Positions 1 to 64,000 of a stretch of 64,000 nucleotides of DNA are shown here, piece by piece. The position numbers and the translations under genes were made by a program. The stretch spans positions 496,001 through 560,000 of the forward strand of contig JANSYA010000001.1 of NCBI GenBank assembly GCA_024742665.1, given 5' to 3'. Source of the DNA: a bacterium. GTDB taxonomy: Bacteria > Spirochaetota > Leptospiria > Leptospirales > Leptonemataceae. Every line of letters begins with the position of its first letter. The stretch's first letter is position 1. The notes under the pieces were generated by a model. That model was not told the DNA's origin, searched no databases, and saw only the letters and a list, made by a program, of their open reading frames with translations.

Positions 1-471
1 CAGCTTCGACTGCTGGGCGAAGATCCCGGGATAACGGCACGAGCCGAATAAAAACGAAAGCGATCCGCCGGCTTCGGCTTTCATCGTCGCGAAACGCGCA
101 ACCGAAGATTCTTCAGGCAAAGCTCGCAGTTCATCGAGCCAGACCTTCGGCTCCGGCAGTAGCTTGAATAATTCTTCAGTTTGCATGACCTCGTGGGGGT
201 CCTGGGTCTGCATCGTCAGGGTGCCGAAAATCGCGCGATACTGAGAGTCCGCTTCGAGATCCGTGAAGTCCACGCAGCCCGTGCGATCGTACTCGCGGCG
301 CAGGCGAAAATAGCGGATCGATACGGGGCGCTTGTTGTTCTTCAGGAACAAAGCGGCCACGCCGATCGTGCGCTCGTCCGAGTCGTCGTCGCCTCGAATC
401 CAGAGGCGCGTCGAAGTGGCCGTCGTATGCCCGATGATCGGGCCCAATCCAGGCGGACGCAGATGAGTCAT
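1..471 (-). CDS. PhoD-like alkaline phosphatase (N-terminal part, cut by window edge)
   Basis: The minus strand is open from an ATG at 471 to the first base. The protein starts MTHLRPPGLGPIIGHTTATS and then has TRLWIRG, a typical start of PhoD/alkaline-phosphatase-D family enzymes, whose N-terminal beta domain has 'GPIIGHTT..RLWIRG'. The fragment ends just after FLFGSCRYPG, the GSC motif that opens the metallophosphatase domain; the metal ligands lie outside the window. No signal peptide is visible, so a cytoplasmic or atypically exported enzyme is possible. The family hydrolyses phosphomono- and diesters. The gene is divergent from the HD gene that starts 78 bp away. Confidence 0.8.
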   Translation of the reverse strand, partial: MTHLRPPGLGPIIGHTTATSTRLWIRGDDDSDERTIGVAALFLKNNKRPVSIRYFRLRREYDRTGCVDFTDLEADSQYRAIFGTLTMQTQDPHEVMQTEELFKLLPEPKVWLDELRALPEESSVARFATMKAEAGGSLSFLFGSCRYPGIFAQQSKL

Positions 472-548
472 GCCGGATTGACTTCCGCCGGGGCCGCGCG
501 GTCAAGAAAAATGCGTGCGGGGAGTCATGCTCCTGGAAGTTCTGGTTC

Positions 549-989
549 ATGGAACCCTTCACGATAGAAACCGCCATCCAGATCGCCTGCGAATTTCACC
601 GGGGCCAGAACGACAAAGCCGGATTTCCCTATATCTTTCATCCGCTGCGCGTGATGGAAAACGTAAACGGGATCCATCAGAAGATGGCGGCCGTCTTACA
701 CGATACGATCGAAGACACTCCCCTGACCATCGAAGAGCTCCGGAACCGGGGCTGCCCTCCGCGGGTGGTCGGCGCAGTCGAAGTTCTGACCAAACGCGAA
801 GGCGAGTCCCACGACCAGTATATCATGCGGGTGGTCGAGTCCGGCAATCCCGTCGCCATTCCGGTGAAGTGGGCCGATATCACTGACAATTCGGATCCGC
901 GGCGTCTGCAGTACCTGCCGGTGGAATCCCAGCAGCGCCTGTCTCTGAAATATGCCGCGGCGAAGCGCCTGCTGATGGAAAATATGTAA
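549..989 (+). CDS. HD-domain phosphohydrolase, MESH1/RelA-hydrolase-like
   Basis: 146 residues, a single HD domain. H17 in HRGQ, H31 in the YIFHPLRVM motif and the H51-D52 pair in AVLHDTIED match the metal-binding residues of the ppGpp-hydrolase half of RelA/SpoT and of small MESH1-type enzymes; a later VKWADITDN segment (about residues 106-114) fits the second Asp of that fold. There is no synthetase, TGS or ACT domain. It may hydrolyse (p)ppGpp or another nucleotide; the substrate cannot be read from sequence. The start is the ATG at 549; no strong Shine-Dalgarno is seen. Confidence 0.78.
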   Translation: MEPFTIETAIQIACEFHRGQNDKAGFPYIFHPLRVMENVNGIHQKMAAVLHDTIEDTPLTIEELRNRGCPPRVVGAVEVLTKREGESHDQYIMRVVESGNPVAIPVKWADITDNSDPRRLQYLPVESQQRLSLKYAAAKRLLMENM

Positions 990-1113
990 ACGCCCGCGTA
1001 TTGCGCATCCCGGGAGCGCATTGTCGGCCGCTCGCAAGGCGCCGGGCGTGGGCCCGGTTTTGCGCAGGGCCCTGATTTGACGGCAGCTTATAGTTAGCTG
1101 CCATATTAAATGC

Positions 1114-2265
1114 TTGCAGACTATTAGTGGGCGTGCTATGCCGGTTGCCAGGAAACGTCCGGTGCCCGCTCTGCGAAATCATAGCCCCTTTCGATCGCAT
1201 TTTTCTCGCGTGCGAAGTCCCCGTGCGAGCGCTGCGCACTTGCTCTGTGGCGCTCTGCTTCTGCTCGGGACGGCTTCCTGTCTGGATTTCGATTGCCATT
1301 TTGCCGACAGCAGCTGCGAGCCGGTCGCGGCTCTACTGTTGTCCCAGAGCGCCGGGCTTCAGTCTGGCCTCAACGCTCAAAGTCAGCTCTACGTGGTGGA
1401 TCGCTCGAACGATCGCATCGTGCGCATAGACGATATGCTTGGCGCCAACTGGGTCGAATTCGGCACATCCGGCGGCGGCATCAATCAGTTCAATACGCCG
1501 GAAGGCGTCGGTGTCGATGTGAATGGGGCTATCTTTATTTCTGATTCATTCAGCCGTCGCATCGTACGGGTGGATGATATGATCGGTTCGAACTGGACCG
1601 AGTTCGGCACATCCGGCGCCGGTATCAATCAATTCAATGTCCCGGTTGGAGTAAGCCTGGATTCCGGCGGACAAGTCTACGTTCCCGATAACGGAAACGG
1701 CCGCATCGTGCGAATCGACGATATGGTCGGCACGAATTGGACGGAGCACGGTACGATGGGCGCCGGTGTCAATCAGTTCGATTCACCGGAAGGTATAACC
1801 GTAGATGCCAGCGGACGGATCTACGTCGCGGACCAGAACAATCACCGCATCGTTCGCATGGACGATATGAGCGGAACGAATTGGGTTTCGTTCGGAACAC
1901 TCGGCGGAGGTGTGAATCAGTTTAATGGCCCAACTGAAATCGCCCTGGATGCAGCCGGGCGGATCTACATCAGCGATAGCGGGAATATTCGCATTGTACG
2001 GATAGACGATATGGTCGGCACGAACTGGGTCGATTTCGGTACAATCGGAACGGGAGTGAACCAGTTCGGTGGAGTCGGTGAAGTTACCGTCACTTCAAGC
2101 GGCCAGATTTATATTCCTGACCAGGGCAACGATCGCATTGTACGGATAGACGATATGACCGGCACGAACTGGACGGAGTTCGGTACGACCGGCGCCGGAG
2201 TGAATCAGTTCAATGCTCCAGGCAGAGTCTTCGTGCACACGTTTCAAACGGCCGCCGGATTCTAA
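1114..2265 (+). CDS. NHL-repeat lipoprotein (six-bladed propeller)
   Basis: 383 residues. A signal peptide ends in a lipobox (LLLLGTASC, Cys about residue 56), predicting an outer-membrane or periplasmic lipoprotein. The rest is a tandem repeat of about 54 residues, at least six copies, with the pattern RIVRIDDM-G-NW-EFGT-G-G-NQFN-P-G-DA-G-IY--D--N, typical of NHL beta-propellers. The DNA repeats are near-identical (162-bp period), suggesting recent amplification or gene conversion. The ATG at 1138 is an alternative start giving a more typical signal peptide. NHL propellers usually bind ligands or proteins; no enzyme motif is seen. Confidence 0.85.
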   Translation: MQTISGRAMPVARKRPVPALRNHSPFRSHFSRVRSPRASAAHLLCGALLLLGTASCLDFDCHFADSSCEPVAALLLSQSAGLQSGLNAQSQLYVVDRSNDRIVRIDDMLGANWVEFGTSGGGINQFNTPEGVGVDVNGAIFISDSFSRRIVRVDDMIGSNWTEFGTSGAGINQFNVPVGVSLDSGGQVYVPDNGNGRIVRIDDMVGTNWTEHGTMGAGVNQFDSPEGITVDASGRIYVADQNNHRIVRMDDMSGTNWVSFGTLGGGVNQFNGPTEIALDAAGRIYISDSGNIRIVRIDDMVGTNWVDFGTIGTGVNQFGGVGEVTVTSSGQIYIPDQGNDRIVRIDDMTGTNWTEFGTTGAGVNQFNAPGRVFVHTFQTAAGF

Positions 2266-2790
2266 TCAGGGCGCGAGATCTTCAACGAGAGTGGACATGG
2301 ATTGCAATACGCGCGGCACAATTTTCATGAGCGTCTTGCGTTCCGTTTCGCTCAGACCGCCCATCGCGTCGGCCAGGCGGTTGAAATGATCCGGCAGCAT
2401 CTCGTCGACGAAACGCCGGCCTTCATCCGAGAGCTGTATAATAATGCTACGCCGATCGCCGGGGCGCGGCAGGCGCACGAGATAACCCTGCTTTTCCAGA
2501 CCGTCGAGCAGGCCGGTCATCGTCGCGCGCGAAATATTGCCGGCGTCGGCCAGGTCGGCGGGAGTCCATTCCGCTTCCGATTCGATGTACAGCATCAGCA
2601 GCACGCCGTAGCGCGCCTGGGAGATGCCGTAGCGCGAGAAGTGCGCCGTGAACCCGTTAATGATATGGTTCGCAAAAAAGAACAGCATGGATCCCATTTC
2701 CACGCCCTTCAGATCGGTGTCGGGAAAGGCCTGCGAAAATTTTGCGAAATAGGCGTCCTTCTTATCGCTGGCGGGAGAAAAAATTTCCAT
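2266..2790 (-). CDS. MarR-family transcriptional regulator
   Basis: 174 residues. A central winged helix-turn-helix (about residues 60-130) includes WTPADLADAGNISRATMTGLLDGLEKQGYLVR followed by the wing RLPRPGDRRSIIIQLSDEG, the DxRS/R signature of MarR proteins. N- and C-terminal helices form the usual dimer domain. It is divergent from the gene at 2839, 48 bp away, and probably controls it and itself. Its stop codon lies one base after the stop of the converging NHL lipoprotein gene. Confidence 0.9.
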   Translation of the reverse strand: MEIFSPASDKKDAYFAKFSQAFPDTDLKGVEMGSMLFFFANHIINGFTAHFSRYGISQARYGVLLMLYIESEAEWTPADLADAGNISRATMTGLLDGLEKQGYLVRLPRPGDRRSIIIQLSDEGRRFVDEMLPDHFNRLADAMGGLSETERKTLMKIVPRVLQSMSTLVEDLAP

Positions 2791-2838
2791 GAATGCTCAG
2801 TGTTCTGTCTATAAACCAACTACGTCAAGAGAAACAAA

Positions 2839-3585
2839 ATGCAAATCGTAAATCAACATCTCCAGTATCCTCGCGCGCCTCTGGTCGAGCCGAACAGGAG
2901 CGGGTATATTCATGTCGGGATCGAAGTCGACAGATCTCGCCTGCCTTTCTTTCTTTTCACAAGCAACGCGAAGAAGACGATCCTCGCACGGGCGAAGTCG
3001 TTCGCCGAAAGCCTGGCCGGCCGTTCGGAAGTGAAGGCTGCGAATGTGTTTCGCGCCGTAGTGCGTCCGCCTGTGAATCAGCCGTATCTGGAAGCCGTGA
3101 GCGATCGCTTTCACGTGGCGCGATATGACGTGGCCGTGTTGATTGAAACTCAGGACGCAGGCGCGGCCCGCGCGATTCGGGACAGCCAGGAGTTTCGCGA
3201 CTTTCAGGATTTCATTAACGATCTGGCGAAGTTCGTGCACGTGGTCGTCACCGAAAACGCGCGCCGGATTGCGGAGGTCGATAAGAGTCGACCGGGCGTG
3301 TTCTTGTTTAACTATTTCTTTTCCGAACGACCGGAAGATCTCCTGGCCGTCTGGGAATACACCGCCGGTTGGTTTATCAAAGAAACTGGACTTGATAATT
3401 CCACGCTGATGATCCCGGCCGCAGGGGAAGCATCGGAATACGGTGTGATCAACCACTGCCGCTGGGACAGCCTGCCTCGATTGATGCCGAGTCTGATATT
3501 CAAAAAATCCATGCAGACCTACGTCATGGAAAATTTCGCGGCGAATAAAATCGCGGTCATGCCGATTCTCTACCGGCTTGCGTAA
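2839..3585 (+). CDS. Conserved protein of unknown function, divergent from marR
   Basis: 248 residues, soluble, no signal peptide or membrane segment. I do not recognise the family. Visible features are an N-terminal segment with beta character, a middle helical stretch (EFRDFQDFINDLAKFVHVVV) and a C-terminal segment rich in aromatic residues (WEYTAGWFIKETGLDN). Codon use is like its neighbours. The divergent MarR gene makes it the obvious regulatory target, so a role in detoxification or stress response is plausible but not shown. Confidence 0.72.
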   Translation: MQIVNQHLQYPRAPLVEPNRSGYIHVGIEVDRSRLPFFLFTSNAKKTILARAKSFAESLAGRSEVKAANVFRAVVRPPVNQPYLEAVSDRFHVARYDVAVLIETQDAGAARAIRDSQEFRDFQDFINDLAKFVHVVVTENARRIAEVDKSRPGVFLFNYFFSERPEDLLAVWEYTAGWFIKETGLDNSTLMIPAAGEASEYGVINHCRWDSLPRLMPSLIFKKSMQTYVMENFAANKIAVMPILYRLA

Positions 3586-3744
3586 GCGCCGCTGGCATGG
3601 GGTGAGCCCAGAAGTTCAGCTTTGAATTCGGGAAGGCCCGCGCAAAGATCGTGCGAGTCGATAGCTCCGCGCGAACCCGGCATAAATCATAGCGCCCCGG
3701 CCGCAAATTTCTGGCGATGCACGGCGCACCCGGAAACCTGAGTC

Positions 3745-5193
3745 ATGGCTATTCGGCGACCCGACTTCGATCAGTACCGGTCTATACAGGATTCAGTGGC
3801 GCTGCTGGGGGATCTCGTGGATCGCTTGCAGGTCATGGTGCGGACCCATCTCTGGGCGCAAATTCTGTTCGGGATGCTGCTCGGCGTAACCACCGGTCTC
3901 GTGCTTTCGCCGACCGGCGGCGGCTGGCTGGAGGCAGCGGAGGCGGAAACCGTCGCCGGCTGGCTCGCGGTGCCGGGCCGGCTGTTTCTCGCCTTGATTC
4001 AAATGGTGGTGGTGCCGCTCGTGATTTCGTCGATCATGCTCGGCATCAATTCCAGCAGCGATCCCGCGTATCTGAAGCGCATCGGTCTGCGCATCTTTCC
4101 GTACTTCGTCGGCACCACGATGGTCGCGGTGGGGATCGGCATGGCCGCGGCCTTTTGGATTCGCCCGGGCGATTATATCGATCAGGGTCTGGTGCAGGCG
4201 GCGCTCGCGGAAGATGTGCCGGCCGTGAGTGACGGCTCCGGCGTGCCAGGCGAAAATTCCGGCGTGCGAAGCGCGGAGTCCGGCGGCGAGGGCACGCGAG
4301 AAGAGAGCGTGACGGAGTCTTCGCGCGATATTGCGATTCCCGATTTGATCATCGACCTGGTTCCCGTAGATCCACTTCAGGCGATCTTAACGCGCAGCAT
4401 GTTGGAGCTGGTGATCTTCGCGATCTTGATGGGTGTCGCGCTGCTTTCAATTCCAGAGAGTCGAGCCCGGCCGCTGACGGATTTGCTGAGCGCGGTCCAG
4501 GAGATTTCGATGAAGGTCGTGAGCTGGGCGATGATGCTCGCGCCCTATGCGGTTTTTGGATTGCTCGCACAAATTACGGTGCTGATCGGCTTCGACGCTT
4601 TGCTCGGCATGTCCGTCTACGTCGGCACGGTGCTGGCGGGTCTCGCGGTTTTGCTCTTCGTCTATACCCACGTCGTCTGGTTTACGAGCGGACTCAAGCC
4701 CTGGAGTTTTCTCGCTCGTATACGCGAAGTTTTGCTGCTGGCCTTTTCGACTTCCAGTTCGGCGGCGGTCATGCCGCTATCGATTCAAACCGCCGAAGAG
4801 CGATTGAACGTGCGCGAATCCGTTTCGCAATTCGTGGTGCCCCTGGGCGCGACGATCAACATGGACGGCACCGCGTTATACCAGGTGGTCGCCGCCGTCT
4901 TTTTGACCCAGGTCTTCGGCATCGATCTGACGATTCCCGCGCTGCTGCTACTGGCGGCGACGACGATCGGCGCGTCAATTGGAGCGCCGAGTACGCCGGG
5001 CGTGGGCATCGTCGTGCTGGCGACCATACTCGCGGATCTGGGCGTGCCGGCGGCGGGCATCGCGCTGATTATAGGCGTCGACCGGATTCTGGATATGGCC
5101 CGCACTTCGGTGAACGTGGCCGGCGACCTGACGGCCTGTGTCGTGATGAATCGCTGGCTGCCGGGCGATAGCGTCGCCGAATCTCAGGGCTGA
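3745..5193 (+). CDS. Dicarboxylate/amino acid:cation symporter (DAACS/SDF family)
   Basis: 482 residues with about eight hydrophobic segments. Signatures are the serine-rich STSSSAAVMPLSIQ re-entrant loop, PLGATINMDGTALYQ (the NMDGT substrate/sodium-binding motif) and a C-terminal LIIGVDRILDMARTSVNVAGD, all diagnostic of GltP/DctA-type Na+ or H+ symporters for glutamate, aspartate or C4-dicarboxylates. Between the third and fourth helices there is an extra hydrophilic Gly/Ser/Glu-rich loop (about residues 158-195). Which solute it carries cannot be decided. It is monocistronic. Confidence 0.92.
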   Translation: MAIRRPDFDQYRSIQDSVALLGDLVDRLQVMVRTHLWAQILFGMLLGVTTGLVLSPTGGGWLEAAEAETVAGWLAVPGRLFLALIQMVVVPLVISSIMLGINSSSDPAYLKRIGLRIFPYFVGTTMVAVGIGMAAAFWIRPGDYIDQGLVQAALAEDVPAVSDGSGVPGENSGVRSAESGGEGTREESVTESSRDIAIPDLIIDLVPVDPLQAILTRSMLELVIFAILMGVALLSIPESRARPLTDLLSAVQEISMKVVSWAMMLAPYAVFGLLAQITVLIGFDALLGMSVYVGTVLAGLAVLLFVYTHVVWFTSGLKPWSFLARIREVLLLAFSTSSSAAVMPLSIQTAEERLNVRESVSQFVVPLGATINMDGTALYQVVAAVFLTQVFGIDLTIPALLLLAATTIGASIGAPSTPGVGIVVLATILADLGVPAAGIALIIGVDRILDMARTSVNVAGDLTACVVMNRWLPGDSVAESQG

Positions 5194-5343
5194 GGCCTGC
5201 GTTTTTTTGGTTCCGGACCGGCAAATGCGGATTTGTTTCGGATTTCGCCGCCGGGTTCTTGCGGGGGAAAGGCTTGCCGTATGACGCCCCGGAGTGCGCG
5301 GTGGACGCTACCGGACGGCGCGACGATCTTGAGGACCCCAACG

Positions 5344-7200
5344 ATGCAGACGAGAGCCGGACGGCGCAGGGCGGGATTCATTTTCGTCGTCGGGCTGTGC
5401 TTCGCTTCGATCGCGTGCAGCAGTATACTCGTTCGCCATCCCGGCAAACGCGGCGGCGATCTGGAAAGAGACGCGACGAACACCTGTCCGAACTCGCCGG
5501 CTGATCGCTGCGCATTAGATTCTCCTCTGATGAAGCTAGCGGATCGAGCCGCCCTGGCGAGTCGCGACGGGGAGCGTGCGCATTACGCGACGATCCTCGA
5601 CGACGGCACCGACGCTCTGCGTGCCCGGGTCCACGCGATTCGCGCGGCCCGGCGCTCGATCGAAATCCAGGTCTTCATATGGACGGCGGATACCGTCGGC
5701 GCGGCCATGCTGGGGGAATTGCAGGAGGCGGCCCGGCGCGGAGTAAAAGTACGTTTGATTCTGGATCAGCTCGCTTCGAGCGGCGACATCGATCTGGCGA
5801 CGGTGCTCGCCGTCGCTCATGAAAACCTGGAAGTGCGTTATTATCGTCCGGTGGCCAAAAAGATCGATGCGAGCTGGCTGGAGTACATCTGGTCGGCGGT
5901 GCATCGCACCTGGCGCACGCAGCAGCGAATGCACAATAAGATCTTCGTCGTCGACGACCGCCTGCTGATCGCCGGGGGGCGCAACATCGCCGACGAATAC
6001 TACGACGTGCATCCTGAATTTAATTTCATCGATCGCGACGTTTTGCTGGCCGGACCGGTCGCGGCGCGCGCTCGCGAGAGTTTCGAAGAATACTGGCGAA
6101 GCGATAAAGTCGTGCCCGTGCACGAACTGCACGACGTCCGCCTGCGCCTCTTCAAAGACGGAAAGCAGCTGCCGGTCGCTTCTTCGGTGCGGGCTTTTCG
6201 CAACGATTTTAAGTCCGTCGAGCACATCATGGAGCGAGTCGAAGACCGCGCCTATATTCAGAAGGTTTTCGCCGATCGAGCCTATCGCGTTGGAGACGTG
6301 GCTTTCATCGCCGACCTGCCGGAAAAAGGAGACTCGAACGAAAGCGCGGAGGAATCCGGGACGCTGCGGGAAATTCAGACCCGGCTCGCCGGGGCGCAGT
6401 CTTCGATTTTGATTCAGACGCCCTACCTGCTGCTGACCGAAGAAAATCTGGAGGGGCTGCAGCAATTGAATCGCGAGCGGCCCGGCGTGCGCGTGCGGGC
6501 TTCCACGAACAGTCTCTCGGCGACGGACAATCTGCTGGTCTACGGCGTGTACTATAAACTTCGCACGGAGTATCTCGATACGACCAATATCGAAATTCGC
6601 GAATTCAAAGGGCGGCCGCGCGACGGTTTGCGTTTGAATCGCAACTATATCGCGCTCGCCCGGGCCACCCCCGCCGAAAAAGATGAGTGGCGGAGAAAAC
6701 TGCGCGAAAATCCGGATCTGCCTCTGAGCCCGGATCTGCCCGGGCCGGGCTTTGGAATGCACGCCAAGTCGATCGTCATCGACGAGCGCAGCGTTATGAT
6801 TGGTTCGCACAATTTCGACCCGCGATCGACGGCAATCAACAACGAAGTTTTGATTACGATCGAAGACGCGGATTTCGCTCGAGCGGTCGTGCGCAGCGTC
6901 GAGAAGCATATGGATCCGGGCAATAGCTGGGCGATCGCTCCGAAGGCTCACAACGCGCTTACGCCCGCGAATGAATGTCTGGGTTCCGCTTCTCGTTCGC
7001 TGCCGGTTTTCGACGTGTATCCGTGGACCGGCTCGGCTTCCTTTCAGAAGATTTCAGGCGGCGAAGACCTGTCCCGCAGCGATCCCGCGTTTTACGAGAA
7101 TTTTGAGAACGTCGGTCAGTATCCTGATACCGGTTTGCTGGCCCGGGCGGGGACCTGGCTGGTCAGCGCCTTCGGAGTGCTGTTGATTCATTTGCTGTAA
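5344..7200 (+). CDS. Phospholipase D-family lipoprotein with two HKD motifs
   Basis: About 618 residues from the ATG at 5344, chosen over upstream TTG/ATG codons because it has GAGGA just upstream and gives a clean lipoprotein signal (GFIFVVGLCFASIACSS). The first HKD-like motif is HNKIFVVDDRLLIAGGRN, the second HAKSIVIDERSVMIGSHNFD followed by NNE. This arrangement matches bacterial cardiolipin synthase/PLD-like proteins anchored to the envelope. It probably acts on phospholipids in the periplasm or outer membrane, by hydrolysis or transphosphatidylation. The C-terminus ends in a hydrophobic segment (LVSAFGVLLIHLL). Confidence 0.85.
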   Translation: MQTRAGRRRAGFIFVVGLCFASIACSSILVRHPGKRGGDLERDATNTCPNSPADRCALDSPLMKLADRAALASRDGERAHYATILDDGTDALRARVHAIRAARRSIEIQVFIWTADTVGAAMLGELQEAARRGVKVRLILDQLASSGDIDLATVLAVAHENLEVRYYRPVAKKIDASWLEYIWSAVHRTWRTQQRMHNKIFVVDDRLLIAGGRNIADEYYDVHPEFNFIDRDVLLAGPVAARARESFEEYWRSDKVVPVHELHDVRLRLFKDGKQLPVASSVRAFRNDFKSVEHIMERVEDRAYIQKVFADRAYRVGDVAFIADLPEKGDSNESAEESGTLREIQTRLAGAQSSILIQTPYLLLTEENLEGLQQLNRERPGVRVRASTNSLSATDNLLVYGVYYKLRTEYLDTTNIEIREFKGRPRDGLRLNRNYIALARATPAEKDEWRRKLRENPDLPLSPDLPGPGFGMHAKSIVIDERSVMIGSHNFDPRSTAINNEVLITIEDADFARAVVRSVEKHMDPGNSWAIAPKAHNALTPANECLGSASRSLPVFDVYPWTGSASFQKISGGEDLSRSDPAFYENFENVGQYPDTGLLARAGTWLVSAFGVLLIHLL

Positions 7201-7281
7201 CGCGCCTTAACGCGAGATCGCGCGCTTTTTCTCTGCGCGCCGATTCGTCTCGCAGCGCCAGGCGGCGCTCGTGGCGCTGCT

Positions 7282-8175
7282 CTAATTCGGCAGCAACAGC
7301 AGATTCGTTTCGGGTTTCGTCGCCGGATATTTTCGTAGCAGCTCGTCGAGATTCGTCGCGCGGGTCGCCGGCGGGTTTTCGTCGATGTCGTAAAAGCGAT
7401 AGCCGCGCTTTTTTAATTCGCCGAGCATTTGCCGGGGATCGAAGCCGAAGCCGCGAATGCTATCGGGACCGAACTCCATCACGATTTTCATCTTCGCATT
7501 GGAATCGAGCAGCCCCTGCATTCCCTGTAGAATGATCGCTTCGGCGCCCTGGGTGTCGATTTTGATCATGTCGACGCCGCGCGGATCGTCGCGAAAATAA
7601 TTGTCGAGGGTCACCGCTTCGACTTCAACGAAAGGCAGCTCCTCGCCGCGATCCAGAACGTGGTGGTCGCCTTTGTTTTCTGCGGCGAGATACAGCTTTA
7701 AGGTTCCGGCTTCGTTGGATAGAGCCTTCTGTTCGACGACGACGTTCGTCAGGCCGTTCAATTCGACGTTGCGCTTTAAGATCGCGAAGCTTTCCGGTTC
7801 CGGCTCGAAGGCGAAGACGCGGCCGGTTTTGCCGACCAGGTTCGCGGCCACCAGGGTATAATAGCCCACGTTCGCGCCCGCGTCGACGAAGGTGTCGCCC
7901 GCTTTCAAATGCTCTACGATGATTCCGGTTTCCTGAGCCTCCCAGCTGCGGTAGCTCATGATGTACGGCGTAATAATTTTATCGTCCGGATTCAAAAACA
8001 TGCGAAAGCCGTGCACCGGCGTCGCCGCAAAATTGCGATGAACCAGGCGAATCATTTTATAGCGCGCGTCGAGGCCGGCCCGGGTATGAAAGATGCCGGC
8101 GTACGCGAAAGGCAATGCGACCAGCAGGATCGCGGCGATCAGGCGGCGTTTTTTATTTCGGTGAAATGGGTTCAT
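7282..8175 (-). CDS. FkbM-family SAM-dependent methyltransferase
   Basis: 297 residues. After a hydrophobic N-terminal segment (about residues 11-30, a likely signal anchor) comes the Rossmann methyltransferase core: DAGANVGYYTLVAANL (motif I, binds SAM), RVFAFEPEPES (motif II acidic residue), then VDMIKIDTQGAEAIILQGM and KIVMEFGPDS. These are typical of FkbM-type O-methyltransferases, which act on sugars or secondary metabolites. The membrane anchor suggests work on a membrane-linked glycan. No pathway neighbours are present. Confidence 0.88.
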   Translation of the reverse strand: MNPFHRNKKRRLIAAILLVALPFAYAGIFHTRAGLDARYKMIRLVHRNFAATPVHGFRMFLNPDDKIITPYIMSYRSWEAQETGIIVEHLKAGDTFVDAGANVGYYTLVAANLVGKTGRVFAFEPEPESFAILKRNVELNGLTNVVVEQKALSNEAGTLKLYLAAENKGDHHVLDRGEELPFVEVEAVTLDNYFRDDPRGVDMIKIDTQGAEAIILQGMQGLLDSNAKMKIVMEFGPDSIRGFGFDPRQMLGELKKRGYRFYDIDENPPATRATNLDELLRKYPATKPETNLLLLPN

Positions 8176-8447
8176 GGTTGAATGGAGGATGTGCGATGCC
8201 GGAGATCTTCATCGGCACTCGGAGGCATTCTGGCGGAGCAGGGCCAGGGAGCAAGTAGACTTCGCACGGCGCCGCTGGCCCCGCGAGTGCGAGTCGGATT
8301 CCCGCTGATTTGCTTATATTCAGATGTTGTGGTGTTTTTTCGCGGATGATCTGCGGCTTCGCAGAAAGGACTGAGAAATATCCGCGGCATTCGCCTTGAC
8401 TTTTTTCAGTATCTGTCGGACTCAGGACCGTCCGCGATCTTCTTCCT

Positions 8448-8897
8448 ATGCATTCTCGTTTGAAATATATGGTCGGCCGTGCGCTGCTGCTGCATTTGCT
8501 CGTGCTGGTGGGATTCTCCGTGGCGGGCCTGCACGTGCACCATCACAAGGGTTCCGCTCGAACCCATGTCGCCGCGGGCACGCCCTGTAGCAACGACTGT
8601 CACGACACCTGCGAGACGGAAGCGACCGCGCTGCACGTGCTGGAGATTCTGGGTTCGGCCGTGAACCCGGATTCGTCCGGGGCCTTCGCGGAAGCTCTGA
8701 GCGAACGAGTCGCTGTATTTCATGGCATTGACGGCCGGGATTCCGGCGCAGCCTTCGCCATTCAAGCCCTCCGGCTGCGCGTACCTCTACAAATTCATTC
8801 GCGCCTCTTTCCGGGCGGCGAACGCATCGCCGCACCGATGGCGCTGCTTCGCGGTCGTCCCAACTCTTCGCGCGCTCCACCCTTCGCCGCTTCCTGA
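8448..8897 (+). CDS. Small His-rich exported protein, first gene of metal-efflux operon
   Basis: 149 residues. An N-terminal hydrophobic segment (LLLHLLVLVGFSVAGLH) precedes HVHHHKG and a cluster of Cys and His residues (CSNDCHDTCETEATALH), which could bind metal. It lies 54 bp before the TolC-like gene and is probably cotranscribed with the RND system. No family is recognised. The C-terminal part is low-complexity and Arg/Pro-rich, and the reading frame could be overlong. The role is inferred from position and metal-ligand content only. Confidence 0.58.
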   Translation: MHSRLKYMVGRALLLHLLVLVGFSVAGLHVHHHKGSARTHVAAGTPCSNDCHDTCETEATALHVLEILGSAVNPDSSGAFAEALSERVAVFHGIDGRDSGAAFAIQALRLRVPLQIHSRLFPGGERIAAPMALLRGRPNSSRAPPFAAS

Positions 8898-8951
8898 TTT
8901 CGCTTCGCGAAGCCGTCGCGCTTCGCTGATCAATCCAGCAGGAGGTGGGCC

Positions 8952-10286
8952 ATGAGCTCTCATTCTACCCGTACGATCGCCGTGGGCTTCGTACTGATCT
9001 TTAACATGTTTTATAATTCCGGGCTGCTGCGTGCGAACGCGCCGGAACAAAGCGCCGGAACGGGCGATTGCTCCGCGGCTTCCGGCGGCGCGGTATTGCT
9101 CTGCGTACTAAACAATCATCCGGAGCTGCAGGCTTCCCGAAAAACTCTCGACCGCTTCGCCGCGGAAAAGCGTCGCGCGGAGCAGCGCGTGAATCCCGAG
9201 TTTAATTCGCGCGTGCTCGGCGGCGATTCGGCTTTTACGGCGGAGGCCGCCCTTCGGCATACCTTCGAAACCGGCGGGAAGCGTGATGCGCGCATAGATC
9301 TCGCTGAACAGAACTTAAGGGTCGCCCGCAGTCGCGTCTATCTGCGCAGCAATCATCTGGTTTTGACTGCGGCGATCCAACTGCTGCAGCTGCGTCAGGC
9401 GAGCGAAGACGTCATTTTCTTCGAAGAGACCCAGAGCACTTACGCCCGGGCCATTCGCCGCATGCGTGCGCGACCTGCATTGAGCGCCGAGCAGCGGGTA
9501 AATGTTACGACGTACGAGATCGCCGCGAACGAAACTCGCAGCCGACGGGCCTTGTTGGAATCTGAAGTGCTGCGATTGCGATCGGAGCTGCAAATCGCCA
9601 TGGGTTCGCACGGCCCGGAGCTTGCCGCTGCCGACGGCCTGGCTCTGGATTTTGACTGGCCCGAGCCCGATTCCCTGAGCGCGGACGCGCGGGAATCATT
9701 CGAATCTCTTTCGGAAGAAGAGCGCCTGGCCCGCACGCGCGTCGCCCGGGCGCAGTCGCGAGTGGACCTGGAAGGAGCGGAAGCCTTTCCGAATCTCAGC
9801 ATCGGGCCGGCGCTGGAGTATCGCCAGTCCCGGGTGCCGTCCGGCGGAATCTTCGGCGGCACTTCCCGGTCGAGCGACGCCGAGATCGGACTGAGCTTTC
9901 GTTTTACACTGCCGCTGTTTCACCAAAACGACGGCGGACGCGAGGCGGCCGAAGCGGAGCTGGCGGCGGAGCGCGTGCGATCGGTCGGAGTATCTTCGCG
10001 CAGCGAGCTTGAACGCGAAAACCGTCTGCGAGAATATCGCCTGGCTCTGCGGTCTCTGCGCACCGGAATTTCGGAGCGCGATTTGCGGGCACGCATCGAC
10101 CGCCTGCGCAAGACGATTCGCGGCGGTCGCGTTTCGCCGCCCGCGGTGATTGAGTTTTATCGCAGCGTATTTGAATACCGGCATCGCCGGCACGATCAGG
10201 AGTTACTGGCCCTGCATGCGCTGCTCACGATGTACGCTCTCGATGGCCGGCTGCTGGATAAGGTGCAAAACGATGAAATTTTTTAA
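8952..10286 (+). CDS. TolC-family outer-membrane efflux protein (CzcC-like)
   Basis: 444 residues with a signal peptide and two long alpha-helical, coiled-coil-rich halves, as in outer-membrane efflux factors. ALRHTFETGGKRDARIDLAEQNL is the typical first-repeat helix, and IGLSFRFTLPLFHQNDGGREAAEAEL the second (beta strand, 'LPLF..N.G' turn, then helix). An AGGAGG Shine-Dalgarno sits about 6 bases before the ATG. The gene overlaps the next one by 14 bp and is two genes upstream of a CzcA-type pump, so it is the outer-membrane channel of that complex. Confidence 0.86.
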   Translation: MSSHSTRTIAVGFVLIFNMFYNSGLLRANAPEQSAGTGDCSAASGGAVLLCVLNNHPELQASRKTLDRFAAEKRRAEQRVNPEFNSRVLGGDSAFTAEAALRHTFETGGKRDARIDLAEQNLRVARSRVYLRSNHLVLTAAIQLLQLRQASEDVIFFEETQSTYARAIRRMRARPALSAEQRVNVTTYEIAANETRSRRALLESEVLRLRSELQIAMGSHGPELAAADGLALDFDWPEPDSLSADARESFESLSEEERLARTRVARAQSRVDLEGAEAFPNLSIGPALEYRQSRVPSGGIFGGTSRSSDAEIGLSFRFTLPLFHQNDGGREAAEAELAAERVRSVGVSSRSELERENRLREYRLALRSLRTGISERDLRARIDRLRKTIRGGRVSPPAVIEFYRSVFEYRHRRHDQELLALHALLTMYALDGRLLDKVQNDEIF

Positions 10287-10869
10287 GCTCGCGCCGGTTC
10301 TGTTCAGCGTCGCTTTGATGGCGCTGTTTTGTGTATCGTGCGAGGATCGCGCGTTCGGCGATGCTACGGAACACAGCGACGATCACGACGACGATCATGA
10401 CGACGATCATGACGACGACGCGCATCATCATGGTCACCACGACGAGCACGGTCACGGAGGCGGACAGAGTTTCGGCCCCGGTATGGCTGTGACAGCGGCA
10501 GACGAAACGATCGGGATTGAGCTGGCGCCGGCCGCTCTGGATCGGCTTGGCGTGCGCTTTCGTCCACTGTTCGCTTTCGCGATCGGCGCGAACGATTCCG
10601 GCCTGGATTATCAGGTCCCGGCGGCGTCGATCATTGGCTTCGAAGACGAAAGTCAGATTTTTTTGCGTCGCAAAGACAATCAGCGGATTCGCCCGTATAC
10701 GGTGCGCCCCGGCGCGATCAGCGGCGATCTCAGGCGAATTCGCATCACCGATCCCGCCTTTCTCAAAGCGCAGGCGAAAGAGGTCGAGCTCGTGACGGGC
10801 GCCGCGGCTCTTGTGCGGCTTTCCTATCTCGAAGCCTTTGGAGCTTCCGGTTCGGGACACGGCCACTGA
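10273..10869 (+). CDS. Asp/His-rich lipoprotein, truncated periplasmic adaptor of the RND system
   Basis: 198 residues from the ATG at 10273, which overlaps the end of the TolC-like gene. A lipobox (LFCVSC) is followed by a striking metal-binding stretch of HDDDHDDDHDDD and then HHHGHHDEHGHGGG. The remaining ~130 residues have beta-rich segments (VPAASIIGFEDESQIFLRR) like the barrel/membrane-proximal domains of CzcB adaptors, but there is no room for the helical hairpin or lipoyl halves. Normal adaptors are 350-500 residues. It probably captures metal in the periplasm and stands in for the adaptor; the latter is inference. Confidence 0.75.
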   Translation: MKFFKLAPVLFSVALMALFCVSCEDRAFGDATEHSDDHDDDHDDDHDDDAHHHGHHDEHGHGGGQSFGPGMAVTAADETIGIELAPAALDRLGVRFRPLFAFAIGANDSGLDYQVPAASIIGFEDESQIFLRRKDNQRIRPYTVRPGAISGDLRRIRITDPAFLKAQAKEVELVTGAAALVRLSYLEAFGASGSGHGH

Positions 10870-10947
10870 TCCCGAAACGGTCGCGCGGCCTTTCAGGGGG
10901 TCGGCGGCGTAACTATCCATTCTCTGAGTTCTACTGAGAGTACCTTA

Positions 10948-13900
10948 ATGCAAACGAACGAAACCAATTCATTATCCGAGGAGTCGTCGGCGTCGAATCA
11001 TCTCATCGACCGCCTGATCCGTTTTTCTGTGTGGAATCCGGCTTATGTGCTGATCGGCGTCTTCTGCGTGATCGTCGCCGGCGTCTCCGCCTTTCGGTCC
11101 ATCCCCATCGACGCCGTGCCGGATATTACGAATGTGCAGGTGCAGATCAATACGGCGGTCGCCGCTCTGGCGCCCGAAACCGTAGAGATGAACATCACCT
11201 ACCCGATCGAAAGCGCCATGCGTTCTATTCCCCGGGTCGAAGGCGTGCGTTCGATTACGCGCTACGGGCTTTCGCAGGTTACGGTTTCTTTTGAAGAAGG
11301 CGCGAATCTCTTTCTTGCGCGGCAGCTGGTATCGGAGCAGTTGCAGTCCGCCAGGCTGCCGGAAGGCGTGCAGCCGGTTCTGGGTCCGATCTCGACGGGG
11401 CTCGGTGAAATTTTTCATTACGTGATTGAAGCGCGCGAAGTCGCCGAAGATCCAGCCGCGCGCTTGCAGCAGCTGATGGATTTACGAACCTTGCAGGAGT
11501 GGGAGATCAAGCCGCGGCTTTTACAGGTGCGGGGCGTGGCCGAAATCAATACGATTGGAGGCTTTCCCGAACAGTACTATGTACAGCCCGATCCGAAGAA
11601 GCTCGCATTTTTCGGAGTGCATCTCGACGATCTGGGCCAGGCGCTGCGCGAAAGTAATAAGAACACCGGCGGCGGATCGATTCAGCAGTCGGCGGAGCAA
11701 TTCATCGTGCAGGGCGACGGCGTCTTTCGTTCCCTCGAACAGATTCGCGCGGTGACTGTGGCGGTGCTGCCGGACTTTTCGGTCGTGACCGTCGGCGATC
11801 TGGCGACGATACGACCCGATCGCGAACTGCGCACCGGCGCCGCCGTTTGGAACGGGCGCGAAAGCGTGCTGGGTACGGTGTTCATGCTGCTCGGCGAAAA
11901 CAGTCGTAGCGTCGCCGCCGCTACCGGCGAACAAATCAAAGCGATTCAGGAGAGCTTGCCGGCATGGGCGCATCTCGAAGTCCTGTACGATCGCTCGGAG
12001 CTGGTCGATGCGACCATCGCGACCGTACGCGAAAACCTGAGTTACGGCGCGATCCTGGTGATCGTCGTCTTGTTTATGCTGACCGGTAATATTCGCGCGG
12101 CTGTGATTACGGCCTTCGTCATTCCGCTGTCGATGCTCGCGACCTTGTTCTTTATGGACCTGAGCGGATTCTCCGCGAATTTAATGTCACTGGGGGCGCT
12201 TGACTTCGGCATCATCATCGACGGCGCGGTGATCGTGATCGACAACTGCATGCATCGGCTGTCGGAGCGCGCCCGCGCGCTGGGCCGCGATTTGAACCGC
12301 CTGGAAATTCGCGCAGTCGTGAGCGACGCCGCCGTTCAGATTCGAAACGCCGCCGGCTTCGGCCAGCTGATCATCGTGCTGGTCTTTTTGCCGATTCTGG
12401 CTTTGACCGGAATCGAAGGCAAAATGTTTCGTCCGATGGCGGTGGCTTTCGTCTTTGCTCTATTCAGCGCTTTCGTGTTTTCATTTTCGATCGTGCCGGG
12501 GATCGCGGGCGTCTTTTTGTCCGGGCGACTGCGGCCGGAACGGCGCGGAATTCTAAATCGCATTGAAGATTCTTATGAGCGGCTGCTCGGTCGATTGCTG
12601 CGCATGCGAAAGGCGGTGGTGGCGGTCGCGCTGGGTGTGCTGGGACTGGGCGTCGGGAGCTCTTTTATTCCCGGCAGCGAATTTATTCCGCGGCTCTACG
12701 AAGGTTCGATGGCGATCCAGTTTATTCGTCCGGTCACGATCGGCGTGGATCGCTCGGTGGAGCTGGAGCGGATCTCGCAAAAACTGATTCTGGAATTCCC
12801 GGAAGTGCGGACGGTCTTTTCACGCATCGGAACGGCGGAGATCGCGACGGATCCGATGGGCGTCAATACGGCCGACTGCACGGTGATGCTCAAAGCCGAG
12901 TCGGAATGGCCGATCCGGGCCGAGGGCGGCCGCCGGAGTCCGGCGGAGTTGCAAGCTGACATTGCGCGTAAGTTAAAGGCCGAGATCCCCGGCCAGCGTA
13001 TTCTTTTGAGTCAACCGATTCAGCTGCGTTTTAACGAACTAATGGAAGGCACCCGCGCGGACGTTGCTCTGAAAGTTTTCGGCGATGATATGGACGTCCT
13101 GCAGGAACTCACCCAGAAGATCGCCGGGATTATCGGCGAAGTGCCCGGAGCCGGCGACGTCGAGGCGGAGCTGCGGGGCAAATCGCCGGTGCTGAATATT
13201 ACGCCGGACTATCAGGCCTTAAAACGCTACGGCATTTCCGGACGTGAGGTGCTCGACGCGGTCCAGCTCGCTCTGGGCGGCGAAGAGGTCGGCCATATCT
13301 ATCGGGGCGTGCGGCGCTTTCCGCTGTATCTGCGATTGAATGAGGAGAATCGGCGTTCGCTTGAAACAATTCGCGAGCTGCCGATCGGCGCGCAGGAAAA
13401 TCTGACCGTGCCTTTGCGGACTGTCGCCCGGATTGAATTCGTCGACTCCTTCGATACCATCAAACGCGAGTCTTCGCGGCGGCGGGCGGCGGTGCTGATA
13501 AACCCGCGCGGTCGCGATACGGCCGGAGTGGTCGCCGACGCCCGCGCGGCGATCGAAGCGCAGGCGGAAATTCCGGAAGGCTATTTCCTGGAGTGGGGCG
13601 GAAATTTTAAGAATCTGGAGCAGGCCCGCCGGCGTCTGGCTGTGGTCGTGTCGCTGGCACTGGCCCTCGTCGCCTTCATGATCTATTCGGCCTTTCGCAA
13701 TCTGGCCCAGGCGGCTCTGATATTCTTGCTCGTGCCCTTTGCTCTAAGCGGCGGTATTGTGAACTTAGCTCTGAGTGGCCTGCCCTTCAGTATCTCGGCG
13801 GGAGTGGGTTTTATCGCGCTGTCGGGCATCGCCGTTTTAAATGGCGTGGTGCTGATCAATTTTTATAATGAACTACGGCGCGGAGGCGCAAGCGGCCCGG

Positions 13901-14127
13901 CATTGATTACGCAGGGGGCGAAGCTGCGATTGCGAGCGGTCTTGATGACGGCGCTCACGGACATTCTGGGCTTTTTGCCGATGATGCTTGCGACCGGCAT
14001 GGGCGCCGAAGTCCAGCGGCCGCTGGCGACCGTCGTCGTCGGCGGAATCTTTACGGCGACGATTGCGACGCTGGGACTTTTGCCGGTGCTGTACTCGATG
14101 ATTCCTGAGCGAAGGCCGCAGGCTTGA
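10948..14127 (+). CDS. Heavy-metal efflux RND pump, CzcA/CusA family
   Basis: 1059 residues, the right length for CzcA/CusA. It begins LIDRLIRFSVWNPAYVLIGV (TM1) followed by IPIDAVPDITNVQVQINT, a heavy-metal RND signature. The TM4 segment reads LDFGIIIDGAVIVIDN, the D-FG--(I/V)DG motif that carries the proton-relay acids of metal-type RND pumps. The second half repeats the fold and ends with TM11-12 (ILGFLPMMLATGMG). It exports divalent or monovalent metal from periplasm or cytoplasm; Zn/Co/Cd versus Cu/Ag cannot be decided from the text. Confidence 0.93.
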   Translation: MQTNETNSLSEESSASNHLIDRLIRFSVWNPAYVLIGVFCVIVAGVSAFRSIPIDAVPDITNVQVQINTAVAALAPETVEMNITYPIESAMRSIPRVEGVRSITRYGLSQVTVSFEEGANLFLARQLVSEQLQSARLPEGVQPVLGPISTGLGEIFHYVIEAREVAEDPAARLQQLMDLRTLQEWEIKPRLLQVRGVAEINTIGGFPEQYYVQPDPKKLAFFGVHLDDLGQALRESNKNTGGGSIQQSAEQFIVQGDGVFRSLEQIRAVTVAVLPDFSVVTVGDLATIRPDRELRTGAAVWNGRESVLGTVFMLLGENSRSVAAATGEQIKAIQESLPAWAHLEVLYDRSELVDATIATVRENLSYGAILVIVVLFMLTGNIRAAVITAFVIPLSMLATLFFMDLSGFSANLMSLGALDFGIIIDGAVIVIDNCMHRLSERARALGRDLNRLEIRAVVSDAAVQIRNAAGFGQLIIVLVFLPILALTGIEGKMFRPMAVAFVFALFSAFVFSFSIVPGIAGVFLSGRLRPERRGILNRIEDSYERLLGRLLRMRKAVVAVALGVLGLGVGSSFIPGSEFIPRLYEGSMAIQFIRPVTIGVDRSVELERISQKLILEFPEVRTVFSRIGTAEIATDPMGVNTADCTVMLKAESEWPIRAEGGRRSPAELQADIARKLKAEIPGQRILLSQPIQLRFNELMEGTRADVALKVFGDDMDVLQELTQKIAGIIGEVPGAGDVEAELRGKSPVLNITPDYQALKRYGISGREVLDAVQLALGGEEVGHIYRGVRRFPLYLRLNEENRRSLETIRELPIGAQENLTVPLRTVARIEFVDSFDTIKRESSRRRAAVLINPRGRDTAGVVADARAAIEAQAEIPEGYFLEWGGNFKNLEQARRRLAVVVSLALALVAFMIYSAFRNLAQAALIFLLVPFALSGGIVNLALSGLPFSISAGVGFIALSGIAVLNGVVLINFYNELRRGGASGPALITQGAKLRLRAVLMTALTDILGFLPMMLATGMGAEVQRPLATVVVGGIFTATIATLGLLPVLYSMIPERRPQA

Positions 14128-14171
14128 GCGAAAATAACCGAAGGCCGGAGAACCAAGCGTGGCTCAGGCTG

Positions 14172-14858
14172 TCAGCTTCGCGGCAGGGGCAGTCCGTCGT
14201 GGTTGATCACGTAGTTCAGGACAGTGAACGGCGTCATATTCGATGAAATCATCGACTGGCCGCCGCCGACTTCCTGGACTGCGACCTCCTGTCCGGACGT
14301 CTGAGCGTCGTTCATGAAAATGGTTTGAAAGTTTGCGCCGGTCAGGGCCGTATTCCGGAGTAGATTGGGCGCCATTTCGGAATCCGTCGTGGTCGACCAG
14401 GGCATTGCCGTGCCGCTGTTTCCCGGATAACCCTGAAAGGGACCCCGGGCACCTGAGCTGCTATCGCATTTGAGAATGACTGTGATTGGAATATCGGTCA
14501 GTTGCGCTGTGGAGCTGACGGCGGCGTTGAGGGATGTCGCGTCGAGATTGGTTGTGTGCGTATGGGGTGGGAGATTTTCCGTTTTAATGGTGATGGTCTG
14601 AGTTTCAGTGCCCGCTCTTTCGCCGATCGTCCGAGAGCTCAAATCGGGAGCGTGACCGAATCCCATGAAGGAACGGCCCCGGAAATCCGGCACCATGAAG
14701 GTATTCCGACCGTCTCCGCCGTAAAAACCACTAATCACAGAATAGAGAGCAGTAAAATCGGCAATGCTTTTTGTGCTGCCATCGCATAAGAAATAGCCAG
14801 TGGGTGCATAGTTGCCGGCGAAGAGGGAAATGGAGCCTGAATAGTCTTCGGATGTCAT
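14172..14858 (-). CDS. Phage tail collar domain protein (third paralogue)
   Basis: 228 residues. The N-terminus SGSISLFAGNYAPTGYFLCDG, followed by FYGGDGRNTFMVPDFRGRSFMGFG, is the tail-collar (microcystin-dependent protein, MdpB-like) domain; the GGDGR-TF--PDLRGR motif is diagnostic. The C-terminal half is variable, beta-rich and ends in LNYVINHDGLPLPRS. These proteins sit on short tail-fibre-like structures, but chromosomal copies are common without phage genes. It is last in a run of three paralogues with a methyltransferase-like gene and no other phage gene nearby. Confidence 0.86.
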   Translation of the reverse strand: MTSEDYSGSISLFAGNYAPTGYFLCDGSTKSIADFTALYSVISGFYGGDGRNTFMVPDFRGRSFMGFGHAPDLSSRTIGERAGTETQTITIKTENLPPHTHTTNLDATSLNAAVSSTAQLTDIPITVILKCDSSSGARGPFQGYPGNSGTAMPWSTTTDSEMAPNLLRNTALTGANFQTIFMNDAQTSGQEVAVQEVGGGQSMISSNMTPFTVLNYVINHDGLPLPRS

Positions 14859-14904
14859 CGTTTTTTGTCCTTGTTATACCCTTTGTTAAAAACGGCTACG
14901 TATA

Positions 14905-15594
14905 TTAAGTACGCGGCGGGAACAGGCCGTCAGTGGTCATGACGTAGTTGGACGCGAGCATCGGTGGGATGGTCGCCGTGACGATGGCTTCCAGTCCTCC
15001 GGCGTTCTCGTTTACCTGAACCGGAATCTGGCCCGAAATAAAGCTCGTGGTCAACGGTAGCTGCGAAAGGCTTCCACTGGCGGTCGCATTGGCGGCCATG
15101 GTCGCATTGTTGGAAATCGAAAAGATATTGTTCGCGATAATGAGTGTGGCGCCGGGATAGTTGTGACGCGGAGAAATCCCGCCCCCCGCGGTTGTATGGC
15201 AAAACAGCGAACCGGTAAAAGTCGCGGCCCCATCCTGTTGGAAGGTCGTCGTTACGAAGTTATTCAAGTCGGCCGGGTTAAAAGAGGCGGTGTGGGTGTG
15301 ACCGGGCATAGAGTCCTTTGTCATCTTAATGGCACTCACTTCGGAACCGTATAAAAAGCCCCAGTGCGCGGGTGGGAGCCCGAAGCCGATGCCGGCTCCG
15401 ATCGGAGCGCGGCCGCGCAGATCCGGCAGGCCGACTGTGGTACGACCGTCTCCGCCGAAGGTGTCCCCGATCAACGCAAACAAATCTGTGTTGTCGCTGA
15501 TCGGCAGAATCTGACCGGCGCAAAAATCGGTGTTGTGCGGAGCGTAGTTTCCGCCGACGCAGAAGATGGATCCAATATATGGTTCGGGAGACAT
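14905..15594 (-). CDS. Phage tail collar domain protein (second paralogue)
   Basis: 229 residues from the ATG at 15594 (MSPEPYIGSIFCVGGNYAPH), chosen because GAGAGG lies upstream and the N-terminus then aligns with its two paralogues; an in-frame upstream extension overlaps the neighbour. It carries the GGDGRTTVGLPDLRGRAPIGAG collar motif. The C-terminal half is rich in Asn, Thr and Ser and ends ASNYVMTTDGLFPPRT, like its neighbours. It is only four bases downstream of the first paralogue, so the genes are translationally linked. Confidence 0.86.
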   Translation of the reverse strand: MSPEPYIGSIFCVGGNYAPHNTDFCAGQILPISDNTDLFALIGDTFGGDGRTTVGLPDLRGRAPIGAGIGFGLPPAHWGFLYGSEVSAIKMTKDSMPGHTHTASFNPADLNNFVTTTFQQDGAATFTGSLFCHTTAGGGISPRHNYPGATLIIANNIFSISNNATMAANATASGSLSQLPLTTSFISGQIPVQVNENAGGLEAIVTATIPPMLASNYVMTTDGLFPPRT

Positions 15595-15598
15595 GGTT

Positions 15599-16273
15599 TT
15601 AACCTCTCGGGGGAAAGAGTCCCTGGGCACAGATAACCTGGTGGAAGGCCTGCGCGGGCATAGCAGTGGGTGTTTCGAGCGGCGTGCTCTCGCCATTCGA
15701 ATTGAAAGTTACCGGAATTGTGTTCGAACTGAACTGAGTCGTGGCCGGGATATCGTCGACGATTCCCAATGCGATCACATCGACGGCCATGGAACTGTTC
15801 GGTGTCGGAGACCAGGGCTGTGAACTCGAAGTGCCCGGATAGGCGCCCACCGGGCTGGCGACGCCTCCGGTCGTACGGTTGCACGCCAGGGTGCCGTCTA
15901 CGGTAGTGTTCGTAACGTCAGAGATCGTCGCTACGAGTCCGTTCAACCCGGTCCGGTCGAAGGTCGTCTGATGAGTGTGGGGCGGTAGATTGGCCAGCTG
16001 CGGTTTCAGTGTTACGGTGGGGCTGCCGCCCATTTGGCCTAATGTGCGTGCAGTGAGACCCGGCCCCTGGCCGGCTCCGATCGCGACGCGTCCGCGCAGG
16101 TCCGGCACACCGACCGTAGAGCGTCCGTCGCCGCCGAAGGCCGTTCCAAGCAGCGAATACATTTGCTCGTATTGAGAAATCGGATAGGTCTTACCGTCGC
16201 ACTCCAGATAGTTGGGACTTACGTAGTTTTGTCCCAGAGTGGAAACGGAACCTGTGTATTCATTGGAATCCAT
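15599..16273 (-). CDS. Phage tail collar domain protein (first paralogue)
   Basis: 224 residues, beginning MDSNEYTGSVSTLGQNYVSP. The collar motif reads GGDGRSTVGVPDLRGRVAIGAG and the protein ends FHQVICAQGLFPPRG. Among the three paralogues the collar domain and the C-terminal tail are most alike, while the middle diverges, as expected for a receptor- or surface-binding part. The upstream gene is the methyltransferase-like protein, 45 bp away, and AGGAGAA precedes the start. Homologues in other bacteria are called microcystin-dependent proteins; their role is not settled. Confidence 0.86.
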   Translation of the reverse strand: MDSNEYTGSVSTLGQNYVSPNYLECDGKTYPISQYEQMYSLLGTAFGGDGRSTVGVPDLRGRVAIGAGQGPGLTARTLGQMGGSPTVTLKPQLANLPPHTHQTTFDRTGLNGLVATISDVTNTTVDGTLACNRTTGGVASPVGAYPGTSSSQPWSPTPNSSMAVDVIALGIVDDIPATTQFSSNTIPVTFNSNGESTPLETPTAMPAQAFHQVICAQGLFPPRG

Positions 16274-16318
16274 TCTAGCGTTCTCCTTTTAGAATATCTG
16301 CGTCGTTCATTTCGCGGC

Positions 16319-17407
16319 TCAATCCTGTAAAATACGCATGCGCGGACGCACATGTTCAAAGACCAGGCCCGGCGTCGCGCCGAGTTTGAATTTACAGCGA
16401 ATGTCATCGCCCGGCGCGATTACCGGAATATCGCGCCGGTACAGGGGCATGGTCAGGCCGCTTTCGCCTTCGCGTAGTTCGACGTCTTCGCCGATGTGTA
16501 TAATCGTAAATACAGTAAAGGTTGTGGCGTTGGAAATTACCGGCGGTGCTTTAAAGTCCGGTGTTTCCCAATCTTGCAAGCGAGCGTACTTTTTCGGCTC
16601 ACGCTTGTGACGTTCTATTAAGGTTTCCTGGTCGAGGACTAAGATGCGACCCAGATCCTGGCGCAGGGCCAGTCCCGCCGCCGCCAGCGGATAGCCTTTA
16701 ACGCCTTTAAATTCACTTTCCGGATCCGTGAGGCCGGCGCGCAGCTCGATGCGAAAAGGTATGATATCCGAATCTTCGGCCAGCTGCGGGACCAGGTTTT
16801 TGAAGATCGCGAACTGGGGTTCGCCGCGCAGACCCTGCTGCATGATCTCGGCGATCAATATATGCGCCGGCGGTCCGGCGTGTTTGTACAGCACCGCGTC
16901 GCCGTGCTGGAAGTCGTTCACATACTCTTCGAAAGCCAGAGCCTGGATCAATCGATTCGCTCCATCGAAGGACTCCTGCATGTACTCGATCATCGTGTAG
17001 CCGATTTCTTCCGGGCTGAAGTACGCCGTCGCCAGAATAAAAAATGGAGCGTTCGGTCCGGGGCCGGGATACAGAATATGCACGCGTTCGTCCGGGCGTT
17101 CCGCGCGGCGCTTGCGAATTGCCGCCACGAGCACGCGTAAAAATTTCGCCGTGCGTATCGCGTCCTGCATCGTGCTGATCGCGTAGCCCGGCGAGATGAC
17201 TTCGCCGAAATCCGAAGCATGGCGGTAGCGCTGGTCTTCGGCCGTGACGGCGCTGGGGACGCCGTGCAGTTCGATGAGGATTTCTTCTAAGTCGGCGCAG
17301 GCGGCGCGCAGACGTTCGACTGGTTCTTCCGGATTGATTAATACGTCGCCGAGCTGACGCAGGTGGCCGCGGCGGCGATCCCGTTCCGGTGTGGGGAGTG
17401 CTGTCAT
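16319..17407 (-). CDS. Methyltransferase-like protein heading the tail-collar operon
   Basis: About 362 residues from the ATG at 17407. The centre reads HILYPGPGPNAPFFILATAYF then PEEIGYTMIEYMQESFDGANRLI and, further on, DAVLYKHAGPPAHILIAEIM, which looks like a degenerate class I SAM-binding Rossmann fold (glycine-rich loop, acidic residue, beta-4 'ILIAEIM'), similar to proteins found beside tail-collar genes. The C-terminus is beta-rich. A SAM-dependent function is a reasonable guess, not established. It shares the strand with the three collar genes and is probably transcribed with them. Confidence 0.6.
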   Translation of the reverse strand: MTALPTPERDRRRGHLRQLGDVLINPEEPVERLRAACADLEEILIELHGVPSAVTAEDQRYRHASDFGEVISPGYAISTMQDAIRTAKFLRVLVAAIRKRRAERPDERVHILYPGPGPNAPFFILATAYFSPEEIGYTMIEYMQESFDGANRLIQALAFEEYVNDFQHGDAVLYKHAGPPAHILIAEIMQQGLRGEPQFAIFKNLVPQLAEDSDIIPFRIELRAGLTDPESEFKGVKGYPLAAAGLALRQDLGRILVLDQETLIERHKREPKKYARLQDWETPDFKAPPVISNATTFTVFTIIHIGEDVELREGESGLTMPLYRRDIPVIAPGDDIRCKFKLGATPGLVFEHVRPRMRILQD

Positions 17408-17640
17408 AGTTATTTTGTATCCTGGCTGCGGTTTGGGTGCAGCGGGCAGGCTGCCGGGAAAACAGATGTAATTCATTGATGACGGGGCAAGCATTTTTTG
17501 AGCTGGCATGTGCGGACCGGCGCGCTTTCGTCCGGTCCGATCTGTCTGATCAAAGGTCTTGACGCGCTGCCTGCGAAGAGTATGACTCCTTATGCGAGGA
17601 GAACTGATTCGTAGAAACGGCGCGCAGGATTCCGGCGCAG

Positions 17641-19827
17641 ATGACGCAGCCGCGTCACGCCAGAATAACTGTCGCTACTGTTCAGTTACGCATACGAGCG
17701 GCATTGCCGTCGACGGAGATTGATTCGCCCGTGTTATTTTCACCTGACTCATTGAGCGGCGGTTCGGCCGTCCTCGGCGTCTTGAACGAGGCTGTCGAAA
17801 ATATCAGCCGGCATCAGGAGCGTGCTTCGTTCTGGCGCTCGGTCTGTGAAAATTCGCGCTGGATTTTGCCCTTTCGGCGAATGTGCGTATTGATGGATGG
17901 CGACACTGCGCGCGAATTCGTCGCACGATTCGAAGAAGGAGATTTCGTGGAAGCCCGGGGCGCAGGCGAAGACAATCAAACGGCGTGGCCCGGCGCAGGC
18001 CAGCGTGTGGAATGGGTCGCGGCTACGGCTGAGCCGACTTTTCCAGAGGGGGAATGCGAACTCTGCGATTGGATTCGAGGTTTCGATATTCACGAGCGCA
18101 CTAATATGCGGCTGCTGAGCGTGCCCGTGCCGGGAGATGAGCGGGCTGTGGGCCGCATGCTCTTTTTAGTCGATCAGCCGGAGGAGACCGAAACGATTGC
18201 GTCCCTGGCCAGGGTCTACGCCCTGCACGTCGGCATGACCTATCGCATGATCGAAACCGTTGAACGACTGCAACAGAACGAACAGCGTTTCAGTTCTCTG
18301 TTTCAAAAATCCGGCGAAGGCGTCGTCGTGCATGATCTCGACGGAAAGGTGCTGGAAGCCAATCAAAAGCTGCGCGAGCTGATGGGGTACACCGAAGCGG
18401 AGATGCTGGATCTAAATGTACTGCAGTTTCATTCGCCGGAAATTCGCATCCTGACCACAAAAAACTTTGAGGCGGTACTGAAACACGGCTCTCTGAATCT
18501 GGAGTTTGAGATCCTGCGCAAGGACGGCGGCGCTTTCCTGGCGGAAATTACGGCGACTCTGATCGAAACCCGCGAAGGACCGCTGATTCAGTCGATCATT
18601 CGCGACGTGACGGAGCGGCGGCGCATGACGAACGAGCTGGAGCAGGCTCGCGACCGGGCGGAATCCGCGAATCGCGCGAAAAGCGAATTCCTGGCGCGCA
18701 TGAGTCATGAGATTCGCACGCCGATGAACGCGATCATCGGCATGAGTGAACTGCTCGCGGAAACCAGTCTGGACGCGGAGCAAAAGAATTTCGTAAACGT
18801 GCTCGGTAAATCCGGCGAAGCGCTGCTGGTATTGATCAACGACGTGCTCGATCTTTCGCGCATTGAGGCGGGCGCCGTTCAACTGGAAGAGATCGCCTTC
18901 GAGGCGGGGGACATTCTGGCCGGCGTCTGGAAGCTGATGGGAGTCGAGGCGAAACGCAAGCAGCTCGCCTTCGACTTCAGACTCGGCGCGGATACGGCGC
19001 ATACGACTCGGGGAGATCCCCATCGCCTGCGGCAGGTGCTTGTAAACCTGGTTTCAAATGCGATTAAGTTTACGGATCAAGGCAGCGTGACCCTGGAGCT
19101 GCGCCGGGTGGATGCGGAGACGGATGAAGATGCGAGCGTGGCCCTGGAGTTTTTGGTCAGCGATACGGGCATCGGCATTCCGCCGGAGCGCCGCGCCGCG
19201 ATATTCGAAAGTTTTTCGCAGGTTGATTCTTCGATTACCCGGCGCTACGGGGGCAGCGGTCTGGGGCTGGCCATTGCGAATCATTTGATTCAGATGATGG
19301 ACGGAAGTCTTTCCGTGAAAGACAATCCAGGGGGCGGGAGCATCTTTTCGTTTGTCTTGAAGCTCCCGACCGCCGGCGCGGAAAAATCTACGGTGCCGCT
19401 CGCGGAGCAAAGCGCTACGGCCAGACCGCCGTCGGATTTGCTGGAGCCGGATCCGCTGCGTATATTGCTGGTCGACGATTCCGAAGACAATCGCATGCTC
19501 GTGTTGACCTTTCTAAAAAAGTATCCCTATCAAATCGACGTCGCCGAAGATGGAGCCGTCGCCGTGCGCAGATTTCGTGAAAGTCACTACGATCTGGTAT
19601 TGATGGACATGCAGATGCCGGTGCTGGACGGCCTTTCGGCGACGCGTGAAATTCGCAAGTTTGAACAGGAGAGCGGTCGAACGACGACGCCGATTCTGGC
19701 GCTGACCGCTTACGCTCTGAGTAAAGAAAAGCAACGCAGTCTCGATGCGGGCTGCAACGCGCATCTGTCCAAGCCGATCAAGAAAACCGTGTTGGTAGAA
19801 GCCATCCAGAAATACGCGGGCGGTTGA
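17641..19827 (+). CDS. Hybrid sensor histidine kinase (GAF-like, PAS, HisKA, HATPase, REC)
   Basis: 728 residues, no membrane segments. An N-terminal sensory part (about 50-210) is GAF-like; a PAS domain follows (RFSSLFQKSGEGVVVHDLDG). HisKA carries the phospho-accepting His in EFLARMSHEIRTPMNAIIGM, the ATPase has VNLVSNAIKFT and GSGLGLAIANHLI, and a C-terminal receiver has RILLVDDSEDNRM, Asp in LVLMDMQMPVLDG and the Lys in LSKPI. It is a cytoplasmic phosphorelay input. The true start may be a downstream GTG at 17731. No cognate regulator is adjacent. Confidence 0.9.
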   Translation: MTQPRHARITVATVQLRIRAALPSTEIDSPVLFSPDSLSGGSAVLGVLNEAVENISRHQERASFWRSVCENSRWILPFRRMCVLMDGDTAREFVARFEEGDFVEARGAGEDNQTAWPGAGQRVEWVAATAEPTFPEGECELCDWIRGFDIHERTNMRLLSVPVPGDERAVGRMLFLVDQPEETETIASLARVYALHVGMTYRMIETVERLQQNEQRFSSLFQKSGEGVVVHDLDGKVLEANQKLRELMGYTEAEMLDLNVLQFHSPEIRILTTKNFEAVLKHGSLNLEFEILRKDGGAFLAEITATLIETREGPLIQSIIRDVTERRRMTNELEQARDRAESANRAKSEFLARMSHEIRTPMNAIIGMSELLAETSLDAEQKNFVNVLGKSGEALLVLINDVLDLSRIEAGAVQLEEIAFEAGDILAGVWKLMGVEAKRKQLAFDFRLGADTAHTTRGDPHRLRQVLVNLVSNAIKFTDQGSVTLELRRVDAETDEDASVALEFLVSDTGIGIPPERRAAIFESFSQVDSSITRRYGGSGLGLAIANHLIQMMDGSLSVKDNPGGGSIFSFVLKLPTAGAEKSTVPLAEQSATARPPSDLLEPDPLRILLVDDSEDNRMLVLTFLKKYPYQIDVAEDGAVAVRRFRESHYDLVLMDMQMPVLDGLSATREIRKFEQESGRTTTPILALTAYALSKEKQRSLDAGCNAHLSKPIKKTVLVEAIQKYAGG

Positions 19828-19875
19828 GCGCTGCGTTTGCAGGCGTCGCCGTAAACGCAGCGCCTGCGCTCCATC

Positions 19876-20748
19876 TCAGGCCTCGCTCAATCGCCGGCTG
19901 ATATCGCCCAGTCGCAGTAACTGCTGATAAAACAGCGGGAAAACCATTACGCTTTCGATGAAACCGAAAACGTACATGATCACCGCGATAATTTCGCCGT
20001 ACTGCGTTTGACCGCCGTCGCTACCGGAAGCGTCTACCGAGGCGGAAATCGACGCGATCAAAACAGTCGCCAGGATCGCCCAGGCCGCCGCGAAATTCCA
20101 GGTTTCCAGGTCCGATAGTCTGATATTCCAGCGCATCATTCTACGAAAGTGAGCCTTGATTCCAGACGCATGATTTTCCGCGATGACTTCCACCTGGCGT
20201 TCCTGCTCGTCGTTGAGCCCTTTGTTAAGAGCGACGATGCGTTTCTCGCTGCTGCTGAAAACCAGCAGGGTAAAGACGGCGCCGATCAAACAGTTTAGAA
20301 AGATATGCAGATCGATGAAGGCGATCACCAGCAGAGTGCCGCCGAAGTTGATCGCCTGGTTTACGATTTCCGGCAGCGAGTTTTCCAGAAATTCGATCAG
20401 CTCGGTGAACAGTCCCGCGCGCGCCGCCGTTCGAGACACCGGCGCCCCGCGTCGATTTTCGCGCTCTACGAATTCGCGGCTGATCTCCTGATAGATTCCG
20501 GAATAGACTCGCGTATCGTAAAAGCGCCGGCCGGCGCCGGTGATCAGCACCAGGCCGCACAGGATCGCCAGCGAAAGCAGTCCGCTGTAATCGCCCCGGA
20601 TCAGGCCGTCCACAGACCAGCCGATCGCCAGGGGAAACATCAAAAACAGCAGACCGTCCGCCACGACCAGAAACCAGGTGAACGCGGTGCGGCTCCAGTA
20701 GCGGCGCATCAATAAAGACAGCGAGATCTTCTGCGAATTCTCCGGCAT
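19876..20748 (-). CDS. Stand-alone six-TM ABC transporter membrane domain
   Basis: 290 residues with about six hydrophobic segments, arranged like an ABC exporter transmembrane domain (ABC six-TM family). No Walker A, signature or Walker B motif is present, so the nucleotide-binding domain is missing. The coupling-helix-like segment KRIVALNKGLNDEQERQVEVIAEN precedes TM5. Proteins of this type occur without an ATPase in many bacteria, and function is unknown. It is divergent from tetR; the operator at 20833-20854 lies between them, so TetR may control it too. Confidence 0.75.
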   Translation of the reverse strand: MPENSQKISLSLLMRRYWSRTAFTWFLVVADGLLFLMFPLAIGWSVDGLIRGDYSGLLSLAILCGLVLITGAGRRFYDTRVYSGIYQEISREFVERENRRGAPVSRTAARAGLFTELIEFLENSLPEIVNQAINFGGTLLVIAFIDLHIFLNCLIGAVFTLLVFSSSEKRIVALNKGLNDEQERQVEVIAENHASGIKAHFRRMMRWNIRLSDLETWNFAAAWAILATVLIASISASVDASGSDGGQTQYGEIIAVIMYVFGFIESVMVFPLFYQQLLRLGDISRRLSEA

Positions 20749-20832
20749 TGCGATTGCAGCATTCGCTTTGCCTTGAGGAGGGTCAATTCGATTCTCCCGG
20801 CCGGGCAGTAGGGCCTAAAATCCGCGTTGACG

Positions 20833-20854
20833 GAATATACTGAATGGTATATTC
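20833..20854. promoter_or_regulatory. Inverted-repeat operator upstream of tetR
   Basis: GAATATAC-N6-GTATATTC is a perfect 8+8 inverted repeat with spacer TGAATG. The same element, AATATAC-CGAATG-GTAT, recurs before the dienelactone hydrolase gene. It sits where a promoter -10 would be, just before the tetR Shine-Dalgarno, which fits autorepression. It also rules against the alternative ATG at 20844 as the tetR start. Confidence 0.8.
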
Positions 20855-20861
20855 TGGAGTA

Positions 20862-21458
20862 ATGGGCAAAGCGGAACGCACCCGGGCGGCGATCATTGAG
20901 CAGACGGCGCCTTTGTTTAATCGCCGCGGTTACGCCGGCACGTCCCTGAGCGATTTAACAGAAGAGATTCAGCTTACGAAAGGCGCGATTTACGGAAATT
21001 TCACGGATAAACAGGAGCTCGCGCTTGAGGCCCTGAAATTCAATATCTCACATATTGCCGGTGAGATTCGCACTCGCCAGGCCGCCGCGAACTCCCACAT
21101 CGATCGATTGATGGCCTACCCCGAAGCGTATCGGAGTATCTATCGCTGGATTCTGGGAAACGGCGGCTGTCCGATTGCGAATACGCTCACCGAAGCGGAC
21201 GACACGAATCCCGCCCTGAGTCGACTGGCGCTGCTGTTCGTTCGGCGCTGGCGGCGCAATATTGACCAGATCGTGCGGGCGGGGCAGGCCGAAGGCGAAT
21301 TGCGCGACGATGCCGACGGCGATCGCCTGGGGCAGGCTTTGCTGGCGGCGATTTCCGGCGGAGTGATGCTGGCGAAAGCCACCGGCGACCACAGCTTTAT
21401 ACGCACGGCCCTTGAGCAGGCGTCGGCGATGGTTGAGCAGACCAGAGTCGGCGAATGA
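20862..21458 (+). CDS. TetR-family repressor
   Basis: 198 residues. The N-terminal helix-turn-helix KAERTRAAIIEQTAPLFNRRGYAGTSLSDLTEEIQLTKGAIYGNFTDKQEL is classical TetR/AcrR; the ligand domain (HIAGEIRTRQ onward) resembles TetR_C regulators of the YxaF/AcrR type. The start at 20862 has GGAG four bases upstream. An operator overlaps its promoter and a second copy lies before the next gene, so it represses itself and the dienelactone hydrolase. The inducer is unknown, presumably a small electrophile or lactone. Confidence 0.92.
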   Translation: MGKAERTRAAIIEQTAPLFNRRGYAGTSLSDLTEEIQLTKGAIYGNFTDKQELALEALKFNISHIAGEIRTRQAAANSHIDRLMAYPEAYRSIYRWILGNGGCPIANTLTEADDTNPALSRLALLFVRRWRRNIDQIVRAGQAEGELRDDADGDRLGQALLAAISGGVMLAKATGDHSFIRTALEQASAMVEQTRVGE

Positions 21459-21493
21459 ATTCAGTATGGGCGTCAGGCAGTGATTTATAATAA

Positions 21494-21514
21494 AATATAC
21501 CGAATGGTATTATA
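21494..21514. promoter_or_regulatory. Second TetR operator, before the dienelactone hydrolase gene
   Basis: AATATAC-CGAATG-GTATTATA repeats the core of the operator at 20833 (ATACYGAATGGTAT shared). Its inner half-sites ATACC and GGTAT form a perfect inverted repeat around GAAT. It is 67 bp upstream of the ATG at 21581. Confidence 0.78.
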
Positions 21515-21580
21515 TGGGGCTCTGTGAGGCTGACGCGCAGAGGGAGCGAATCGCAAAATTGCGAAGTGATGGAGGATATT

Positions 21581-22423
21581 ATGAATCAGAAGAGTAGGCA
21601 GAAGCTCACGGACGATGGGTTGGAGGACTTCGAACGCCGGACGATCACGTTTGAAGCGAACGAAAAGACCGTGTACATTTCCGGTGCCGGGCCGGCGGTG
21701 ATCGTCATGACGGAAATGCCCGGCATCAGTCCGGACGTCGCTCGCTTCGCCCGCTGGGTGCGCGAAGCGGGCTTTACGGTTTATATGCCTGCGCTCTTCG
21801 GGCGAGACGGCGCGCTGCCGGGAGTGAAGGAGGGCGTCGGGGTTTTTAAGCGCGCCTGCGTCAGCGCCGAGTTTCGCGCCTTCGCAGGAAGCGGCCGCGA
21901 CGGAAGCAACGAATCCAGTCCGGTTACGAATTGGCTGCGGGCTCTGGCGCGGCTTGCCCATTCTGAATGCGGAGGTCCAGGCGTCGGCGCGATCGGAATG
22001 TGTTTTACTGGGAATTTCGCTTTAACGATGATGCTGGAGCCGGCCATGCTTGCGCCGGTGCTGTGTCAGCCATCGCTGCCGGTTGACGATCCAGCCGGCC
22101 TGGAAATCGCGCCGGGAGATTTGCAGGCGGTGAGCGAACGTCTGCAGCGCGATGATTTGAACGTGCTCGGCTTTCGCTTCGCGGGCGACGACCACTGCCG
22201 GGCGGAGCGCTTCGCCGCATACTCATCGGCGCTGGGTAATCGTTTTCAGGGACGCGTGCTGCCGGACGAATCGGCGAATCCGGAACCGCCGCCTTTTTTC
22301 GCGCGGGTGATCAGGAGTCCGCATAGCGTCGTGACGGCCCACCTGATCGACGAAGCGGGCCAGCCCACGCTCCAGGCTCGCGACGAGATTCTAGATTTTT
22401 TCAAGCAACGCCTGGGCGCCTGA
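21581..22423 (+). CDS. Dienelactone hydrolase-family protein
   Basis: 280 residues from the ATG at 21581, which has GGAGG five bases upstream; two upstream ATGs lack this. The alpha/beta-hydrolase core shows the nucleophile elbow GAIGMCFTGNFAL with Cys as nucleophile, as in dienelactone hydrolases, and strands VIVMTEMPGISPDVARFARWV and FTVYMPALFG near the N-terminus. An Asp (FAGDDHCRAERF) and a late His (HSVVTAHLID) are candidates for the triad. Members cleave cyclic esters or lactones. It is controlled by the adjacent TetR through a shared operator. Confidence 0.88.
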   Translation: MNQKSRQKLTDDGLEDFERRTITFEANEKTVYISGAGPAVIVMTEMPGISPDVARFARWVREAGFTVYMPALFGRDGALPGVKEGVGVFKRACVSAEFRAFAGSGRDGSNESSPVTNWLRALARLAHSECGGPGVGAIGMCFTGNFALTMMLEPAMLAPVLCQPSLPVDDPAGLEIAPGDLQAVSERLQRDDLNVLGFRFAGDDHCRAERFAAYSSALGNRFQGRVLPDESANPEPPPFFARVIRSPHSVVTAHLIDEAGQPTLQARDEILDFFKQRLGA

Positions 22424-22570
22424 AGTCGTAGCGATAGGCGGCGTGCACGGATTCGTTTCAAACTTGACTCGTTGATGACGCCGGCGGAAACTCAAACCGC
22501 AATGATTCTCAGTAAATAGTACGATCGCAGCGGCGCAGTCAGTCCCGACTGGCGGAAAATTCGGGACTCG

Positions 22571-22777
22571 ATGGATCTATTGAACAGCGTGCGAATCGAA
22601 TTCGAAAACGGGTATTCGGTTGTGATCGGTCACGGCTTAAATCGGGACATGGATCGGCGAGGTTCGGCGCATATTTTCGACGCATGTCGCCTCGACGATG
22701 CGCAGATCTCAGAGGGATTGGAGTGTGACCGGTGGGCGGATGGCGCGGCGAATTGCTGCTTCAAGTTTGTTGCATAA
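22571..22777 (+). CDS. Possible small hypothetical protein
   Basis: 68 residues, MDLLNSVRIEFENGYSVVIG at the start, no recognised domain and no clear Shine-Dalgarno. It lies in the roughly 370-bp gap between the hydrolase and the next convincing ORF, in which I see nothing else. It could equally be non-coding or the remnant of a larger gene. Confidence 0.25.
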   Translation: MDLLNSVRIEFENGYSVVIGHGLNRDMDRRGSAHIFDACRLDDAQISEGLECDRWADGAANCCFKFVA

Positions 22778-22791
22778 GCGTTCCCGTTTTT

Positions 22792-23163
22792 TCAATGTTG
22801 GATTTCTCGCATTCGTTTTGAGATCGAAAAAAACTCCGCTTCATCATTCGATTCCCGGCATTGATAGTACACTATATGCGTTTTTTGAATCTCATGGTCT
22901 TGAATGAGTAGATTCTTGATCCGCCGCCATAGGCCTTCCGCGGGCGATGCTGATTCGCAATATTCCTCAAAGGAACCAAGAATCAGCGCCATTAGTGTGA
23001 ATTTTTCGTCATCGTCCAGATTGTTTTCTACGTAATAACGCGTGAATTCTTCTACTCTTTCCGGATTGGCGCACTCGATTTCCCAATCCTGCATGTGTGG
23101 ATCTTCAGTAAGTCGAAACTCCGAATTAAACCTGTCGATCGCCGCTCTCGTTGGATGTCTCAT
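22792..23163 (-). CDS. Small acidic hypothetical protein
   Basis: 123 residues, acidic and helical (NPERVEEFTRYYVENNLDDD, then GSFEEYCESASPAEGLWRRI). No family recognised; size and acidity resemble immunity or anti-type small proteins, but this is only an impression. It lies in an accessory-looking stretch left of the inverted repeat that bounds the tRNA array. A weak GAGGG precedes the ATG. Confidence 0.5.
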   Translation of the reverse strand: MRHPTRAAIDRFNSEFRLTEDPHMQDWEIECANPERVEEFTRYYVENNLDDDEKFTLMALILGSFEEYCESASPAEGLWRRIKNLLIQDHEIQKTHIVYYQCRESNDEAEFFSISKRMREIQH

Positions 23164-23360
23164 ATTCGGCCCTCGGTTTCAGTATTCAGCAGGACCGCCT
23201 CCTTGCAAGCATATGGGGAGGGTGAGTTTCGCACTCCGGCGCGTTACGCTACACTTAAATCGGCCCCCACCTATCCGAAAATAGAAATAACAATCGCTGC
23301 TCAATGCCCATTTGACGCGCCGGCAGTGCATCTTTAAGGTGGAACCGGGGAAGCCATAGA

Positions 23361-23582
23361 ATGCAGAAAATAAAAAAAGCAAGCGGTGGAGTCTGCCTCG
23401 CGCTCGGAGCCATCGCCGGCTTGACTATTCTAAAAAACGTTGCGACATTGATAATCAAGAACACTCAGCTCTCGCATGGATTTGTGAGTGGTATGGTTAC
23501 CTCTACAATCCTTATGACTTTTGTCTGCGTTCTCTTTCTGTGGTGTGGATGGGCGCTCTGGAAGCAAGAGCCGGGGGCATGA
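23361..23582 (+). CDS. Small two-helix membrane protein
   Basis: 73 residues with two hydrophobic segments (GGVCLALGAIAGLTILKNVA and SGMVTSTILMTFVCVLFLW). No recognised family. Its base composition is lower in GC than nearby core genes, consistent with accessory DNA. Weak Shine-Dalgarno (GGGGAAG). Confidence 0.5.
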   Translation: MQKIKKASGGVCLALGAIAGLTILKNVATLIIKNTQLSHGFVSGMVTSTILMTFVCVLFLWCGWALWKQEPGA

Positions 23583-23784
23583 TACGTTTGCTCGTTTATT
23601 GAATTTTGCTTACTAAAAGGTACTGTCACGAGCGGCTGAACGCCCACTCTTTCAAATAAACAGAATCGACTTGCTCACTTCAGGACGATGCGTGAAATGC
23701 CCGTTCAACATCCTTACAGCAGCCGATAAGTTCTCGATTCGTCTCAACCAGCAACACCGGATCTGGTAGAAGTCCTTCGCACCA

Positions 23785-23901
23785 TTAACGGCATGTGCCT
23801 TCCGGATCTATCAGCCGCAGATCCTGTCCGCAGCGCGAACACGGTACCGGTGATTTTAATACCGGAGAATATCCAGAGCGCGGCCAGTGATACTCAGACA
23901 C
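23785..23901 (-). pseudogene. Truncated copy of the zinc-ribbon/RHH gene inside the left inverted repeat
   Basis: GTG at 23901 opens a 38-codon frame nearly identical to the first part of the gene at 28670, including SPVPCSRCGQDLRLI, then ends at TAA after EGTCR. It lacks a 21-bp segment and all sequence beyond the first CxxC. Homology to the right copy stops at 23797, in a GGAAGGC microhomology. Downstream in the same frame an unrelated 33-codon tail (GLLPDPVLLVETNREL) continues to about 23685, perhaps the rest of another broken gene. Confidence 0.7.
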
Positions 23902-24145
23902 GCCAACCCCCTTTTCTCACCTGGGACGCAAGCGCAGCGCCCCTTCTGGCTTCGACTGCGAAAAGGGTCGAGTAAGTCGAAAACGTTATTCTACAAATTT
24001 CCAGAAGGCACATGCCGTTAATGATGTTAATACTTCGCTTCGCAAGATCAACTCCAAAAACATTTCGCACAAAAATTTCGCTTCCAAATCGGATTCGGAT
24101 ATATTAACATGTTTTTATTCTCAATTAAGATTCGGAGGCGGCAGG
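23797..24145. repeat. Left inverted repeat (IR-L) flanking the tRNA array
   Basis: The 349 bp match 28426-28795 in reverse complement at roughly 85-90% identity by eye; the only length difference is 21 bp absent here. The inner end is exactly the T-stem 3' strand plus acceptor (CCTGC-CGCCTCC) of tRNA-Ser(TGA). The outer end is inside the truncated zinc-ribbon gene. A second, shorter inverted motif (CATTAACGGCATGTGCCTTC) occurs at 23783-23803 and, inverted, at 24001-24025 within the same arm. Confidence 0.88.
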
Positions 24146-24234
24146 ACCCCGCAGCCTTTCAGGCTGCATGGCCTGCAACGGTGATCCCGTGACCTATTTT
24201 CAAAATAAGCTCCTCATTCAGCCGGATCGCCTCC
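24133..24234 (-). tRNA. tRNA-Ser(TGA) with T-loop hairpin
   Basis: Acceptor GGAGGCG/CGCCTCC, anticodon stem CTTAT/ATAGG with loop TTTGAAA, long variable arm, discriminator G as expected for Ser. The T stem GCAGG/CCTGC is intact but the usual 7-base TTCRANY loop is replaced by 26 bases holding a GCAGCC/GGCTGC hairpin (24146-24171). Last tRNA of the left arm; its 3' end is shared with the inverted repeat. Confidence 0.8.
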
Positions 24235-24245
24235 CTTTAATCATA

Positions 24246-24318
24246 TGGGGACGGTGAGATTCGAACTCACACTGTACACGTTCTGAGCGTGCTGCCTCTG
24301 CCGTTGGGCTACGTCCCC
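24246..24318 (-). tRNA. tRNA-Leu(CAG), short variable arm
   Basis: Acceptor GGGGACG/CGTCCCC, anticodon loop CTCAGAA in stem GCACG/CGTGT, variable region only five bases (ACAGT), normal T arm GTGAG-TTCGAAT-CTCAC, discriminator A. Bacterial tRNA-Leu normally has a long (class II) variable arm, so this class I form is unusual. Confidence 0.8.
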
Positions 24319-24324
24319 GTTTTT

Positions 24325-24418
24325 TGCGCCGGACAAGATCATGGCAGCCCAAAGGGCTGCCTTGCTTGCACTAACCAGGCTCTCGACCTGGTGCCTCTGC
24401 CTATTGGGCTACCGGCGC
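24325..24418 (-). tRNA. tRNA-Leu(GAG), class I, with T-loop hairpin
   Basis: Acceptor GCGCCGG/CCGGCGC, anticodon stem CCAGG/CCTGG with loop TCGAGAG (C rather than U at position 33), variable TTAGT. T stem GCAAG/CTTGT encloses a 27-base loop with GGCAGCCC/GGGCTGCC instead of TTCRANY. Discriminator A. D arm is almost the same as in the neighbouring CAG and TAA tRNAs. Confidence 0.75.
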
Positions 24419-24422
24419 TTTT

Positions 24423-24514
24423 TCGAGCGGGCGGGACCCAGTGGCCTGAAAGGCCACACGGCCCGCAACACACAGGGCTTAAACCTGCTGTCTCTGCCGT
24501 TGGACTACCGCCCG
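24423..24514 (-). tRNA. tRNA-Leu(TAA), class I, with T-loop hairpin
   Basis: Acceptor CGGGCGG/CCGCTCG (one G-U), anticodon loop TTTAAGC in stem GCAGG/CCTGT, variable GTGTT. T stem GCGGG/CCCGC with a 26-base loop containing GTGGCC/GGCCAC. Discriminator A. Confidence 0.77.
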
Positions 24515-24519
24515 TATTT

Positions 24520-24604
24520 CGGAGTAGGGAGGGATCGAACCTCCGCGTCTGTTACAACGACCTCGACTTAGCAGGTCGGTGCCTTACCTCTCGGCCACTA
24601 CTCC
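24520..24604 (-). tRNA. tRNA-Ser(GCT)
   Basis: Acceptor GGAGTAG/CTACTCC, anticodon loop CTGCTAA, class II variable arm, canonical T arm GGAGG-TTCGATC-CCTCC, discriminator G. This is the only Ser tRNA of the array without an inserted hairpin. Confidence 0.92.
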
Positions 24605-24608
24605 AATT

Positions 24609-24754
24609 CGGAAGGAGAAGGATTCGAACCCTCTGTTGCGCAATAAGGCGCAACAGAGCAGGACATCACCTGCCAGTGGCAGGTGATGTGTCGCGCATCT
24701 GTTACGATGACCACCGGTTTCCAACCGGATACCTTACCACTCAGTCATCCTTCC
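24609..24754 (-). tRNA. tRNA-Ser(GGA) with two hairpins between variable and T arms
   Basis: Acceptor GGAAGGA/TCCTTCC, anticodon loop TTGGAAA, variable arm GGTCATCGTAACAGATGC, then two long perfect hairpins (ACATCACCTGCC/GGCAGGTGATGT and CTCTGTTGCGC/GCGCAACAGAG) before GAGGG-TTCGAAT-CCTTC. The T loop itself is normal. Total 146 bases, about 60 more than the ordinary tRNA-Ser(GGA) at 29419. Confidence 0.75.
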
Positions 24755-24761
24755 AATCTTA

Positions 24762-24907
24762 CGGATGGAGCAGGAATCGAACCCTCAGTTGCGCTATTAG
24801 GCGTAACTGAGCATTGCATGACGTGCCATCGGGCACGTCATGCGGTGGCGGCTTGTATGCCGGCTTTCGTTTTCGAAACGAACCCCTTACCACTCGGGCA
24901 TCCATCC
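24762..24907 (-). tRNA. tRNA-Ser(CGA) with two hairpins between variable and T arms
   Basis: Acceptor GGATGGA/TCCATCC, anticodon stem TTCGT/ACGAA with loop TTCGAAA, class II variable arm GCCGGC-ATACAA-GCCGCC. Insert hairpins are GCATGACGTGCC/GGCACGTCATGC and CTCAGTTACGC/GCGCAACTGAG. T arm GAGGG-TTCGATT-CCTGC has one A-G mismatch. Discriminator G. Same architecture as the Ser(GGA) unit, different stem sequence. Confidence 0.73.
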
Positions 24908-24933
24908 AATTCAAAGGGCGCACTTCGCCCATG

Positions 24934-25043
24934 TGCGCCGCCGAGGATTTGAACCTCTCGTCTCCCAACCCTCTCGTTTAATGACTGAAGCAGGAAGCTT
25001 TGCTTCCTGCGCAATTTACAGTCCGGCAGAGGGAAAGCGGCGC
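24934..25043 (-). tRNA. tRNA-Tyr(GTA)-like RNA with rod-like middle
   Basis: Acceptor GCGCCGC/GCGGCGC and a T arm with loop TTCAAAT are clear, and a CTGTAAA (Tyr anticodon loop) is present. The middle does not fold as a normal anticodon arm: CCCTCT/AGAGGG, GACTG/CAGTC and GCAGGAAGC/GCTTCCTGC nest into one long rod. Discriminator A fits Tyr, and the leader ahead of this operon contains a Tyr codon. Could be an intron-containing, remodelled or decayed tRNA-Tyr. Confidence 0.5.
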
Positions 25044-25049
25044 GTTTAA

Positions 25050-25087
25050 AAACAAAAAGCCCCTCGCGGATAATCCGGGAGGGGCTT
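25050..25087 (-). terminator. Attenuator terminator before the Tyr-Ser-Leu tRNA operon
   Basis: On the minus strand AAGCCCCTC/GAGGGGCTT (nine-base stem) is followed by TTTTTGTTTTT, a strong Rho-independent terminator, and seven bases later by the first tRNA. Its 5' arm CCCCTCCCG is complementary to CGGGAGG at the end of the leader ORF (25124-25133), so the two helices exclude each other. Confidence 0.85.
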
Positions 25088-25115
25088 CATCGAAACGTTA
25101 AGTTGTTTCAGGGCA

Positions 25116-25184
25116 CTACATCGCCACCTCCCGCATGTTGCTGGAGCTATAAAGTGATAGCGATGATAATAATTTGCCGTTCAT
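25116..25184 (-). CDS. Leader peptide rich in Leu, Ser and Tyr (tRNA-operon attenuator)
   Basis: A 22-codon ORF (start 25184, stop TAG) ahead of the Tyr/Ser/Leu tRNA genes. Residues 5-15 read LLSSLSLYSSS, from codons TTA, TTA, TCA, TCG, CTA, TCA, CTT, TAT, AGC, TCC, AGC; nearly every codon is read by a tRNA in the operon (TAA, TGA, CGA, GAG, GTA, GCT, GGA anticodons). It ends NMREVAM, and the CGG-GAG-GTG codons form the antiterminator strand. The Shine-Dalgarno is weak. A ribosome that reaches the stop would cover this strand and allow termination; stalling at Leu/Ser/Tyr would free it. Confidence 0.75.
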   Translation of the reverse strand: MNGKLLSSLSLYSSSNMREVAM

Positions 25185-25195
25185 GACTGTTGCTT

Positions 25196-25222
25196 TTTGT
25201 ATCAGACGAAATAGAAAGTCAA
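25196..25222 (-). promoter_or_regulatory. Possible promoter of the Tyr-Ser-Leu tRNA operon
   Basis: Minus strand TTGACT then TACAAA with a 15-base spacer, about 12 bases before the leader ATG, in AT-rich DNA. The spacer is short, so confidence is limited. Confidence 0.4.
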
Positions 25223-25333
25223 TAGTTTAAAATTTATTCGCCATAAAAAAGATTTCGTACATTTGCTGGATCTCGCGTTGCTCTTCGCGCGAGCCAATCG
25301 TTTTCCTGAGAATTTCTCTATATACTAAAGCTG

Positions 25334-25404
25334 CTCCGGGAGGTGGATTCGAACCACCGTTAACGGATTCAAAGTCCGCTGTTCTGCCATTGAACTATCC
25401 CGGA
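25334..25404 (-). tRNA. tRNA-Gln(TTG)
   Basis: Acceptor TCCGGGA/TCCCGGA, anticodon loop CTTTGAA in stem GCGGA/TCCGT, canonical T arm GGTGG-TTCGAAT-CCACC, discriminator G as in bacterial Gln. Different in sequence from the other tRNA-Gln(TTG) at 57856, so not a recent duplicate of it. Confidence 0.92.
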
Positions 25405-25411
25405 TGATATT

Positions 25412-25483
25412 CTGGGAAGGCGGGATTCGAACCCGCACCGTGCGCATTAACAGTGCGCCGCCCTGCCGTTGGACCACTTCCCA
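25412..25483 (-). tRNA. tRNA-Asn(GTT)
   Basis: Acceptor TGGGAAG/CTTCCCA, anticodon loop CTGTTAA in stem GCGCA/TGCGC, canonical T arm GCGGG-TTCGAAT-CCCGC, discriminator G. Confidence 0.93.
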
Positions 25484-25487
25484 ATAT

Positions 25488-25581
25488 CAGAGGGGGCAGG
25501 ACCCAGCAGCCTTTCAGGCTGCATGGCCCGCGAACACCAGATTTGGAGTCTGGTAGCTTCGACCTCTCGACTCACCCCTCT
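25488..25581 (-). tRNA. tRNA-Trp(CCA) with T-loop hairpin
   Basis: Acceptor AGAGGGG/CCCCTCT, anticodon stem CCAGA/TCTGG with loop CTCCAAA, discriminator G. T stem GCGGG/CCTGC encloses a 26-base loop with GCAGCC/GGCTGC, the same hairpin as in the Ser(TGA) unit. Confidence 0.8.
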
Positions 25582-25586
25582 ATGAT

Positions 25587-25677
25587 TCGGCGCAGTGGGA
25601 TCCAGTGGCCCTTTGGGCCACACGGCCCACGACCCCCTGCTCCCGAAGCAGGCGCTCTCCCACTGAGCTATACGCCG
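25587..25677 (-). tRNA. tRNA-Pro(CGG) with T-loop hairpin
   Basis: Acceptor CGGCGTA/TGCGCCG, anticodon stem CCTGC/GCAGG with loop TTCGGGA, discriminator A. T stem GTGGG/CCCAC with a 26-base loop holding GTGGCCC/GGGCCAC. The loop differs from that of tRNA-Lys(TTT) at 26940 by one base although the two genes lie on opposite strands. Confidence 0.8.
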
Positions 25678-25685
25678 GAATATGC

Positions 25686-25723
25686 ACAAAAAAACCCCCT
25701 CAAGCATTCGCCGGAGGGGGTTT
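25686..25723 (-). terminator. Attenuator terminator before the Pro-Trp-Asn-Gln tRNA operon
   Basis: Minus strand AAACCCCCTC/GAGGGGGTTT stem followed by TTTTTTT, ten bases before tRNA-Pro. Its 5' arm CCCCCTCC can pair instead with GGAGGTGG at the end of the leader ORF (25761-25768). Confidence 0.86.
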
Positions 25724-25752
25724 CTATACGATATTCGTGCTATATCAGAATA

Positions 25753-25830
25753 TTACACGACCACCTCCCGCGAATTACCGGAGTTTAAATTATTCTGTGG
25801 CCAAGAACTCTGTAGCGAATATCGAATCAT
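25753..25830 (-). CDS. Leader peptide rich in Trp, Pro, Gln and Asn (tRNA-operon attenuator)
   Basis: A 25-codon ORF (start 25830, stop TAA) ahead of tRNA-Pro, -Trp, -Asn and -Gln. Its middle reads LQSSWPQNNLNSGN; eight residues are Gln, Trp, Pro or Asn, and the single Trp-Pro-Gln-Asn-Asn run is hard to explain otherwise. It ends SREVVV; compare REVAM in the other minus-strand leader. CGG-GAG-GTG codons again form the antiterminator. A good promoter lies 19-47 bases upstream, leaving a very short untranslated leader without a clear Shine-Dalgarno. Confidence 0.75.
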   Translation of the reverse strand: MIRYSLQSSWPQNNLNSGNSREVVV

Positions 25831-25848
25831 AGTCTTTACTCAATGAAG

Positions 25849-25877
25849 ATTAACGGCAAGATCAACCATACGGTCAA
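25849..25877 (-). promoter_or_regulatory. Promoter of the Pro-Trp-Asn-Gln leader and tRNA operon
   Basis: Minus strand TTGACC and GTTAAT with a 17-base spacer; predicted start about 12 bases before the leader ATG at 25830. Surrounding DNA is AT-rich. Confidence 0.55.
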
Positions 25878-26062
25878 CCCTTTAAACAGAAAAATTTAGA
25901 TAATCAATAAAAATTAGCAAATTAACTCAGATTGTTTCGTCTAAACTCCTTGTTGGATATCCCCATACAAAGGTGAGTAAGAGAATCGATCGCCCGAAAT
26001 GCAGCGTTGGTTTTGCGCGCTGATGACCGGCAGAGCTCTTCATTATACAGAAGAGTTGTTCT

Positions 26063-26119
26063 TTGACTCGACGAATCATCCAGAGCGAAGGGAGTCCGAT
26101 ACGCGAGGTGCTCCGATGA
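26063..26119 (+). CDS. Possible leader ORF of the first plus-strand attenuator
   Basis: An 18-codon frame from a TTG at 26063 to TGA at 26117-26119 ends PIREVLR, resembling the REVVV and REVAM ends of the minus-strand leaders, and CGAGG there can pair with CCTCG in the terminator at 26146. The start codon is uncertain: the same TTGACT could be a -35 box. A longer overlapping frame (25999-26218) also runs through the terminator. It is followed by another promoter and leader, not by a tRNA, so it may be a spare or decayed unit. Confidence 0.3.
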   Translation: MTRRIIQSEGSPIREVLR

Positions 26120-26145
26120 CGGAACGACAAGATTGTATACGCACA

Positions 26146-26184
26146 GATACGGCCTCGGCGAAATTCGGGGCCGTATCGTTTTTT
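26146..26184 (+). terminator. Rho-independent terminator, first plus-strand attenuator
   Basis: GATACGGCC/GGCCGTATC perfect nine-base stem followed by GTTTTTT. Lies before the P2 promoter region. Confidence 0.85.
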
Positions 26185-26212
26185 CTAAAAAAGAATACTG
26201 ATTTTGTATTAT

Positions 26213-26242
26213 TTTATTGACTATTATAGCCGAGTATATAAT
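26213..26242 (+). promoter_or_regulatory. Promoter-like region before the second plus-strand leader
   Basis: A perfect TATAAT (26237-26242) lies 13 bases before the leader ATG at 26255. A -35 match is either TTGACT with 14-base spacing or TTTATT with 18-base spacing. Confidence 0.45.
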
Positions 26243-26254
26243 CAGAGAAAAGAC

Positions 26255-26359
26255 ATGCAAATCAACGGCATACATAGACTTGATCTGGCCAAGAAGGCCC
26301 CAGAGATGCAGCATAACTGTGAGCGTATTGCGTTTACAGGGAGGCCGTATTCGCCTTAG
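26255..26359 (+). CDS. Leader peptide before tRNA-Glu, broad amino-acid content
   Basis: A 34-codon ORF just after a TATAAT box, ending GRPYSP-TAG 27 bases before a terminator. It samples 18 amino acids, including Cys and two Glu, and contains the run HNCERIAFTG. The GGG-AGG-CCG codons (26339-26347) can pair with GGCCTC in the 5' arm of the terminator at 26386. It fits an attenuator that monitors many tRNAs at once, upstream of tRNA-Glu and the rest of the right arm. No good Shine-Dalgarno; near-leaderless translation would be needed. Confidence 0.6.
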   Translation: MQINGIHRLDLAKKAPEMQHNCERIAFTGRPYSP

Positions 26360-26385
26360 ACGACGTTATTATATTAACTACGTTC

Positions 26386-26416
26386 AAAAGGCGGGCCTCT
26401 AAGGTTCGCCTTTTTT
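26386..26416 (+). terminator. Attenuator terminator before tRNA-Glu
   Basis: AAAAGGCG-GGCC/GGTT-CGCCTTTT stem running into T6. Its GGCCTC segment is complementary to GAGGCC in the leader ORF that ends at 26359. Confidence 0.8.
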
Positions 26417-26454
26417 CGTATTTGGCCTATGCGAGGCCGCAAAAAATGTTTCGA

Positions 26455-26471
26455 GGAGGTATCGAAAGATG
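26455..26471 (+). other. Strong Shine-Dalgarno and start codon before tRNA-Glu
   Basis: GAGGAGG nine bases before an ATG at 26469 opens a frame (MNRNRSIYLSAGAMPRER) that runs through tRNA-Glu and is in frame with the leader at 26691. It lies after the terminator, so it is translated only on read-through. Whether it makes a protein is unclear. Confidence 0.4.
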
Positions 26472-26556
26472 AATCGCAATAGAAGTATATATTTATCCGC
26501 CGGTGCTATGCCCCGAGAGCGGGAACTCAGTAGTCATTTTACAAATTTTATAACAA

Positions 26557-26628
26557 GCCGGCGTCGTCTAACGGTCAGGACGCCACACTTTCACTGTGGA
26601 AGCCGGGGTTCGACTCCCCGCGTCGGCA
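26557..26628 (+). tRNA. tRNA-Glu(TTC)
   Basis: Acceptor GCCGGCG/CGTCGGC, anticodon loop CTTTCAC in stem CCACA/TGTGG, canonical T arm CGGGG-TTCGACT-CCCCG. Lies between two attenuators; Glu is absent from the downstream leader, as expected if that leader reports only on tRNAs after it. Confidence 0.93.
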
Positions 26629-26690
26629 GAGATGCGCCCTTAAGGTCTATATTTACAGGTATTATAAACTCGGAAACGAAAAGAACACCC

Positions 26691-26807
26691 ATGAACGCGA
26701 TGCGAAGAACAACATCCGTGATAACCACGGCCGCCCATTTTGGAGCGAAGCATATCGATGCAGGGCATAAGTTTGTCCGCTTCGTCCGGGGAGATTCTAT
26801 TACATAA
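26691..26807 (+). CDS. Leader peptide matching the Lys-to-Ile tRNA operon (attenuator)
   Basis: A 38-codon ORF (ATG 26691, TAA 26805). Apart from one Asn and two Ser it uses only Ala, Met, Arg, Thr, Val, Ile, His, Phe, Gly, Lys and Asp, exactly the 11 amino acids of the assigned tRNAs downstream (Lys, Phe, Gly, Thr, fMet, Val, Ala, Arg, Asp, Ile, Arg, His, Ile). It includes AGA and ATA codons, matched by the Arg(TCT) and Ile(TAT) tRNAs. Near its end CCGGGGAG (26786-26793) pairs over eight bases with CTCCCTGG in the terminator. The frame is also open upstream through tRNA-Glu. Confidence 0.68.
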   Translation: MNAMRRTTSVITTAAHFGAKHIDAGHKFVRFVRGDSIT

Positions 26808-26838
26808 CACTGATTTAATTTCAGACAGATGTAATTGG

Positions 26839-26872
26839 AACCCTCCCTGGCAAACGCTGCGGAGGGTTTTTT
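26839..26872 (+). terminator. Attenuator terminator before the large right-arm tRNA operon
   Basis: AACCCTCC/GGAGGGTT stem with CTGGCAAACGCTGC loop and T6 tail. CTCCCTGG on its 5' side is complementary (one G-U) to CCGGGGAG in the preceding leader ORF. Confidence 0.85.
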
Positions 26873-26905
26873 CGTTTATACGAAAGCGAAACAAAGGAGG
26901 TGAAG

Positions 26906-26935
26906 GTGAAGAACGAAAGCGACAAGATTATCTAA
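26906..26935 (+). CDS. Nine-codon mini-ORF immediately before tRNA-Lys
   Basis: AAAGGAGG with five-base spacing precedes GTG and the frame KNESDKII then TAA, ending five bases before the tRNA. The Shine-Dalgarno is the best in the segment. Function unknown; a ribosome here could affect processing of the tRNA 5' end or keep the upstream hairpin open. Confidence 0.4.
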   Translation: MKNESDKII

Positions 26936-26939
26936 ACTC

Positions 26940-27030
26940 GGGTCCGGAGCTCGGAGGTTGAGCATCCGACTTTTAATCGGGTGGCCGTGGGCCGTGTGGC
27001 CCAAAGGGCCACTGGGTCCCACCGGACCCA
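26940..27030 (+). tRNA. tRNA-Lys(TTT) with T-loop hairpin
   Basis: Acceptor GGGTCCG/CGGACCC, anticodon stem TCCGA/TCGGG with loop CTTTTAA, discriminator A. T stem GTGGG/CCCAC encloses 26 bases with a GTGGCCC/GGGCCAC hairpin in place of TTCRANY. Confidence 0.82.
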
Positions 27031-27053
27031 AATCATAAACCAAGGAGGTTCGC

Positions 27054-27125
27054 ATGAGCGAAAGTGATTTTGGAAACTGCATTTATTATCGTCGGAGAGC
27101 AAGTGTGGTCATTGCGCTGGTCTGA
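27054..27125 (+). CDS. Mini-ORF running into tRNA-Phe
   Basis: AAGGAGG with five-base spacing precedes ATG of a 23-codon frame (MSESDFGNCIYYRRR...) that ends inside tRNA-Phe. Its N-terminus shares an ESD motif with the mini-ORF before tRNA-Lys. Overlap with the tRNA argues for a regulatory rather than a protein-coding role. Confidence 0.35.
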   Translation: MSESDFGNCIYYRRRASVVIALV

Positions 27126-27162
27126 AAAACCAGAGAACCCGGTTCGATCCCGGGTCCGACGA
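27090..27162 (+). tRNA. tRNA-Phe(GAA)
   Basis: Acceptor CGTCGGA/TCCGACG, anticodon loop CTGAAAA in stem CTGGT/ACCAG, canonical T arm CCCGG-TTCGATC-CCGGG, discriminator A. Confidence 0.93.
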
Positions 27163-27166
27163 ATTC

Positions 27167-27238
27167 GCATTAGTAATGTAACGGATAACATTCCTGGCTT
27201 CCAACCAGGCCATCAGGGTTCGAATCCCTGCTAATGCA
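27167..27238 (+). tRNA. tRNA-Gly(TCC)
   Basis: Acceptor GCATTAG/CTAATGC, anticodon loop CTTCCAA in stem CCTGG/CCAGG, canonical T arm CAGGG-TTCGAAT-CCCTG. Confidence 0.93.
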
Positions 27239-27243
27239 AAAAC

Positions 27244-27552
27244 GGGCACGTAGTGTAGAGGAAACACACCCCTAAAAACGTTAGCAGGGGTTCCCCAAAA
27301 GGGAGGTGTAGGCGAAGCGGAACGGTTAAAGCACCGCGAAAGCGAGGCGAACCCTTTGGGTGTTTCCGTGAAGCTAAGCGAATGGGAAGGTTTGAGGATG
27401 CATCTGACAGCAGCCTGCGAAAGCGGGTGGGATAAGTGCGGGAGAAGCGCGTTTTCCAAACCCATTGTTGCATCTACGCAGCTCTGCACAGGATGTGCAG
27501 AGGTTAGCGCTGGCCATGGATGGCCAGGCGCAACCGAATCCTGTCGTGTCCA
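27244..27552 (+). ncRNA. Large tRNA-like RNA with about 210-base insertion (Cys slot?)
   Basis: Acceptor GGGCACG/CGTGTCC and D arm GTGT-AGAGGAA-ACAC are tRNA-like, and the 3' end has CGAATCCTGT before the acceptor. The T region carries two hairpins (CTCTGCAC/GTGCAGAG and GCGCTGGCCA/TGGCCAGGCGC). The anticodon region is replaced by a structured insert: CCCC/GGGG near its start, CGGAAC/GTTTCCG, GNRA-capped hairpins CGC-GAAA-GCG and CCTGC-GAAA-GCGGG, and a possible pseudoknot (AATGGG/CCCATT with GATGCA/TGCATC). Group I intron core motifs are not clear. Cys is the only amino acid without a tRNA in the array, so it may fill that slot, though the A discriminator does not favour it. Confidence 0.45.
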
Positions 27553-27556
27553 AAAC

Positions 27557-27631
27557 GCCCCGGTAGCTCCAACTGGAAGAGCACCGTTTTCGTAATTCGG
27601 AGGTTGCAGGTTCGAATCCGTGCACGGGGCA
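27557..27631 (+). tRNA. tRNA-Thr(CGT), degenerate stems
   Basis: Acceptor GCCCCGG/ACGGGGC (one G-A), anticodon loop TTCGTAA, T loop TTCGAAT. The anticodon stem CCGTT/TTCGG has two T-T mismatches next to the loop and the T stem needs a bulged G. Either decayed or deliberately weakened. Confidence 0.65.
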
Positions 27632-27637
27632 AAACAA

Positions 27638-27710
27638 TGCGATGTAGCGCAGCGGTAGCGTGCCGGGCTCATAACCCAGGAAGTCGGAGGTTCGAATCCT
27701 TCCATCGCAA
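27638..27710 (+). tRNA. tRNA-fMet(CAT), initiator-like
   Basis: Acceptor TGCGATG/CATCGCA with a weak T-A first pair, anticodon stem with the three consecutive G-C pairs (GGG-CTCATAA-CCC) typical of initiators, T arm GGAGG-TTCGAAT-CCTTC, discriminator A. Confidence 0.85.
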
Positions 27711-27713
27711 CAT

Positions 27714-27787
27714 ACGAGTTTAGTTCAGCTGGTTAGAACGCCTGTCTTACAAACAGGAGGCCGTTGGTTCAAATCCAACAACTCGTA
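27714..27787 (+). tRNA. tRNA-Val(TAC)
   Basis: Acceptor ACGAGTT/AACTCGT, anticodon loop CTTACAA in stem CCTGT/ACAGG, T arm GTTGG-TTCAAAT-CCAAC, discriminator A. Confidence 0.94.
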
Positions 27788-27790
27788 CAT

Positions 27791-27864
27791 GGGGACGTAG
27801 CTCAGATGGCAAGAGCGTCTGTTTTGCAAGCAGAAGGCCGTCGGTTCGAAGCCGACCGTCTCCA
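27791..27864 (+). tRNA. tRNA-Ala(TGC)
   Basis: Acceptor GGGGACG/CGTCTCC with the G3-U70 pair that specifies alanine, anticodon loop TTTGCAA in stem TCTGT/GCAGA, canonical T arm. Confidence 0.94.
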
Positions 27865-27869
27865 CATTT

Positions 27870-27962
27870 AGGGCTCTGGCTCAACGGATTAGAGCGCCTG
27901 CCTACGAAGCAGGAGATTACGGGCCGTGGTGGCCGAAGGCCACCTGGTTCCCGTGAGCCCTT
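27870..27962 (+). tRNA. tRNA-Arg(ACG) with T-loop hairpin
   Basis: Acceptor AGGGCTC/GAGCCCT, anticodon loop CTACGAA in stem CCTGC/GCAGG. T stem ACGGG/CCCGT with a 26-base loop holding GGTGGCC/GGCCACC. An ACG anticodon would need A34-to-I editing to read CGC/CGA. Confidence 0.8.
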
Positions 27963-27966
27963 TAAA

Positions 27967-28037
27967 GTCGCGTTAATTTAATGGTAGAATGCCTGATTGT
28001 CTCTCAGGCAGCAGGGGTTCGATTCCCCTACGCGGAG
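27967..28037 (+). tRNA. tRNA-Asp(GTC)
   Basis: Acceptor GTCGCGT/ACGCGGA (first pair G-A mismatched), anticodon loop TTGTCTC in stem CCTGA/TCAGG, T arm AGGGG-TTCGATT-CCCCT, discriminator G. Confidence 0.88.
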
Positions 28038-28040
28038 AAA

Positions 28041-28155
28041 CGAAGCGTAGTTTAACGGTTTAGAACTCCGGTCTGATATACCGGCAGTGGTGGCCCGGTG
28101 TCCCGATGGACACCGGGGTTGCGCCTCCGGGCGCGACCGTTTCCATCCGCTTCGA
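28041..28155 (+). tRNA. tRNA-Ile(GAT) with double-hairpin T loop
   Basis: Acceptor CGAAGCG/CGCTTCG, anticodon loop CTGATAT in stem CCGGT/ACCGG, discriminator A. T stem GGTGG/CCATC encloses 49 bases with two hairpins, CCCGGTGTCC/GGACACCGGG and GCGCC/GGCGC, and no TTCRANY. Confidence 0.77.
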
Positions 28156-28157
28156 AT

Positions 28158-28231
28158 ATCCCGGTAGCTTAACTGGATAAAGCGCTGTGTTTCTAACTAC
28201 GTGATTCGGGGTTCGAATCCTCGCCGGGATG
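28158..28231 (+). tRNA. tRNA-Arg(TCT), mispaired anticodon stem
   Basis: Acceptor ATCCCGG/CCGGGAT, anticodon loop TTTCTAA and canonical T arm CGGGG-TTCGAAT-CCTCG. The anticodon stem CTGTG/CTACG keeps only the two end pairs, which would normally prevent function. Confidence 0.7.
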
Positions 28232-28237
28232 TGATGA

Positions 28238-28309
28238 TAGGGGTTGGTGTATCTGGTAACATTCGGAATTGTGTCTTCCGAGCGGTGGGTTCGAGTCCCT
28301 CACCCCTGA
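28238..28309 (+). tRNA. tRNA-His(GTG)
   Basis: Acceptor TAGGGGT/ACCCCTG (one T-G), anticodon loop TTGTGTC in stem CGGAA/TTCCG, T arm GTGGG-TTCGAGT-CCCTC with one mismatch. The template base at -1 is A, so G-1 would have to be added after transcription. Confidence 0.86.
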
Positions 28310-28313
28310 CCAT

Positions 28314-28390
28314 CGGCGTATAGCTCAGTTGGTGAGGAGCGGCGACCTTATAAGTCGTGTCAGTCGCGGGTTCAAGTCCCGCTACGCCGA
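28314..28390 (+). tRNA. tRNA-Ile(TAT)
   Basis: Acceptor CGGCGTA/TACGCCG, anticodon loop CTTATAA in stem GCGAC/GTCGT, seven-base variable region, T arm GCGGG-TTCAAGT-CCCGC, discriminator A. It reads ATA, which bacteria more often read with lysidine-modified CAT. Confidence 0.88.
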
Positions 28391-28425
28391 CAATTCACTT
28401 GAGGACTTCGCAATACTCTTCGAGC

Positions 28426-28795
28426 CCTGCCGCCTCCGAATCTTAATTGAGAATAAAAACATGTTAATATATCCGATTCTTATTTGAAAGCGAATTTTTT
28501 GTGCGAGATATTTTTGGAGTTGATCTTGCGAAACGATGCATTAACATCATGAACGACATGTGCCTTCTGGAAATTTGCAGATTTACGTTTTCGACTTACT
28601 CGACCCTTTTCGCAGTCGAAGCCAGAAGGGGCGCTGCGCCTGCGGCCCAGGTGAGACAAGGGGGTTGGCGTGTCTGAGTATCACTGGCCGGGCTCTGGAT
28701 ATTCTCCGGTATTAAAATCCACGGTGGCGAAAAGCGAATCACCGGTGCCGTGTTCGCGCTGCGGACAGGATCTGCGGCTGATTGGTCCGGAAGGC
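28426..28795. repeat. Right inverted repeat (IR-R) flanking the tRNA array
   Basis: Reverse-complement partner of 23797-24145. It starts with CCTGC-CGCCTCC, the orphan 3' end of a tRNA-Ser(TGA), and runs into the intact zinc-ribbon/RHH gene at 28670. A tRNA 3' end at the repeat edge is typical of integrase attachment sites, but no integrase gene is present in the window. Confidence 0.88.
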
Positions 28796-29005
28796 TGCAC
28801 AATCTGCGCTTCTGAAATAGCTCAGTTGCGATCATTCAAGGTTCAGGTGCCGCTGCTGACCCTCGAAATCATCAAGGCGAAACACAAAAACGTCTCCGCC
28901 TATCTTCGCGGCCTGATCGCGAAAGATCTTGGGCCAGACGTTTTTCCGTTAACGGCTCTCCAACGACGCGGCGGCGGAAGATTGAAAGTGAAAACAGATC
29001 TATAG
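28670..29005 (+). CDS. Zinc-ribbon / ribbon-helix-helix-like small protein
   Basis: 111 residues from a GTG with GGGGG upstream. A CSRCGQDL...GCTICASE pair of knuckles suggests a zinc ribbon (about residues 28-48); SFKVQVPLLTLEIIKAKH and VSAYLRGLIAKDLG after it resemble a ribbon-helix-helix DNA-binding fold. Its first 42 codons are duplicated, inverted and truncated at the other edge of the tRNA array. It may be a small DNA-binding regulator tied to the element; that is inference. Confidence 0.6.
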   Translation: MSEYHWPGSGYSPVLKSTVAKSESPVPCSRCGQDLRLIGPEGCTICASEIAQLRSFKVQVPLLTLEIIKAKHKNVSAYLRGLIAKDLGPDVFPLTALQRRGGGRLKVKTDL

Positions 29006-29044
29006 ACAAATGGAAGAAATTGCAGCAAACAGGGAGGAGTACGT

Positions 29045-29486
29045 ATGCAAACAATTCAGGCGATCATTGAGAAAAGCGGCGGATTTGCGCAGTTGAAGCA
29101 GCGGCCGATTCGCATCGGCAACAGCGGGCATCCGCTTCTGGTTATCGAATATCTTGGGAAAACTCGCGCGGGCGGTCTATGTGGACGGCGACGCCGCGAC
29201 TTTCGACTGGCGCGAACCCTTTTCGTTCCTGGCGGACGATGAGATTTTTCTGGCGCTTACGCCGCCGGGATCTTCAGGCAAACGCGGGAAAGGCTGGAAA
29301 TCCGGAGGTTCGATTCGTGCGGTTCGGTTACGTCCCTCGAACAACCGCCCCTTCAGCCACCCCGAGCACATCGCGGGAGGTGAACAGACGTTACGTTGTT
29401 CGAAGTCGTTTCTTTCTGCGGAGAAGGGGGGATTCGAACCCCCGGTAGGTTTGACCCTACACTTGCTTTCCAAGCAAGCACCTTAA
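29045..29486 (+). pseudogene. Small gene broken by a frameshift
   Basis: ATG at 29045, preceded by GGAGGAG, reads MQTIQAIIEKSGGFAQLKQR to IEYLG, then in another frame from about 29154 KLARAVYVDGDAATFDWREP continues a sensible protein to about 29290. The switch is at GGGAAAA, consistent with a one-base indel or a sequencing error. The second frame runs on into tRNA-Ser, so the original end is unclear. No domain recognised; it may form a unit with the zinc-ribbon gene, 39 bp upstream. Confidence 0.5.
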
Positions 29487-29505
29487 GCCACTCGGACACC
29501 TCTCC
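29419..29505 (-). tRNA. tRNA-Ser(GGA), ordinary form
   Basis: Acceptor GGAGAGG/CTTCTCC, anticodon loop TTGGAAA in stem GCTTG/CAAGT, class II variable arm, canonical T arm GGGGG-TTCGAAT-CCCCC, discriminator G. Just outside the array, without inserted hairpins; it shows that the array Ser(GGA) is an additional, modified gene. Confidence 0.95.
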
Positions 29506-29814
29506 ATTCGTTCGAAGCAGTCGAGTCCGTCTCGAAATTTCGAAGCGGGCTCGACGCCGATCAGAGTTTCCCGCCCCGTCCCGGGGTCAAGCGATTCCCG
29601 AAATCCTGTCCGGGATTGCCGCTAAGCGCCGCGGGGGATTCGCCCCTGAATCGGCGCTTGCAGCGGAGAATTGAGGAGTGGGGCGGATCTGCTCCGGGCT
29701 GCCTGCCGGCGCTGGCAGTATCGCTTTCGCCCGTCGGAGCGTGGCTGGCCGACGGATTCTCGGGCGGCGATCGCGGCACGCCCTGCGCTTTCTGATAGAC
29801 GTTTTAGAAAGTGC

Positions 29815-32433
29815 ATGCCAGCTTCGTTTGCAGTGGAAGCGAAGCGCCGAATAGATCGCAAGCGATCTAAAATTTTCACAACTTTTGCACTTCTGTTGTT
29901 TTTCGCGGGGCTTACGTCCTGCAATCCACGGCCGGACGGGATCGGCGCGCCACGCGTTCTGGACGGCGTGCTGGATCTGCGGGGCTGGAATTTCCAGGAC
30001 CAGGGGCCGATCGAACTCAACGGCGACTGGGAGTTCTATTGGCGTCGTTTTGTGCCGCCGAATCAATTCGCCGGCAATGCTTCAGGCTTCGCCAGTTCTA
30101 CTGAAGCGGGTTCGGCCCTGCGCGCGGCGGTACCCGGCAAGTGGAATCAGCAGACCATCGACGGGCGGAGATTTAGCAGCGACGGCTTTGCCACGTATCA
30201 CATGCGGATTCTCTTGAACCCGTCGCAAATACGAAACTCCGATACCATTCCAATCTTCGCCTTTCGTTTGCGGCGAATCTATACGGCCTACCGTCTCTAT
30301 GTCAACGGAACGCAAATCGTGCAGGTCGCCCGTCCCGCTGAATCGGCGGAGGAGGCCCGGCCGGGTTATCGCATCGTTCTAAAAAATCTCGCGGTTACGG
30401 AACCCGTGCTCGACGTTGTGCTGCATATTTCGAACTACAGCCATCCGAACGCGGGCCTACCCGTGGCGATTCTATTTGGAACCGAAACGAATATTCGCGC
30501 TGAACGCGAAGCGCGCCTGGCCTTTGATCTTTTTTTGATCGGCGGCCTGCTGGTTCTCGGTATCTATCAACTCGGTCTGTATTTGTTGAGCCGGGTGGAC
30601 CGGGCGCCGGTATTGCTCGGCGTATTCTGTTTGATTGTCGCGGTGCGCCATTTGATCGACGACGAGCGTTATGTTGACGATTTGTTTCAGGGCATTCCCT
30701 GGATCGTATTGCATCGTATGGCTTATGCGGCTTTTACGCTGGCGGTGATCGTGATGCTGGAACACGTTCATCGTTTTTTTGAAGGCGAAGCGGTGATCTG
30801 GATTACGCGAAGCCTGCAGACGCTTTCGGCCGCCTTTCTGTTGCTCGTAATATTCTTCTCTCCGAAGGTATATAGCGCGCATGCGTATTTATTCGAGATC
30901 GTCGCAGTGCTCAGCGGTCTGTACTTAATAATCGTCGTGATCATCGCGACAGTGCGAAAACGCAATGAATCCCTGATGTCCGTCGCCAGCCTGTTGTGTC
31001 TGGTGCCGGGTATGGTGAACAAGATTCTATTCGATAGCGGTCACTGGGCGGGGCTGGATCTGCTGCCGCTGGGCCTGTTCGGCTTTCTCATGATGCAAAC
31101 CCTCGTGGTTTCCAGGCGCTTCTCGCGATCATTCATCAGCATCGAAAAGTCTTCGAAAGAACTGGAAGTGCGCGTCGCCGATCGCACGCGGGAGCTGCAG
31201 GAATTCGGAGTGCAGCTGGAAGAAGCGAGAGATCGCGCGGAAGATTCCAATCGTGCGAAGTCTGAGTTTCTCGCGACCATGAGCCACGAGATTCGCACGC
31301 CTCTGAACGCGATCATCGGTACATCACAGCTATTGCGCGAAGACAGTCTGTCGGAAGAAGATCGCGCGCAATATGTGTCGGTCCTGGGCCGCGCCGGAGA
31401 TAACCTGCTGCGCCTGGTCAATCAGGTGCTTGACTTTTCGCGGCTGGAAGAGGGGCAAATGCGTCTGAGCCGCGTGGGTATCGCGCCGGCGAAGCTTCTG
31501 CGCGAAGTCGTGGAAATCATGGAAATTCAGGCGCGGGCCAAGGGTCTGGAAATCGAAAGGGAGGTCGCGATCGACGATGCGCGACTCTTCCTGGGCGATC
31601 CCGATCGAATCAAACAGATTCTGCTCAATCTCATGGGCAACGCGGTAAAATTTACAGCCGCCGGTCGAATTATTGCGCGGCTGGCGGTGAGCGAAGATCG
31701 CGGAGCTCAGGCCCTGCGATTCGAAATTGAAGACGACGGCCCCGGCATTCCTTCGGAAAAAATCGCGCAGATGTTCGAGCGCTTCACCCAGGTGGACTCT
31801 TCCGATTCACGTCGCTTTGAGGGAACCGGCCTCGGCCTCGCGATTACGAAAAAACTCGTCGATCTGATGCAGGGCGATATCGCCTATACCGTGCCGCGTT
31901 CCGGACGCGGCAGTTGTTTTATCGTTACTCTGCCTCTGCCCGGCATCGCTGAATCCGCCGATGCGATTGCGCCGTCGCCTGTGAAGACGGAGCGGGCCGC
32001 TCAAGCGACAGAGCCGCCGGCAAAGCTTCGCGTTCTGCTCGCGGAAGATAACGAAGACAACGTTCTGTTGATTCGCGCCTTCCTAAAGAAGTCCGACCTG
32101 ATCTTAGACGTGGCCGTAGACGGTCAGGAGGCGCTCGCAAATTTTCAAGCGGCGGTCGCGGCCGGCGGCGATGCGCTCTACGATATCGTATTGATGGACA
32201 TTCAAATGCCCCGCATGGACGGTTATACCGCCACGAAAAAAATTCGCGAGTATGAACGCGCCGCGGGCATCGCCGCCACGCCAATCATCGCGCTCACCGC
32301 GAACGCCACCGCCGAAGACGTCCAGCGCAGCAAAGACGCCAGCTGCGATGAACATCTCAGCAAACCCGTGCTGAAGCCCCTGCTGCTGAAAACGCTGAAC
32401 GAATTCACGCGGCCGAAAAACGCAGATATATAA
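29815..32433 (+). CDS. 7TMR-DISM hybrid sensor histidine kinase
   Basis: About 872 residues from the ATG at 29815, chosen because it gives a lipoprotein-type signal (LLLFFAGLTSC); the frame is open upstream. A periplasmic DISM sensor domain (DLRGWNFQDQGPIELNGDWE) is followed by seven membrane helices (about 215-440), a coiled coil, HisKA with EFLATMSHEIRTPLNAIIGT, HATPase with LLNLMGNAVKFT and GTGLGLAITKKLV, and a receiver (RVLLAEDNEDN, LMDIQMPRMDG, LSKPV). It probably senses a small molecule or carbohydrate outside the inner membrane. The 309 bp between the tRNA and this start hold no other gene. Confidence 0.92.
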   Translation: MPASFAVEAKRRIDRKRSKIFTTFALLLFFAGLTSCNPRPDGIGAPRVLDGVLDLRGWNFQDQGPIELNGDWEFYWRRFVPPNQFAGNASGFASSTEAGSALRAAVPGKWNQQTIDGRRFSSDGFATYHMRILLNPSQIRNSDTIPIFAFRLRRIYTAYRLYVNGTQIVQVARPAESAEEARPGYRIVLKNLAVTEPVLDVVLHISNYSHPNAGLPVAILFGTETNIRAEREARLAFDLFLIGGLLVLGIYQLGLYLLSRVDRAPVLLGVFCLIVAVRHLIDDERYVDDLFQGIPWIVLHRMAYAAFTLAVIVMLEHVHRFFEGEAVIWITRSLQTLSAAFLLLVIFFSPKVYSAHAYLFEIVAVLSGLYLIIVVIIATVRKRNESLMSVASLLCLVPGMVNKILFDSGHWAGLDLLPLGLFGFLMMQTLVVSRRFSRSFISIEKSSKELEVRVADRTRELQEFGVQLEEARDRAEDSNRAKSEFLATMSHEIRTPLNAIIGTSQLLREDSLSEEDRAQYVSVLGRAGDNLLRLVNQVLDFSRLEEGQMRLSRVGIAPAKLLREVVEIMEIQARAKGLEIEREVAIDDARLFLGDPDRIKQILLNLMGNAVKFTAAGRIIARLAVSEDRGAQALRFEIEDDGPGIPSEKIAQMFERFTQVDSSDSRRFEGTGLGLAITKKLVDLMQGDIAYTVPRSGRGSCFIVTLPLPGIAESADAIAPSPVKTERAAQATEPPAKLRVLLAEDNEDNVLLIRAFLKKSDLILDVAVDGQEALANFQAAVAAGGDALYDIVLMDIQMPRMDGYTATKKIREYERAAGIAATPIIALTANATAEDVQRSKDASCDEHLSKPVLKPLLLKTLNEFTRPKNADI

Positions 32434-32472
32434 AACGGCTTTTTGAAGGCGATCGCATAAGCGCCGCCGACC

Positions 32473-33588
32473 CTATTCGGCGACGGAGTCGATCTGCTCA
32501 CGATCGCGGGCGGCCACGGCGGCGGCGTGCGTCTCTACGCTGCGGTCACCCTGGATCCGGCGCCACAGCTTCGCGAAACGATCCTCGCTTACATCGAACC
32601 GCGGTTGCCGGCGTTCGAAATTTTCGAAGTCGCCAGAGCCCGGCGTCGATTCCTTCAATTCGAATACGAAAATGTATTCGCCGTCGTCCGTGAGCCATCC
32701 ATCGGAGCGCCCAAAGCGCAGATCGTTGAATATTAGAGATCCATCGCCGCTCGGCGATTCCTGGATCGTATAAAAGCCGCGCGAAAACCAGAGCAGTCGG
32801 TGAACGGCGCGCGAATCTTCGGAGCCGTGAATGTACTGCGAGTTTTTCGGCAGCGCGCGAAAAGCGATCAGGCCGTCAGCGGGATCGTCGAGAAAGGAAA
32901 ACTGCCCGACCCACAGTCGATCGTTCTCCACGTCCTCGGCCAGCACCATCCACAGCAGAGTATTCAACGGCATGGGCGCCACAAAGAGGCGATCGTACTT
33001 AATTTGCTGAATCAGAAGTTCTTTTTTGAACGTATCGACGGCTGAAAAGCGCGCGCCAATCGAAAAGGCGATGTACAGACAGCTCAGGCCGAGTCCGACC
33101 CGATTCCATATGCGCCGGCGCTCATCCGAACGTGAAAAGATCATTGCGCCCAGCACGCCCAGGGCCAGGGGCACAGTGTACAGCGGATCGATGATAAACA
33201 AAGAGCCGAAGGCCGCGGGATAATCGCTGAAGGGGCGAAACAGCTGCGTTCCGTAAATCGTAAGATAGTCGAGGATAATATGAGTGGTGAAACCGAAGAA
33301 ACCGACGAGAGTCCAGTCGCGAAAGCTCGCTTCGCTTCGGCGCCGGTTTAAGCGCCGCGCAATCCAGCCGAAAATCGGAGCCGCAAGAACCGCGAAAAAG
33401 AACGAATGGCTTAAGCCCCGATGCATATAGAGCTGTTCGACCTGGTCGAGCAGCGGATTAAAGAGAATGTCCAGATCGGGAATTGTTCCGGCGACCGCGC
33501 CCCAGAGGACGGCTCTGTTGCCCGCGCGACGGCCGGCAACTGCTTCGCCCACAGCGGCGCCGAGGGCGATTTGAGTCAGTGAATCCAT
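32473..33588 (-). CDS. Membrane-bound metal-dependent hydrolase (DUF457/YbcI-like)
   Basis: 371 residues from the ATG at 33588 (MDSLTQIALGAAVGEAVAGR); an upstream ATG would add a poor leader. The N-terminal GTIPDLDILFN, MHRGLSHSFFFAVL and HIILDYLTIYG motifs carry His and Asp residues conserved in YbcI-type membrane hydrolases. Several hydrophobic helices occupy residues 60-190, followed by a soluble C-terminal domain. The substrate of this family is unknown. Confidence 0.85.
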   Translation of the reverse strand: MDSLTQIALGAAVGEAVAGRRAGNRAVLWGAVAGTIPDLDILFNPLLDQVEQLYMHRGLSHSFFFAVLAAPIFGWIARRLNRRRSEASFRDWTLVGFFGFTTHIILDYLTIYGTQLFRPFSDYPAAFGSLFIIDPLYTVPLALGVLGAMIFSRSDERRRIWNRVGLGLSCLYIAFSIGARFSAVDTFKKELLIQQIKYDRLFVAPMPLNTLLWMVLAEDVENDRLWVGQFSFLDDPADGLIAFRALPKNSQYIHGSEDSRAVHRLLWFSRGFYTIQESPSGDGSLIFNDLRFGRSDGWLTDDGEYIFVFELKESTPGSGDFENFERRQPRFDVSEDRFAKLWRRIQGDRSVETHAAAVAARDREQIDSVAE

Positions 33589-33694
33589 ATTACAATTATA
33601 AAGACTAAGCAGACCTGGCTTCGACGGCGGCAAGAATTTTCGCGGCGGATTTGCGCCGCCCGCTCGACTAAATTCTTACAGTCGTCGCAATTTC

Positions 33695-34249
33695 TTATTT
33701 CGAGCGGCGCTCCCGAAAAAAATCGCGCAGCAGGCCGGCGCACTCTTCGCGATATTCATCGAGCGCCACAAACTCCGGATAGTGGTTCACGCGGTACGCG
33801 TTGTCGCGCGTCGCTTCGAGCAGCTCGGCCATGCCCGCACCCTTTTCCGTCGGCGCGAAATAATAGATGCGATTCACCCGCGCGAGAACCAGCGCCCCGG
33901 TGCACATCATGCACGGCTCCAGGCTTACAATTAAGGCGGCGTCTTTTAATCGCTCCGATTTCTGCGCTTCGCACGCGGCTCGTAAAGCCAACATCTCGGC
34001 GTGGGCGGTGGGATCGCTCAGTTCAACGATACGGTTGCGGCTGCACGCCAGCTCGCGCCATTCGCCCGACGCCGCATCAATTTCGCAGATCATGGCCGCG
34101 ACAGGTACTTCGCCGAAGGCCGCGGCGTCGCGGGCGGTTTGCATCACGCGCTCGCAAGATTCGCGCGGCGGGGCGGGGGGAGTAGAAGCGGAGCCGGAAC
34201 TCGGGTGCACGTTGCAAAAGTCTGCGACATTCCGGATCTGGCGAGCCAT
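33695..34249 (-). CDS. Nucleoside/tRNA deaminase (TadA-like CDA fold)
   Basis: 184 residues. Zinc ligands are H in TAHAEMLALRAA (with catalytic Glu) and the two Cys in SLEPCMMCTGALVLARV, the cytidine/deoxycytidylate deaminase signature, closest to TadA or guanine deaminase. TadA makes inosine 34 in tRNA-Arg(ACG), which would matter here because the array encodes Arg(ACG). The extra N-terminal 30 residues and divergent C-terminus leave other deaminase activities possible. Confidence 0.82.
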   Translation of the reverse strand: MARQIRNVADFCNVHPSSGSASTPPAPPRESCERVMQTARDAAAFGEVPVAAMICEIDAASGEWRELACSRNRIVELSDPTAHAEMLALRAACEAQKSERLKDAALIVSLEPCMMCTGALVLARVNRIYYFAPTEKGAGMAELLEATRDNAYRVNHYPEFVALDEYREECAGLLRDFFRERRSK

Positions 34250-34403
34250 TTTACTGAACCCCGTATCTGGATTTATCTGTATCGACTCAATTCGGACATG
34301 CAGTTGGGGCGATGCGTGGGATCAGGCTACGGCTGGCGGGAGATGCGGAATGGCGTTTTGCAAAGAGCGCAGGGGCCGGCCCGGACGCTGGATTGTAGCG
34401 ATC

Positions 34404-35126
34404 TCACTCCGCCGCTTTCGTCTCGCCCTTCCGCGCGATGCGCTCCGCATACGCAGCGATAATCTTTTCGCACTCGGCGTGCAGCGCCTGATTCGACTTA
34501 TTCTCGCTGTCGTTTCTCTTGCGCAAATCTACCGGATCATATATGAGATCCAGCGAAAGCAGCAGCTCCAGTTTTTTTGTGGCGTCCGGATCGAATGCTA
34601 TGAAGCCCATTACCCAGGCAAGATAGGTGCTCGCCCGGGTCTGTTCCGCCTTCGCGCCGGCGTCGATTAAGACCTGAATCGTTTCGACCGGAAATCGCTG
34701 GAAGGCAGCCTGCAGCACGCTGATGCTGAACGACCTGCCCTCCGATGAGCGATCAACGACGAAATTCACGTCCGCCCCTTTTTGAATCAGGAGTTTCGCC
34801 ATATCCGGATCGGAGGCGAAGAAGAGGGGCGTCATGCCGGTCGGCCCGCCCCAGCGCACGATGTAGTTTTTTTTCACAACGGCGTTCGGATCGGCACCAT
34901 TCGCCAGCGCGTCTTTTGCCATTTCCAATTCGGAAAACAGCGCCGCGAAGTGCAGAAGTGGCAGGCACGGATCCTGCCGGCGCATAGAGTCGCCGTGCGC
35001 GCTGAAGTCGTCGCGGCACTCCGGCGCGTCGGGTCCGAGATGTTTGAGATCTTCGGCGAAAATCGGCGCAGCCTGCAGCAGGATCAACACGCTCAGTGCG
35101 TGGATCGAGAAAAACTGTACATTCAT
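34404..35126 (-). CDS. Ankyrin-repeat protein with signal peptide
   Basis: 240 residues. The N-terminus (FFSIHALSVLILLQAAPIFA) is a signal peptide. Ankyrin-like units follow: LLHFAALFSELEMAKDALANGADPN, TPLFFASDPDMAKLLIQKGADVN, SVLQAAFQRFPVETIQVLIDAGAK. It probably mediates protein binding in the periplasm. It has no operon partner. Confidence 0.82.
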   Translation of the reverse strand: MNVQFFSIHALSVLILLQAAPIFAEDLKHLGPDAPECRDDFSAHGDSMRRQDPCLPLLHFAALFSELEMAKDALANGADPNAVVKKNYIVRWGGPTGMTPLFFASDPDMAKLLIQKGADVNFVVDRSSEGRSFSISVLQAAFQRFPVETIQVLIDAGAKAEQTRASTYLAWVMGFIAFDPDATKKLELLLSLDLIYDPVDLRKRNDSENKSNQALHAECEKIIAAYAERIARKGETKAAE

Positions 35127-35299
35127 AAGTATTGAATGTATATGAAACTTCCTACAAGAATTGCAAGTGATTCTTTAGTGCCGGACAATGCGAATCCAGG
35201 GCGCCAACGCAAAAGACAATTGCGGGGAACGGGCAAATCACCAGGATCACTTCACCCAAAAAAATCCGTGCCATCCGTGGCTTAGAGGCCCAAGCCTCC

Positions 35300-35540
35300 G
35301 CCTGCCTTCGCCTGGCGGCGAAGCTGCGCGATTACTCCGTAATCGCTCTCGGACGCCTCCGGCGCTCTCGGTCTTTACAGACCGAGGCCACCACCTATCG
35401 CTGTTCGCCTGCGGCGAACCTTCGGGCCCGGATTGGGTCAGAGACCCAACCCGCCCCCTGCCTCCGCTTCGCGGAGCCTGCAATCACTTCGTGATTGCCT
35501 GGGCCGCGGTCGTCGGTTTGGCTTATAAGCCCAAACCGCC
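35300..35540. repeat. Array of about eight small perfect hairpins in a gene-free stretch
   Basis: Between the ankyrin and acyl-CoA dehydrogenase genes (gap 35127-35522) are consecutive short inverted repeats with 3-4 base loops: TTCGCC/GGCGAA (35307), GCGATTAC/GTAATCGC (35328), CTCGGTCT/AGACCGAG (35367), GTTCGCC/GGCGAAC (35403), TTGGGTC/GACCCAA (35433), CTCCGC/GCGGAG (35462), GCAATCAC/GTGATTGC (35480) and CGGTTT/AAACCG around GGCTTATAAGCC (35514). Stems differ in sequence, so they are not copies of one repeat. No gene is seen here. Confidence 0.75.
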
Positions 35541-36677
35541 GCCCGCTATAATCTCCCGCATGATTTCTGACGTGCCGGCGTAGATCGTTTGCACGCGGGC
35601 GTCGAGGTAGGCGCGGGCGATGGGGTATTCCATCATATAACCGTAGCCGCCGAAGAATTGCAGGCATTCGTCGACGTGACGCTTGAGCAGTTCCGAACAC
35701 ATCAGCTTGCACTGCGACGCCTGGACCATCATGCCTTTCTTGCCCTGGCTGTGAGCGAGCATCACCTGATCCAGAAAGGCGCGGGCCGCGGCCTGTTCGG
35801 TCGCCATGTCGGCGAGCTTAAAACGAATGTGCTGGAATTTACCGATGGCCTTGCCGAACGCCTGGCGCGTCTTTACGTAGTCGATGGTTTGCTTGAGCGT
35901 CTCTTCGGCCGAGCGCATGTTGGCGATGGCGAGCACGAGGCGTTCCTGCTGCAGTTCGCTCATGAGATAACGAAAGCCGTGGCCCTGTTTGCCGATCAGG
36001 TTTTCTTTAGGAACTTTAACGTCTTCGAACGAAAGCTCGGACGTATCCTGGCCGTGCAGACCGATCTTATCTAAATTGCGGCCGCGGTTAAAACCGTCCA
36101 TGCCGTCTTCGACCATCAGCAGGCTGATGCCGTGAATGCCGCGATCCGAAGTCTTCGCGACGGTGATGACCAGGTCGGAGATCTGGCCGTTCGAGATAAA
36201 GGTCTTCGCGCCGTTTAATAAATAGTGATCGCCTTTGTCTTCGGCGGTCGTGGTAATATTTGCGAGATCCGATCCGGTGCCGGGTTCGGTCATGCCGATC
36301 GCGAGAATTTTTTCGCCGGAGATGATGCCGGGCAGCCAGCGCTTTTTCTGTTCGTCGTTCGCATAATGCAGAACGTACGGCGCGATCACGTCGCTGTGCA
36401 GGCTGTACATGAAGGCGCTGTTGCCGACCCGCGAACCTTCTTCGATCGCGATCGCATTGTATAAAAAGTCCACTCCCGAGCCGCCGAATTCTTCCGGAAA
36501 ATTCGGACAGAGGATGCCCTGTTCACCGGCTTTGGTCCAGATGGAACGCGGAGTGCGCTTGTCTTTTTCCCACTGTTCGTGATTCGGCGCGACTTCGCTG
36601 TCGAAAAACTCCGCGGCCATTTCGCGGAACATCTTGTGTTCTTCCGTCCACGGGATCATGCGTTCCATTGTTTTCAT
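35523..36677 (-). CDS. Acyl-CoA dehydrogenase
   Basis: 384 residues, full length. FAD- and substrate-binding motifs include GMTEPGTGSDLANITTTA and FISNGQISDLVITVAKT, and the C-terminus has QFFGGYGYMMEYPIARAYLD and IYAGTSEIMREII. Ala replaces the catalytic Glu of the IY-E-GTSEI motif, so the base is probably on another helix as in LCAD-type enzymes. It catalyses alpha,beta-desaturation of an acyl-CoA. The hairpin at 35514-35538 overlaps its stop codon. Confidence 0.93.
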   Translation of the reverse strand: MKTMERMIPWTEEHKMFREMAAEFFDSEVAPNHEQWEKDKRTPRSIWTKAGEQGILCPNFPEEFGGSGVDFLYNAIAIEEGSRVGNSAFMYSLHSDVIAPYVLHYANDEQKKRWLPGIISGEKILAIGMTEPGTGSDLANITTTAEDKGDHYLLNGAKTFISNGQISDLVITVAKTSDRGIHGISLLMVEDGMDGFNRGRNLDKIGLHGQDTSELSFEDVKVPKENLIGKQGHGFRYLMSELQQERLVLAIANMRSAEETLKQTIDYVKTRQAFGKAIGKFQHIRFKLADMATEQAAARAFLDQVMLAHSQGKKGMMVQASQCKLMCSELLKRHVDECLQFFGGYGYMMEYPIARAYLDARVQTIYAGTSEIMREIIAGGGLGL

Positions 36678-36749
36678 AGTCCGGCTCCTGAATAAAAAAA
36701 TAGCAAAAATATTGACTCTTGTGTCAAGATTTTCGCGGAAAGAGCGGTG

Positions 36750-38165
36750 TCAATTGATTCCCAAGTCAATGTTTTGTCCCGGCTTGCCCTGGCTGATCCA
36801 CTCGGGCCGCGCCGGCTGATTCAGAGCGAGCCGAACGATGAATTCGGTGCCCGGGTTGGCGTTCATGCTCAGGCCCGCGGTCGCTGGCTTCTCGTCGCCG
36901 ATGGCGACCGAGCCCTGCATGAGCTCCGCGATCTCGCGCACAATCGACAGGCCGAGTCCGGTGCCGCCGAAGCCGCGACCGGTCCCGGGATTCGCCTGAG
37001 AGAAGGGCTCGAATACGCTGGCGCGTTCCGCTTCGCTCAGGCCGATGCCGGTATCCTGCACGGAAATTTTCAAAAAGGATCGGCTGTCGATGGATTCGTG
37101 AATAAAACGAAATCGGATCGAGCCCGCGTCCGTAAACTTCAGCGCGTTGGTCGCCAGATTGATCAATACCTGGCCGATGCGCTGCGCGTCGGCGAAGAGT
37201 TCGCGCGGCAGCGCAGGATCAAACGAAACGAAGAAGCGCAGTCCTTTGCTGATCGCCAGCGTGCGATATGGCGCCAGCGCGCTGCGGACTGTCGCCCGCA
37301 GCGCGAAGCGATTCGGATTCAGCGTGATACGGCCCTCTTCGAGACGCGCCATATCGAGCACGTCATTCAGCAGCCTGCTCAGGGATGCGCCCGCGGCGCG
37401 AATCTTACGCAGATAGACCGCTTCGCGCGGGCTCTGTTCGGCGCTCGTGATCAGCTCCGCGTAGCCGGTAATCGCCTGCAGCGGCGAATGCAGTTCGTGC
37501 GAAACCGAAGCGAAAAAACGACTCTTCGCGCGGCTGGCCTCCTCCGCTTCGCGGCGGGCCGCGTCTTTATCGTCCAGCACCAGCCGATAGTTGCGCGACG
37601 TGACCCAGAAGATCAAACAGGTCAGCGTTCCGTCCGCGATCATCGTCGCCAGCAGAGTCTCGTGGCGATAATTAAACGCGTAATAGATAGCGAAGGCCGC
37701 GATCACATGTCCGATATTCGAGCTTTTCAGATTCATACCGAGCTGGAGAATCAGTAACTGAAACAATACAGCGTAAAAACCGAAGAGCTGCGAATCCGGA
37801 TGGGAATCCAGCCAGCTCACAAAAATCGTGTACGCGTAAATCGAAGCGACGAGAGCGGCCCGCCACATGGTCGCCGGCCGGCTCCCGCGATGTGCGAAAA
37901 GAATGTACCAGCATACGAAACTGAAGGCAGACATGCTCCAGCGAAAGGTCTGGATATAGATTTGTTGATTTTCCGGAACCGAGAGTCCGTCCGTTAGAAT
38001 CATTAACGGATTGATGAAGGCCGCGATAAAAAAGAACCAGCGCGCCTTTTCTACGATCTCGTCATAGCGCGCGGCTTGAGGATTTTCGATGTGTCGAAAA
38101 AATCGCTCAAAGTATTTTCGAAAAGCTCCCTGTCGAAACTTCGTTTGTCCGCCTGCGTCCTGCAT
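36750..38165 (-). CDS. Membrane sensor histidine kinase
   Basis: 471 residues. About five hydrophobic segments (residues 40-205) are followed by HisKA (RFFASVSHELHSPLQAITGY, phospho-His in SHELHSP) and HATPase (LINLATNALKFT, GTGLGLSIVREIAELM). There is no receiver domain. Partner regulator not adjacent. The converging plus-strand frame at 36747 is a shadow. Confidence 0.88.
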   Translation of the reverse strand: MQDAGGQTKFRQGAFRKYFERFFRHIENPQAARYDEIVEKARWFFFIAAFINPLMILTDGLSVPENQQIYIQTFRWSMSAFSFVCWYILFAHRGSRPATMWRAALVASIYAYTIFVSWLDSHPDSQLFGFYAVLFQLLILQLGMNLKSSNIGHVIAAFAIYYAFNYRHETLLATMIADGTLTCLIFWVTSRNYRLVLDDKDAARREAEEASRAKSRFFASVSHELHSPLQAITGYAELITSAEQSPREAVYLRKIRAAGASLSRLLNDVLDMARLEEGRITLNPNRFALRATVRSALAPYRTLAISKGLRFFVSFDPALPRELFADAQRIGQVLINLATNALKFTDAGSIRFRFIHESIDSRSFLKISVQDTGIGLSEAERASVFEPFSQANPGTGRGFGGTGLGLSIVREIAELMQGSVAIGDEKPATAGLSMNANPGTEFIVRLALNQPARPEWISQGKPGQNIDLGIN

Positions 38166-38240
38166 GAGCTCAAGCTGAGGCGGCGGGGCTCTCGCGCAAA
38201 TTATATTTTGCGATGCGATTCTTAGAAAATTTCGCTTCGC

Positions 38241-39332
38241 TCAGGGAACGAAAGGATCCGCGAATTCGACGATCAATTCGCGAAAGCGATCGTGGGCCGA
38301 GGAGAGCCAGTGGCGATCGATCAGAGTCTGGCGCTGATTTTCGTAGGCCGCCCGATAGTCGAAGCGCGACGTGGTCACCGCGCCCAGGCGCGCGGCGTGA
38401 TCGCCGTTCATGCGCTGTTCGTACTGGCGGCCCTGGGGCGCAAGCGTGCACGGCTTGCCGTAGTACAGCGCCTCGGCCACAGACTCAAATCCCGCGCGGG
38501 ATGTGTAGGCGCGACAGCCGGCCAGGTCTTCCAGAAATTCTCGCGAAGAGGATCGTTTGAAGCGAATCGTGTCGATTGTTTCGTCGGTCTGGTAGCCGTA
38601 AACGATCGTCGGAATTCCGCGGCACTGCTTCAGGATATCCTGCTTTTCGCCGCCCGAATTGTGATAGATCAGCAGGTGTTCGCCGCTGCGCGGTTCTAAT
38701 TCGAAGGCGGCCCGGCGAATGAGAGGCGGCAGCACGCAGGTCGCTTCTTTCGCCCGCGTCGCAATCGGAAACAGACTGAGCGCGATATTTAAGTCCCCGG
38801 TGCGATGCATGAGCAGCATCGCGGCCCGCATGCCCGCGTAGTCTCGCAGGACGCCCGGGCTTCGCAGCGGCGGTCGCGGGCAGTCCCGCAGATAAAAGCG
38901 GCGATGCGCGTCGATCGTTACGAGTGGTACGCGATAGCGCAAACAAAACGAAGCGATGCGCGGTTCGAAGTCCGAGATCACAAGGTGCGGCTGCAGCCGC
39001 AGCACAAACTCGGCGATGCCGCCGGAGCTTTGCATCAAACGACCGAGGTCGCGGCAGTACTGCAGGGTCGTGCGCGAAAACGAAATTCGCCCGCGCGAAT
39101 CTTCCGCCATCGCGGGACCGGGGAAATGAAATAGCGCCGGTTTGTCCGGCAGCGCGTCGACGGCCTTTAGAAACCAGGCGGCCGGCGGGCCGCCGACCGT
39201 CGCCAGAGTAATGCGAAATTGATCCGCCAGAATCTCCTGGTAAACAAGCGCGCGCGCCAGGTGTCCGCCGTACTGGGACTGAACCGCGATCAATATCTTC
39301 GGGCGAAGCTCCACAGATCGTTTCCTATCCAA
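38241..39332 (-). CDS. Glycosyltransferase (GT28/UDP-glycosyltransferase-like)
   Basis: 363 residues. N-terminal KILIAVQSQYGGHLARALVY and a middle VISDFEPRIASFCLRY match the GT-B N-domain; the C-domain has HNSGGEKQDILKQ, then SRAGFESVAEALYYGKPC near the donor-binding site, the usual GxxS-xxEAL--GKP motif. It probably moves a sugar from a UDP-sugar to a lipid or glycan. It is monocist­ronic and not next to other glycan genes. Confidence 0.82.
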   Translation of the reverse strand: MDRKRSVELRPKILIAVQSQYGGHLARALVYQEILADQFRITLATVGGPPAAWFLKAVDALPDKPALFHFPGPAMAEDSRGRISFSRTTLQYCRDLGRLMQSSGGIAEFVLRLQPHLVISDFEPRIASFCLRYRVPLVTIDAHRRFYLRDCPRPPLRSPGVLRDYAGMRAAMLLMHRTGDLNIALSLFPIATRAKEATCVLPPLIRRAAFELEPRSGEHLLIYHNSGGEKQDILKQCRGIPTIVYGYQTDETIDTIRFKRSSSREFLEDLAGCRAYTSRAGFESVAEALYYGKPCTLAPQGRQYEQRMNGDHAARLGAVTTSRFDYRAAYENQRQTLIDRHWLSSAHDRFRELIVEFADPFVP

Positions 39333-39551
39333 TCGCGCTCATCGCGCCAATCGCGTTAACTCGCACTGCTCTTGCGATCGGAAAGCCTCACCTGTATTTC
39401 ACACCTTCGAAGGATTGTCACCAAACTATTCGAATTGCCTGAAAATAACGCGATTGAACTTGACGATTCTTGAGAACGAAGCCGTGTTCTGGTTATCCGC
39501 GATTCCTTAATCCTTCGATACGAAAGCGGTTTCGCGCGGGACGGTACGACG

Positions 39552-41465
39552 ATGTGGGATGTCTTAATCAAAAATACGCTGCTGTTTGACGGACGCGGCG
39601 AAGCTCCGCACATTTGCGACGTCGCTGTACGCGACGGCTTGATCGCGGCGATAATTGATCGCGACGCGGCGGACTACGACGAGAGCGAAAGCTCCGCGCG
39701 CGAAGTGGTCGACGGGCGGGGACGCTGGCTGATGCCGGGCCTGCTTGATATTCACACGCACTTCGATCTGGAAGTGGAACTCGATCCGCGTTTGCCGGAA
39801 GCCGTGCGGCACGGTACGACCACGGTCGTAATGAGCAACTGCAGTCTGGGACTCGCCTTCGGCGCGCAGCGCGAAAACGATCAGAATCCCATCGTCGACT
39901 GCTTCGCCCGCGTTGAAAACGTTCCGAAGAGTGTGCTGCAAAAAGTCGTCGATCGCGTGGACTGGGAAGATCCGGCCGGCTACTATCGACACCTCGATCA
40001 ACTGCCGCTGGGTCCGAACGTCGTGCCCATGATTCCGCACTCGATGCTGCGCATCGAAGCCATGGGATTAAAAGACAGCATCTCGCGCAATCCGACCGCG
40101 GCGGAACTGCGGCGCATGACGGAGCTGCTCGAAGACGGCATGCGCGTTGGTTACGCCGGCTTTTCGACCGACGCGCTGCCCTTTCACTATCTGGCGAACC
40201 AGCCGAATACCCGTCGCAAGATCCCGGGCCAGTACGGTTCGTATCGGGAGCTGCGAATTTTAACCGACGTCGTGCGTCGCCACGACCGTGTATGGCAGGC
40301 GACGCCGCCGAAAGACAATCCCCTGGCTGTGCTGCGCAATTTCCTCTTAACCAGCGGTCGGCTTTTCGGTTCCACGCTGAAGATTACGGCTGTCGCCGCG
40401 ATGGATCTGGTCACGAATCGTTCGATCATTCAGCTGGTCGTGCTGTTGACGCGTCTATTGAACTCAAAGTTTCTGCGGGGCAAATTCGTTTTGCAGGCGC
40501 TGCCGGCGGCCTTTAAGGTCTGGGGCGAAGGCGCGATTACGCCCCTGGCCGAAGAGATTCCGGTGCTGCGCGAATTAAACGAAACCGAATTAGAAGACCG
40601 CGCGGGTCGAAAGTCCGTAATGGAATCGCCCGGGTATAGAAAACGCTTTCGCAAGATGTGGTACACCGGATTGAAAGGCTTCGGTCTGCACCGGATCAAA
40701 CGCTGGCTGGGTCGCGAAGATATCGCCCTGACGCGTCGACTCAAGGATATGGTGGTGCAGAGCTGTCCGGTGGCGGAGTGGGCCGGTGAAGATCTGCAAA
40801 GCGTGTACGAACGTATGTTAGCGGACGGCGGTCGCTCCGCAGCCGAGCGGGAAGTCTTCGCGGAGCTGCGCCCGCTGGTGAAAGACGACGCGGATTTTAT
40901 TTTTGAGCTGCTGCGAAAATTCGATACGGATCTCTACTGGCATACGGTTACGGCGAACGCGAATCCAGAAATCGTGCGAGAGCTGATCATGCATCCGCAG
41001 CTGCTCCCGGGCTTTAATGACAGCGGCGCGCATCTTACGAATATGGCGTTTTACGACGGCAACCTGCGGTCGCTGCGTCTTGCGCGGGAGATCGGCGCGG
41101 ATCGCGGCGACGAACTCGCGGCCGTCGCTCGCATGGTCAGCCGTCTGACCCGCGAACCGGCCGAGCTTTTCGGGCTTACGGATGTGGGATCGATCAATAT
41201 CGGCGCCCGGGCCGATCTGGTTTTGATCGATCCGGATCGTCTCGCGCGCTACGACGGAGAGGCCGGCATTGAAGTGCGCTACCGGGAAGAATTCGAATAC
41301 AATCAGCTCGTCAATCGCTCCGACGGCGTCGTGCCCTGCGTGATCATCGGCGGAATTATGGTCTGGAAGGACGATGAAATTACGCCGGAGCTTGGCGCGG
41401 TCCAGGCGGGACGGGCTCTGCGTGCGGGGGCAAAAGCTCCGAGTGCTGCGCCGATTAAAGTGTGA
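39552..41465 (+). CDS. N-acyl-D-amino-acid deacylase-like amidohydrolase
   Basis: 637 residues. The amidohydrolase fold is clear: DVLIKNTLLFDG at the start, metal-binding LDIHTHFDLEV, and a late DSGAHLTNMAFYDGN with the catalytic Asp region; the C-terminal VGSINIGARADLVLIDP closes the beta-sandwich. It is longer than most D-aminoacylases because of an inserted segment (about residues 270-410). It hydrolyses an N-acyl amino acid or cyclic amide; the substrate is unknown. Confidence 0.88.
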   Translation: MWDVLIKNTLLFDGRGEAPHICDVAVRDGLIAAIIDRDAADYDESESSAREVVDGRGRWLMPGLLDIHTHFDLEVELDPRLPEAVRHGTTTVVMSNCSLGLAFGAQRENDQNPIVDCFARVENVPKSVLQKVVDRVDWEDPAGYYRHLDQLPLGPNVVPMIPHSMLRIEAMGLKDSISRNPTAAELRRMTELLEDGMRVGYAGFSTDALPFHYLANQPNTRRKIPGQYGSYRELRILTDVVRRHDRVWQATPPKDNPLAVLRNFLLTSGRLFGSTLKITAVAAMDLVTNRSIIQLVVLLTRLLNSKFLRGKFVLQALPAAFKVWGEGAITPLAEEIPVLRELNETELEDRAGRKSVMESPGYRKRFRKMWYTGLKGFGLHRIKRWLGREDIALTRRLKDMVVQSCPVAEWAGEDLQSVYERMLADGGRSAAEREVFAELRPLVKDDADFIFELLRKFDTDLYWHTVTANANPEIVRELIMHPQLLPGFNDSGAHLTNMAFYDGNLRSLRLAREIGADRGDELAAVARMVSRLTREPAELFGLTDVGSINIGARADLVLIDPDRLARYDGEAGIEVRYREEFEYNQLVNRSDGVVPCVIIGGIMVWKDDEITPELGAVQAGRALRAGAKAPSAAPIKV

Positions 41466-41580
41466 ATTTAATACTATTTGTGGTATGATCAGTCGAAAAT
41501 GAAGAGCTTTCGCCTTGCGGCTACCGCGGCCCGGTCGCTTTTTTCAAATAAACATTGATTTGGACGCTGGCCTGTGCTAA

Positions 41581-41931
41581 TTGTCAGGTGTGATCTATAG
41601 CGTCGAAAAGACCGAGCTGTATGCTCTCTTGAAGGTTCCCGAACCGGAACTGCGCATGTCTACCGTGGACTATCTTGAGCTGGTGCTCGCGGAGGCCGCC
41701 GAAAAAGAAGGGCATCGCAATCTATTGCTGGATCTCGGGGAAGTGCGCTTCGCCGACACCGCCGCCCTGCGAGTGATCATTACGGCCGCGAACCGCTGTC
41801 GCAAAGCAGGCGGGCGCGTGGTATTGTTGAACGCGCATCCTCCGGTGCAAAATGTGCTGCGCCTGGGCGGCGTCAACATCATCAAGTTCGCCGAGAGTGT
41901 GGAAGAAGCCGAAGCGCTCTTCGAATCCTGA
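41581..41931 (+). CDS. STAS-domain protein (anti-anti-sigma type)
   Basis: 116 residues from a TTG at 41581; a GTG at 41590 is an alternative. The STAS motif LLLDLGEVRFADTAALRVIITA carries a Thr-Ala where SpoIIAA proteins have the phosphorylated Ser/Thr. One of three STAS genes in the window (with 47935 and 62209). Confidence 0.85.
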   Translation: MSGVIYSVEKTELYALLKVPEPELRMSTVDYLELVLAEAAEKEGHRNLLLDLGEVRFADTAALRVIITAANRCRKAGGRVVLLNAHPPVQNVLRLGGVNIIKFAESVEEAEALFES

Positions 41932-42031
41932 CGCGGTCCTATCGCCTATCGTTCGCGGCCTGCCTGTTGGCCGTCAGTCACTGATCGCCTGTCACCTTTA
42001 CAATCCGCAACGCGCGAAGTTCCACCGCGCT

Positions 42032-42808
42032 TTAGAACGCCCGCAGCTGCGCGATCGCGATGACGCAAAGATACACTGCGACTTCAAAGATTTGCTGCGC
42101 GGCTCCCAGGCAGTCGCCGGTGTAGCCCCCGAAGACTCTGCGCAACAAGATTCCGAACAGGCCGTGGGCGATGGCGACGATCGGCAAAATCCATAAGAAG
42201 ATCGCGTCGGCGAAGAACGCAAAGCTTGCGGTCGCAATGATCGCCCCCCACAGGACGTCGCTGAAAGGCATTCCGGTAATGATCGGTTTTACTCCAGCGG
42301 CGGCCGGAGCTTCGCCACCGGACTCGCGGGCGTACTCCAGGCTGTAGGCGAAAGCGCCGCTTGCGAATCGACTGAGGCTGTGTCCGACGACGATCGCCGC
42401 GGGAATCCAGACCGCGGGAATCGCCGCGATGGCCGCAACGCGCAAAAGAATCATTATGATCGCCGCGCTCGCGCCGACCGCTCCGACCCGCGATTCGCGC
42501 ATGACTCGCAGACGTTCGTCGAGCGCGCCGCGGGTATAGACGCCTTCGCAAAAATCCACAAAGCCGTCTTCGTGCAGGCAGCCCGTAAGAAGCACCGTCG
42601 CGATCAGGCTGCATACTACCGCGATAGCGATCGGATAAATTTGATGCGCGGCCAGAAAGACGAGCGCGCCCGCGCCGCCGATGAGAATTCCGACCGCTCC
42701 ACTATAGCGCAGCATTCGCTGAAAGTACTCCGGTCGAAATTCGAAAGCCGGAACCGGGAGCACTGTGTAAAACTGAATGGCCGTCAGAGCCGTGCGCAGT
42801 TCTCGCAT
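42032..42808 (-). CDS. cobS: Adenosylcobinamide-GDP ribazoletransferase
   Basis: 258 residues. The N-terminus MRELRTALTAIQFYTVLPVP, the GCLHEDGFVDFCEGVYTRG motif (in CobS usually GLHxDGLAD) and the membrane helices are those of CobS/CobV, which joins alpha-ribazole to adenosylcobinamide-GDP in the last step of cobalamin assembly. No other cobalamin gene is adjacent. Confidence 0.93.
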   Translation of the reverse strand: MRELRTALTAIQFYTVLPVPAFEFRPEYFQRMLRYSGAVGILIGGAGALVFLAAHQIYPIAIAVVCSLIATVLLTGCLHEDGFVDFCEGVYTRGALDERLRVMRESRVGAVGASAAIIMILLRVAAIAAIPAVWIPAAIVVGHSLSRFASGAFAYSLEYARESGGEAPAAAGVKPIITGMPFSDVLWGAIIATASFAFFADAIFLWILPIVAIAHGLFGILLRRVFGGYTGDCLGAAQQIFEVAVYLCVIAIAQLRAF

Positions 42809-42844
42809 ATTCGTGCAGCGCCTTAATCTTTTTTTTCCGGGCGC

Positions 42845-44857
42845 TCAGCCCGCTGCGCGATTCTTCGGGTCCAGACCCTTGTCGGGTGCGGCGGCTTCGA
42901 AGGAGTGATCTGTGGTATGATCGCCCCGGTCTTCGCGGTCGGCGCGTAAAATTCGTTCCAGATCTTCGCCGCGTCGTCGGGCCATCAGAACGTAGTTGTC
43001 GGTGTCGCGGAAAAGCGGCGCCAGTTCACGCAGGTGCTTTTCGTCCAGGTGTTTGAAATTCATCGCGGCCCTGTGAGCCTGGTGCGCGCGAAAGCCCATC
43101 TGTCGCAGAGCTTCCACGCCCATGTCCAGCGCGGATCCAAACGTTTCCCTGAAGATGAATTGAGCGCCGGCTTCGTTCAGTTCGTAGGCGTGGCGGCGGT
43201 CGTAGGCCCGCGCGAGAATTTCCAGATTCGGGAAGTGCTGGCGGACAGTATGCACCAATTCGACGGCGCGCTCGCGTTCTTCGATCGCGACGATCAGCAG
43301 TTTCGCCGATTCGGCGCCGGCGGAGTGCAGCAGGTCCATGCGCGTCGCCTCGCCGTAAAAAACTTTGCGGCCGAATTTGCGCAGCAGTTCGATTTGCGCC
43401 GGATCGTGATCGAGAACCACCGTTTCGATTCCGTTGGCCTGTAGCAAGCGGCCTACGATCTGACCGAAGCGGCCGAAGCCAGCGATGATGACCGACTGCT
43501 GTTCGTCGATGGTATCCGCTTCGTCGCTTTCGCTCCCGGCAGTCGCGGCAAAGAGCGGCTGCACCAGTCGATCGTTGACGATCATCAACAAGGGAGTCAG
43601 GGCCATGCTCAAGGCGACGACGGCCATCAGGGGAGCGGTGATCTGATCCGGAAGGACGCGACTGCTGGAGGCGAACGAAAATAATACGAATGCGAATTCG
43701 CCGCCCTGAGCCAGGGAAAACGAATAGAGCAGATTCTGACTCGGACGCATTCCAAATACGCGGCCGAGAATGATCAAAACCAAAAACTTGATGCCGATCA
43801 GCGCCGCGACCAGACCGAGAATCAGGCCGGGATTGCTGAAGATCAATTCGAAGTCGATGCTGGCGCCCACGGCGATAAAGAACAGTCCGAGCAACAGGCC
43901 TTTGAATGGTTCGATATCCGATTCGAGTTCGTGACGGTATTCGCTTTCCGCCAGGACCACGCCCGCCACGAATGTTCCCAGCGCCGGCGAAAGACCGATC
44001 GCCTGCATGGCGACGGCGATGCCAATCACAAGCAGTAACGCAGTGGCTGTGAAAATTTCGCGCAGCTTGACGGCGGCGATTACGCGAAAGACCGGGCGAA
44101 TTAAGAAACGACCCATGAACACAATGCCGCCCACGCCCGCCAGTACGATGATCGCCTGGAGATAGCCAGGCAGTCCCGCAATCAAGCTGGTGCTTCCGTG
44201 CCCGTCGCCTCCGTCGTGGCCGGCGTTCGCACCGTGTGTATGCGAAGCGGCTTCACCGTTCGTCGCGCTTTCGCCGCCCGCATTGCCGACGTCGCCCGCG
44301 ATCGAATCGACCAGCTCGCCGACTTCCGGAACGCTCATTGCGAGCAGGGGCATGATCGCGAGCATGGGAATCACTGCGATGTCCTGGAAGAGCAGCACTG
44401 AAAAACTGGATTGTCCGCCCGGCGTTTTGAGCAGTCCCTTTTCGCCGAGACTCTGCAGCACGATCGCCGTCGAAGACAGCGCGAGAGTCATTCCGATCGC
44501 CAGCGACATCTTCCAGTCCAGATCGGCTACGGCGAAGCTCAGGCCGGCAATCAGCGCGCCGGTAATCAACACCTGGCAGCCGCCGAGACCAAGAATCGGA
44601 GCGCGCATGCGCCACAGCAGTGCGGGCTGCAACTCTAAGCCGATCAGAAACAGCATCATCACGACGCCGAATTCGGCGAAGTGCATCACGTCGGTCTTTT
44701 CTTCGCCGATCAGCCCCAGCACGAAGGGCCCGATGACTATCCCCGCGATCAGATAGCCAAGCACGGAGCCCAGGCCCAGGCGCTTCGCGATCGGCACCGA
44801 GACTACGGCCGCTGTCAGATAAATAAAAGCCTGGAATAAGAAGCTATCGGTGTCCAT
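42845..44857 (-). CDS. Kef-type K+/H+ antiporter with RCK domain
   Basis: 670 residues. An N-terminal CPA2 exchanger with about 12 helices (LGSVLGYLIAGIVIGPF, ALSSTAIVLQSL) is followed by a TrkA-N/RCK domain (SVIIAGFGRFGQIVGRLL, Rossmann). It has an unusual Gly/His/Ala-rich loop (about residues 190-220). KefB/C-type proteins release K+ in response to electrophiles; the gene after it on the same strand encodes the matching quinone reductase-like subunit. Confidence 0.92.
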   Translation of the reverse strand: MDTDSFLFQAFIYLTAAVVSVPIAKRLGLGSVLGYLIAGIVIGPFVLGLIGEEKTDVMHFAEFGVVMMLFLIGLELQPALLWRMRAPILGLGGCQVLITGALIAGLSFAVADLDWKMSLAIGMTLALSSTAIVLQSLGEKGLLKTPGGQSSFSVLLFQDIAVIPMLAIMPLLAMSVPEVGELVDSIAGDVGNAGGESATNGEAASHTHGANAGHDGGDGHGSTSLIAGLPGYLQAIIVLAGVGGIVFMGRFLIRPVFRVIAAVKLREIFTATALLLVIGIAVAMQAIGLSPALGTFVAGVVLAESEYRHELESDIEPFKGLLLGLFFIAVGASIDFELIFSNPGLILGLVAALIGIKFLVLIILGRVFGMRPSQNLLYSFSLAQGGEFAFVLFSFASSSRVLPDQITAPLMAVVALSMALTPLLMIVNDRLVQPLFAATAGSESDEADTIDEQQSVIIAGFGRFGQIVGRLLQANGIETVVLDHDPAQIELLRKFGRKVFYGEATRMDLLHSAGAESAKLLIVAIEERERAVELVHTVRQHFPNLEILARAYDRRHAYELNEAGAQFIFRETFGSALDMGVEALRQMGFRAHQAHRAAMNFKHLDEKHLRELAPLFRDTDNYVLMARRRGEDLERILRADREDRGDHTTDHSFEAAAPDKGLDPKNRAAG

Positions 44858-44911
44858 TCGGGTTCCCTGAAATTTTCATTGATATTCGAAGTCCAAATAA
44901 ACGCGCGCGAA

Positions 44912-47925
<3,014 letters not shown>

Positions 47926-47934
47926 CGCGCGGGT

Positions 47935-48270
47935 TCAGGCCTGCGCGGAGAGTTCGGCTTCGCTTTCAATAAAACGAAAGTACTCTTCCAAATGGGTGAG
48001 GCGCATGATACTGCGCACGGCGTCTTTTACAGCCAGCAGGTGCAGCTCGCCGCTCTTTTTTTCTTGAGACTTCAAGACGTGCGTCATCAGGGCGATGCCC
48101 GAGGAGTCCAGGTGTTCGACCTGACCGAGATCCATGACGAGCGAATCTGAGTCCGCTTCCCGTAGAATTTCTTCAAGGCCGGCTTTGGTGGCCGAATAGT
48201 TCTGAAAGTTAAGTTGTCCTGAAAGTGTAACGATGCGGTGCTTGCCGATCCGGCGGGTGGTCAGTGCCAT
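47935..48270 (-). CDS. STAS-domain anti-anti-sigma factor
   Basis: 111 residues. SLVMDLGQVEHLDSSGIALMTHVL contains the canonical D-S-S-G phosphorylation site. It may control a partner-switching kinase/sigma module encoded elsewhere. Confidence 0.93.
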   Translation of the reverse strand: MALTTRRIGKHRIVTLSGQLNFQNYSATKAGLEEILREADSDSLVMDLGQVEHLDSSGIALMTHVLKSQEKKSGELHLLAVKDAVRSIMRLTHLEEYFRFIESEAELSAQA

Positions 48271-48390
48271 CGGTTGCGCCCCCTTCTGATTGAAGAATTG
48301 GACGCAAGAAAGCGCGGCTTTCCTGTGGGTTTTTCGTGAGAATCTCTCCGAAGTATTTACGATTCACTCTTAAGAAAAACGATAAATAGT

Positions 48391-49014
48391 CTAAATGACA
48401 TAGAAGAAAATCGAGATAAAATGGCAGGCCGCCGCCGCCATAATGAAAAAGTGCCAGATTTCGTGATTGCGCGGGATGCGCTCATATAGGAAAAAGAAGG
48501 CGCCCGCGGAGTAGACCAGACCGCCGGCGACCAGCCAGGCGAATCCCGCGGGGTCCAGGGCCGCGCGAATGCCGGGGAAGTCGATCGCGATCGTCCAGCC
48601 GCACACCAGATAGAACATAGTCGAGACGAAATTCCACCGGTCGCCGAAGACGCTCTTGAATGTGATGCCGACCGCCGCGAGCCCCCAGACCAGTCCGAAG
48701 ATCAACCAGCCGCTCGTATCCCGCAGGGTCACCAGGCAATAGGGCGTATAGGTCCCGGCGATCAAAAGAAAGATTGCGACGTGATCGAAGACCTGGAAGA
48801 CTCGCTTGGGGCCGCCGCGAAAGCTATGATAGAGAGTCGAAAAGAGAAACATTAAAAACAGGCACAGACCGTAAATCGTCGCGCTTACGATCTTGTACGC
48901 GTCTCCGGTCAGACTGGCGAAGACGATCAAAAGCACCCAGCCGATCAGAGCCAGGCTCGCTCCTACGAGATGAGATATGGAGTTGATCTTTTCGCCTTTG
49001 TACATCGTAGGCAA
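48391..49014 (-). CDS. Hemolysin III family membrane protein (PAQR-like)
   Basis: 207 residues with seven hydrophobic segments. NSISHLVGASLALIGWVLL, STLYHSFRG, QVFDHVAIFLLIAGTYTPYC and a late NHEIWHFFIMAAAACHF with paired His are diagnostic of the YqfA/HlyIII family (zinc-binding His). Probably an integral membrane hydrolase; haemolytic activity should not be assumed. Confidence 0.93.
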   Translation of the reverse strand: MPTMYKGEKINSISHLVGASLALIGWVLLIVFASLTGDAYKIVSATIYGLCLFLMFLFSTLYHSFRGGPKRVFQVFDHVAIFLLIAGTYTPYCLVTLRDTSGWLIFGLVWGLAAVGITFKSVFGDRWNFVSTMFYLVCGWTIAIDFPGIRAALDPAGFAWLVAGGLVYSAGAFFFLYERIPRNHEIWHFFIMAAAACHFISIFFYVI

Positions 49015-49137
49015 GATTCCGTCGAGGTGACCGGCGTGACAAGTTGAATCGTGCGCGACGAAGCTGCTTTTCGATTTGACAGCCCGCGTCCCGGGCCCTT
49101 CACTTCGAGGGCGGGATACGAGGCGGGCGAGGGCACT

Positions 49138-49593
49138 ATGGCGAATTCACTGATTATCATCGATGACGATGAAAATATTCATGCACAGGTCGGCGCCTTT
49201 CTCAAAGAGTATCCGATTCTGATCAAATCCGCGCGAAACGGCCAGGAAGCCCTGGACCTCCTGCGCACGGAGGGGCCGGTCGATCTGGTGCTGCTGGACC
49301 TGGCCATGCCGGTCATGGACGGGGTTCTGTTTTTGGAAGCGATTCGTTCCGAGCGCCGCCACCCGAACAAAGAGGAAGCGGCCTTCGCAGATTCCGTGCG
49401 TAATTTACCGGTCATCGTGGTCTCGGGCACGGAAGATCGCGAAGAGATTCTCGGACTCAAGAAGTACAATCTGTCCGGCTTTTTAATGAAGCCGGTAAAG
49501 AAAGATATGCTGCTGCAGCGCGTCGAAGCGGTGCTCCGCGGCCCGCTGGAAAAGTCGAAATTTCCGGACATCGATATCATGCTGGATCTCTGA
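49138..49593 (+). CDS. Single-domain response regulator
   Basis: 151 residues from the ATG at 49138 with GAGGG upstream. Receiver only: IIIDDDENIHAQV, Asp in LVLLDLAMPVMDG, Thr/Ser in VVSGTEDREE and Lys in LMKPVKK. It has no output domain, so it acts by protein contact, perhaps with one of the kinases in the window. Confidence 0.9.
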   Translation: MANSLIIIDDDENIHAQVGAFLKEYPILIKSARNGQEALDLLRTEGPVDLVLLDLAMPVMDGVLFLEAIRSERRHPNKEEAAFADSVRNLPVIVVSGTEDREEILGLKKYNLSGFLMKPVKKDMLLQRVEAVLRGPLEKSKFPDIDIMLDL

Positions 49594-49839
49594 CTGCACG
49601 ACGACCCATTGGCATGCACACGCTCCACGTCCTGCGGAGAGTGTGCATGCAGCGGGCCTTCCTGGCCCGCTTGCAATGGGGCATCGTGCTCTGGTGGGGG
49701 AAGAGAGGGCAACCGAGTTCGGATGCGGCCCTCTTTCATCATTGGTTTGCCTGATAGCTTCCGCGAATTCGTTTCGAAGCTGTGTTCTGCTTTTCTTGCG
49801 CTTCTGTACCTTGATTTCGCTCGCGAGCCTCTTTAGCAT

Positions 49840-50847
49840 ATGAGCATGAATCGCGTGGATGATGGCCGTGCTGAAATTTCCGCCGCGAAGTCCGCTGACA
49901 ATTCGCGGCTGGCTTCGCGCGATCGTGCCGGCGATCCTGCTTTCGACCGTCGTCGCGCGCGGATCGGGGCGGGGCTCGCATTGCTGGGCGTGTGTTCGTT
50001 TGCGCCGACGATTCCTTTGAGTAAATATCTCGTCGGGCAAATCGAAGTCTATGAGCTGGCCTTCGCGCGCATGCTGCTGGGCAGTCTGGCGGCTTTGGTT
50101 TTTTTGTCCGCGCGTCTCGCGCTACGTCGACCGACGCTGCCGTCGGTTTCGCGTCTGCCCGAAATTGCGATGACGGCTCTCGGCGTCGTCGTCGGCTTTC
50201 CGCTGCTTTTGGTATTCGCCCTGGATCGATTGCCCGCGACCTTCGGATCGGTCGTGTCGGGACTGCTGCCGCTGGTTACGGCGGTGCTGGGAGTCAGTCT
50301 GGGGCGCGAACGCGTATCGCCCTGGTTTTGGGTGCCCGCGCTCTGCGGCTCCTGCCTGACTGTGTATTACGGCCTGGAGCGCCTGGCCTTTGAGCCGGCG
50401 GTTGCGGTTCTGCTTGCGGCGATCGTGCTGGGCGCGATGGGCTACGTTTTCGGGGCGCGGCTGACCCGGGATTGGAATGCATCCCGCAAGAGCAATTTCG
50501 GTGGACCGCTGGCGATCGCCTGGGCTCTGGCTCTGTCTGCGCCTCTCGCGGCGGCGGGGGCGCTGAGTTTCTGGCCGCGGGAATTGCCCGCGCTCGATTT
50601 CTTCGGAGTCGCCGCGATTCTGTATCTCGGGATCGTCAGCCAGTTCCTGGGCTTCTTCTTTTTTTATGCGGGGCTCGCGGTGGGCGGCATCGCTGTGTCT
50701 TCGCAGCTGCAGTTGATCCAGCCTTTCCTGAGTCTCGGGCTTTCCGTTTTGCTGTTGGGCGAAAGCCTGGTCTGGCTCGACGGGGCGGCCGCCGCAGGCA
50801 TCGTCTTTTGCGTGTGGCTTTCGCGCGTGCTGGCTCGTTCGACCTGA
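49840..50847 (+). CDS. EamA/DMT-family transporter
   Basis: 335 residues with about ten hydrophobic segments in two EamA repeats (LALLGVCSFAPTIPLSKYLV start; AILYLGIVSQFLGFFFFYAG late). A hydrophilic N-terminal tail of about 45 residues is present, so the start may be downstream. Probably an exporter of amino acids or small metabolites. Confidence 0.85.
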   Translation: MSMNRVDDGRAEISAAKSADNSRLASRDRAGDPAFDRRRARIGAGLALLGVCSFAPTIPLSKYLVGQIEVYELAFARMLLGSLAALVFLSARLALRRPTLPSVSRLPEIAMTALGVVVGFPLLLVFALDRLPATFGSVVSGLLPLVTAVLGVSLGRERVSPWFWVPALCGSCLTVYYGLERLAFEPAVAVLLAAIVLGAMGYVFGARLTRDWNASRKSNFGGPLAIAWALALSAPLAAAGALSFWPRELPALDFFGVAAILYLGIVSQFLGFFFFYAGLAVGGIAVSSQLQLIQPFLSLGLSVLLLGESLVWLDGAAAAGIVFCVWLSRVLARST

Positions 50848-50872
50848 TGTCGATTGATTTGATCGATTCGAT

Positions 50873-52414
50873 TTATTCGATGACCGTGCCGCTGACATAA
50901 CGCCGGAAGATTTCCATTTTGCGCGGGCCGAATACGCGGCGCTTGTTTTCTTTCAGCCACTTCTCGACGCCCAGATAGCTGACGCCGGGCTGTTCGCGTT
51001 TGCGCAGGGTTACGCCTTCTTCGTACAGAATGCGATACTCGCGCTTGACCATCTCGACCTGGCGCGAATAGGTCAGGTACGAGTCCACGTCTTCCCCGGA
51101 CAGATGGGCGAAACGATTGTTCCACCAGTCGATCAGAATCTTTTTCAAGAACTCTTCCGGATATTCTCGCACCGAGTTATTCGCTTCGTCCAAAAAGAAC
51201 ATCGCGCCCAGGCCGTGGGCGCGCAGTTCGTTGATTAACACGCGATAAAAAACGTTCGGCCCGCAGTGATAGAGAAACACGTCCGGCTTTTCCACACCGG
51301 GAAAATCATCGAGTAGAATCTTTACGGCGGTATCGTCCAGGTTCTCGGTGATCAGGTCGTGGTAGGCGACGATCGCGTGCTCGCCCTGGCCTTTGCGAAC
51401 GACGGCCGCCGCGGTGGACATTGGCGTATGCAGGAGGTCGTCTTCGTCGACATTGACATGATACGCGCTCTTTAGCTGTAAGATGCACTCTTCGAAATAT
51501 TTGATCGGCACTTCCATGCTGTAGGCCGGACTGCGGTTCCAATCCCGACTGCCCAGTAAGGGCACCGCGATCATACTGGAGCGGTTCAGCTTGTGTTCGC
51601 GGGTTTCGATGACGATGTTCAGTGCCACCGAGCCGCCGAGTTCCTGAGCCGGGCGGTCCAGAACTTCTTCGATGCGTGGGCCGCTGTCTTCGGCCAGGGC
51701 GTCGCCGTCTCCTTCAGAGGCCAGTTCTCCGAGAACTTCGGCGACTGTGTACTGCAGCGCATCGTCGAAGGCCACGGTGATTTTGTGGCTGCCGGTAATC
51801 GGATCGACGATCTCCTCCTGAATTTTCAGGTAGGTGCGCACTTCATCGAGAAAGTGTTCGGTCTGGCGCATCAACAGCGTCAGGGGTCGGTAGTATTCTT
51901 TTTCGATTTCAATCGCGATGTTCTGCGTGATTTTGATCACTGACAGAGTATCCAACACCTTCTGAATCTCGCGCCAGGTGTTCTTCGCCCTTTCGTTGAA
52001 TGTGCGAATCTTTTCGTACATTCGTTTGAGTTTTAAGAATTGAATCTGGCGGGGCTGGTTGGTCTGCTCGAAGTAGCGGCGTTCCAGGCGGCTGGCTTCT
52101 TTTAACAGGGATTGTTCCGCGGAGGTTTCGACATAGATCTGAAAACCCTTCTGGAGATGCTCAAGAGATTCTTCGAGCTTATCAGTAAATTGACCGACGG
52201 CCGTGCTGACGTCGGGCGGCAGAGTATCCGAGAGGAGTCGATCTCGGATGATTTCGACAGTGCTCCAGTGGGGGCGCAGCACCCCATCGATTGGTTTTTG
52301 AAAGACCCGGCTGTCTTTGATATCCGCGCTGGTAATATCGCCGGCGAAGTCGAGGTTGGGGGAGGCGTCTGCAGTTTGCGCCGGCTCGGGATCATCAAAA
52401 AACGGATGTAGCAT
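50873..52414 (-). CDS. Large conserved hypothetical protein
   Basis: 513 residues, soluble, no signal peptide. The first half is helical with coiled-coil character (LEESLEHLQKGFQIYV, LKLKRMYEKIRTFNERAK), the second half is mixed alpha/beta (AIVAYHDLITENLDDTAVKI). No family recognised. It lies next to ftsH on the same strand. Confidence 0.75.
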   Translation of the reverse strand: MLHPFFDDPEPAQTADASPNLDFAGDITSADIKDSRVFQKPIDGVLRPHWSTVEIIRDRLLSDTLPPDVSTAVGQFTDKLEESLEHLQKGFQIYVETSAEQSLLKEASRLERRYFEQTNQPRQIQFLKLKRMYEKIRTFNERAKNTWREIQKVLDTLSVIKITQNIAIEIEKEYYRPLTLLMRQTEHFLDEVRTYLKIQEEIVDPITGSHKITVAFDDALQYTVAEVLGELASEGDGDALAEDSGPRIEEVLDRPAQELGGSVALNIVIETREHKLNRSSMIAVPLLGSRDWNRSPAYSMEVPIKYFEECILQLKSAYHVNVDEDDLLHTPMSTAAAVVRKGQGEHAIVAYHDLITENLDDTAVKILLDDFPGVEKPDVFLYHCGPNVFYRVLINELRAHGLGAMFFLDEANNSVREYPEEFLKKILIDWWNNRFAHLSGEDVDSYLTYSRQVEMVKREYRILYEEGVTLRKREQPGVSYLGVEKWLKENKRRVFGPRKMEIFRRYVSGTVIE

Positions 52415-52514
52415 GCTTCTTTTACGATCCGCTCATCTATCGCAGCCGATTCCCGACCGGCCGTCCGACTGGCAATTATATCGCCGGAGCCGGCTCTCAG
52501 CCGGCTCCGAATCT

Positions 52515-54539
52515 TTATACAGCCGGCGCAGGAGAAGGATCGGCTGATGACGGTCCGACTTCACCGGTCCCGGTCGAACCCCGTTTCGCGTGATTTGTCG
52601 TCTGGGATTCCTGCAGCGCCGGGCTGACGATATCGTTCAATTCGTCGGCGTTGATGCTTTCGCGTTCGAGCAGCGCCCGGGCGATCAGCTCCAGCTTATC
52701 TTTGTTGTTCTTCAGCAAATCGCGACCGCGCTGCAGCTGTTCGCGCACAATGCGTTTCACTTCGGAATCGATGGTCGAAGCGGTTTCGTCGCTGTAGTTT
52801 CGCGACGATCCCATGTCGCGTCCGATAAATACGTTTTCGCTGTTGTCGGAATACGAAACCGTTCCCAGTGTTTCGCTCATGCCCCATTCGCAGACCATGC
52901 GCCGCGCGATATTCGTAGCGACCTGAATGTCGTTCGAAGCGCCGGTCGATGTATCGCCGAAGGTCAGCTCTTCCGCCAGATAGCCGCCCATGAGCACGCA
53001 GATGCGATCGTCCCAGTACTTGCTGGGCTGAATGTGGCGGTCTTCGACGGGCAGACTCTGAGTGAGTCCCAGGGCGCGACCGCGAGGAATGATCGTAACT
53101 TTGTGTACCGGTTCGGCGTAGGGCAACAGCGTGCCGATCAAAGCGTGCCCGCCTTCGTGATAGGCGATGACTTCCTTTTCGCTTTCGGTAATCAGGAATG
53201 AGCGACGTTCCGGACCCATCATGACTTTGTCTTTGGCTTCTTCCAGCTCTTCCATTGTCACGCGGCGTTTGTTGCGTCGCGCCGCCAGCAGGGCCGCTTC
53301 GTTAATCAAATTCGCGAGATCCGCTCCGGTAAAACCCGGCGTGCCCCGCGCGGTCTGATTCAAGTTCACGTCCGAGGTCATCGGAATCTTGCGTGCGTGG
53401 ATTTTTAGAATAGCTTCGCGACCGGTTACGTCCGGCGCGTCGACGACCACCTGGCGGTCAAAGCGGCCTGGCCGCAGCAGCGCGGGGTCGAGCACGTCGG
53501 GACGGTTGGTCGCGGCGATGACAATCACGCCTTCGTTTTCCTCGAAGCCGTCCATTTCAACCAGCATCTGGTTCAGGGTTTGTTCGCGCTCATCGTGACC
53601 GCCGCCGAGGCCCGCGCCCCGCAGGCGACCGACCGCGTCGATCTCATCGATGAACACGATACAGGGGCTGTTCTTTTTGGCCTGTTCGAAGAGATCTCGC
53701 ACGCGGCTTGCGCCGACGCCCACGAACATCTCGACGAAGTCGGAGCCGGAAATCGTATAAAACGGAACGCCCGCTTCGCCGGAGATGGCTTTCGCCAGCA
53801 GCGTCTTGCCGGTGCCGGGAGGGCCGACTAATAAAACGCCTTTGGGAATCTTCGCGCCGATCGCCTGGAATTTCCGCGGGTCTTTCAAGAAGTCGACGAC
53901 CTCGGTCAGTTCGACTTTGGCCTCGTCGCAGCCGGCCACGTCGGCAAACGTTACTTTCTTTTTGTCGTCCTGGTTCAGGCGGGCTTTGCTTTTGCCGAAG
54001 GCCAGGGCCCGGTTGCCGGTGCTTTGCAGCTGGCGCATCATGAACATCCACAGGATGACCAGAATTAAAATTACAGGCAGCAGAGTGAAGAGCGTGCCCA
54101 GCAGGCCGCCCTCGTCTTCGTTCAGGAATTCATAGTTGATGCCGGATTGCTCCAGCTGTCCGAGCAGCTCGTCGGACAGCGCGGCGGGCAGGCTTTCTAC
54201 GACGAAAGGATGCGTGCGCGACTTGAGCTTTTCCACGTCGTCTGTGGGCTCGATCTTATCGAGGGGCTTCACGTAGCGGCCGGTAATCTGGCGCGTCGAG
54301 ATTTGCAGGACGAAGCGCGGCTGGCTTTCGAATAGATTCGGAGTCGGCTTCAGCTGCTCTTTGCGCGTATAAATCGTGCCGATTTCCGCCTGGCCTGCTT
54401 CAGTCAGCATGCTCTTGAATTGAGAAAAGGAGAGCTTTTTGACTTCGCGGTTTTCGTTTTCGCGGAACTGCTGCGTGAAAACCAGGCCGAGAAAGATCGC
54501 CAGAATAATAAAGATAAAGTATTTCAGATTTTTGTTCAT
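52515..54539 (-). CDS. ftsH: ATP-dependent zinc metalloprotease FtsH
   Basis: 674 residues. Two membrane helices flank a periplasmic domain, then the AAA module ([19 protein letters not shown]alker [11 protein letters not shown]alker [22 protein letters not shown]) and the zinc protease with [11 protein letters not shown] (HExGH). It degrades membrane and short-lived cytoplasmic proteins. It precedes pth on the chromosome and shares its strand. Confidence 0.97.
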
Positions 54540-54676
54540 GAGATAGTCGCGTGTCGCCGCCCGGTCCAGTTCTGGGTATTCCAGATCGCGTCGATCCGGA
54601 GATCTTGCGCTTCCAACAGTACCGGGCTAATGCCGTATATAGCAAAGTAACGAGTCCGGAACGGACCGTCAATCAT

Positions 54677-55240
54677 TCAGTGCTTGAATTTCTCGACGAC
54701 TTCGTCGATGTCGCCGTGGGTAATCGAACGAATCGCCGCCTCGGCGTCGTTAATGATGCCGATCAGCTGCAGGTTTTCAAGGGGCTCGAATTCCTGTTTT
54801 ACGTACTTTTCGCGTTTGAGTTTTTTGGGGTTCTCGCCCTTGATGCCGACCCGCACGCGAATGAATTCCGGCGATTTCAGCGCTTCGCGCAGGTTGCCGA
54901 TGCCGGGATGGGCGTAGTCGTCGCCGCCCTTTTCCACAACCAGTCGCCCCATATCCAGAGTGAAATCGTCCATGATGACGATGATGTCGTCGGGTTTGAT
55001 TCTGAGAAACGAAGCGATGTACAGAGCGGCTTCCCCGGAGAGCTCCGCGAAAGTCTGGGGCTTGAGAAGTACAATCTCCTCCCCCTCGAAATCCCCTCTG
55101 CCAATCAGAGATTTCTTTTTTTTGGTCCGGATGTCGACGTTGTTGTTATTCGCAATAACGTCGAGGATCTTAAAACCAATATTCGACCGGTGATTCGTGT
55201 AACGTTCACCGGGGTTGCCAAGTCCGATGATCAGTTTCAT
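54677..55240 (-). CDS. pth: Peptidyl-tRNA hydrolase family protein with altered active site
   Basis: 187 residues. The N-terminus MKLIIGLGNPGERY and the middle PDDIIVIMDDFTLDMG are Pth, and the gene sits in a conserved pth-rplY-prs order. But the catalytic His of the TRHN-G motif is replaced: the sequence reads TNHRSNIG, with Ser at that place and a His two residues earlier. The GGHNGL motif that supplies Asn is also lost (AHPGIGNLREAL). The Asp of DDFTLD is kept. Either it is a divergent but active Pth, or its activity has changed. Confidence 0.85.
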   Translation of the reverse strand: MKLIIGLGNPGERYTNHRSNIGFKILDVIANNNNVDIRTKKKKSLIGRGDFEGEEIVLLKPQTFAELSGEAALYIASFLRIKPDDIIVIMDDFTLDMGRLVVEKGGDDYAHPGIGNLREALKSPEFIRVRVGIKGENPKKLKREKYVKQEFEPLENLQLIGIINDAEAAIRSITHGDIDEVVEKFKH

Positions 55241-55335
55241 AAATAGTCGAGGTGTTGCTGCTTGATAACCTTGCTCAATGCTTCTGGCGCTTATATTAAC
55301 TTATGCCGGCCCTGAAAAATTCAAGGCCGTTTGAT

Positions 55336-55959
55336 TCAGCTCGCTTCCGCCGCCGCGGCGGCCGCTTCCGGAGCGTCTTCCGTTTCTTCATCCGCTTTAG
55401 TCATCCGCGAACGCGCAATGCGAACGATGATCGGATCGCCCTGCAGCAGAATTTCCCATTCTTTAGGAATGTCCAGCTGCGAAAGGGTTACGCCTTCGGA
55501 GACGCCCAGATTGGTCACATCTACGTGGATGATTTCTTTGAACGTCTCGGGGGTCGCGCGCACTTTCAGTTTGCTGATGTACTGCTCAAGAGCGCCGCCG
55601 GCTTTTACGCCTTTCGACGAACCAGTGACTTCGACCGGAACGGTCATCAGAGTCTTGCGACCGGGGGTGATGCGATAAAAGTCGACGTGCAGAACGCGGC
55701 CGCTGACGGGTTCGCGCTGCAGTTCTTTGACGATCACTTTGCCGGAGGCGTCGCTGCCCGCGACGTCCAATTGGATCACGCTGCTGGTCCGGAGGCCGGC
55801 CTGCATCACTTTCTGAAGCTCGGCGTTGTCGATCGTAATCACGGTGGATTTGCCGTCGGCGATAATATTGCCGGGAATCTTACCGTCGCGACGCATGCGT
55901 CCGACGACGCCCTTGCCGGTTTCTTTGCGCAGTTCGGAATTCAGTTTGAGTTCGCTCAT
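55336..55959 (-). CDS. rplY: 50S ribosomal protein L25/general stress protein Ctc
   Basis: 207 residues. N-terminal L25 domain (LNSELRKETGKGVVGRMRR) that binds 5S rRNA and the C-terminal CTC beta-domain (VPVEVTGSSKGVKAGGALEQ), ending in an Ala/Glu-rich tail. In the usual position between prs and pth. Confidence 0.95.
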   Translation of the reverse strand: MSELKLNSELRKETGKGVVGRMRRDGKIPGNIIADGKSTVITIDNAELQKVMQAGLRTSSVIQLDVAGSDASGKVIVKELQREPVSGRVLHVDFYRITPGRKTLMTVPVEVTGSSKGVKAGGALEQYISKLKVRATPETFKEIIHVDVTNLGVSEGVTLSQLDIPKEWEILLQGDPIIVRIARSRMTKADEETEDAPEAAAAAAEAS

Positions 55960-56035
55960 AATAGTTCAGTCTCCAGTGATTTGATTAATTCGTGTCGTTT
56001 TGCTTCGCGGCGGCTTATCGTATTTCGTTCCGCGT

Positions 56036-57010
56036 TCAGTTATTCAAGAAGAGCGAGCTGACCGATTCCTCGTTGTGAATGCGGCGGATCGCCTCTCCGT
56101 ATAGTTTTGCGACGGAGAGAGATTTGATCTTGTCGATGCGCTTCTCCGCCGGTAAGTCGATGGTGTTCGATAAAATGATTTCGTCGATGTTGGATTCCTG
56201 CAGGCGTTCAATCGCCGGTCCGGAAAGCACGCCATGCGTCGCGCAGGCCATAACCGAAGTCGCGCCGTTGTTCTTCAGCGCCGTCGCCGCTTTGGTAATC
56301 GTGCCGGCGGTATCGATCATATCGTCGTATAAAATACAGGTCTTGCCTTCGACTTCGCCGATGACGTGCATGACTTCCGATACGTTCGCCTGGGGCCGGC
56401 GTTTGTCGATGATCGCGAGACCCGCGCCGATCTGACGCGCGAGAAAACGCGCGCGTTCGACTCCGCCGGAGTCCGGCGAGACTACCACGAGATCGCTTAA
56501 CTTTTTGTCTTTGATATATTCCACGAAGACCGGCGCGGCGTACAGGTGATCCACCGGGATGTGAAAGAATCCCTGAATCTGATCCGCGTGCAGGTCCATG
56601 CACAGCAGGCGATTGGGACCCATCGATTCGAGCAGGTCGGCCATCACGCGGGCGCTGATCGGCACGCGGGGCTCGCTCTTGCGATCCTGGCGGCCGTAGC
56701 CGTAATAGGGCATCACGACGGTCATGCGAGCGGCGGATGCGCGGCGGGCCGCGTCCATCATCAGAATCAGCTGCATGAGGTTGTCGTTGGCCGGACTGGA
56801 AATCGGCTGGATAATAAATACGTCGCGACCGCGCACATTCTCGTTGAGTTTGACCGAGATTTCGCCGTCGGAAAAGGTTTTGATCTGAGCGTCGCCCAGG
56901 CGCACGTCCAGATAGTCGCAGATTTCCTGGGCCAGCGGGCGATTGGCTTCACCGGAAAAGATTAATTGCTGATAAGATTTTGACACGCGTCCGCCCGCTC
57001 CCTGCTTCAT
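56036..57010 (-). CDS. prs: Ribose-phosphate pyrophosphokinase
   Basis: 324 residues. [18 protein letters not shown] and [16 protein letters not shown] at the N-terminus, [20 protein letters not shown] in the ribose-5-phosphate/PPi region and [13 protein letters not shown] (PRPP-binding) near the end are diagnostic. It makes PRPP for nucleotides, His and Trp. The glmU-like gene lies directly upstream, 10 bp away. Confidence 0.97.
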
Positions 57011-57020
57011 CCCTCGAACC

Positions 57021-57818
57021 TCAGGCCAGCCCGGAGGACTGTGAGAGTTTGAGTTTTTCTTCCAAAAATTTCAGTTCCACGGGGGAGTTTACGCCCTGTG
57101 CTTCGGTGGCGTCCGTTAAAGTGACGGTGCCGATCGTGTGTCCGGCTTCGCGGTTCAATACGAGCGCGTCCGGCAGATAGTATTCGCCCTGGGCGTTGTT
57201 CGAACCGATCTTGCGCAGCAGCGAGAAGATCTCCGGTCCTGTAAAAACGTAGGTGCCGATATTTACTTCCTGGACTTTGCGAATTTCATCCGAGGCGTCT
57301 TTTTCTTCGACGTTGCGTTCGACCTGACCATCGGCGTCGCGCATAATCCGCCCGTAACCGGTCGGGTCTTCCATGCGGGTCGTCAGCAGGCTCAGGCCGT
57401 GGCCGCCGTTCGAGTGGGTTTCTAAAAGTTCGCGAAAGCTGCCGCTCTGGATCATGGGCTGGTCGCCGGAAGCGACGAGAATGGGGCCGCTGTAGTCGGA
57501 CAGGGAGTCTGCCGCGCACAGAAAGGCGTGCCCGGTGCCGAGCTGTTCCGTTTGTTCGGCGAACTGAACTTGAATTTCGTCGCTCAGTCCGGAAGCCGCA
57601 ATATGGTCTGCAACGAGCTTGCGAACGACGTCCTGCTGATAGCCGACGATAAAAACAATGCGTCGAATGCCCGCTTCGACCAGATGATCGATCACGTGAC
57701 TCAGCAGGGGGCGTCCCGCGAGAATCGCCGCGACCTTGGGTAGATCCGATTTCATGCGAGTGCCTTTGCCGGCCGCCAGCACAACCGCGGCCTTCGCGTC
57801 TTTGGATGAAATCGCCAT
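57021..57818 (-). CDS. UDP-GlcNAc pyrophosphorylase domain protein (GlmU N-terminal half)
   Basis: 265 residues from the ATG at 57818 ([20 protein letters not shown]); the frame extends upstream into tRNA-Gln, so the longer start is rejected. [20 protein letters not shown] is the nucleotidyltransferase signature and ASGDQPM the metal-binding loop. It has only the uridyltransferase half of GlmU; the left-handed beta-helix acetyltransferase is absent, so GlmM-product acetylation must be encoded elsewhere. It supplies UDP-GlcNAc for peptidoglycan and lipid A. Confidence 0.9.
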
Positions 57819-57855
57819 TGGATAGTGATAAAAAGCTGTGATTATGACAGGACTG

Positions 57856-57927
57856 CTGGGCCGGGAGGATTCGAACCTCCGTATGCCTGGACCAAAACCA
57901 GGTGCCTTACCGCTTGGCGACGGCCCA
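57856..57927 (-). tRNA. tRNA-Gln(TTG), ordinary form
   Basis: Acceptor TGGGCCG/CGGCCCA, anticodon loop TTTTGGT in stem CCTGG/CCAGG, canonical T arm GGAGG-TTCGAAT-CCTCC. Between ispE and glmU-like on the same strand. Its existence makes the array Gln(TTG) redundant in decoding terms. Confidence 0.95.
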
Positions 57928-57994
57928 ATGTTCTTGTATCCCTCCGCGAAACACATTCGCGAAGGGGCGCGTTCCCCGGAATTTCCGCTATCGC

Positions 57995-58996
57995 TTACCG
58001 TGAATCCGAATTCGTCGACGCGCTGCCGGCGAATTGGAACGGCTGAAATCGGAAGTCCGAAAACTGCTTTTGCATCCGCTCAAGCACCCGCTGCTGCTCT
58101 GTCTTATCGGACACCAGACCATACAGACTGGAACCCGATCCGCTCAGAGATGCGAACCGTGCGCCGTGATCGAAAAAAGCCTTCTTGACGGACCCAAGCG
58201 ATGTGTGCATCGCGAAAGCCGGCGCCTCGAAATCGTTATTCAGATCATCCCGAACCGCGTTCCAATCTGACCTGGCCAGAGCGGCACGCGTATCCGTGCG
58301 GAGCCCCGACAAGATCCTGGGAGGGGGGGCTGGCTGTAAAGTCCTTTTTAACTGCGAGTACGCGATTCCCGTATCGATTTTCAACATCGGAAAGCACAGC
58401 ACGCCCAGACCGGCGCCCACCTGAATCTCTTCAATTATGTCGCCAGTTCCGTGTAGCAGGGCCGGCTTCCCGTGCAGGAAAAAAGGAACGTCGGCTCCCA
58501 GCTTCGATGCGATCGGCAGCAGCTCATCGTTCGAGCGATCAAAGCGATCGCGAATCCAGGCGAGCAGGGTGCCCGCGTCGGAGCTGCCGCCGCCCAGTCC
58601 GCCGCCGGTCGGTACGCGTTTGATCAAATGAGCGTGCAAGGCCGTGTCCCGCAGGTCCTGGGTTTCCGCCAGGGCGCGCCACACGAGATTCGCCTCTGAA
58701 GCAGAAGCGGGAGCGCCGCCGGAGTTCTGGCGCTGCGAGTCTGACGAGCCGCCGGGCGCGTCAGCTTCACTCCCGGAACGTTCGCTGACCAATTCGAAGT
58801 CCGCGCGGATCGCGTCGGGCAGTTCGTTGTCGGTAGTCAGGCGATCGGATTCCGCAGGGGAGCCCGGGACTTCCGTAATGGTGAGGGTGTCGCCGAAGTC
58901 GATCGGCAGGAAGATGCTGGAGATGAAGTGGTAGCCGTCGGCCGCGCGGCGGTGGTGCACCTGCAGGCCGAGGTTGATTTTTGCGGGGCAGAGCAC
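57995..58996 (-). CDS. ispE: 4-diphosphocytidyl-2-C-methyl-D-erythritol kinase
   Basis: 333 residues. GHMP-kinase family: AKINLGLQVHHRRAADGYH at the N-terminus and PTGGGLGGGSSDAGTLLAWI as the ATP-binding loop. It phosphorylates CDP-ME in the non-mevalonate isoprenoid pathway. An insert of about 35 residues rich in Ser and Gly (near residues 60-100) is unusual. Confidence 0.95.
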   Translation of the reverse strand: MLCPAKINLGLQVHHRRAADGYHFISSIFLPIDFGDTLTITEVPGSPAESDRLTTDNELPDAIRADFELVSERSGSEADAPGGSSDSQRQNSGGAPASASEANLVWRALAETQDLRDTALHAHLIKRVPTGGGLGGGSSDAGTLLAWIRDRFDRSNDELLPIASKLGADVPFFLHGKPALLHGTGDIIEEIQVGAGLGVLCFPMLKIDTGIAYSQLKRTLQPAPPPRILSGLRTDTRAALARSDWNAVRDDLNNDFEAPAFAMHTSLGSVKKAFFDHGARFASLSGSGSSLYGLVSDKTEQQRVLERMQKQFSDFRFQPFQFAGSASTNSDSR

Positions 58997-59003
58997 CCCG
59001 GGA

Positions 59004-59162
59004 TTATTTGCTGAGTTTCTTCTCGACGTACTTCACGTGCTTGCGGGCGCGGGGGTCAAATTTCATGACTTCCAGTTTGCCCTGCTGCTTCTTTTTGTTT
59101 TTCGTGAACGTATAGAAGTGACCGGTTCCGGCCGTAGACTCAAGTTTGAACAGTTCCCGCAT
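59004..59162 (-). CDS. rpmG: 50S ribosomal protein L33
   Basis: 52 residues from the ATG at 59162 ([20 protein letters not shown]), then [25 protein letters not shown]. No Cys pairs, so the zinc-free (C-) form. Seven bases upstream of the ispE start on the same strand. Confidence 0.95.
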
Positions 59163-59343
59163 AGTGCCGCCAGATTCGGCGGCGTGTGTACCGTGTCTAC
59201 TGGAATTCAGCGCGGGCGCCCGGCCGGTCGGCGGGGCATCGAATCCGGCGGTGCTTTCGGAGCATTTCTGCGAGGGCTGAAACCGTCGGTCCGGCATGCC
59301 GCGACACGGAGCTCCCGGGCCGGCGCGGTACCCGCCTGTGCGC

Positions 59344-61275
59344 CTATTTTTTCTTCGGTTTGAAATCGGCGGCGTCGATTTCGTGTTTGTTCATTTTGAG
59401 GCGAAAGTTGCCGCGATCCAGACCGCTCTGCTGGGCCGCTTTCGAGATATTGCCCCGGGCCGCCGCCAGGGCCCGGCGGATATAGTCGGCTTCGAAGGCG
59501 TCCCGGGCGTCGAAGTAGATCGTCTCGGGCGCTGCCCCGTCGGTCTGCGTTCGGCCGCCGGCCGCTTCCGAATCCTCGCGATCGTCCGTGCCGCCGGCGC
59601 TGTTTTGCGCGCCCGGATCGCCGGCTGATTCGGCCGTTTCGCCTGCATTCGGAGCGCCGTTCGGTGCGGTCGTCGCGTCGCCTGCATTCGTTGCACTGGC
59701 CGTAGCGCCGCCGGGCTGGCCCTGGCGCCGGGCCACGAAAATTTGATCGGTGTTTTGAATCAGCGGTCCGCCGGCATGCAGGATCACCAGGCGATGCACG
59801 GCGTTTTCGAGTTCGCGTACATTGCCGGGCCACTCCGCCGCTTCCATCAGGGCGAAGATCTCGGGGGCGAAACCCTGGATTTCGGTTTTGTTTTCGAGTA
59901 CGGTATAACGTTCCAGGAAGTGCTGCATCAGCGGCGCGATGTCTTCGCGGCGTTCGCGTAAGGCCGGGATTCGCAGGACCACCGTCGCCAGCCGATCAAA
60001 GAGATCCCGGCGCATGAGCCCTGGTCCAGGATTTGCGCCGTCTTCCGAGCTGACCTGCGCCGCCGCCTCGGTCAAAGCCGGCGCCCGCTTGATTTCAGAA
60101 GGCCGCGCCGTGACGTCGCTCATGTCGCCGTCGCCGGCAATGTCGCGATTGGTGGCGGCGATAATACGCACGTCGACTTTGATCTCGTCGCTCTGGCCGC
60201 CGACCCGGCGAAACGAACCTTCTTGCAAAAAGCGCAGGAGCTTCGCCTGCATGGCCGGACTCATTTCGCCGACTTCGTCGAGAAAGAGCGTGCCGCCGGC
60301 AGCCGCTTCGAGCAGGCCGGCGCGGGTTTTATCGGCGCCGGTGAAGGCGCCCTTTTCGTAGCCGAAGAGTTCGCTTTCGAGCAGAGACTCCACCAGTCCC
60401 GCGCAGTTCAGTTTGATAAAGGGCGCGTCCGAGCGATCGCTCTCACGATGCAAAGCATCGGCCACGAGCTCTTTACCGACGCCGCGCTCCCCGAGAATCA
60501 AAACCGAAGCGCTGGACGGCGCGGCGAGATCGATCAGGCGCTGGACTTCTTGCAGTCCGGCGCTGCCGCCGATCAGAGTCCGGCGCTTTAGTTTTGCCAG
60601 GCCGGCCAGAGCGCGGTCGCGTTCACCGGCCACTTCTTCGAAGCGCTGGCTGGTGCTCAGAGAAATGCCGGCCTGGATCGCCAGCTTTTCCAGGAAGTAG
60701 TAGTCTTCTCCCTGGAAGGGGCGCGGCTCTTCGCGACTCACTGTGAACAGTCCGTGGGTGTGTTCGTCGATGGCGAAAAACGCCGACTCGGCCCGCGTCG
60801 GACGATAGCCGCCGGTTTCGCTGCCGCCCAGGGCTTTGCCGAGCGCCGCGTCCAATCCCGAAACGATAAAGCTGCGGTCGTAGTCGTGTTCGACCTGGCC
60901 GGCCTGCAGCGTCAGCGTCGCGGTCTGCTCGGCGGGCTGATCGCTTTGCGAGGTTAAGGGATCGGAAGTGCCGGCGCTGGCCAGCAGGCGAAAGCGATAC
61001 TGCTTTTGTTCGGGCAGGCGCGGCGCGGCGGAATCGTCGACGGATTCACTCGTGCCGGCTTTGCGTGCGGTATCGTTTTTATGATCGTCGCGGCCGGAAT
61101 CGTTTTTGCGACCGCCGCGGGCCGCGCCTTCGAGCAGCCAGATCTCGGCGCTGTCGGCGTCGAGCAGCGCGAGCGTTGAAAGCGTAATTGATTTGAGAAG
61201 ATCGCGAGAGTCCAGCCGGGAGCTGATCGCCGTATTGATTTCGATCAGCTCCTCCAGCTTGCGTTTGCGACTCAT
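59344..61275 (-). CDS. GAF-domain sigma54-dependent transcriptional activator
   Basis: 643 residues. An N-terminal GAF sensor (about 15-210) is followed by the AAA+ domain with [16 protein letters not shown], the sigma54-contact loop [14 protein letters not shown] and [20 protein letters not shown]; a C-terminal Fis-type helix-turn-helix ([19 protein letters not shown]) closes it. Two low-complexity inserts (after Walker A, and Ala/Gly-rich before the HTH) are unusual. It needs RpoN for transcription. Confidence 0.94.
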
Positions 61276-61287
61276 AGTTTCAGCGTT

Positions 61288-62160
61288 CTATTGCAGTAAG
61301 ATTTTCTGGAGAATCAGCTTCTCGCGGGCGTCGAAGTAGTCCGCGTATTCGGTCATGATCTCTTTCGCCAGATCAAGGCTCAGATAGTCGACCGTGCGTG
61401 TAAAGGCTTTCCCCCGGTACGGTTCGTACCACTGAAAGATCAGACCGCCGTCCGGTTCCCAGATGTCGGCGCCTTTCATTTCTTTATTCACGGTGCTGCG
61501 GGCGTTCAGACCGTAGATCACCGCCAGCTTGTCTTTGACGTACTGCGACAGGATAAAGGGCGTGCTGACCTTCACGTGGTAGAGGCGCGATTCGACTTCG
61601 TCGTGCTCTTCGGTGCTCAGATTATGATTTTGTAATAAGGCCACGTTGTAAGGCGTTTTATAAAAGCTGTAGCGATACATTACGTCGTTTCGTTTCACCA
61701 GAATAAAGCGATTGCGTTCTTCATTCAGGATTTCCACGCGTTCGATGGCGGTCGCGGAAGTCGCCAGGTTCTTCAGGCGCGTGCGCACTTCGGTGAAAGT
61801 GCTGCCCCAGGGCGCGTCGGCGAAACCGTTTAAGGGCGCGCTGCCGAGCTGACCGGCCTGCCCGTCGGCCTGGGTCAGGACAAAGCTCTCGGATTCCCCG
61901 GCCATGTCCGCGCTGCTGACGTCGTTGTTCATGCCGGGCGGCAGCTCCGCCGTGGCGTTGGGATCAAAAAGCAGTTCGTTTTCAGCAGTTTCGGCGGCCG
62001 CGTCTGAATCAAAGAGTCCGGTTTCGTTCTGGCTGTCGGCTTCGACGATGGACTGGGGGAACAGGGCGCCGCCCGTGCTCAGGGCGACGAGGGTCGCGGC
62101 CAGGAGTAGAGGCGCGGCGAAGAAGCGGGGGCCGGTGATCGAGGAAGCTCGCAGATTCAT
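61288..62160 (-). CDS. Exported conserved hypothetical protein
   Basis: 290 residues from the ATG at 62160. A signal peptide (AAPLLLAATLVALSTGGALF) is followed by an acidic linker and a beta-rich C-terminal domain (APWGSTFTEVRTRLKNLATS, then FYKTPYNVALLQNHNLSTEE). APWG-x3-F starts a repeat seen in exported 'DUF'-type domains. Function unknown; probably periplasmic. Confidence 0.78.
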   Translation of the reverse strand: MNLRASSITGPRFFAAPLLLAATLVALSTGGALFPQSIVEADSQNETGLFDSDAAAETAENELLFDPNATAELPPGMNNDVSSADMAGESESFVLTQADGQAGQLGSAPLNGFADAPWGSTFTEVRTRLKNLATSATAIERVEILNEERNRFILVKRNDVMYRYSFYKTPYNVALLQNHNLSTEEHDEVESRLYHVKVSTPFILSQYVKDKLAVIYGLNARSTVNKEMKGADIWEPDGGLIFQWYEPYRGKAFTRTVDYLSLDLAKEIMTEYADYFDAREKLILQKILLQ

Positions 62161-62208
62161 GTCCTCAGTATCGGTGGAAAAGCCCCCGAACATCAAGAGG
62201 ATTTCGGA

Positions 62209-62547
62209 TCAATTCAGGAAGCTGCGGGCCGCCGCTTCGACCGAAGGCGCTACCACGAGGGTGTTCGAGGTGGCGATAATTGCGATTTTGGTGATTCTCT
62301 CGGCGACGTTCGCCAGTACGAGTCCGCCGCCCATCTGCTTGCAGGTCATATTTGCGGCCATCAGGGCGCCGACGGCCAGAGAATCGACGAAGTCGATATG
62401 CGACATGTCGACGATCAGGTTGGACGGTCCGGCCTGCAGCGCTTCCTGCACCAGGCTGCCGATTTCGAAAAATGCGCTCTGGGCCAGATGATCGTCGTAT
62501 ATCCGGATCAATGAATAGTTTTCATGGGTGCTAACGTCGCATTTCAT
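62209..62547 (-). CDS. STAS-domain protein
   Basis: 112 residues. NLIVDMSHIDFVDSLAVGALMAAN has Asp-Ser at the STAS phosphorylation site. Likely transcribed with the gene at 61288, 48 bp downstream on the same strand. The 284 bp after its start (62548-62831) hold no convincing gene. Confidence 0.88.
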   Translation of the reverse strand: MKCDVSTHENYSLIRIYDDHLAQSAFFEIGSLVQEALQAGPSNLIVDMSHIDFVDSLAVGALMAANMTCKQMGGGLVLANVAERITKIAIIATSNTLVVAPSVEAAARSFLN

Positions 62548-62831
62548 AGGTTGCCTGACTCTTTCCGCTTATCTTCGGATCTGCACCATAAGACGGTCGG
62601 ACCACCGCTTCCGATATTCGAATAGAGTAAAAAAAGCGTGGGCAGCATTAAGAAACTGCGGAAATTCGAAGGGAAACGGCTTGTTTCAAACATACACATG
62701 GGCCGTTCCACGGTCCAGTAAAAGAAGCGGCCCTCCGCGGACTCTGACACCCCGTACCGCGGCCCCGTACATTACCGGGCATTATAGGGAATCCGGGGAT
62801 CGCACCCCGGGATTCCTGCATTCGACTCCGC

Positions 62832-63296
62832 TTAAATCATCGACTGCGAATAGTTTTGCAGTCCGAGGCGCTCAATCAGTTCCAACTGCGTTTCCAGCCA
62901 GTCGACGTGCTCTTCTTCGCTGTCCAGAATTTCGGTCGCCAGGTCGCGAGTTACGAAGTCTTCGACCTGTTCGCAGTATTTGATCGTCTCGCGCAGATCC
63001 GGGATCGCGTCGTGCTCCAGGGCCAGATCGCCCTTCAGGATTTCTTCAACGTTCTCGCCGATGCGGAGTTTGCCAAGATCCTGCAGATTGGGCAGGCCCT
63101 CAAGAAAGAGGATCCGCTCGATCAGGCGATCGGCGTGCTTCATTTCGTCGATGGACTCTTCGTATTCCTTTTCGCCGAGTTTGGTCAGGCCCCAGTTCTT
63201 GAAGATGCGGGAATGCAGGAAATACTGATTGATAGCGGTCAGCTCGTTTTTGAGCAGTTTGTTGAGATGTTCGATAACTTTGCTATCGCCTTTCAT
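62832..63296 (-). CDS. bfr: Bacterioferritin
   Basis: 154 residues from the ATG at 63296 ([20 protein letters not shown]). Ferroxidase ligands E18, E51, H54, E94, E127, H130 can be placed, and M52 in DEMKHAD is the haem ligand, so it is a haem-binding bacterioferritin. It stores iron in a 24-mer; the ferredoxin gene upstream releases it. A shared operator-like motif lies about 100 bp upstream. Confidence 0.95.
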
Positions 63297-63397
63297 AATA
63301 GACTCCACAGGATGACTGGATTGATTGATTGAGCACTTTACGCGCTGTACCAGCAGCGTCAAGCCCGGCCGGAACTCACCGCCGATCCGCGGCAAGT

Positions 63398-63414
63398 AAT
63401 GATTCTGAGAATGA
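63398..63414. promoter_or_regulatory. Iron-box-like motif upstream of bfr
   Basis: On the minus strand ACTCATTCTCAGAATCA; compare ACTTATTCTCAGTGTCA at the bfd promoter (63810). The 17-base pattern ACTYATTCTCAGNNTCA is shared by two genes of iron storage, so a Fur-type regulator is likely. Confidence 0.6.
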
Positions 63415-63540
63415 GTCCCGGCTGTCGCAAGCTGTCAGCAGCAAGATGCGCCGCTGTCGACGGGGATATTAAGGGCGGGCCCGGGCCTTCTGGATGCCGG
63501 CTATCGGACTGGTGCTGGACGACGGCCACCGGCCTTGGCT

Positions 63541-63789
63541 TCAGACAGCCGGCTCGAAGTTGGAGCCGCCCATGGGGAACAGGGTTTCTCGATTGCTGTG
63601 CTGGTTGCCGGAGTTTACACCGGGGCCGGAGCAGTGTTCTTCGAGAATCTGCTCGGCCTCCAGCATACAGCAGCCGCAGCCCTTTCCAAGGCTCGTACGT
63701 TCCTGGAGTTCGTCCAGGCAGGATACACCCTGACGCGCCAGCTTTTGGATCTGGCGGTCGTTTACTCGATTGCAGATACAGACATACAT
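63541..63789 (-). CDS. bfd: Bacterioferritin-associated ferredoxin
   Basis: 82 residues from the ATG at 63789 (MYVCICNRVNDRQIQKLARQ). The [2Fe-2S] ligands are CIC near the start and C-GC-C in LGKGCGCCMLEAEQ. Bfd reduces bacterioferritin to release Fe2+. Transcribed toward bfr. Confidence 0.93.
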   Translation of the reverse strand: MYVCICNRVNDRQIQKLARQGVSCLDELQERTSLGKGCGCCMLEAEQILEEHCSGPGVNSGNQHSNRETLFPMGGSNFEPAV

Positions 63790-63803
63790 CCGGTGCACAC
63801 TTT

Positions 63804-63826
63804 ACTGAGACTTATTCTCAGTGTCA
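63804..63826. promoter_or_regulatory. Iron-box-like operator before bfd
   Basis: ACTGAGA-CTTAT-TCTCAGT is a perfect 7+7 inverted repeat ending 15 bases before the bfd start, overlapping the motif ACTTATTCTCAGTGTCA shared with the bfr promoter. It fits a Fur-family binding site. The last 170 bases of the window hold no gene I can support. Confidence 0.68.
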
Positions 63827-64000
63827 ATCCGTACATGGAAAAAGGCGGCCCGTTTCCTCGATAATTTTGCGTACAGACATTCAAAAAATTCCAGTTTCCG
63901 GCCCCAATGCGGATGCTCTAATTGACCAAATTCCGGCGGACTTATGTCTCATTCGGTCGCGGCGCCCTGGCAGGCCCCGCCGGCCTGAGGGATTGCCTGA

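What the first reader, a model, noticed from the sequence alone, without database searches (positions are those of the whole stretch)
26691..26872. Third attenuator: leader composition equals the tRNA set of the largest operon
35 of 38 residues belong to exactly the 11 amino acids whose tRNAs follow; nothing from the other operons (Trp, Pro, Gln, Leu, Tyr, Glu, Cys) is used. Rare choices are included (AGA with Arg-TCT, ATA with Ile-TAT). The antiterminator CCGGGGAG/CTCCCTGG pairing is eight bases. A match this complete is very unlikely by chance and supports the whole interpretation.
Basis: partly seen in the sequence, partly recalled or inferred. Interest (0 to 1): 0.95.

Follow-up and report, generated by a model that had tools for sequence, protein, structure and literature searches.

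The report
tRNA operons read by matching leaders
A bacterium carries a second, clustered set of tRNA genes in which three gene groups are each preceded by a short reading frame whose amino acids are strongly biased toward those of the tRNAs that follow, with a predicted RNA on/off switch in between, so each group would likely be turned on when one of its own tRNAs runs short.

Summary
The 38-codon frame at 26691-26807 has 35 residues from the 11 amino acids whose tRNAs follow; of 1,746 short ATG frames from 344 kb of the same genome, 4 reach that fraction and none of them holds all 11. It is not alone: leader B (MNGKLLSSLSLYSSSNMREVAM) precedes a Tyr/Ser/Leu group, and leader A (MIRYSLQSSWPQNNLN...) precedes Pro, Trp, Asn, Gln and then group B. 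Before the point where a ribosome would mask the antiterminator, matches are A 14/16 (own group alone 7/16), B 10/13, C 26/28; null frames reaching them: 0 (20 for 7/16), 0, 0. Four array leaders (A-D) each have a terminator and a complementary segment near the ORF's end, and folding predicts a switch. None of 31 chromosomal tRNA units that I tested has this layout. Leader D, before tRNA-Glu, has the switch but no matched composition. Best reading: trp-type ribosome-mediated attenuation used on tRNA genes, new as far as my paper searches tell, so that loss of any tRNA of a set would switch on its replacement. No expression data exist; no second genome with this array could be read; some tRNAs (Trp, Tyr among them) are called by eye only.

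The parts
26691..26807 (+). leader C ORF, MNAMRRTTSVITTAAHFGAKHIDAGHKFVRFVRGDSIT
   Evidence: 34/37 residues in the set of group C
26786..26793 (+). antiterminator 5' segment CCGGGGAG, inside the end of leader C
   Evidence: pairs with 26843-26850
26839..26868 (+). predicted terminator of leader C (arms 26839-26846 and 26861-26868), T run after it
26940..28391 (+). group C: Lys-TTT, Phe, Gly-TCC, unidentified element 27244-27551, Thr-CGT, Met, Val-TAC, Ala-TGC, Arg-ACG, Asp, Ile-GAT, Arg-TCT, His, Ile-TAT
   Evidence: anticodons of Lys, Thr, Arg-ACG, Ile-GAT and Arg-TCT read by eye
25753..25830 (-). leader A ORF, MIRYSLQSSWPQNNLNSGNSREVVV
   Evidence: codons 2-17: 7/16 in its own group's set, 14/16 in the set of all tRNAs downstream on its strand
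25758..25770 (-). antiterminator segment CGGGAGGTGGTCG of leader A; core shared with leader B
25693..25722 (-). predicted terminator of leader A, ending just before tRNA-Pro
25333..25677 (-). group A: Pro-CGG, Trp-CCA, Asn-GTT, Gln-TTG
   Evidence: Trp called by eye and by its fold only
25116..25184 (-). leader B ORF, MNGKLLSSLSLYSSSNMREVAM
   Evidence: codons 2-14: 10/13 in {Y,S,L}
25122..25133 (-). antiterminator segment CGGGAGGTGGCG of leader B
25058..25086 (-). predicted terminator of leader B
24134..25043 (-). group B: Tyr-GTA, Ser-CGA, Ser-GGA, Ser-GCT, Leu-TAA, Leu-GAG, Leu-CAG, Ser-TGA
   Evidence: Tyr (weakest), Leu-TAA, Leu-GAG and Ser-TGA called by eye only; Ser-CGA anticodon by eye
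26255..26359 (+). leader D ORF, MQINGIHRLDLAKKAPEMQHNCERIAFTGRPYSP; no matched composition
   Evidence: 19/27 in the Glu + C set, 549 of 1542 null ORFs do as well
26386..26414 (+). predicted terminator of leader D
26557..26628 (+). tRNA-Glu-TTC between leader D and leader C

Best explanation
This is a set of tRNA gene groups in which three are preceded by a short leader reading frame whose residues are biased toward the amino acids of the tRNAs that follow, with a predicted terminator/antiterminator switch between, so that each group is likely transcribed only when a ribosome stalls for want of one of those tRNAs. Inferred steps: transcription starts just before the leader ATG; a ribosome follows the polymerase; if every tRNA is available it reaches the stop codon, covers the segment at the ORF's end, and the terminator forms; if any of the set is short it stalls earlier, the segment pairs with the terminator's 5' arm and transcription runs into the tRNA genes. 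Many different codons in one leader make an OR gate over the whole set. Leader A, first on its strand, would cover its own group and group B behind it. Because the products are the very tRNAs whose absence stalls the leader, the loop would correct tRNA loss (for example by tRNA-cutting toxins, colicins or phage-triggered nucleases) rather than amino-acid starvation. Shown directly: ORFs, composition match, complementarity. Predicted: folds. Untested: transcription, stalling, antitermination, trigger, function of the tRNAs.
For: Composition in the predicted sensing zone: A 14/16, B 10/13, C 26/28; null ORFs reaching this 0 of 2087, 0 of 2291, 0 of 1506. With Trp and Tyr (called by eye) left out: A 12/16 (2 of 2087), B 9/13 (0 of 2291). 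Shuffling which amino acid belongs to which group: 1 of 200,000 and 1 of 300,000 (each of two versions) reach the observed total. Leader A has only 2/16 residues of group C's set; 1 of 2087 null ORFs is as low. Switch: before the 3' arm is made, the terminator's 5' arm is held upstream with P 0.71-0.87 for stalls up to codon 17 (A), 14 (B), 29 (C), 28 (D) and 0.02-0.44 beyond; the boundary moves by one codon for footprints of 9 or 15 nt. In B the Ser/Leu/Tyr run (codons 5-15) ends at that boundary. In C the complete RNA also changes fold: P(terminator) is 0.05 or less for most stalls up to codon 27 and 0.88 or more from codon 29. Complementarity of ORF end and 5' arm is as strong in 4, 20, 35, 15 of 2000 single-base shuffles for A, B, C, D. 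A and B share an antiterminator module that matches exactly only there in 6.03 Mb (one other place at 1 mismatch), while their peptides differ. Layout in 4 of 4 array leaders, 0 of 31 chromosomal tRNA units tested. Rare synonymous codons in all four leaders (1, 5, 1, 1 of 5000 draws as low), though the leaders are also lower in GC than the window, so this is confounded.
Against: No expression, Ribo-seq or mutational data. No second genome with the array: of 48 genomes of the class only this one has 58 tRNA hits, the others 9-42, so no conservation test. Leader D fails the composition test although it has the switch. Matching at the anticodon level is partial: 6/16, 9/13, 20/28 for A, B, C. In A, B and D the full-length equilibrium fold stays a terminator at every stall position (P 0.78-0.98); in C it does too, in part, for stalls at codons 11-13 (0.29-0.55), 28 (0.64) and 29 (0.88). 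Leaders B and C lack a clear Shine-Dalgarno, and promoters were read by eye; the consensus scan did not list them. Leader A's match to the union A+B was defined after seeing it; its own-group match is 7/16 (20 of 2087 null ORFs; 43 of 2087 for P, N, Q alone). Trp, Tyr, Leu-TAA, Leu-GAG and Ser-TGA are tRNAs by eye only. C without Lys and Thr is unremarkable (129 of 1506). Many array tRNAs have abnormal T arms and may not work.
Confidence: 0.8

Rival explanations
1. General translation-stress attenuators: any slowed ribosome (antibiotic, starvation) frees the antiterminator, and the peptide composition does not matter.
For: The predicted switch works for a stall at any early codon; leader D has the switch with a mixed composition; the Anabaena array is induced by antibiotics against translation (PMC10272220, abstract and section 9 read).
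Against: Three leaders have set-specific composition that follows the tRNAs behind them. A general sensor would not need this.
Confidence: 0.11
2. Amino-acid starvation attenuators: the leaders sense charging, not tRNA amount, as in the trp and his operons.
For: The same anatomy; uncharged and absent tRNA would both stall the ribosome.
Against: The groups behind the leaders consist of tRNA genes, which would not relieve starvation; the leader sets follow tRNA content, not a pathway.
Confidence: 0.07
3. Coincidence: short spurious ORFs in front of tRNA genes with ordinary terminators.
For: Short ORFs abound (2,291 ATG ORFs of 14-200 codons in 344 kb); ORF and set were chosen after looking; no ortholog to test.
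Against: Null counts of 0 for three leaders and 1 of 200,000-300,000 for the joint shuffle, plus separate RNA-switch evidence and 0 of 31 chromosomal units with the layout.
Confidence: 0.02

Closest known systems
Ribosome-mediated transcription attenuation of amino-acid operons (trp, his type)
   Same: Short leader ORF with regulatory codons ahead of a terminator; codon choice matters (Elf and Ehrenberg, PMC1183508, outline with abstract read). Antiterminator overlapping the ORF's end is recalled.
   Different: Regulated genes are tRNA genes, not biosynthetic enzymes; each leader covers 3 to 11 amino acids instead of one or a few (recalled); the product is the sensed molecule itself.
Anabaena trn operon, 26 tRNA genes, silenced by the RHH repressor TrcR and activated by translation stress (PMC10272220; abstract and section 9 read)
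   Same: A second, clustered, stress-related tRNA set beside the housekeeping genes.
   Different: Control by a repressor at the promoter; in two Nostoc arrays looked at here (not the Anabaena one) no terminator-like site lies between the promoter-like site and the first tRNA.
tRNA array units of mycobacteria and their plasmids and phages (PMC5966550, PMC12803027; start of abstract in a listing and found passages)
   Same: Dense clusters of tRNA genes; a putative antidefence role is named in the abstract of PMC12803027.
   Different: 'attenuat' and 'leader' have 0 occurrences in the main text of either paper.
Phage tRNAs proposed to counter tRNA-depleting defences (PMC10264068, abstract read)
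   Same: Replacement tRNAs against tRNA loss.
   Different: Its abstract speaks of anticodon-loop changes, not of leader-peptide control.
T-box riboswitches (recalled)
   Same: Sense tRNA state and control termination.
   Different: T-boxes bind tRNA directly; none was listed by the Rfam searches of window and array.

Membership tests
Ribosome-mediated transcription attenuator (trp/his type) | short leader ORF with start and stop before the terminator | tested here: met
   4 of 4 array leaders
Ribosome-mediated transcription attenuator (trp/his type) | intrinsic terminator between ORF and first regulated gene | tested here: met
   (sequence prediction); the scan lists the one of D only
Ribosome-mediated transcription attenuator (trp/his type) | mutually exclusive antiterminator using the terminator's 5' arm, masked by a ribosome near the stop codon | tested here: met
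   (prediction); full-length fold switches in C only, partial RNA in all four
Ribosome-mediated transcription attenuator (trp/his type) | regulatory codons related to the regulated genes | tested here: met
   for A, B, C; not met for D
Ribosome-mediated transcription attenuator (trp/his type) | regulated genes make or handle the sensed amino acid | tested here: not met
   genes downstream are tRNAs; hence filed as a variant, not as a plain member
Ribosome-mediated transcription attenuator (trp/his type) | response to ribosome stalling in vivo | not testable with these tools
   needs reporter or RNA-seq
tRNA array unit | high number and density of tRNA genes apart from the housekeeping set | tested here: met
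   26 tRNA genes (5 of them by eye only) plus one unidentified element in about 4.3 kb; housekeeping tRNAs lie elsewhere
T-box riboswitch | match to an Rfam T-box model | tested here: not met
   no such match listed

The most novel reading that the evidence does not exclude
A self-repairing tRNA supply: a near-complete backup tRNA set split into groups, each with a leader peptide that is a bar code of the tRNAs behind it and acts as a many-input OR gate, so that cutting any tRNA in the cell switches on its replacement; the extra hairpins in the T arms of about eight backup tRNAs would be a disguise from the nucleases that removed the originals.
Probability: 0.35. Interest if true: 0.95.

Novelty: new variant of a known kind. 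Interest (0 to 1): 0.88.

Why it matters
Leader-peptide attenuation is known for amino-acid operons (PMC1183508) and for drug-response genes (titles and abstracts listed). Here the regulated genes would be tRNA genes and the peptide would list the tRNAs behind it, so the sequence itself tells which shortage each group answers. It offers a testable reason why some tRNA arrays exist: repair of the tRNA pool on demand. It also gives a search rule (leader composition against downstream anticodons) for other arrays, and a natural many-input sensor of tRNA loss.

Tried and rejected
Upstream start at 26469 with a strong Shine-Dalgarno: rejected as the leader start, since the bias begins near 26691; the open frame through tRNA-Glu stays unexplained. 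Leader D as a Glu or Glu+C sensor: no enrichment. Relatives of the array: window DNA in 61 genomes (the own one included) gave, outside the own array, short matches of about 40-180 bases (54 of 61 genomes have a match, own included), not the array. The T-arm hairpin pattern had 0 matches in viral contigs, 0 in the other 21 genomes of the family, and in genome contigs two matches, both in Pseudonocardia contigs without any tRNA found by ARAGORN, taken as chance. The flanking 111-aa protein has 13 homologues but none could be placed in genome contigs or viral contigs or in the other 21 genomes of the family, so no second array could be read. AAA_13 (PrrC/RloC type, recalled) has no match in the genome at E <= 0.001 and PIN has two: no clear trigger. 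A ribbon-helix-helix identity of the flanking protein was not confirmed: no such match in Pfam or among solved structures, model pLDDT 65.7. Those aimed at leader-peptide control of tRNA operons found 0, 4, 0, 29 (20 listed), 12 and 5 papers; none of the listed ones is about it by title and start of abstract. Only open-access PMC papers are held.

Full report
What was checked. The window is G000:C9:496001-560000 of an unnamed 6.03 Mb genome. Its tRNA cluster lies at 24.1-28.4 kb on both strands. ARAGORN finds 14 of these genes. Rfam adds Pro, Ser-CGA, Ser-GGA, Lys, Thr and Arg-ACG over its cut-off, and Ile-GAT below it. Trp, Tyr, Leu-TAA, Leu-GAG and Ser-TGA I call by eye from acceptor stems and anticodon loops (coordinates; folds; Trp folds well, Tyr badly). 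That gives group A (Pro, Trp, Asn, Gln), group B (Tyr, four Ser, three Leu), a single Glu, and group C (13 tRNAs of 11 amino acids plus one unidentified element): 26 genes. Cys is the one amino acid not seen. Housekeeping tRNAs lie elsewhere, mostly single or in small groups. Of 15 array tRNAs compared with 39 housekeeping ones, none is near-identical.

The finding itself. Leader C is as described: 35 of 38 residues in the 11-amino-acid set. Among 1,746 ATG ORFs of 18-60 codons from 344 kb of this genome (array left out), 4 reach the fraction, 0 of these hold all 11 amino acids, and 0 have its run of 26.

It is one of a family. Leader B contains eleven Ser/Leu/Tyr residues in a row and precedes the Ser/Leu/Tyr group. 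Leader A contains WPQNN and precedes Pro, Trp, Asn, Gln; seven of its other early residues are Ser, Leu and Tyr, the set of group B that lies behind it on the same strand. In the predicted sensing zones the counts are A 7/16 for its own group and 14/16 for all tRNAs downstream, B 10/13, C 26/28. Null ORFs that do as well: 20 of 2087, 0 of 2087, 0 of 2291, 0 of 1506. Reassigning amino acids to groups at random reaches the total once in 200,000 or 300,000 trials. Of the cross matches, only A against B's set is above background (7/16; 76 of 2087 null ORFs); the other five are at or below it. The union for A was chosen after seeing the sequence, which weakens that one number. Without Trp and Tyr, which rest on reading by eye, A is 6/16 (43 of 2087) and 12/16 (2 of 2087), and B 9/13 (0 of 2291). 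C depends on Lys and Thr: without them it is 20/28 (129 of 1506).

The switch. Each leader ORF ends in a segment complementary to the 5' arm of the terminator that follows: CGGGAGGTGG in A and B, CCGGGGAG in C, GGGAGGCC in D (segments picked by eye). Shuffled ORF ends pair as well in 4, 20, 35 and 15 of 2000 cases. I modelled a ribosome that hides RNA up to 12 nt past the A-site codon. Before the 3' arm is made, the 5' arm is held upstream with P 0.71-0.87 for early stalls and falls below one half at codon 18 (A), 15 (B), 30 (C) and 29 (D). Footprints of 9 and 15 nt move this by one codon. In B the Ser/Leu/Tyr run ends there. In C the complete RNA also changes fold for most early stalls, with exceptions at codons 11-13 and 28-29; in A, B and D it does not, so these would depend on the order of folding (inference).

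Controls. The antiterminator module of A and B matches exactly only there in the genome, with one further place at 1 mismatch: shared RNA parts with different peptides. ORF plus terminator in front of the first tRNA: 4 of 4 array leaders, 0 of 31 chromosomal tRNA units tested, 5 of which have a terminator-like site without such an ORF (the tRNA at C8:28530 was not fetched, and second genes of a unit were mostly not tested apart). Of four arrays from other bacteria, two from Nostoc and one from Niallia have no + strand terminator-like site between a promoter-like site and the first tRNA; the Peribacillus array follows what looks like rRNA (by eye) and has such a site just before the first tRNA, overlapped by an ORF inside that rRNA-like stretch. 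A fifth record (Ketogulonicigenium) held only two tRNAs and was not used. Leaders use rare synonymous codons, in line with theory on codon choice in attenuators (PMC1183508 abstract), but they are also less GC-rich than the window.

What does not fit. Leader D has promoter-like sequence, ORF and switch but an ordinary composition (19/27; 549 of 1542 null ORFs reach it); it may be a general sensor. Codon-level fit is partial: 6/16, 9/13, 20/28. B and C have weak ribosome-binding sites; short 5' leaders are inferred from promoter-like sequences read by eye and not listed by the scan. Many array tRNAs have extra hairpins, so whether they function is open.

Mechanism and novelty. The best reading is ribosome-mediated attenuation of tRNA gene groups, sensing the tRNAs that follow. 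I place it as a new variant of a known kind: it works like a trp-type attenuator, but the regulated genes and the many-codon sensor are new as far as six paper searches aimed at this tell. That tRNA loss, as in the tRNA-depleting defences named in PMC10264068 (abstract), is the trigger is my inference. The array is known only from this genome: of 48 genomes in the class the others have 9-42 tRNA hits against 58 here.

Noticed in passing
24134-25677 (-) and 26940-28153 (+): About eight array tRNAs (Pro, Trp, Lys, Arg-ACG, Ile-GAT, Leu-TAA, Leu-GAG, Ser-TGA) lack the usual T loop and have a long hairpin there, in several CCRTGYRGCC-N5-GGCYRCTGGRT; Tyr, Ser-CGA and Ser-GGA carry extra hairpins in the variable region (fold; clearest in Trp, Lys, Arg-ACG, Leu-GAG, Ser-TGA). 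A related pattern matches the own genome at 4 places, all in the array, and 0 of 21 other genomes of the family.
   Followed up: partly
23797-24145 and 28426-28795: Inverted repeat (arms of 300 and 59 bases, 93-95%) bounds the array; it holds the start of a 111-aa gene (28670-29005) at one end and a truncated copy at the other. The protein has a C-x2-C ... C-x2-C motif and a C-terminal part that looks to me like a ribbon-helix-helix DNA binder (unconfirmed); TrcR of Anabaena is RHH too.
   Followed up: partly
27244-27551: About 310 bases bounded by complementary tRNA-like acceptor halves (GGGCACG/CGTGTCC) inside group C: a tRNA with a very large insert, or something else; no Rfam match listed there.
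   Followed up: partly
26469-26807: Open frame with a strong Shine-Dalgarno runs without stop through tRNA-Glu and into leader C in the same frame.
   Followed up: partly
26146-26177: Terminator-like site on the + strand (13 pairs) upstream of leader D; ORF 25999-26220 runs across it; its role is unclear.
   Followed up: no
27638-27711: The array tRNA-Met has three G-C pairs at the end of the anticodon stem (initiator-like, recalled) but a paired first base; by eye.
   Followed up: no
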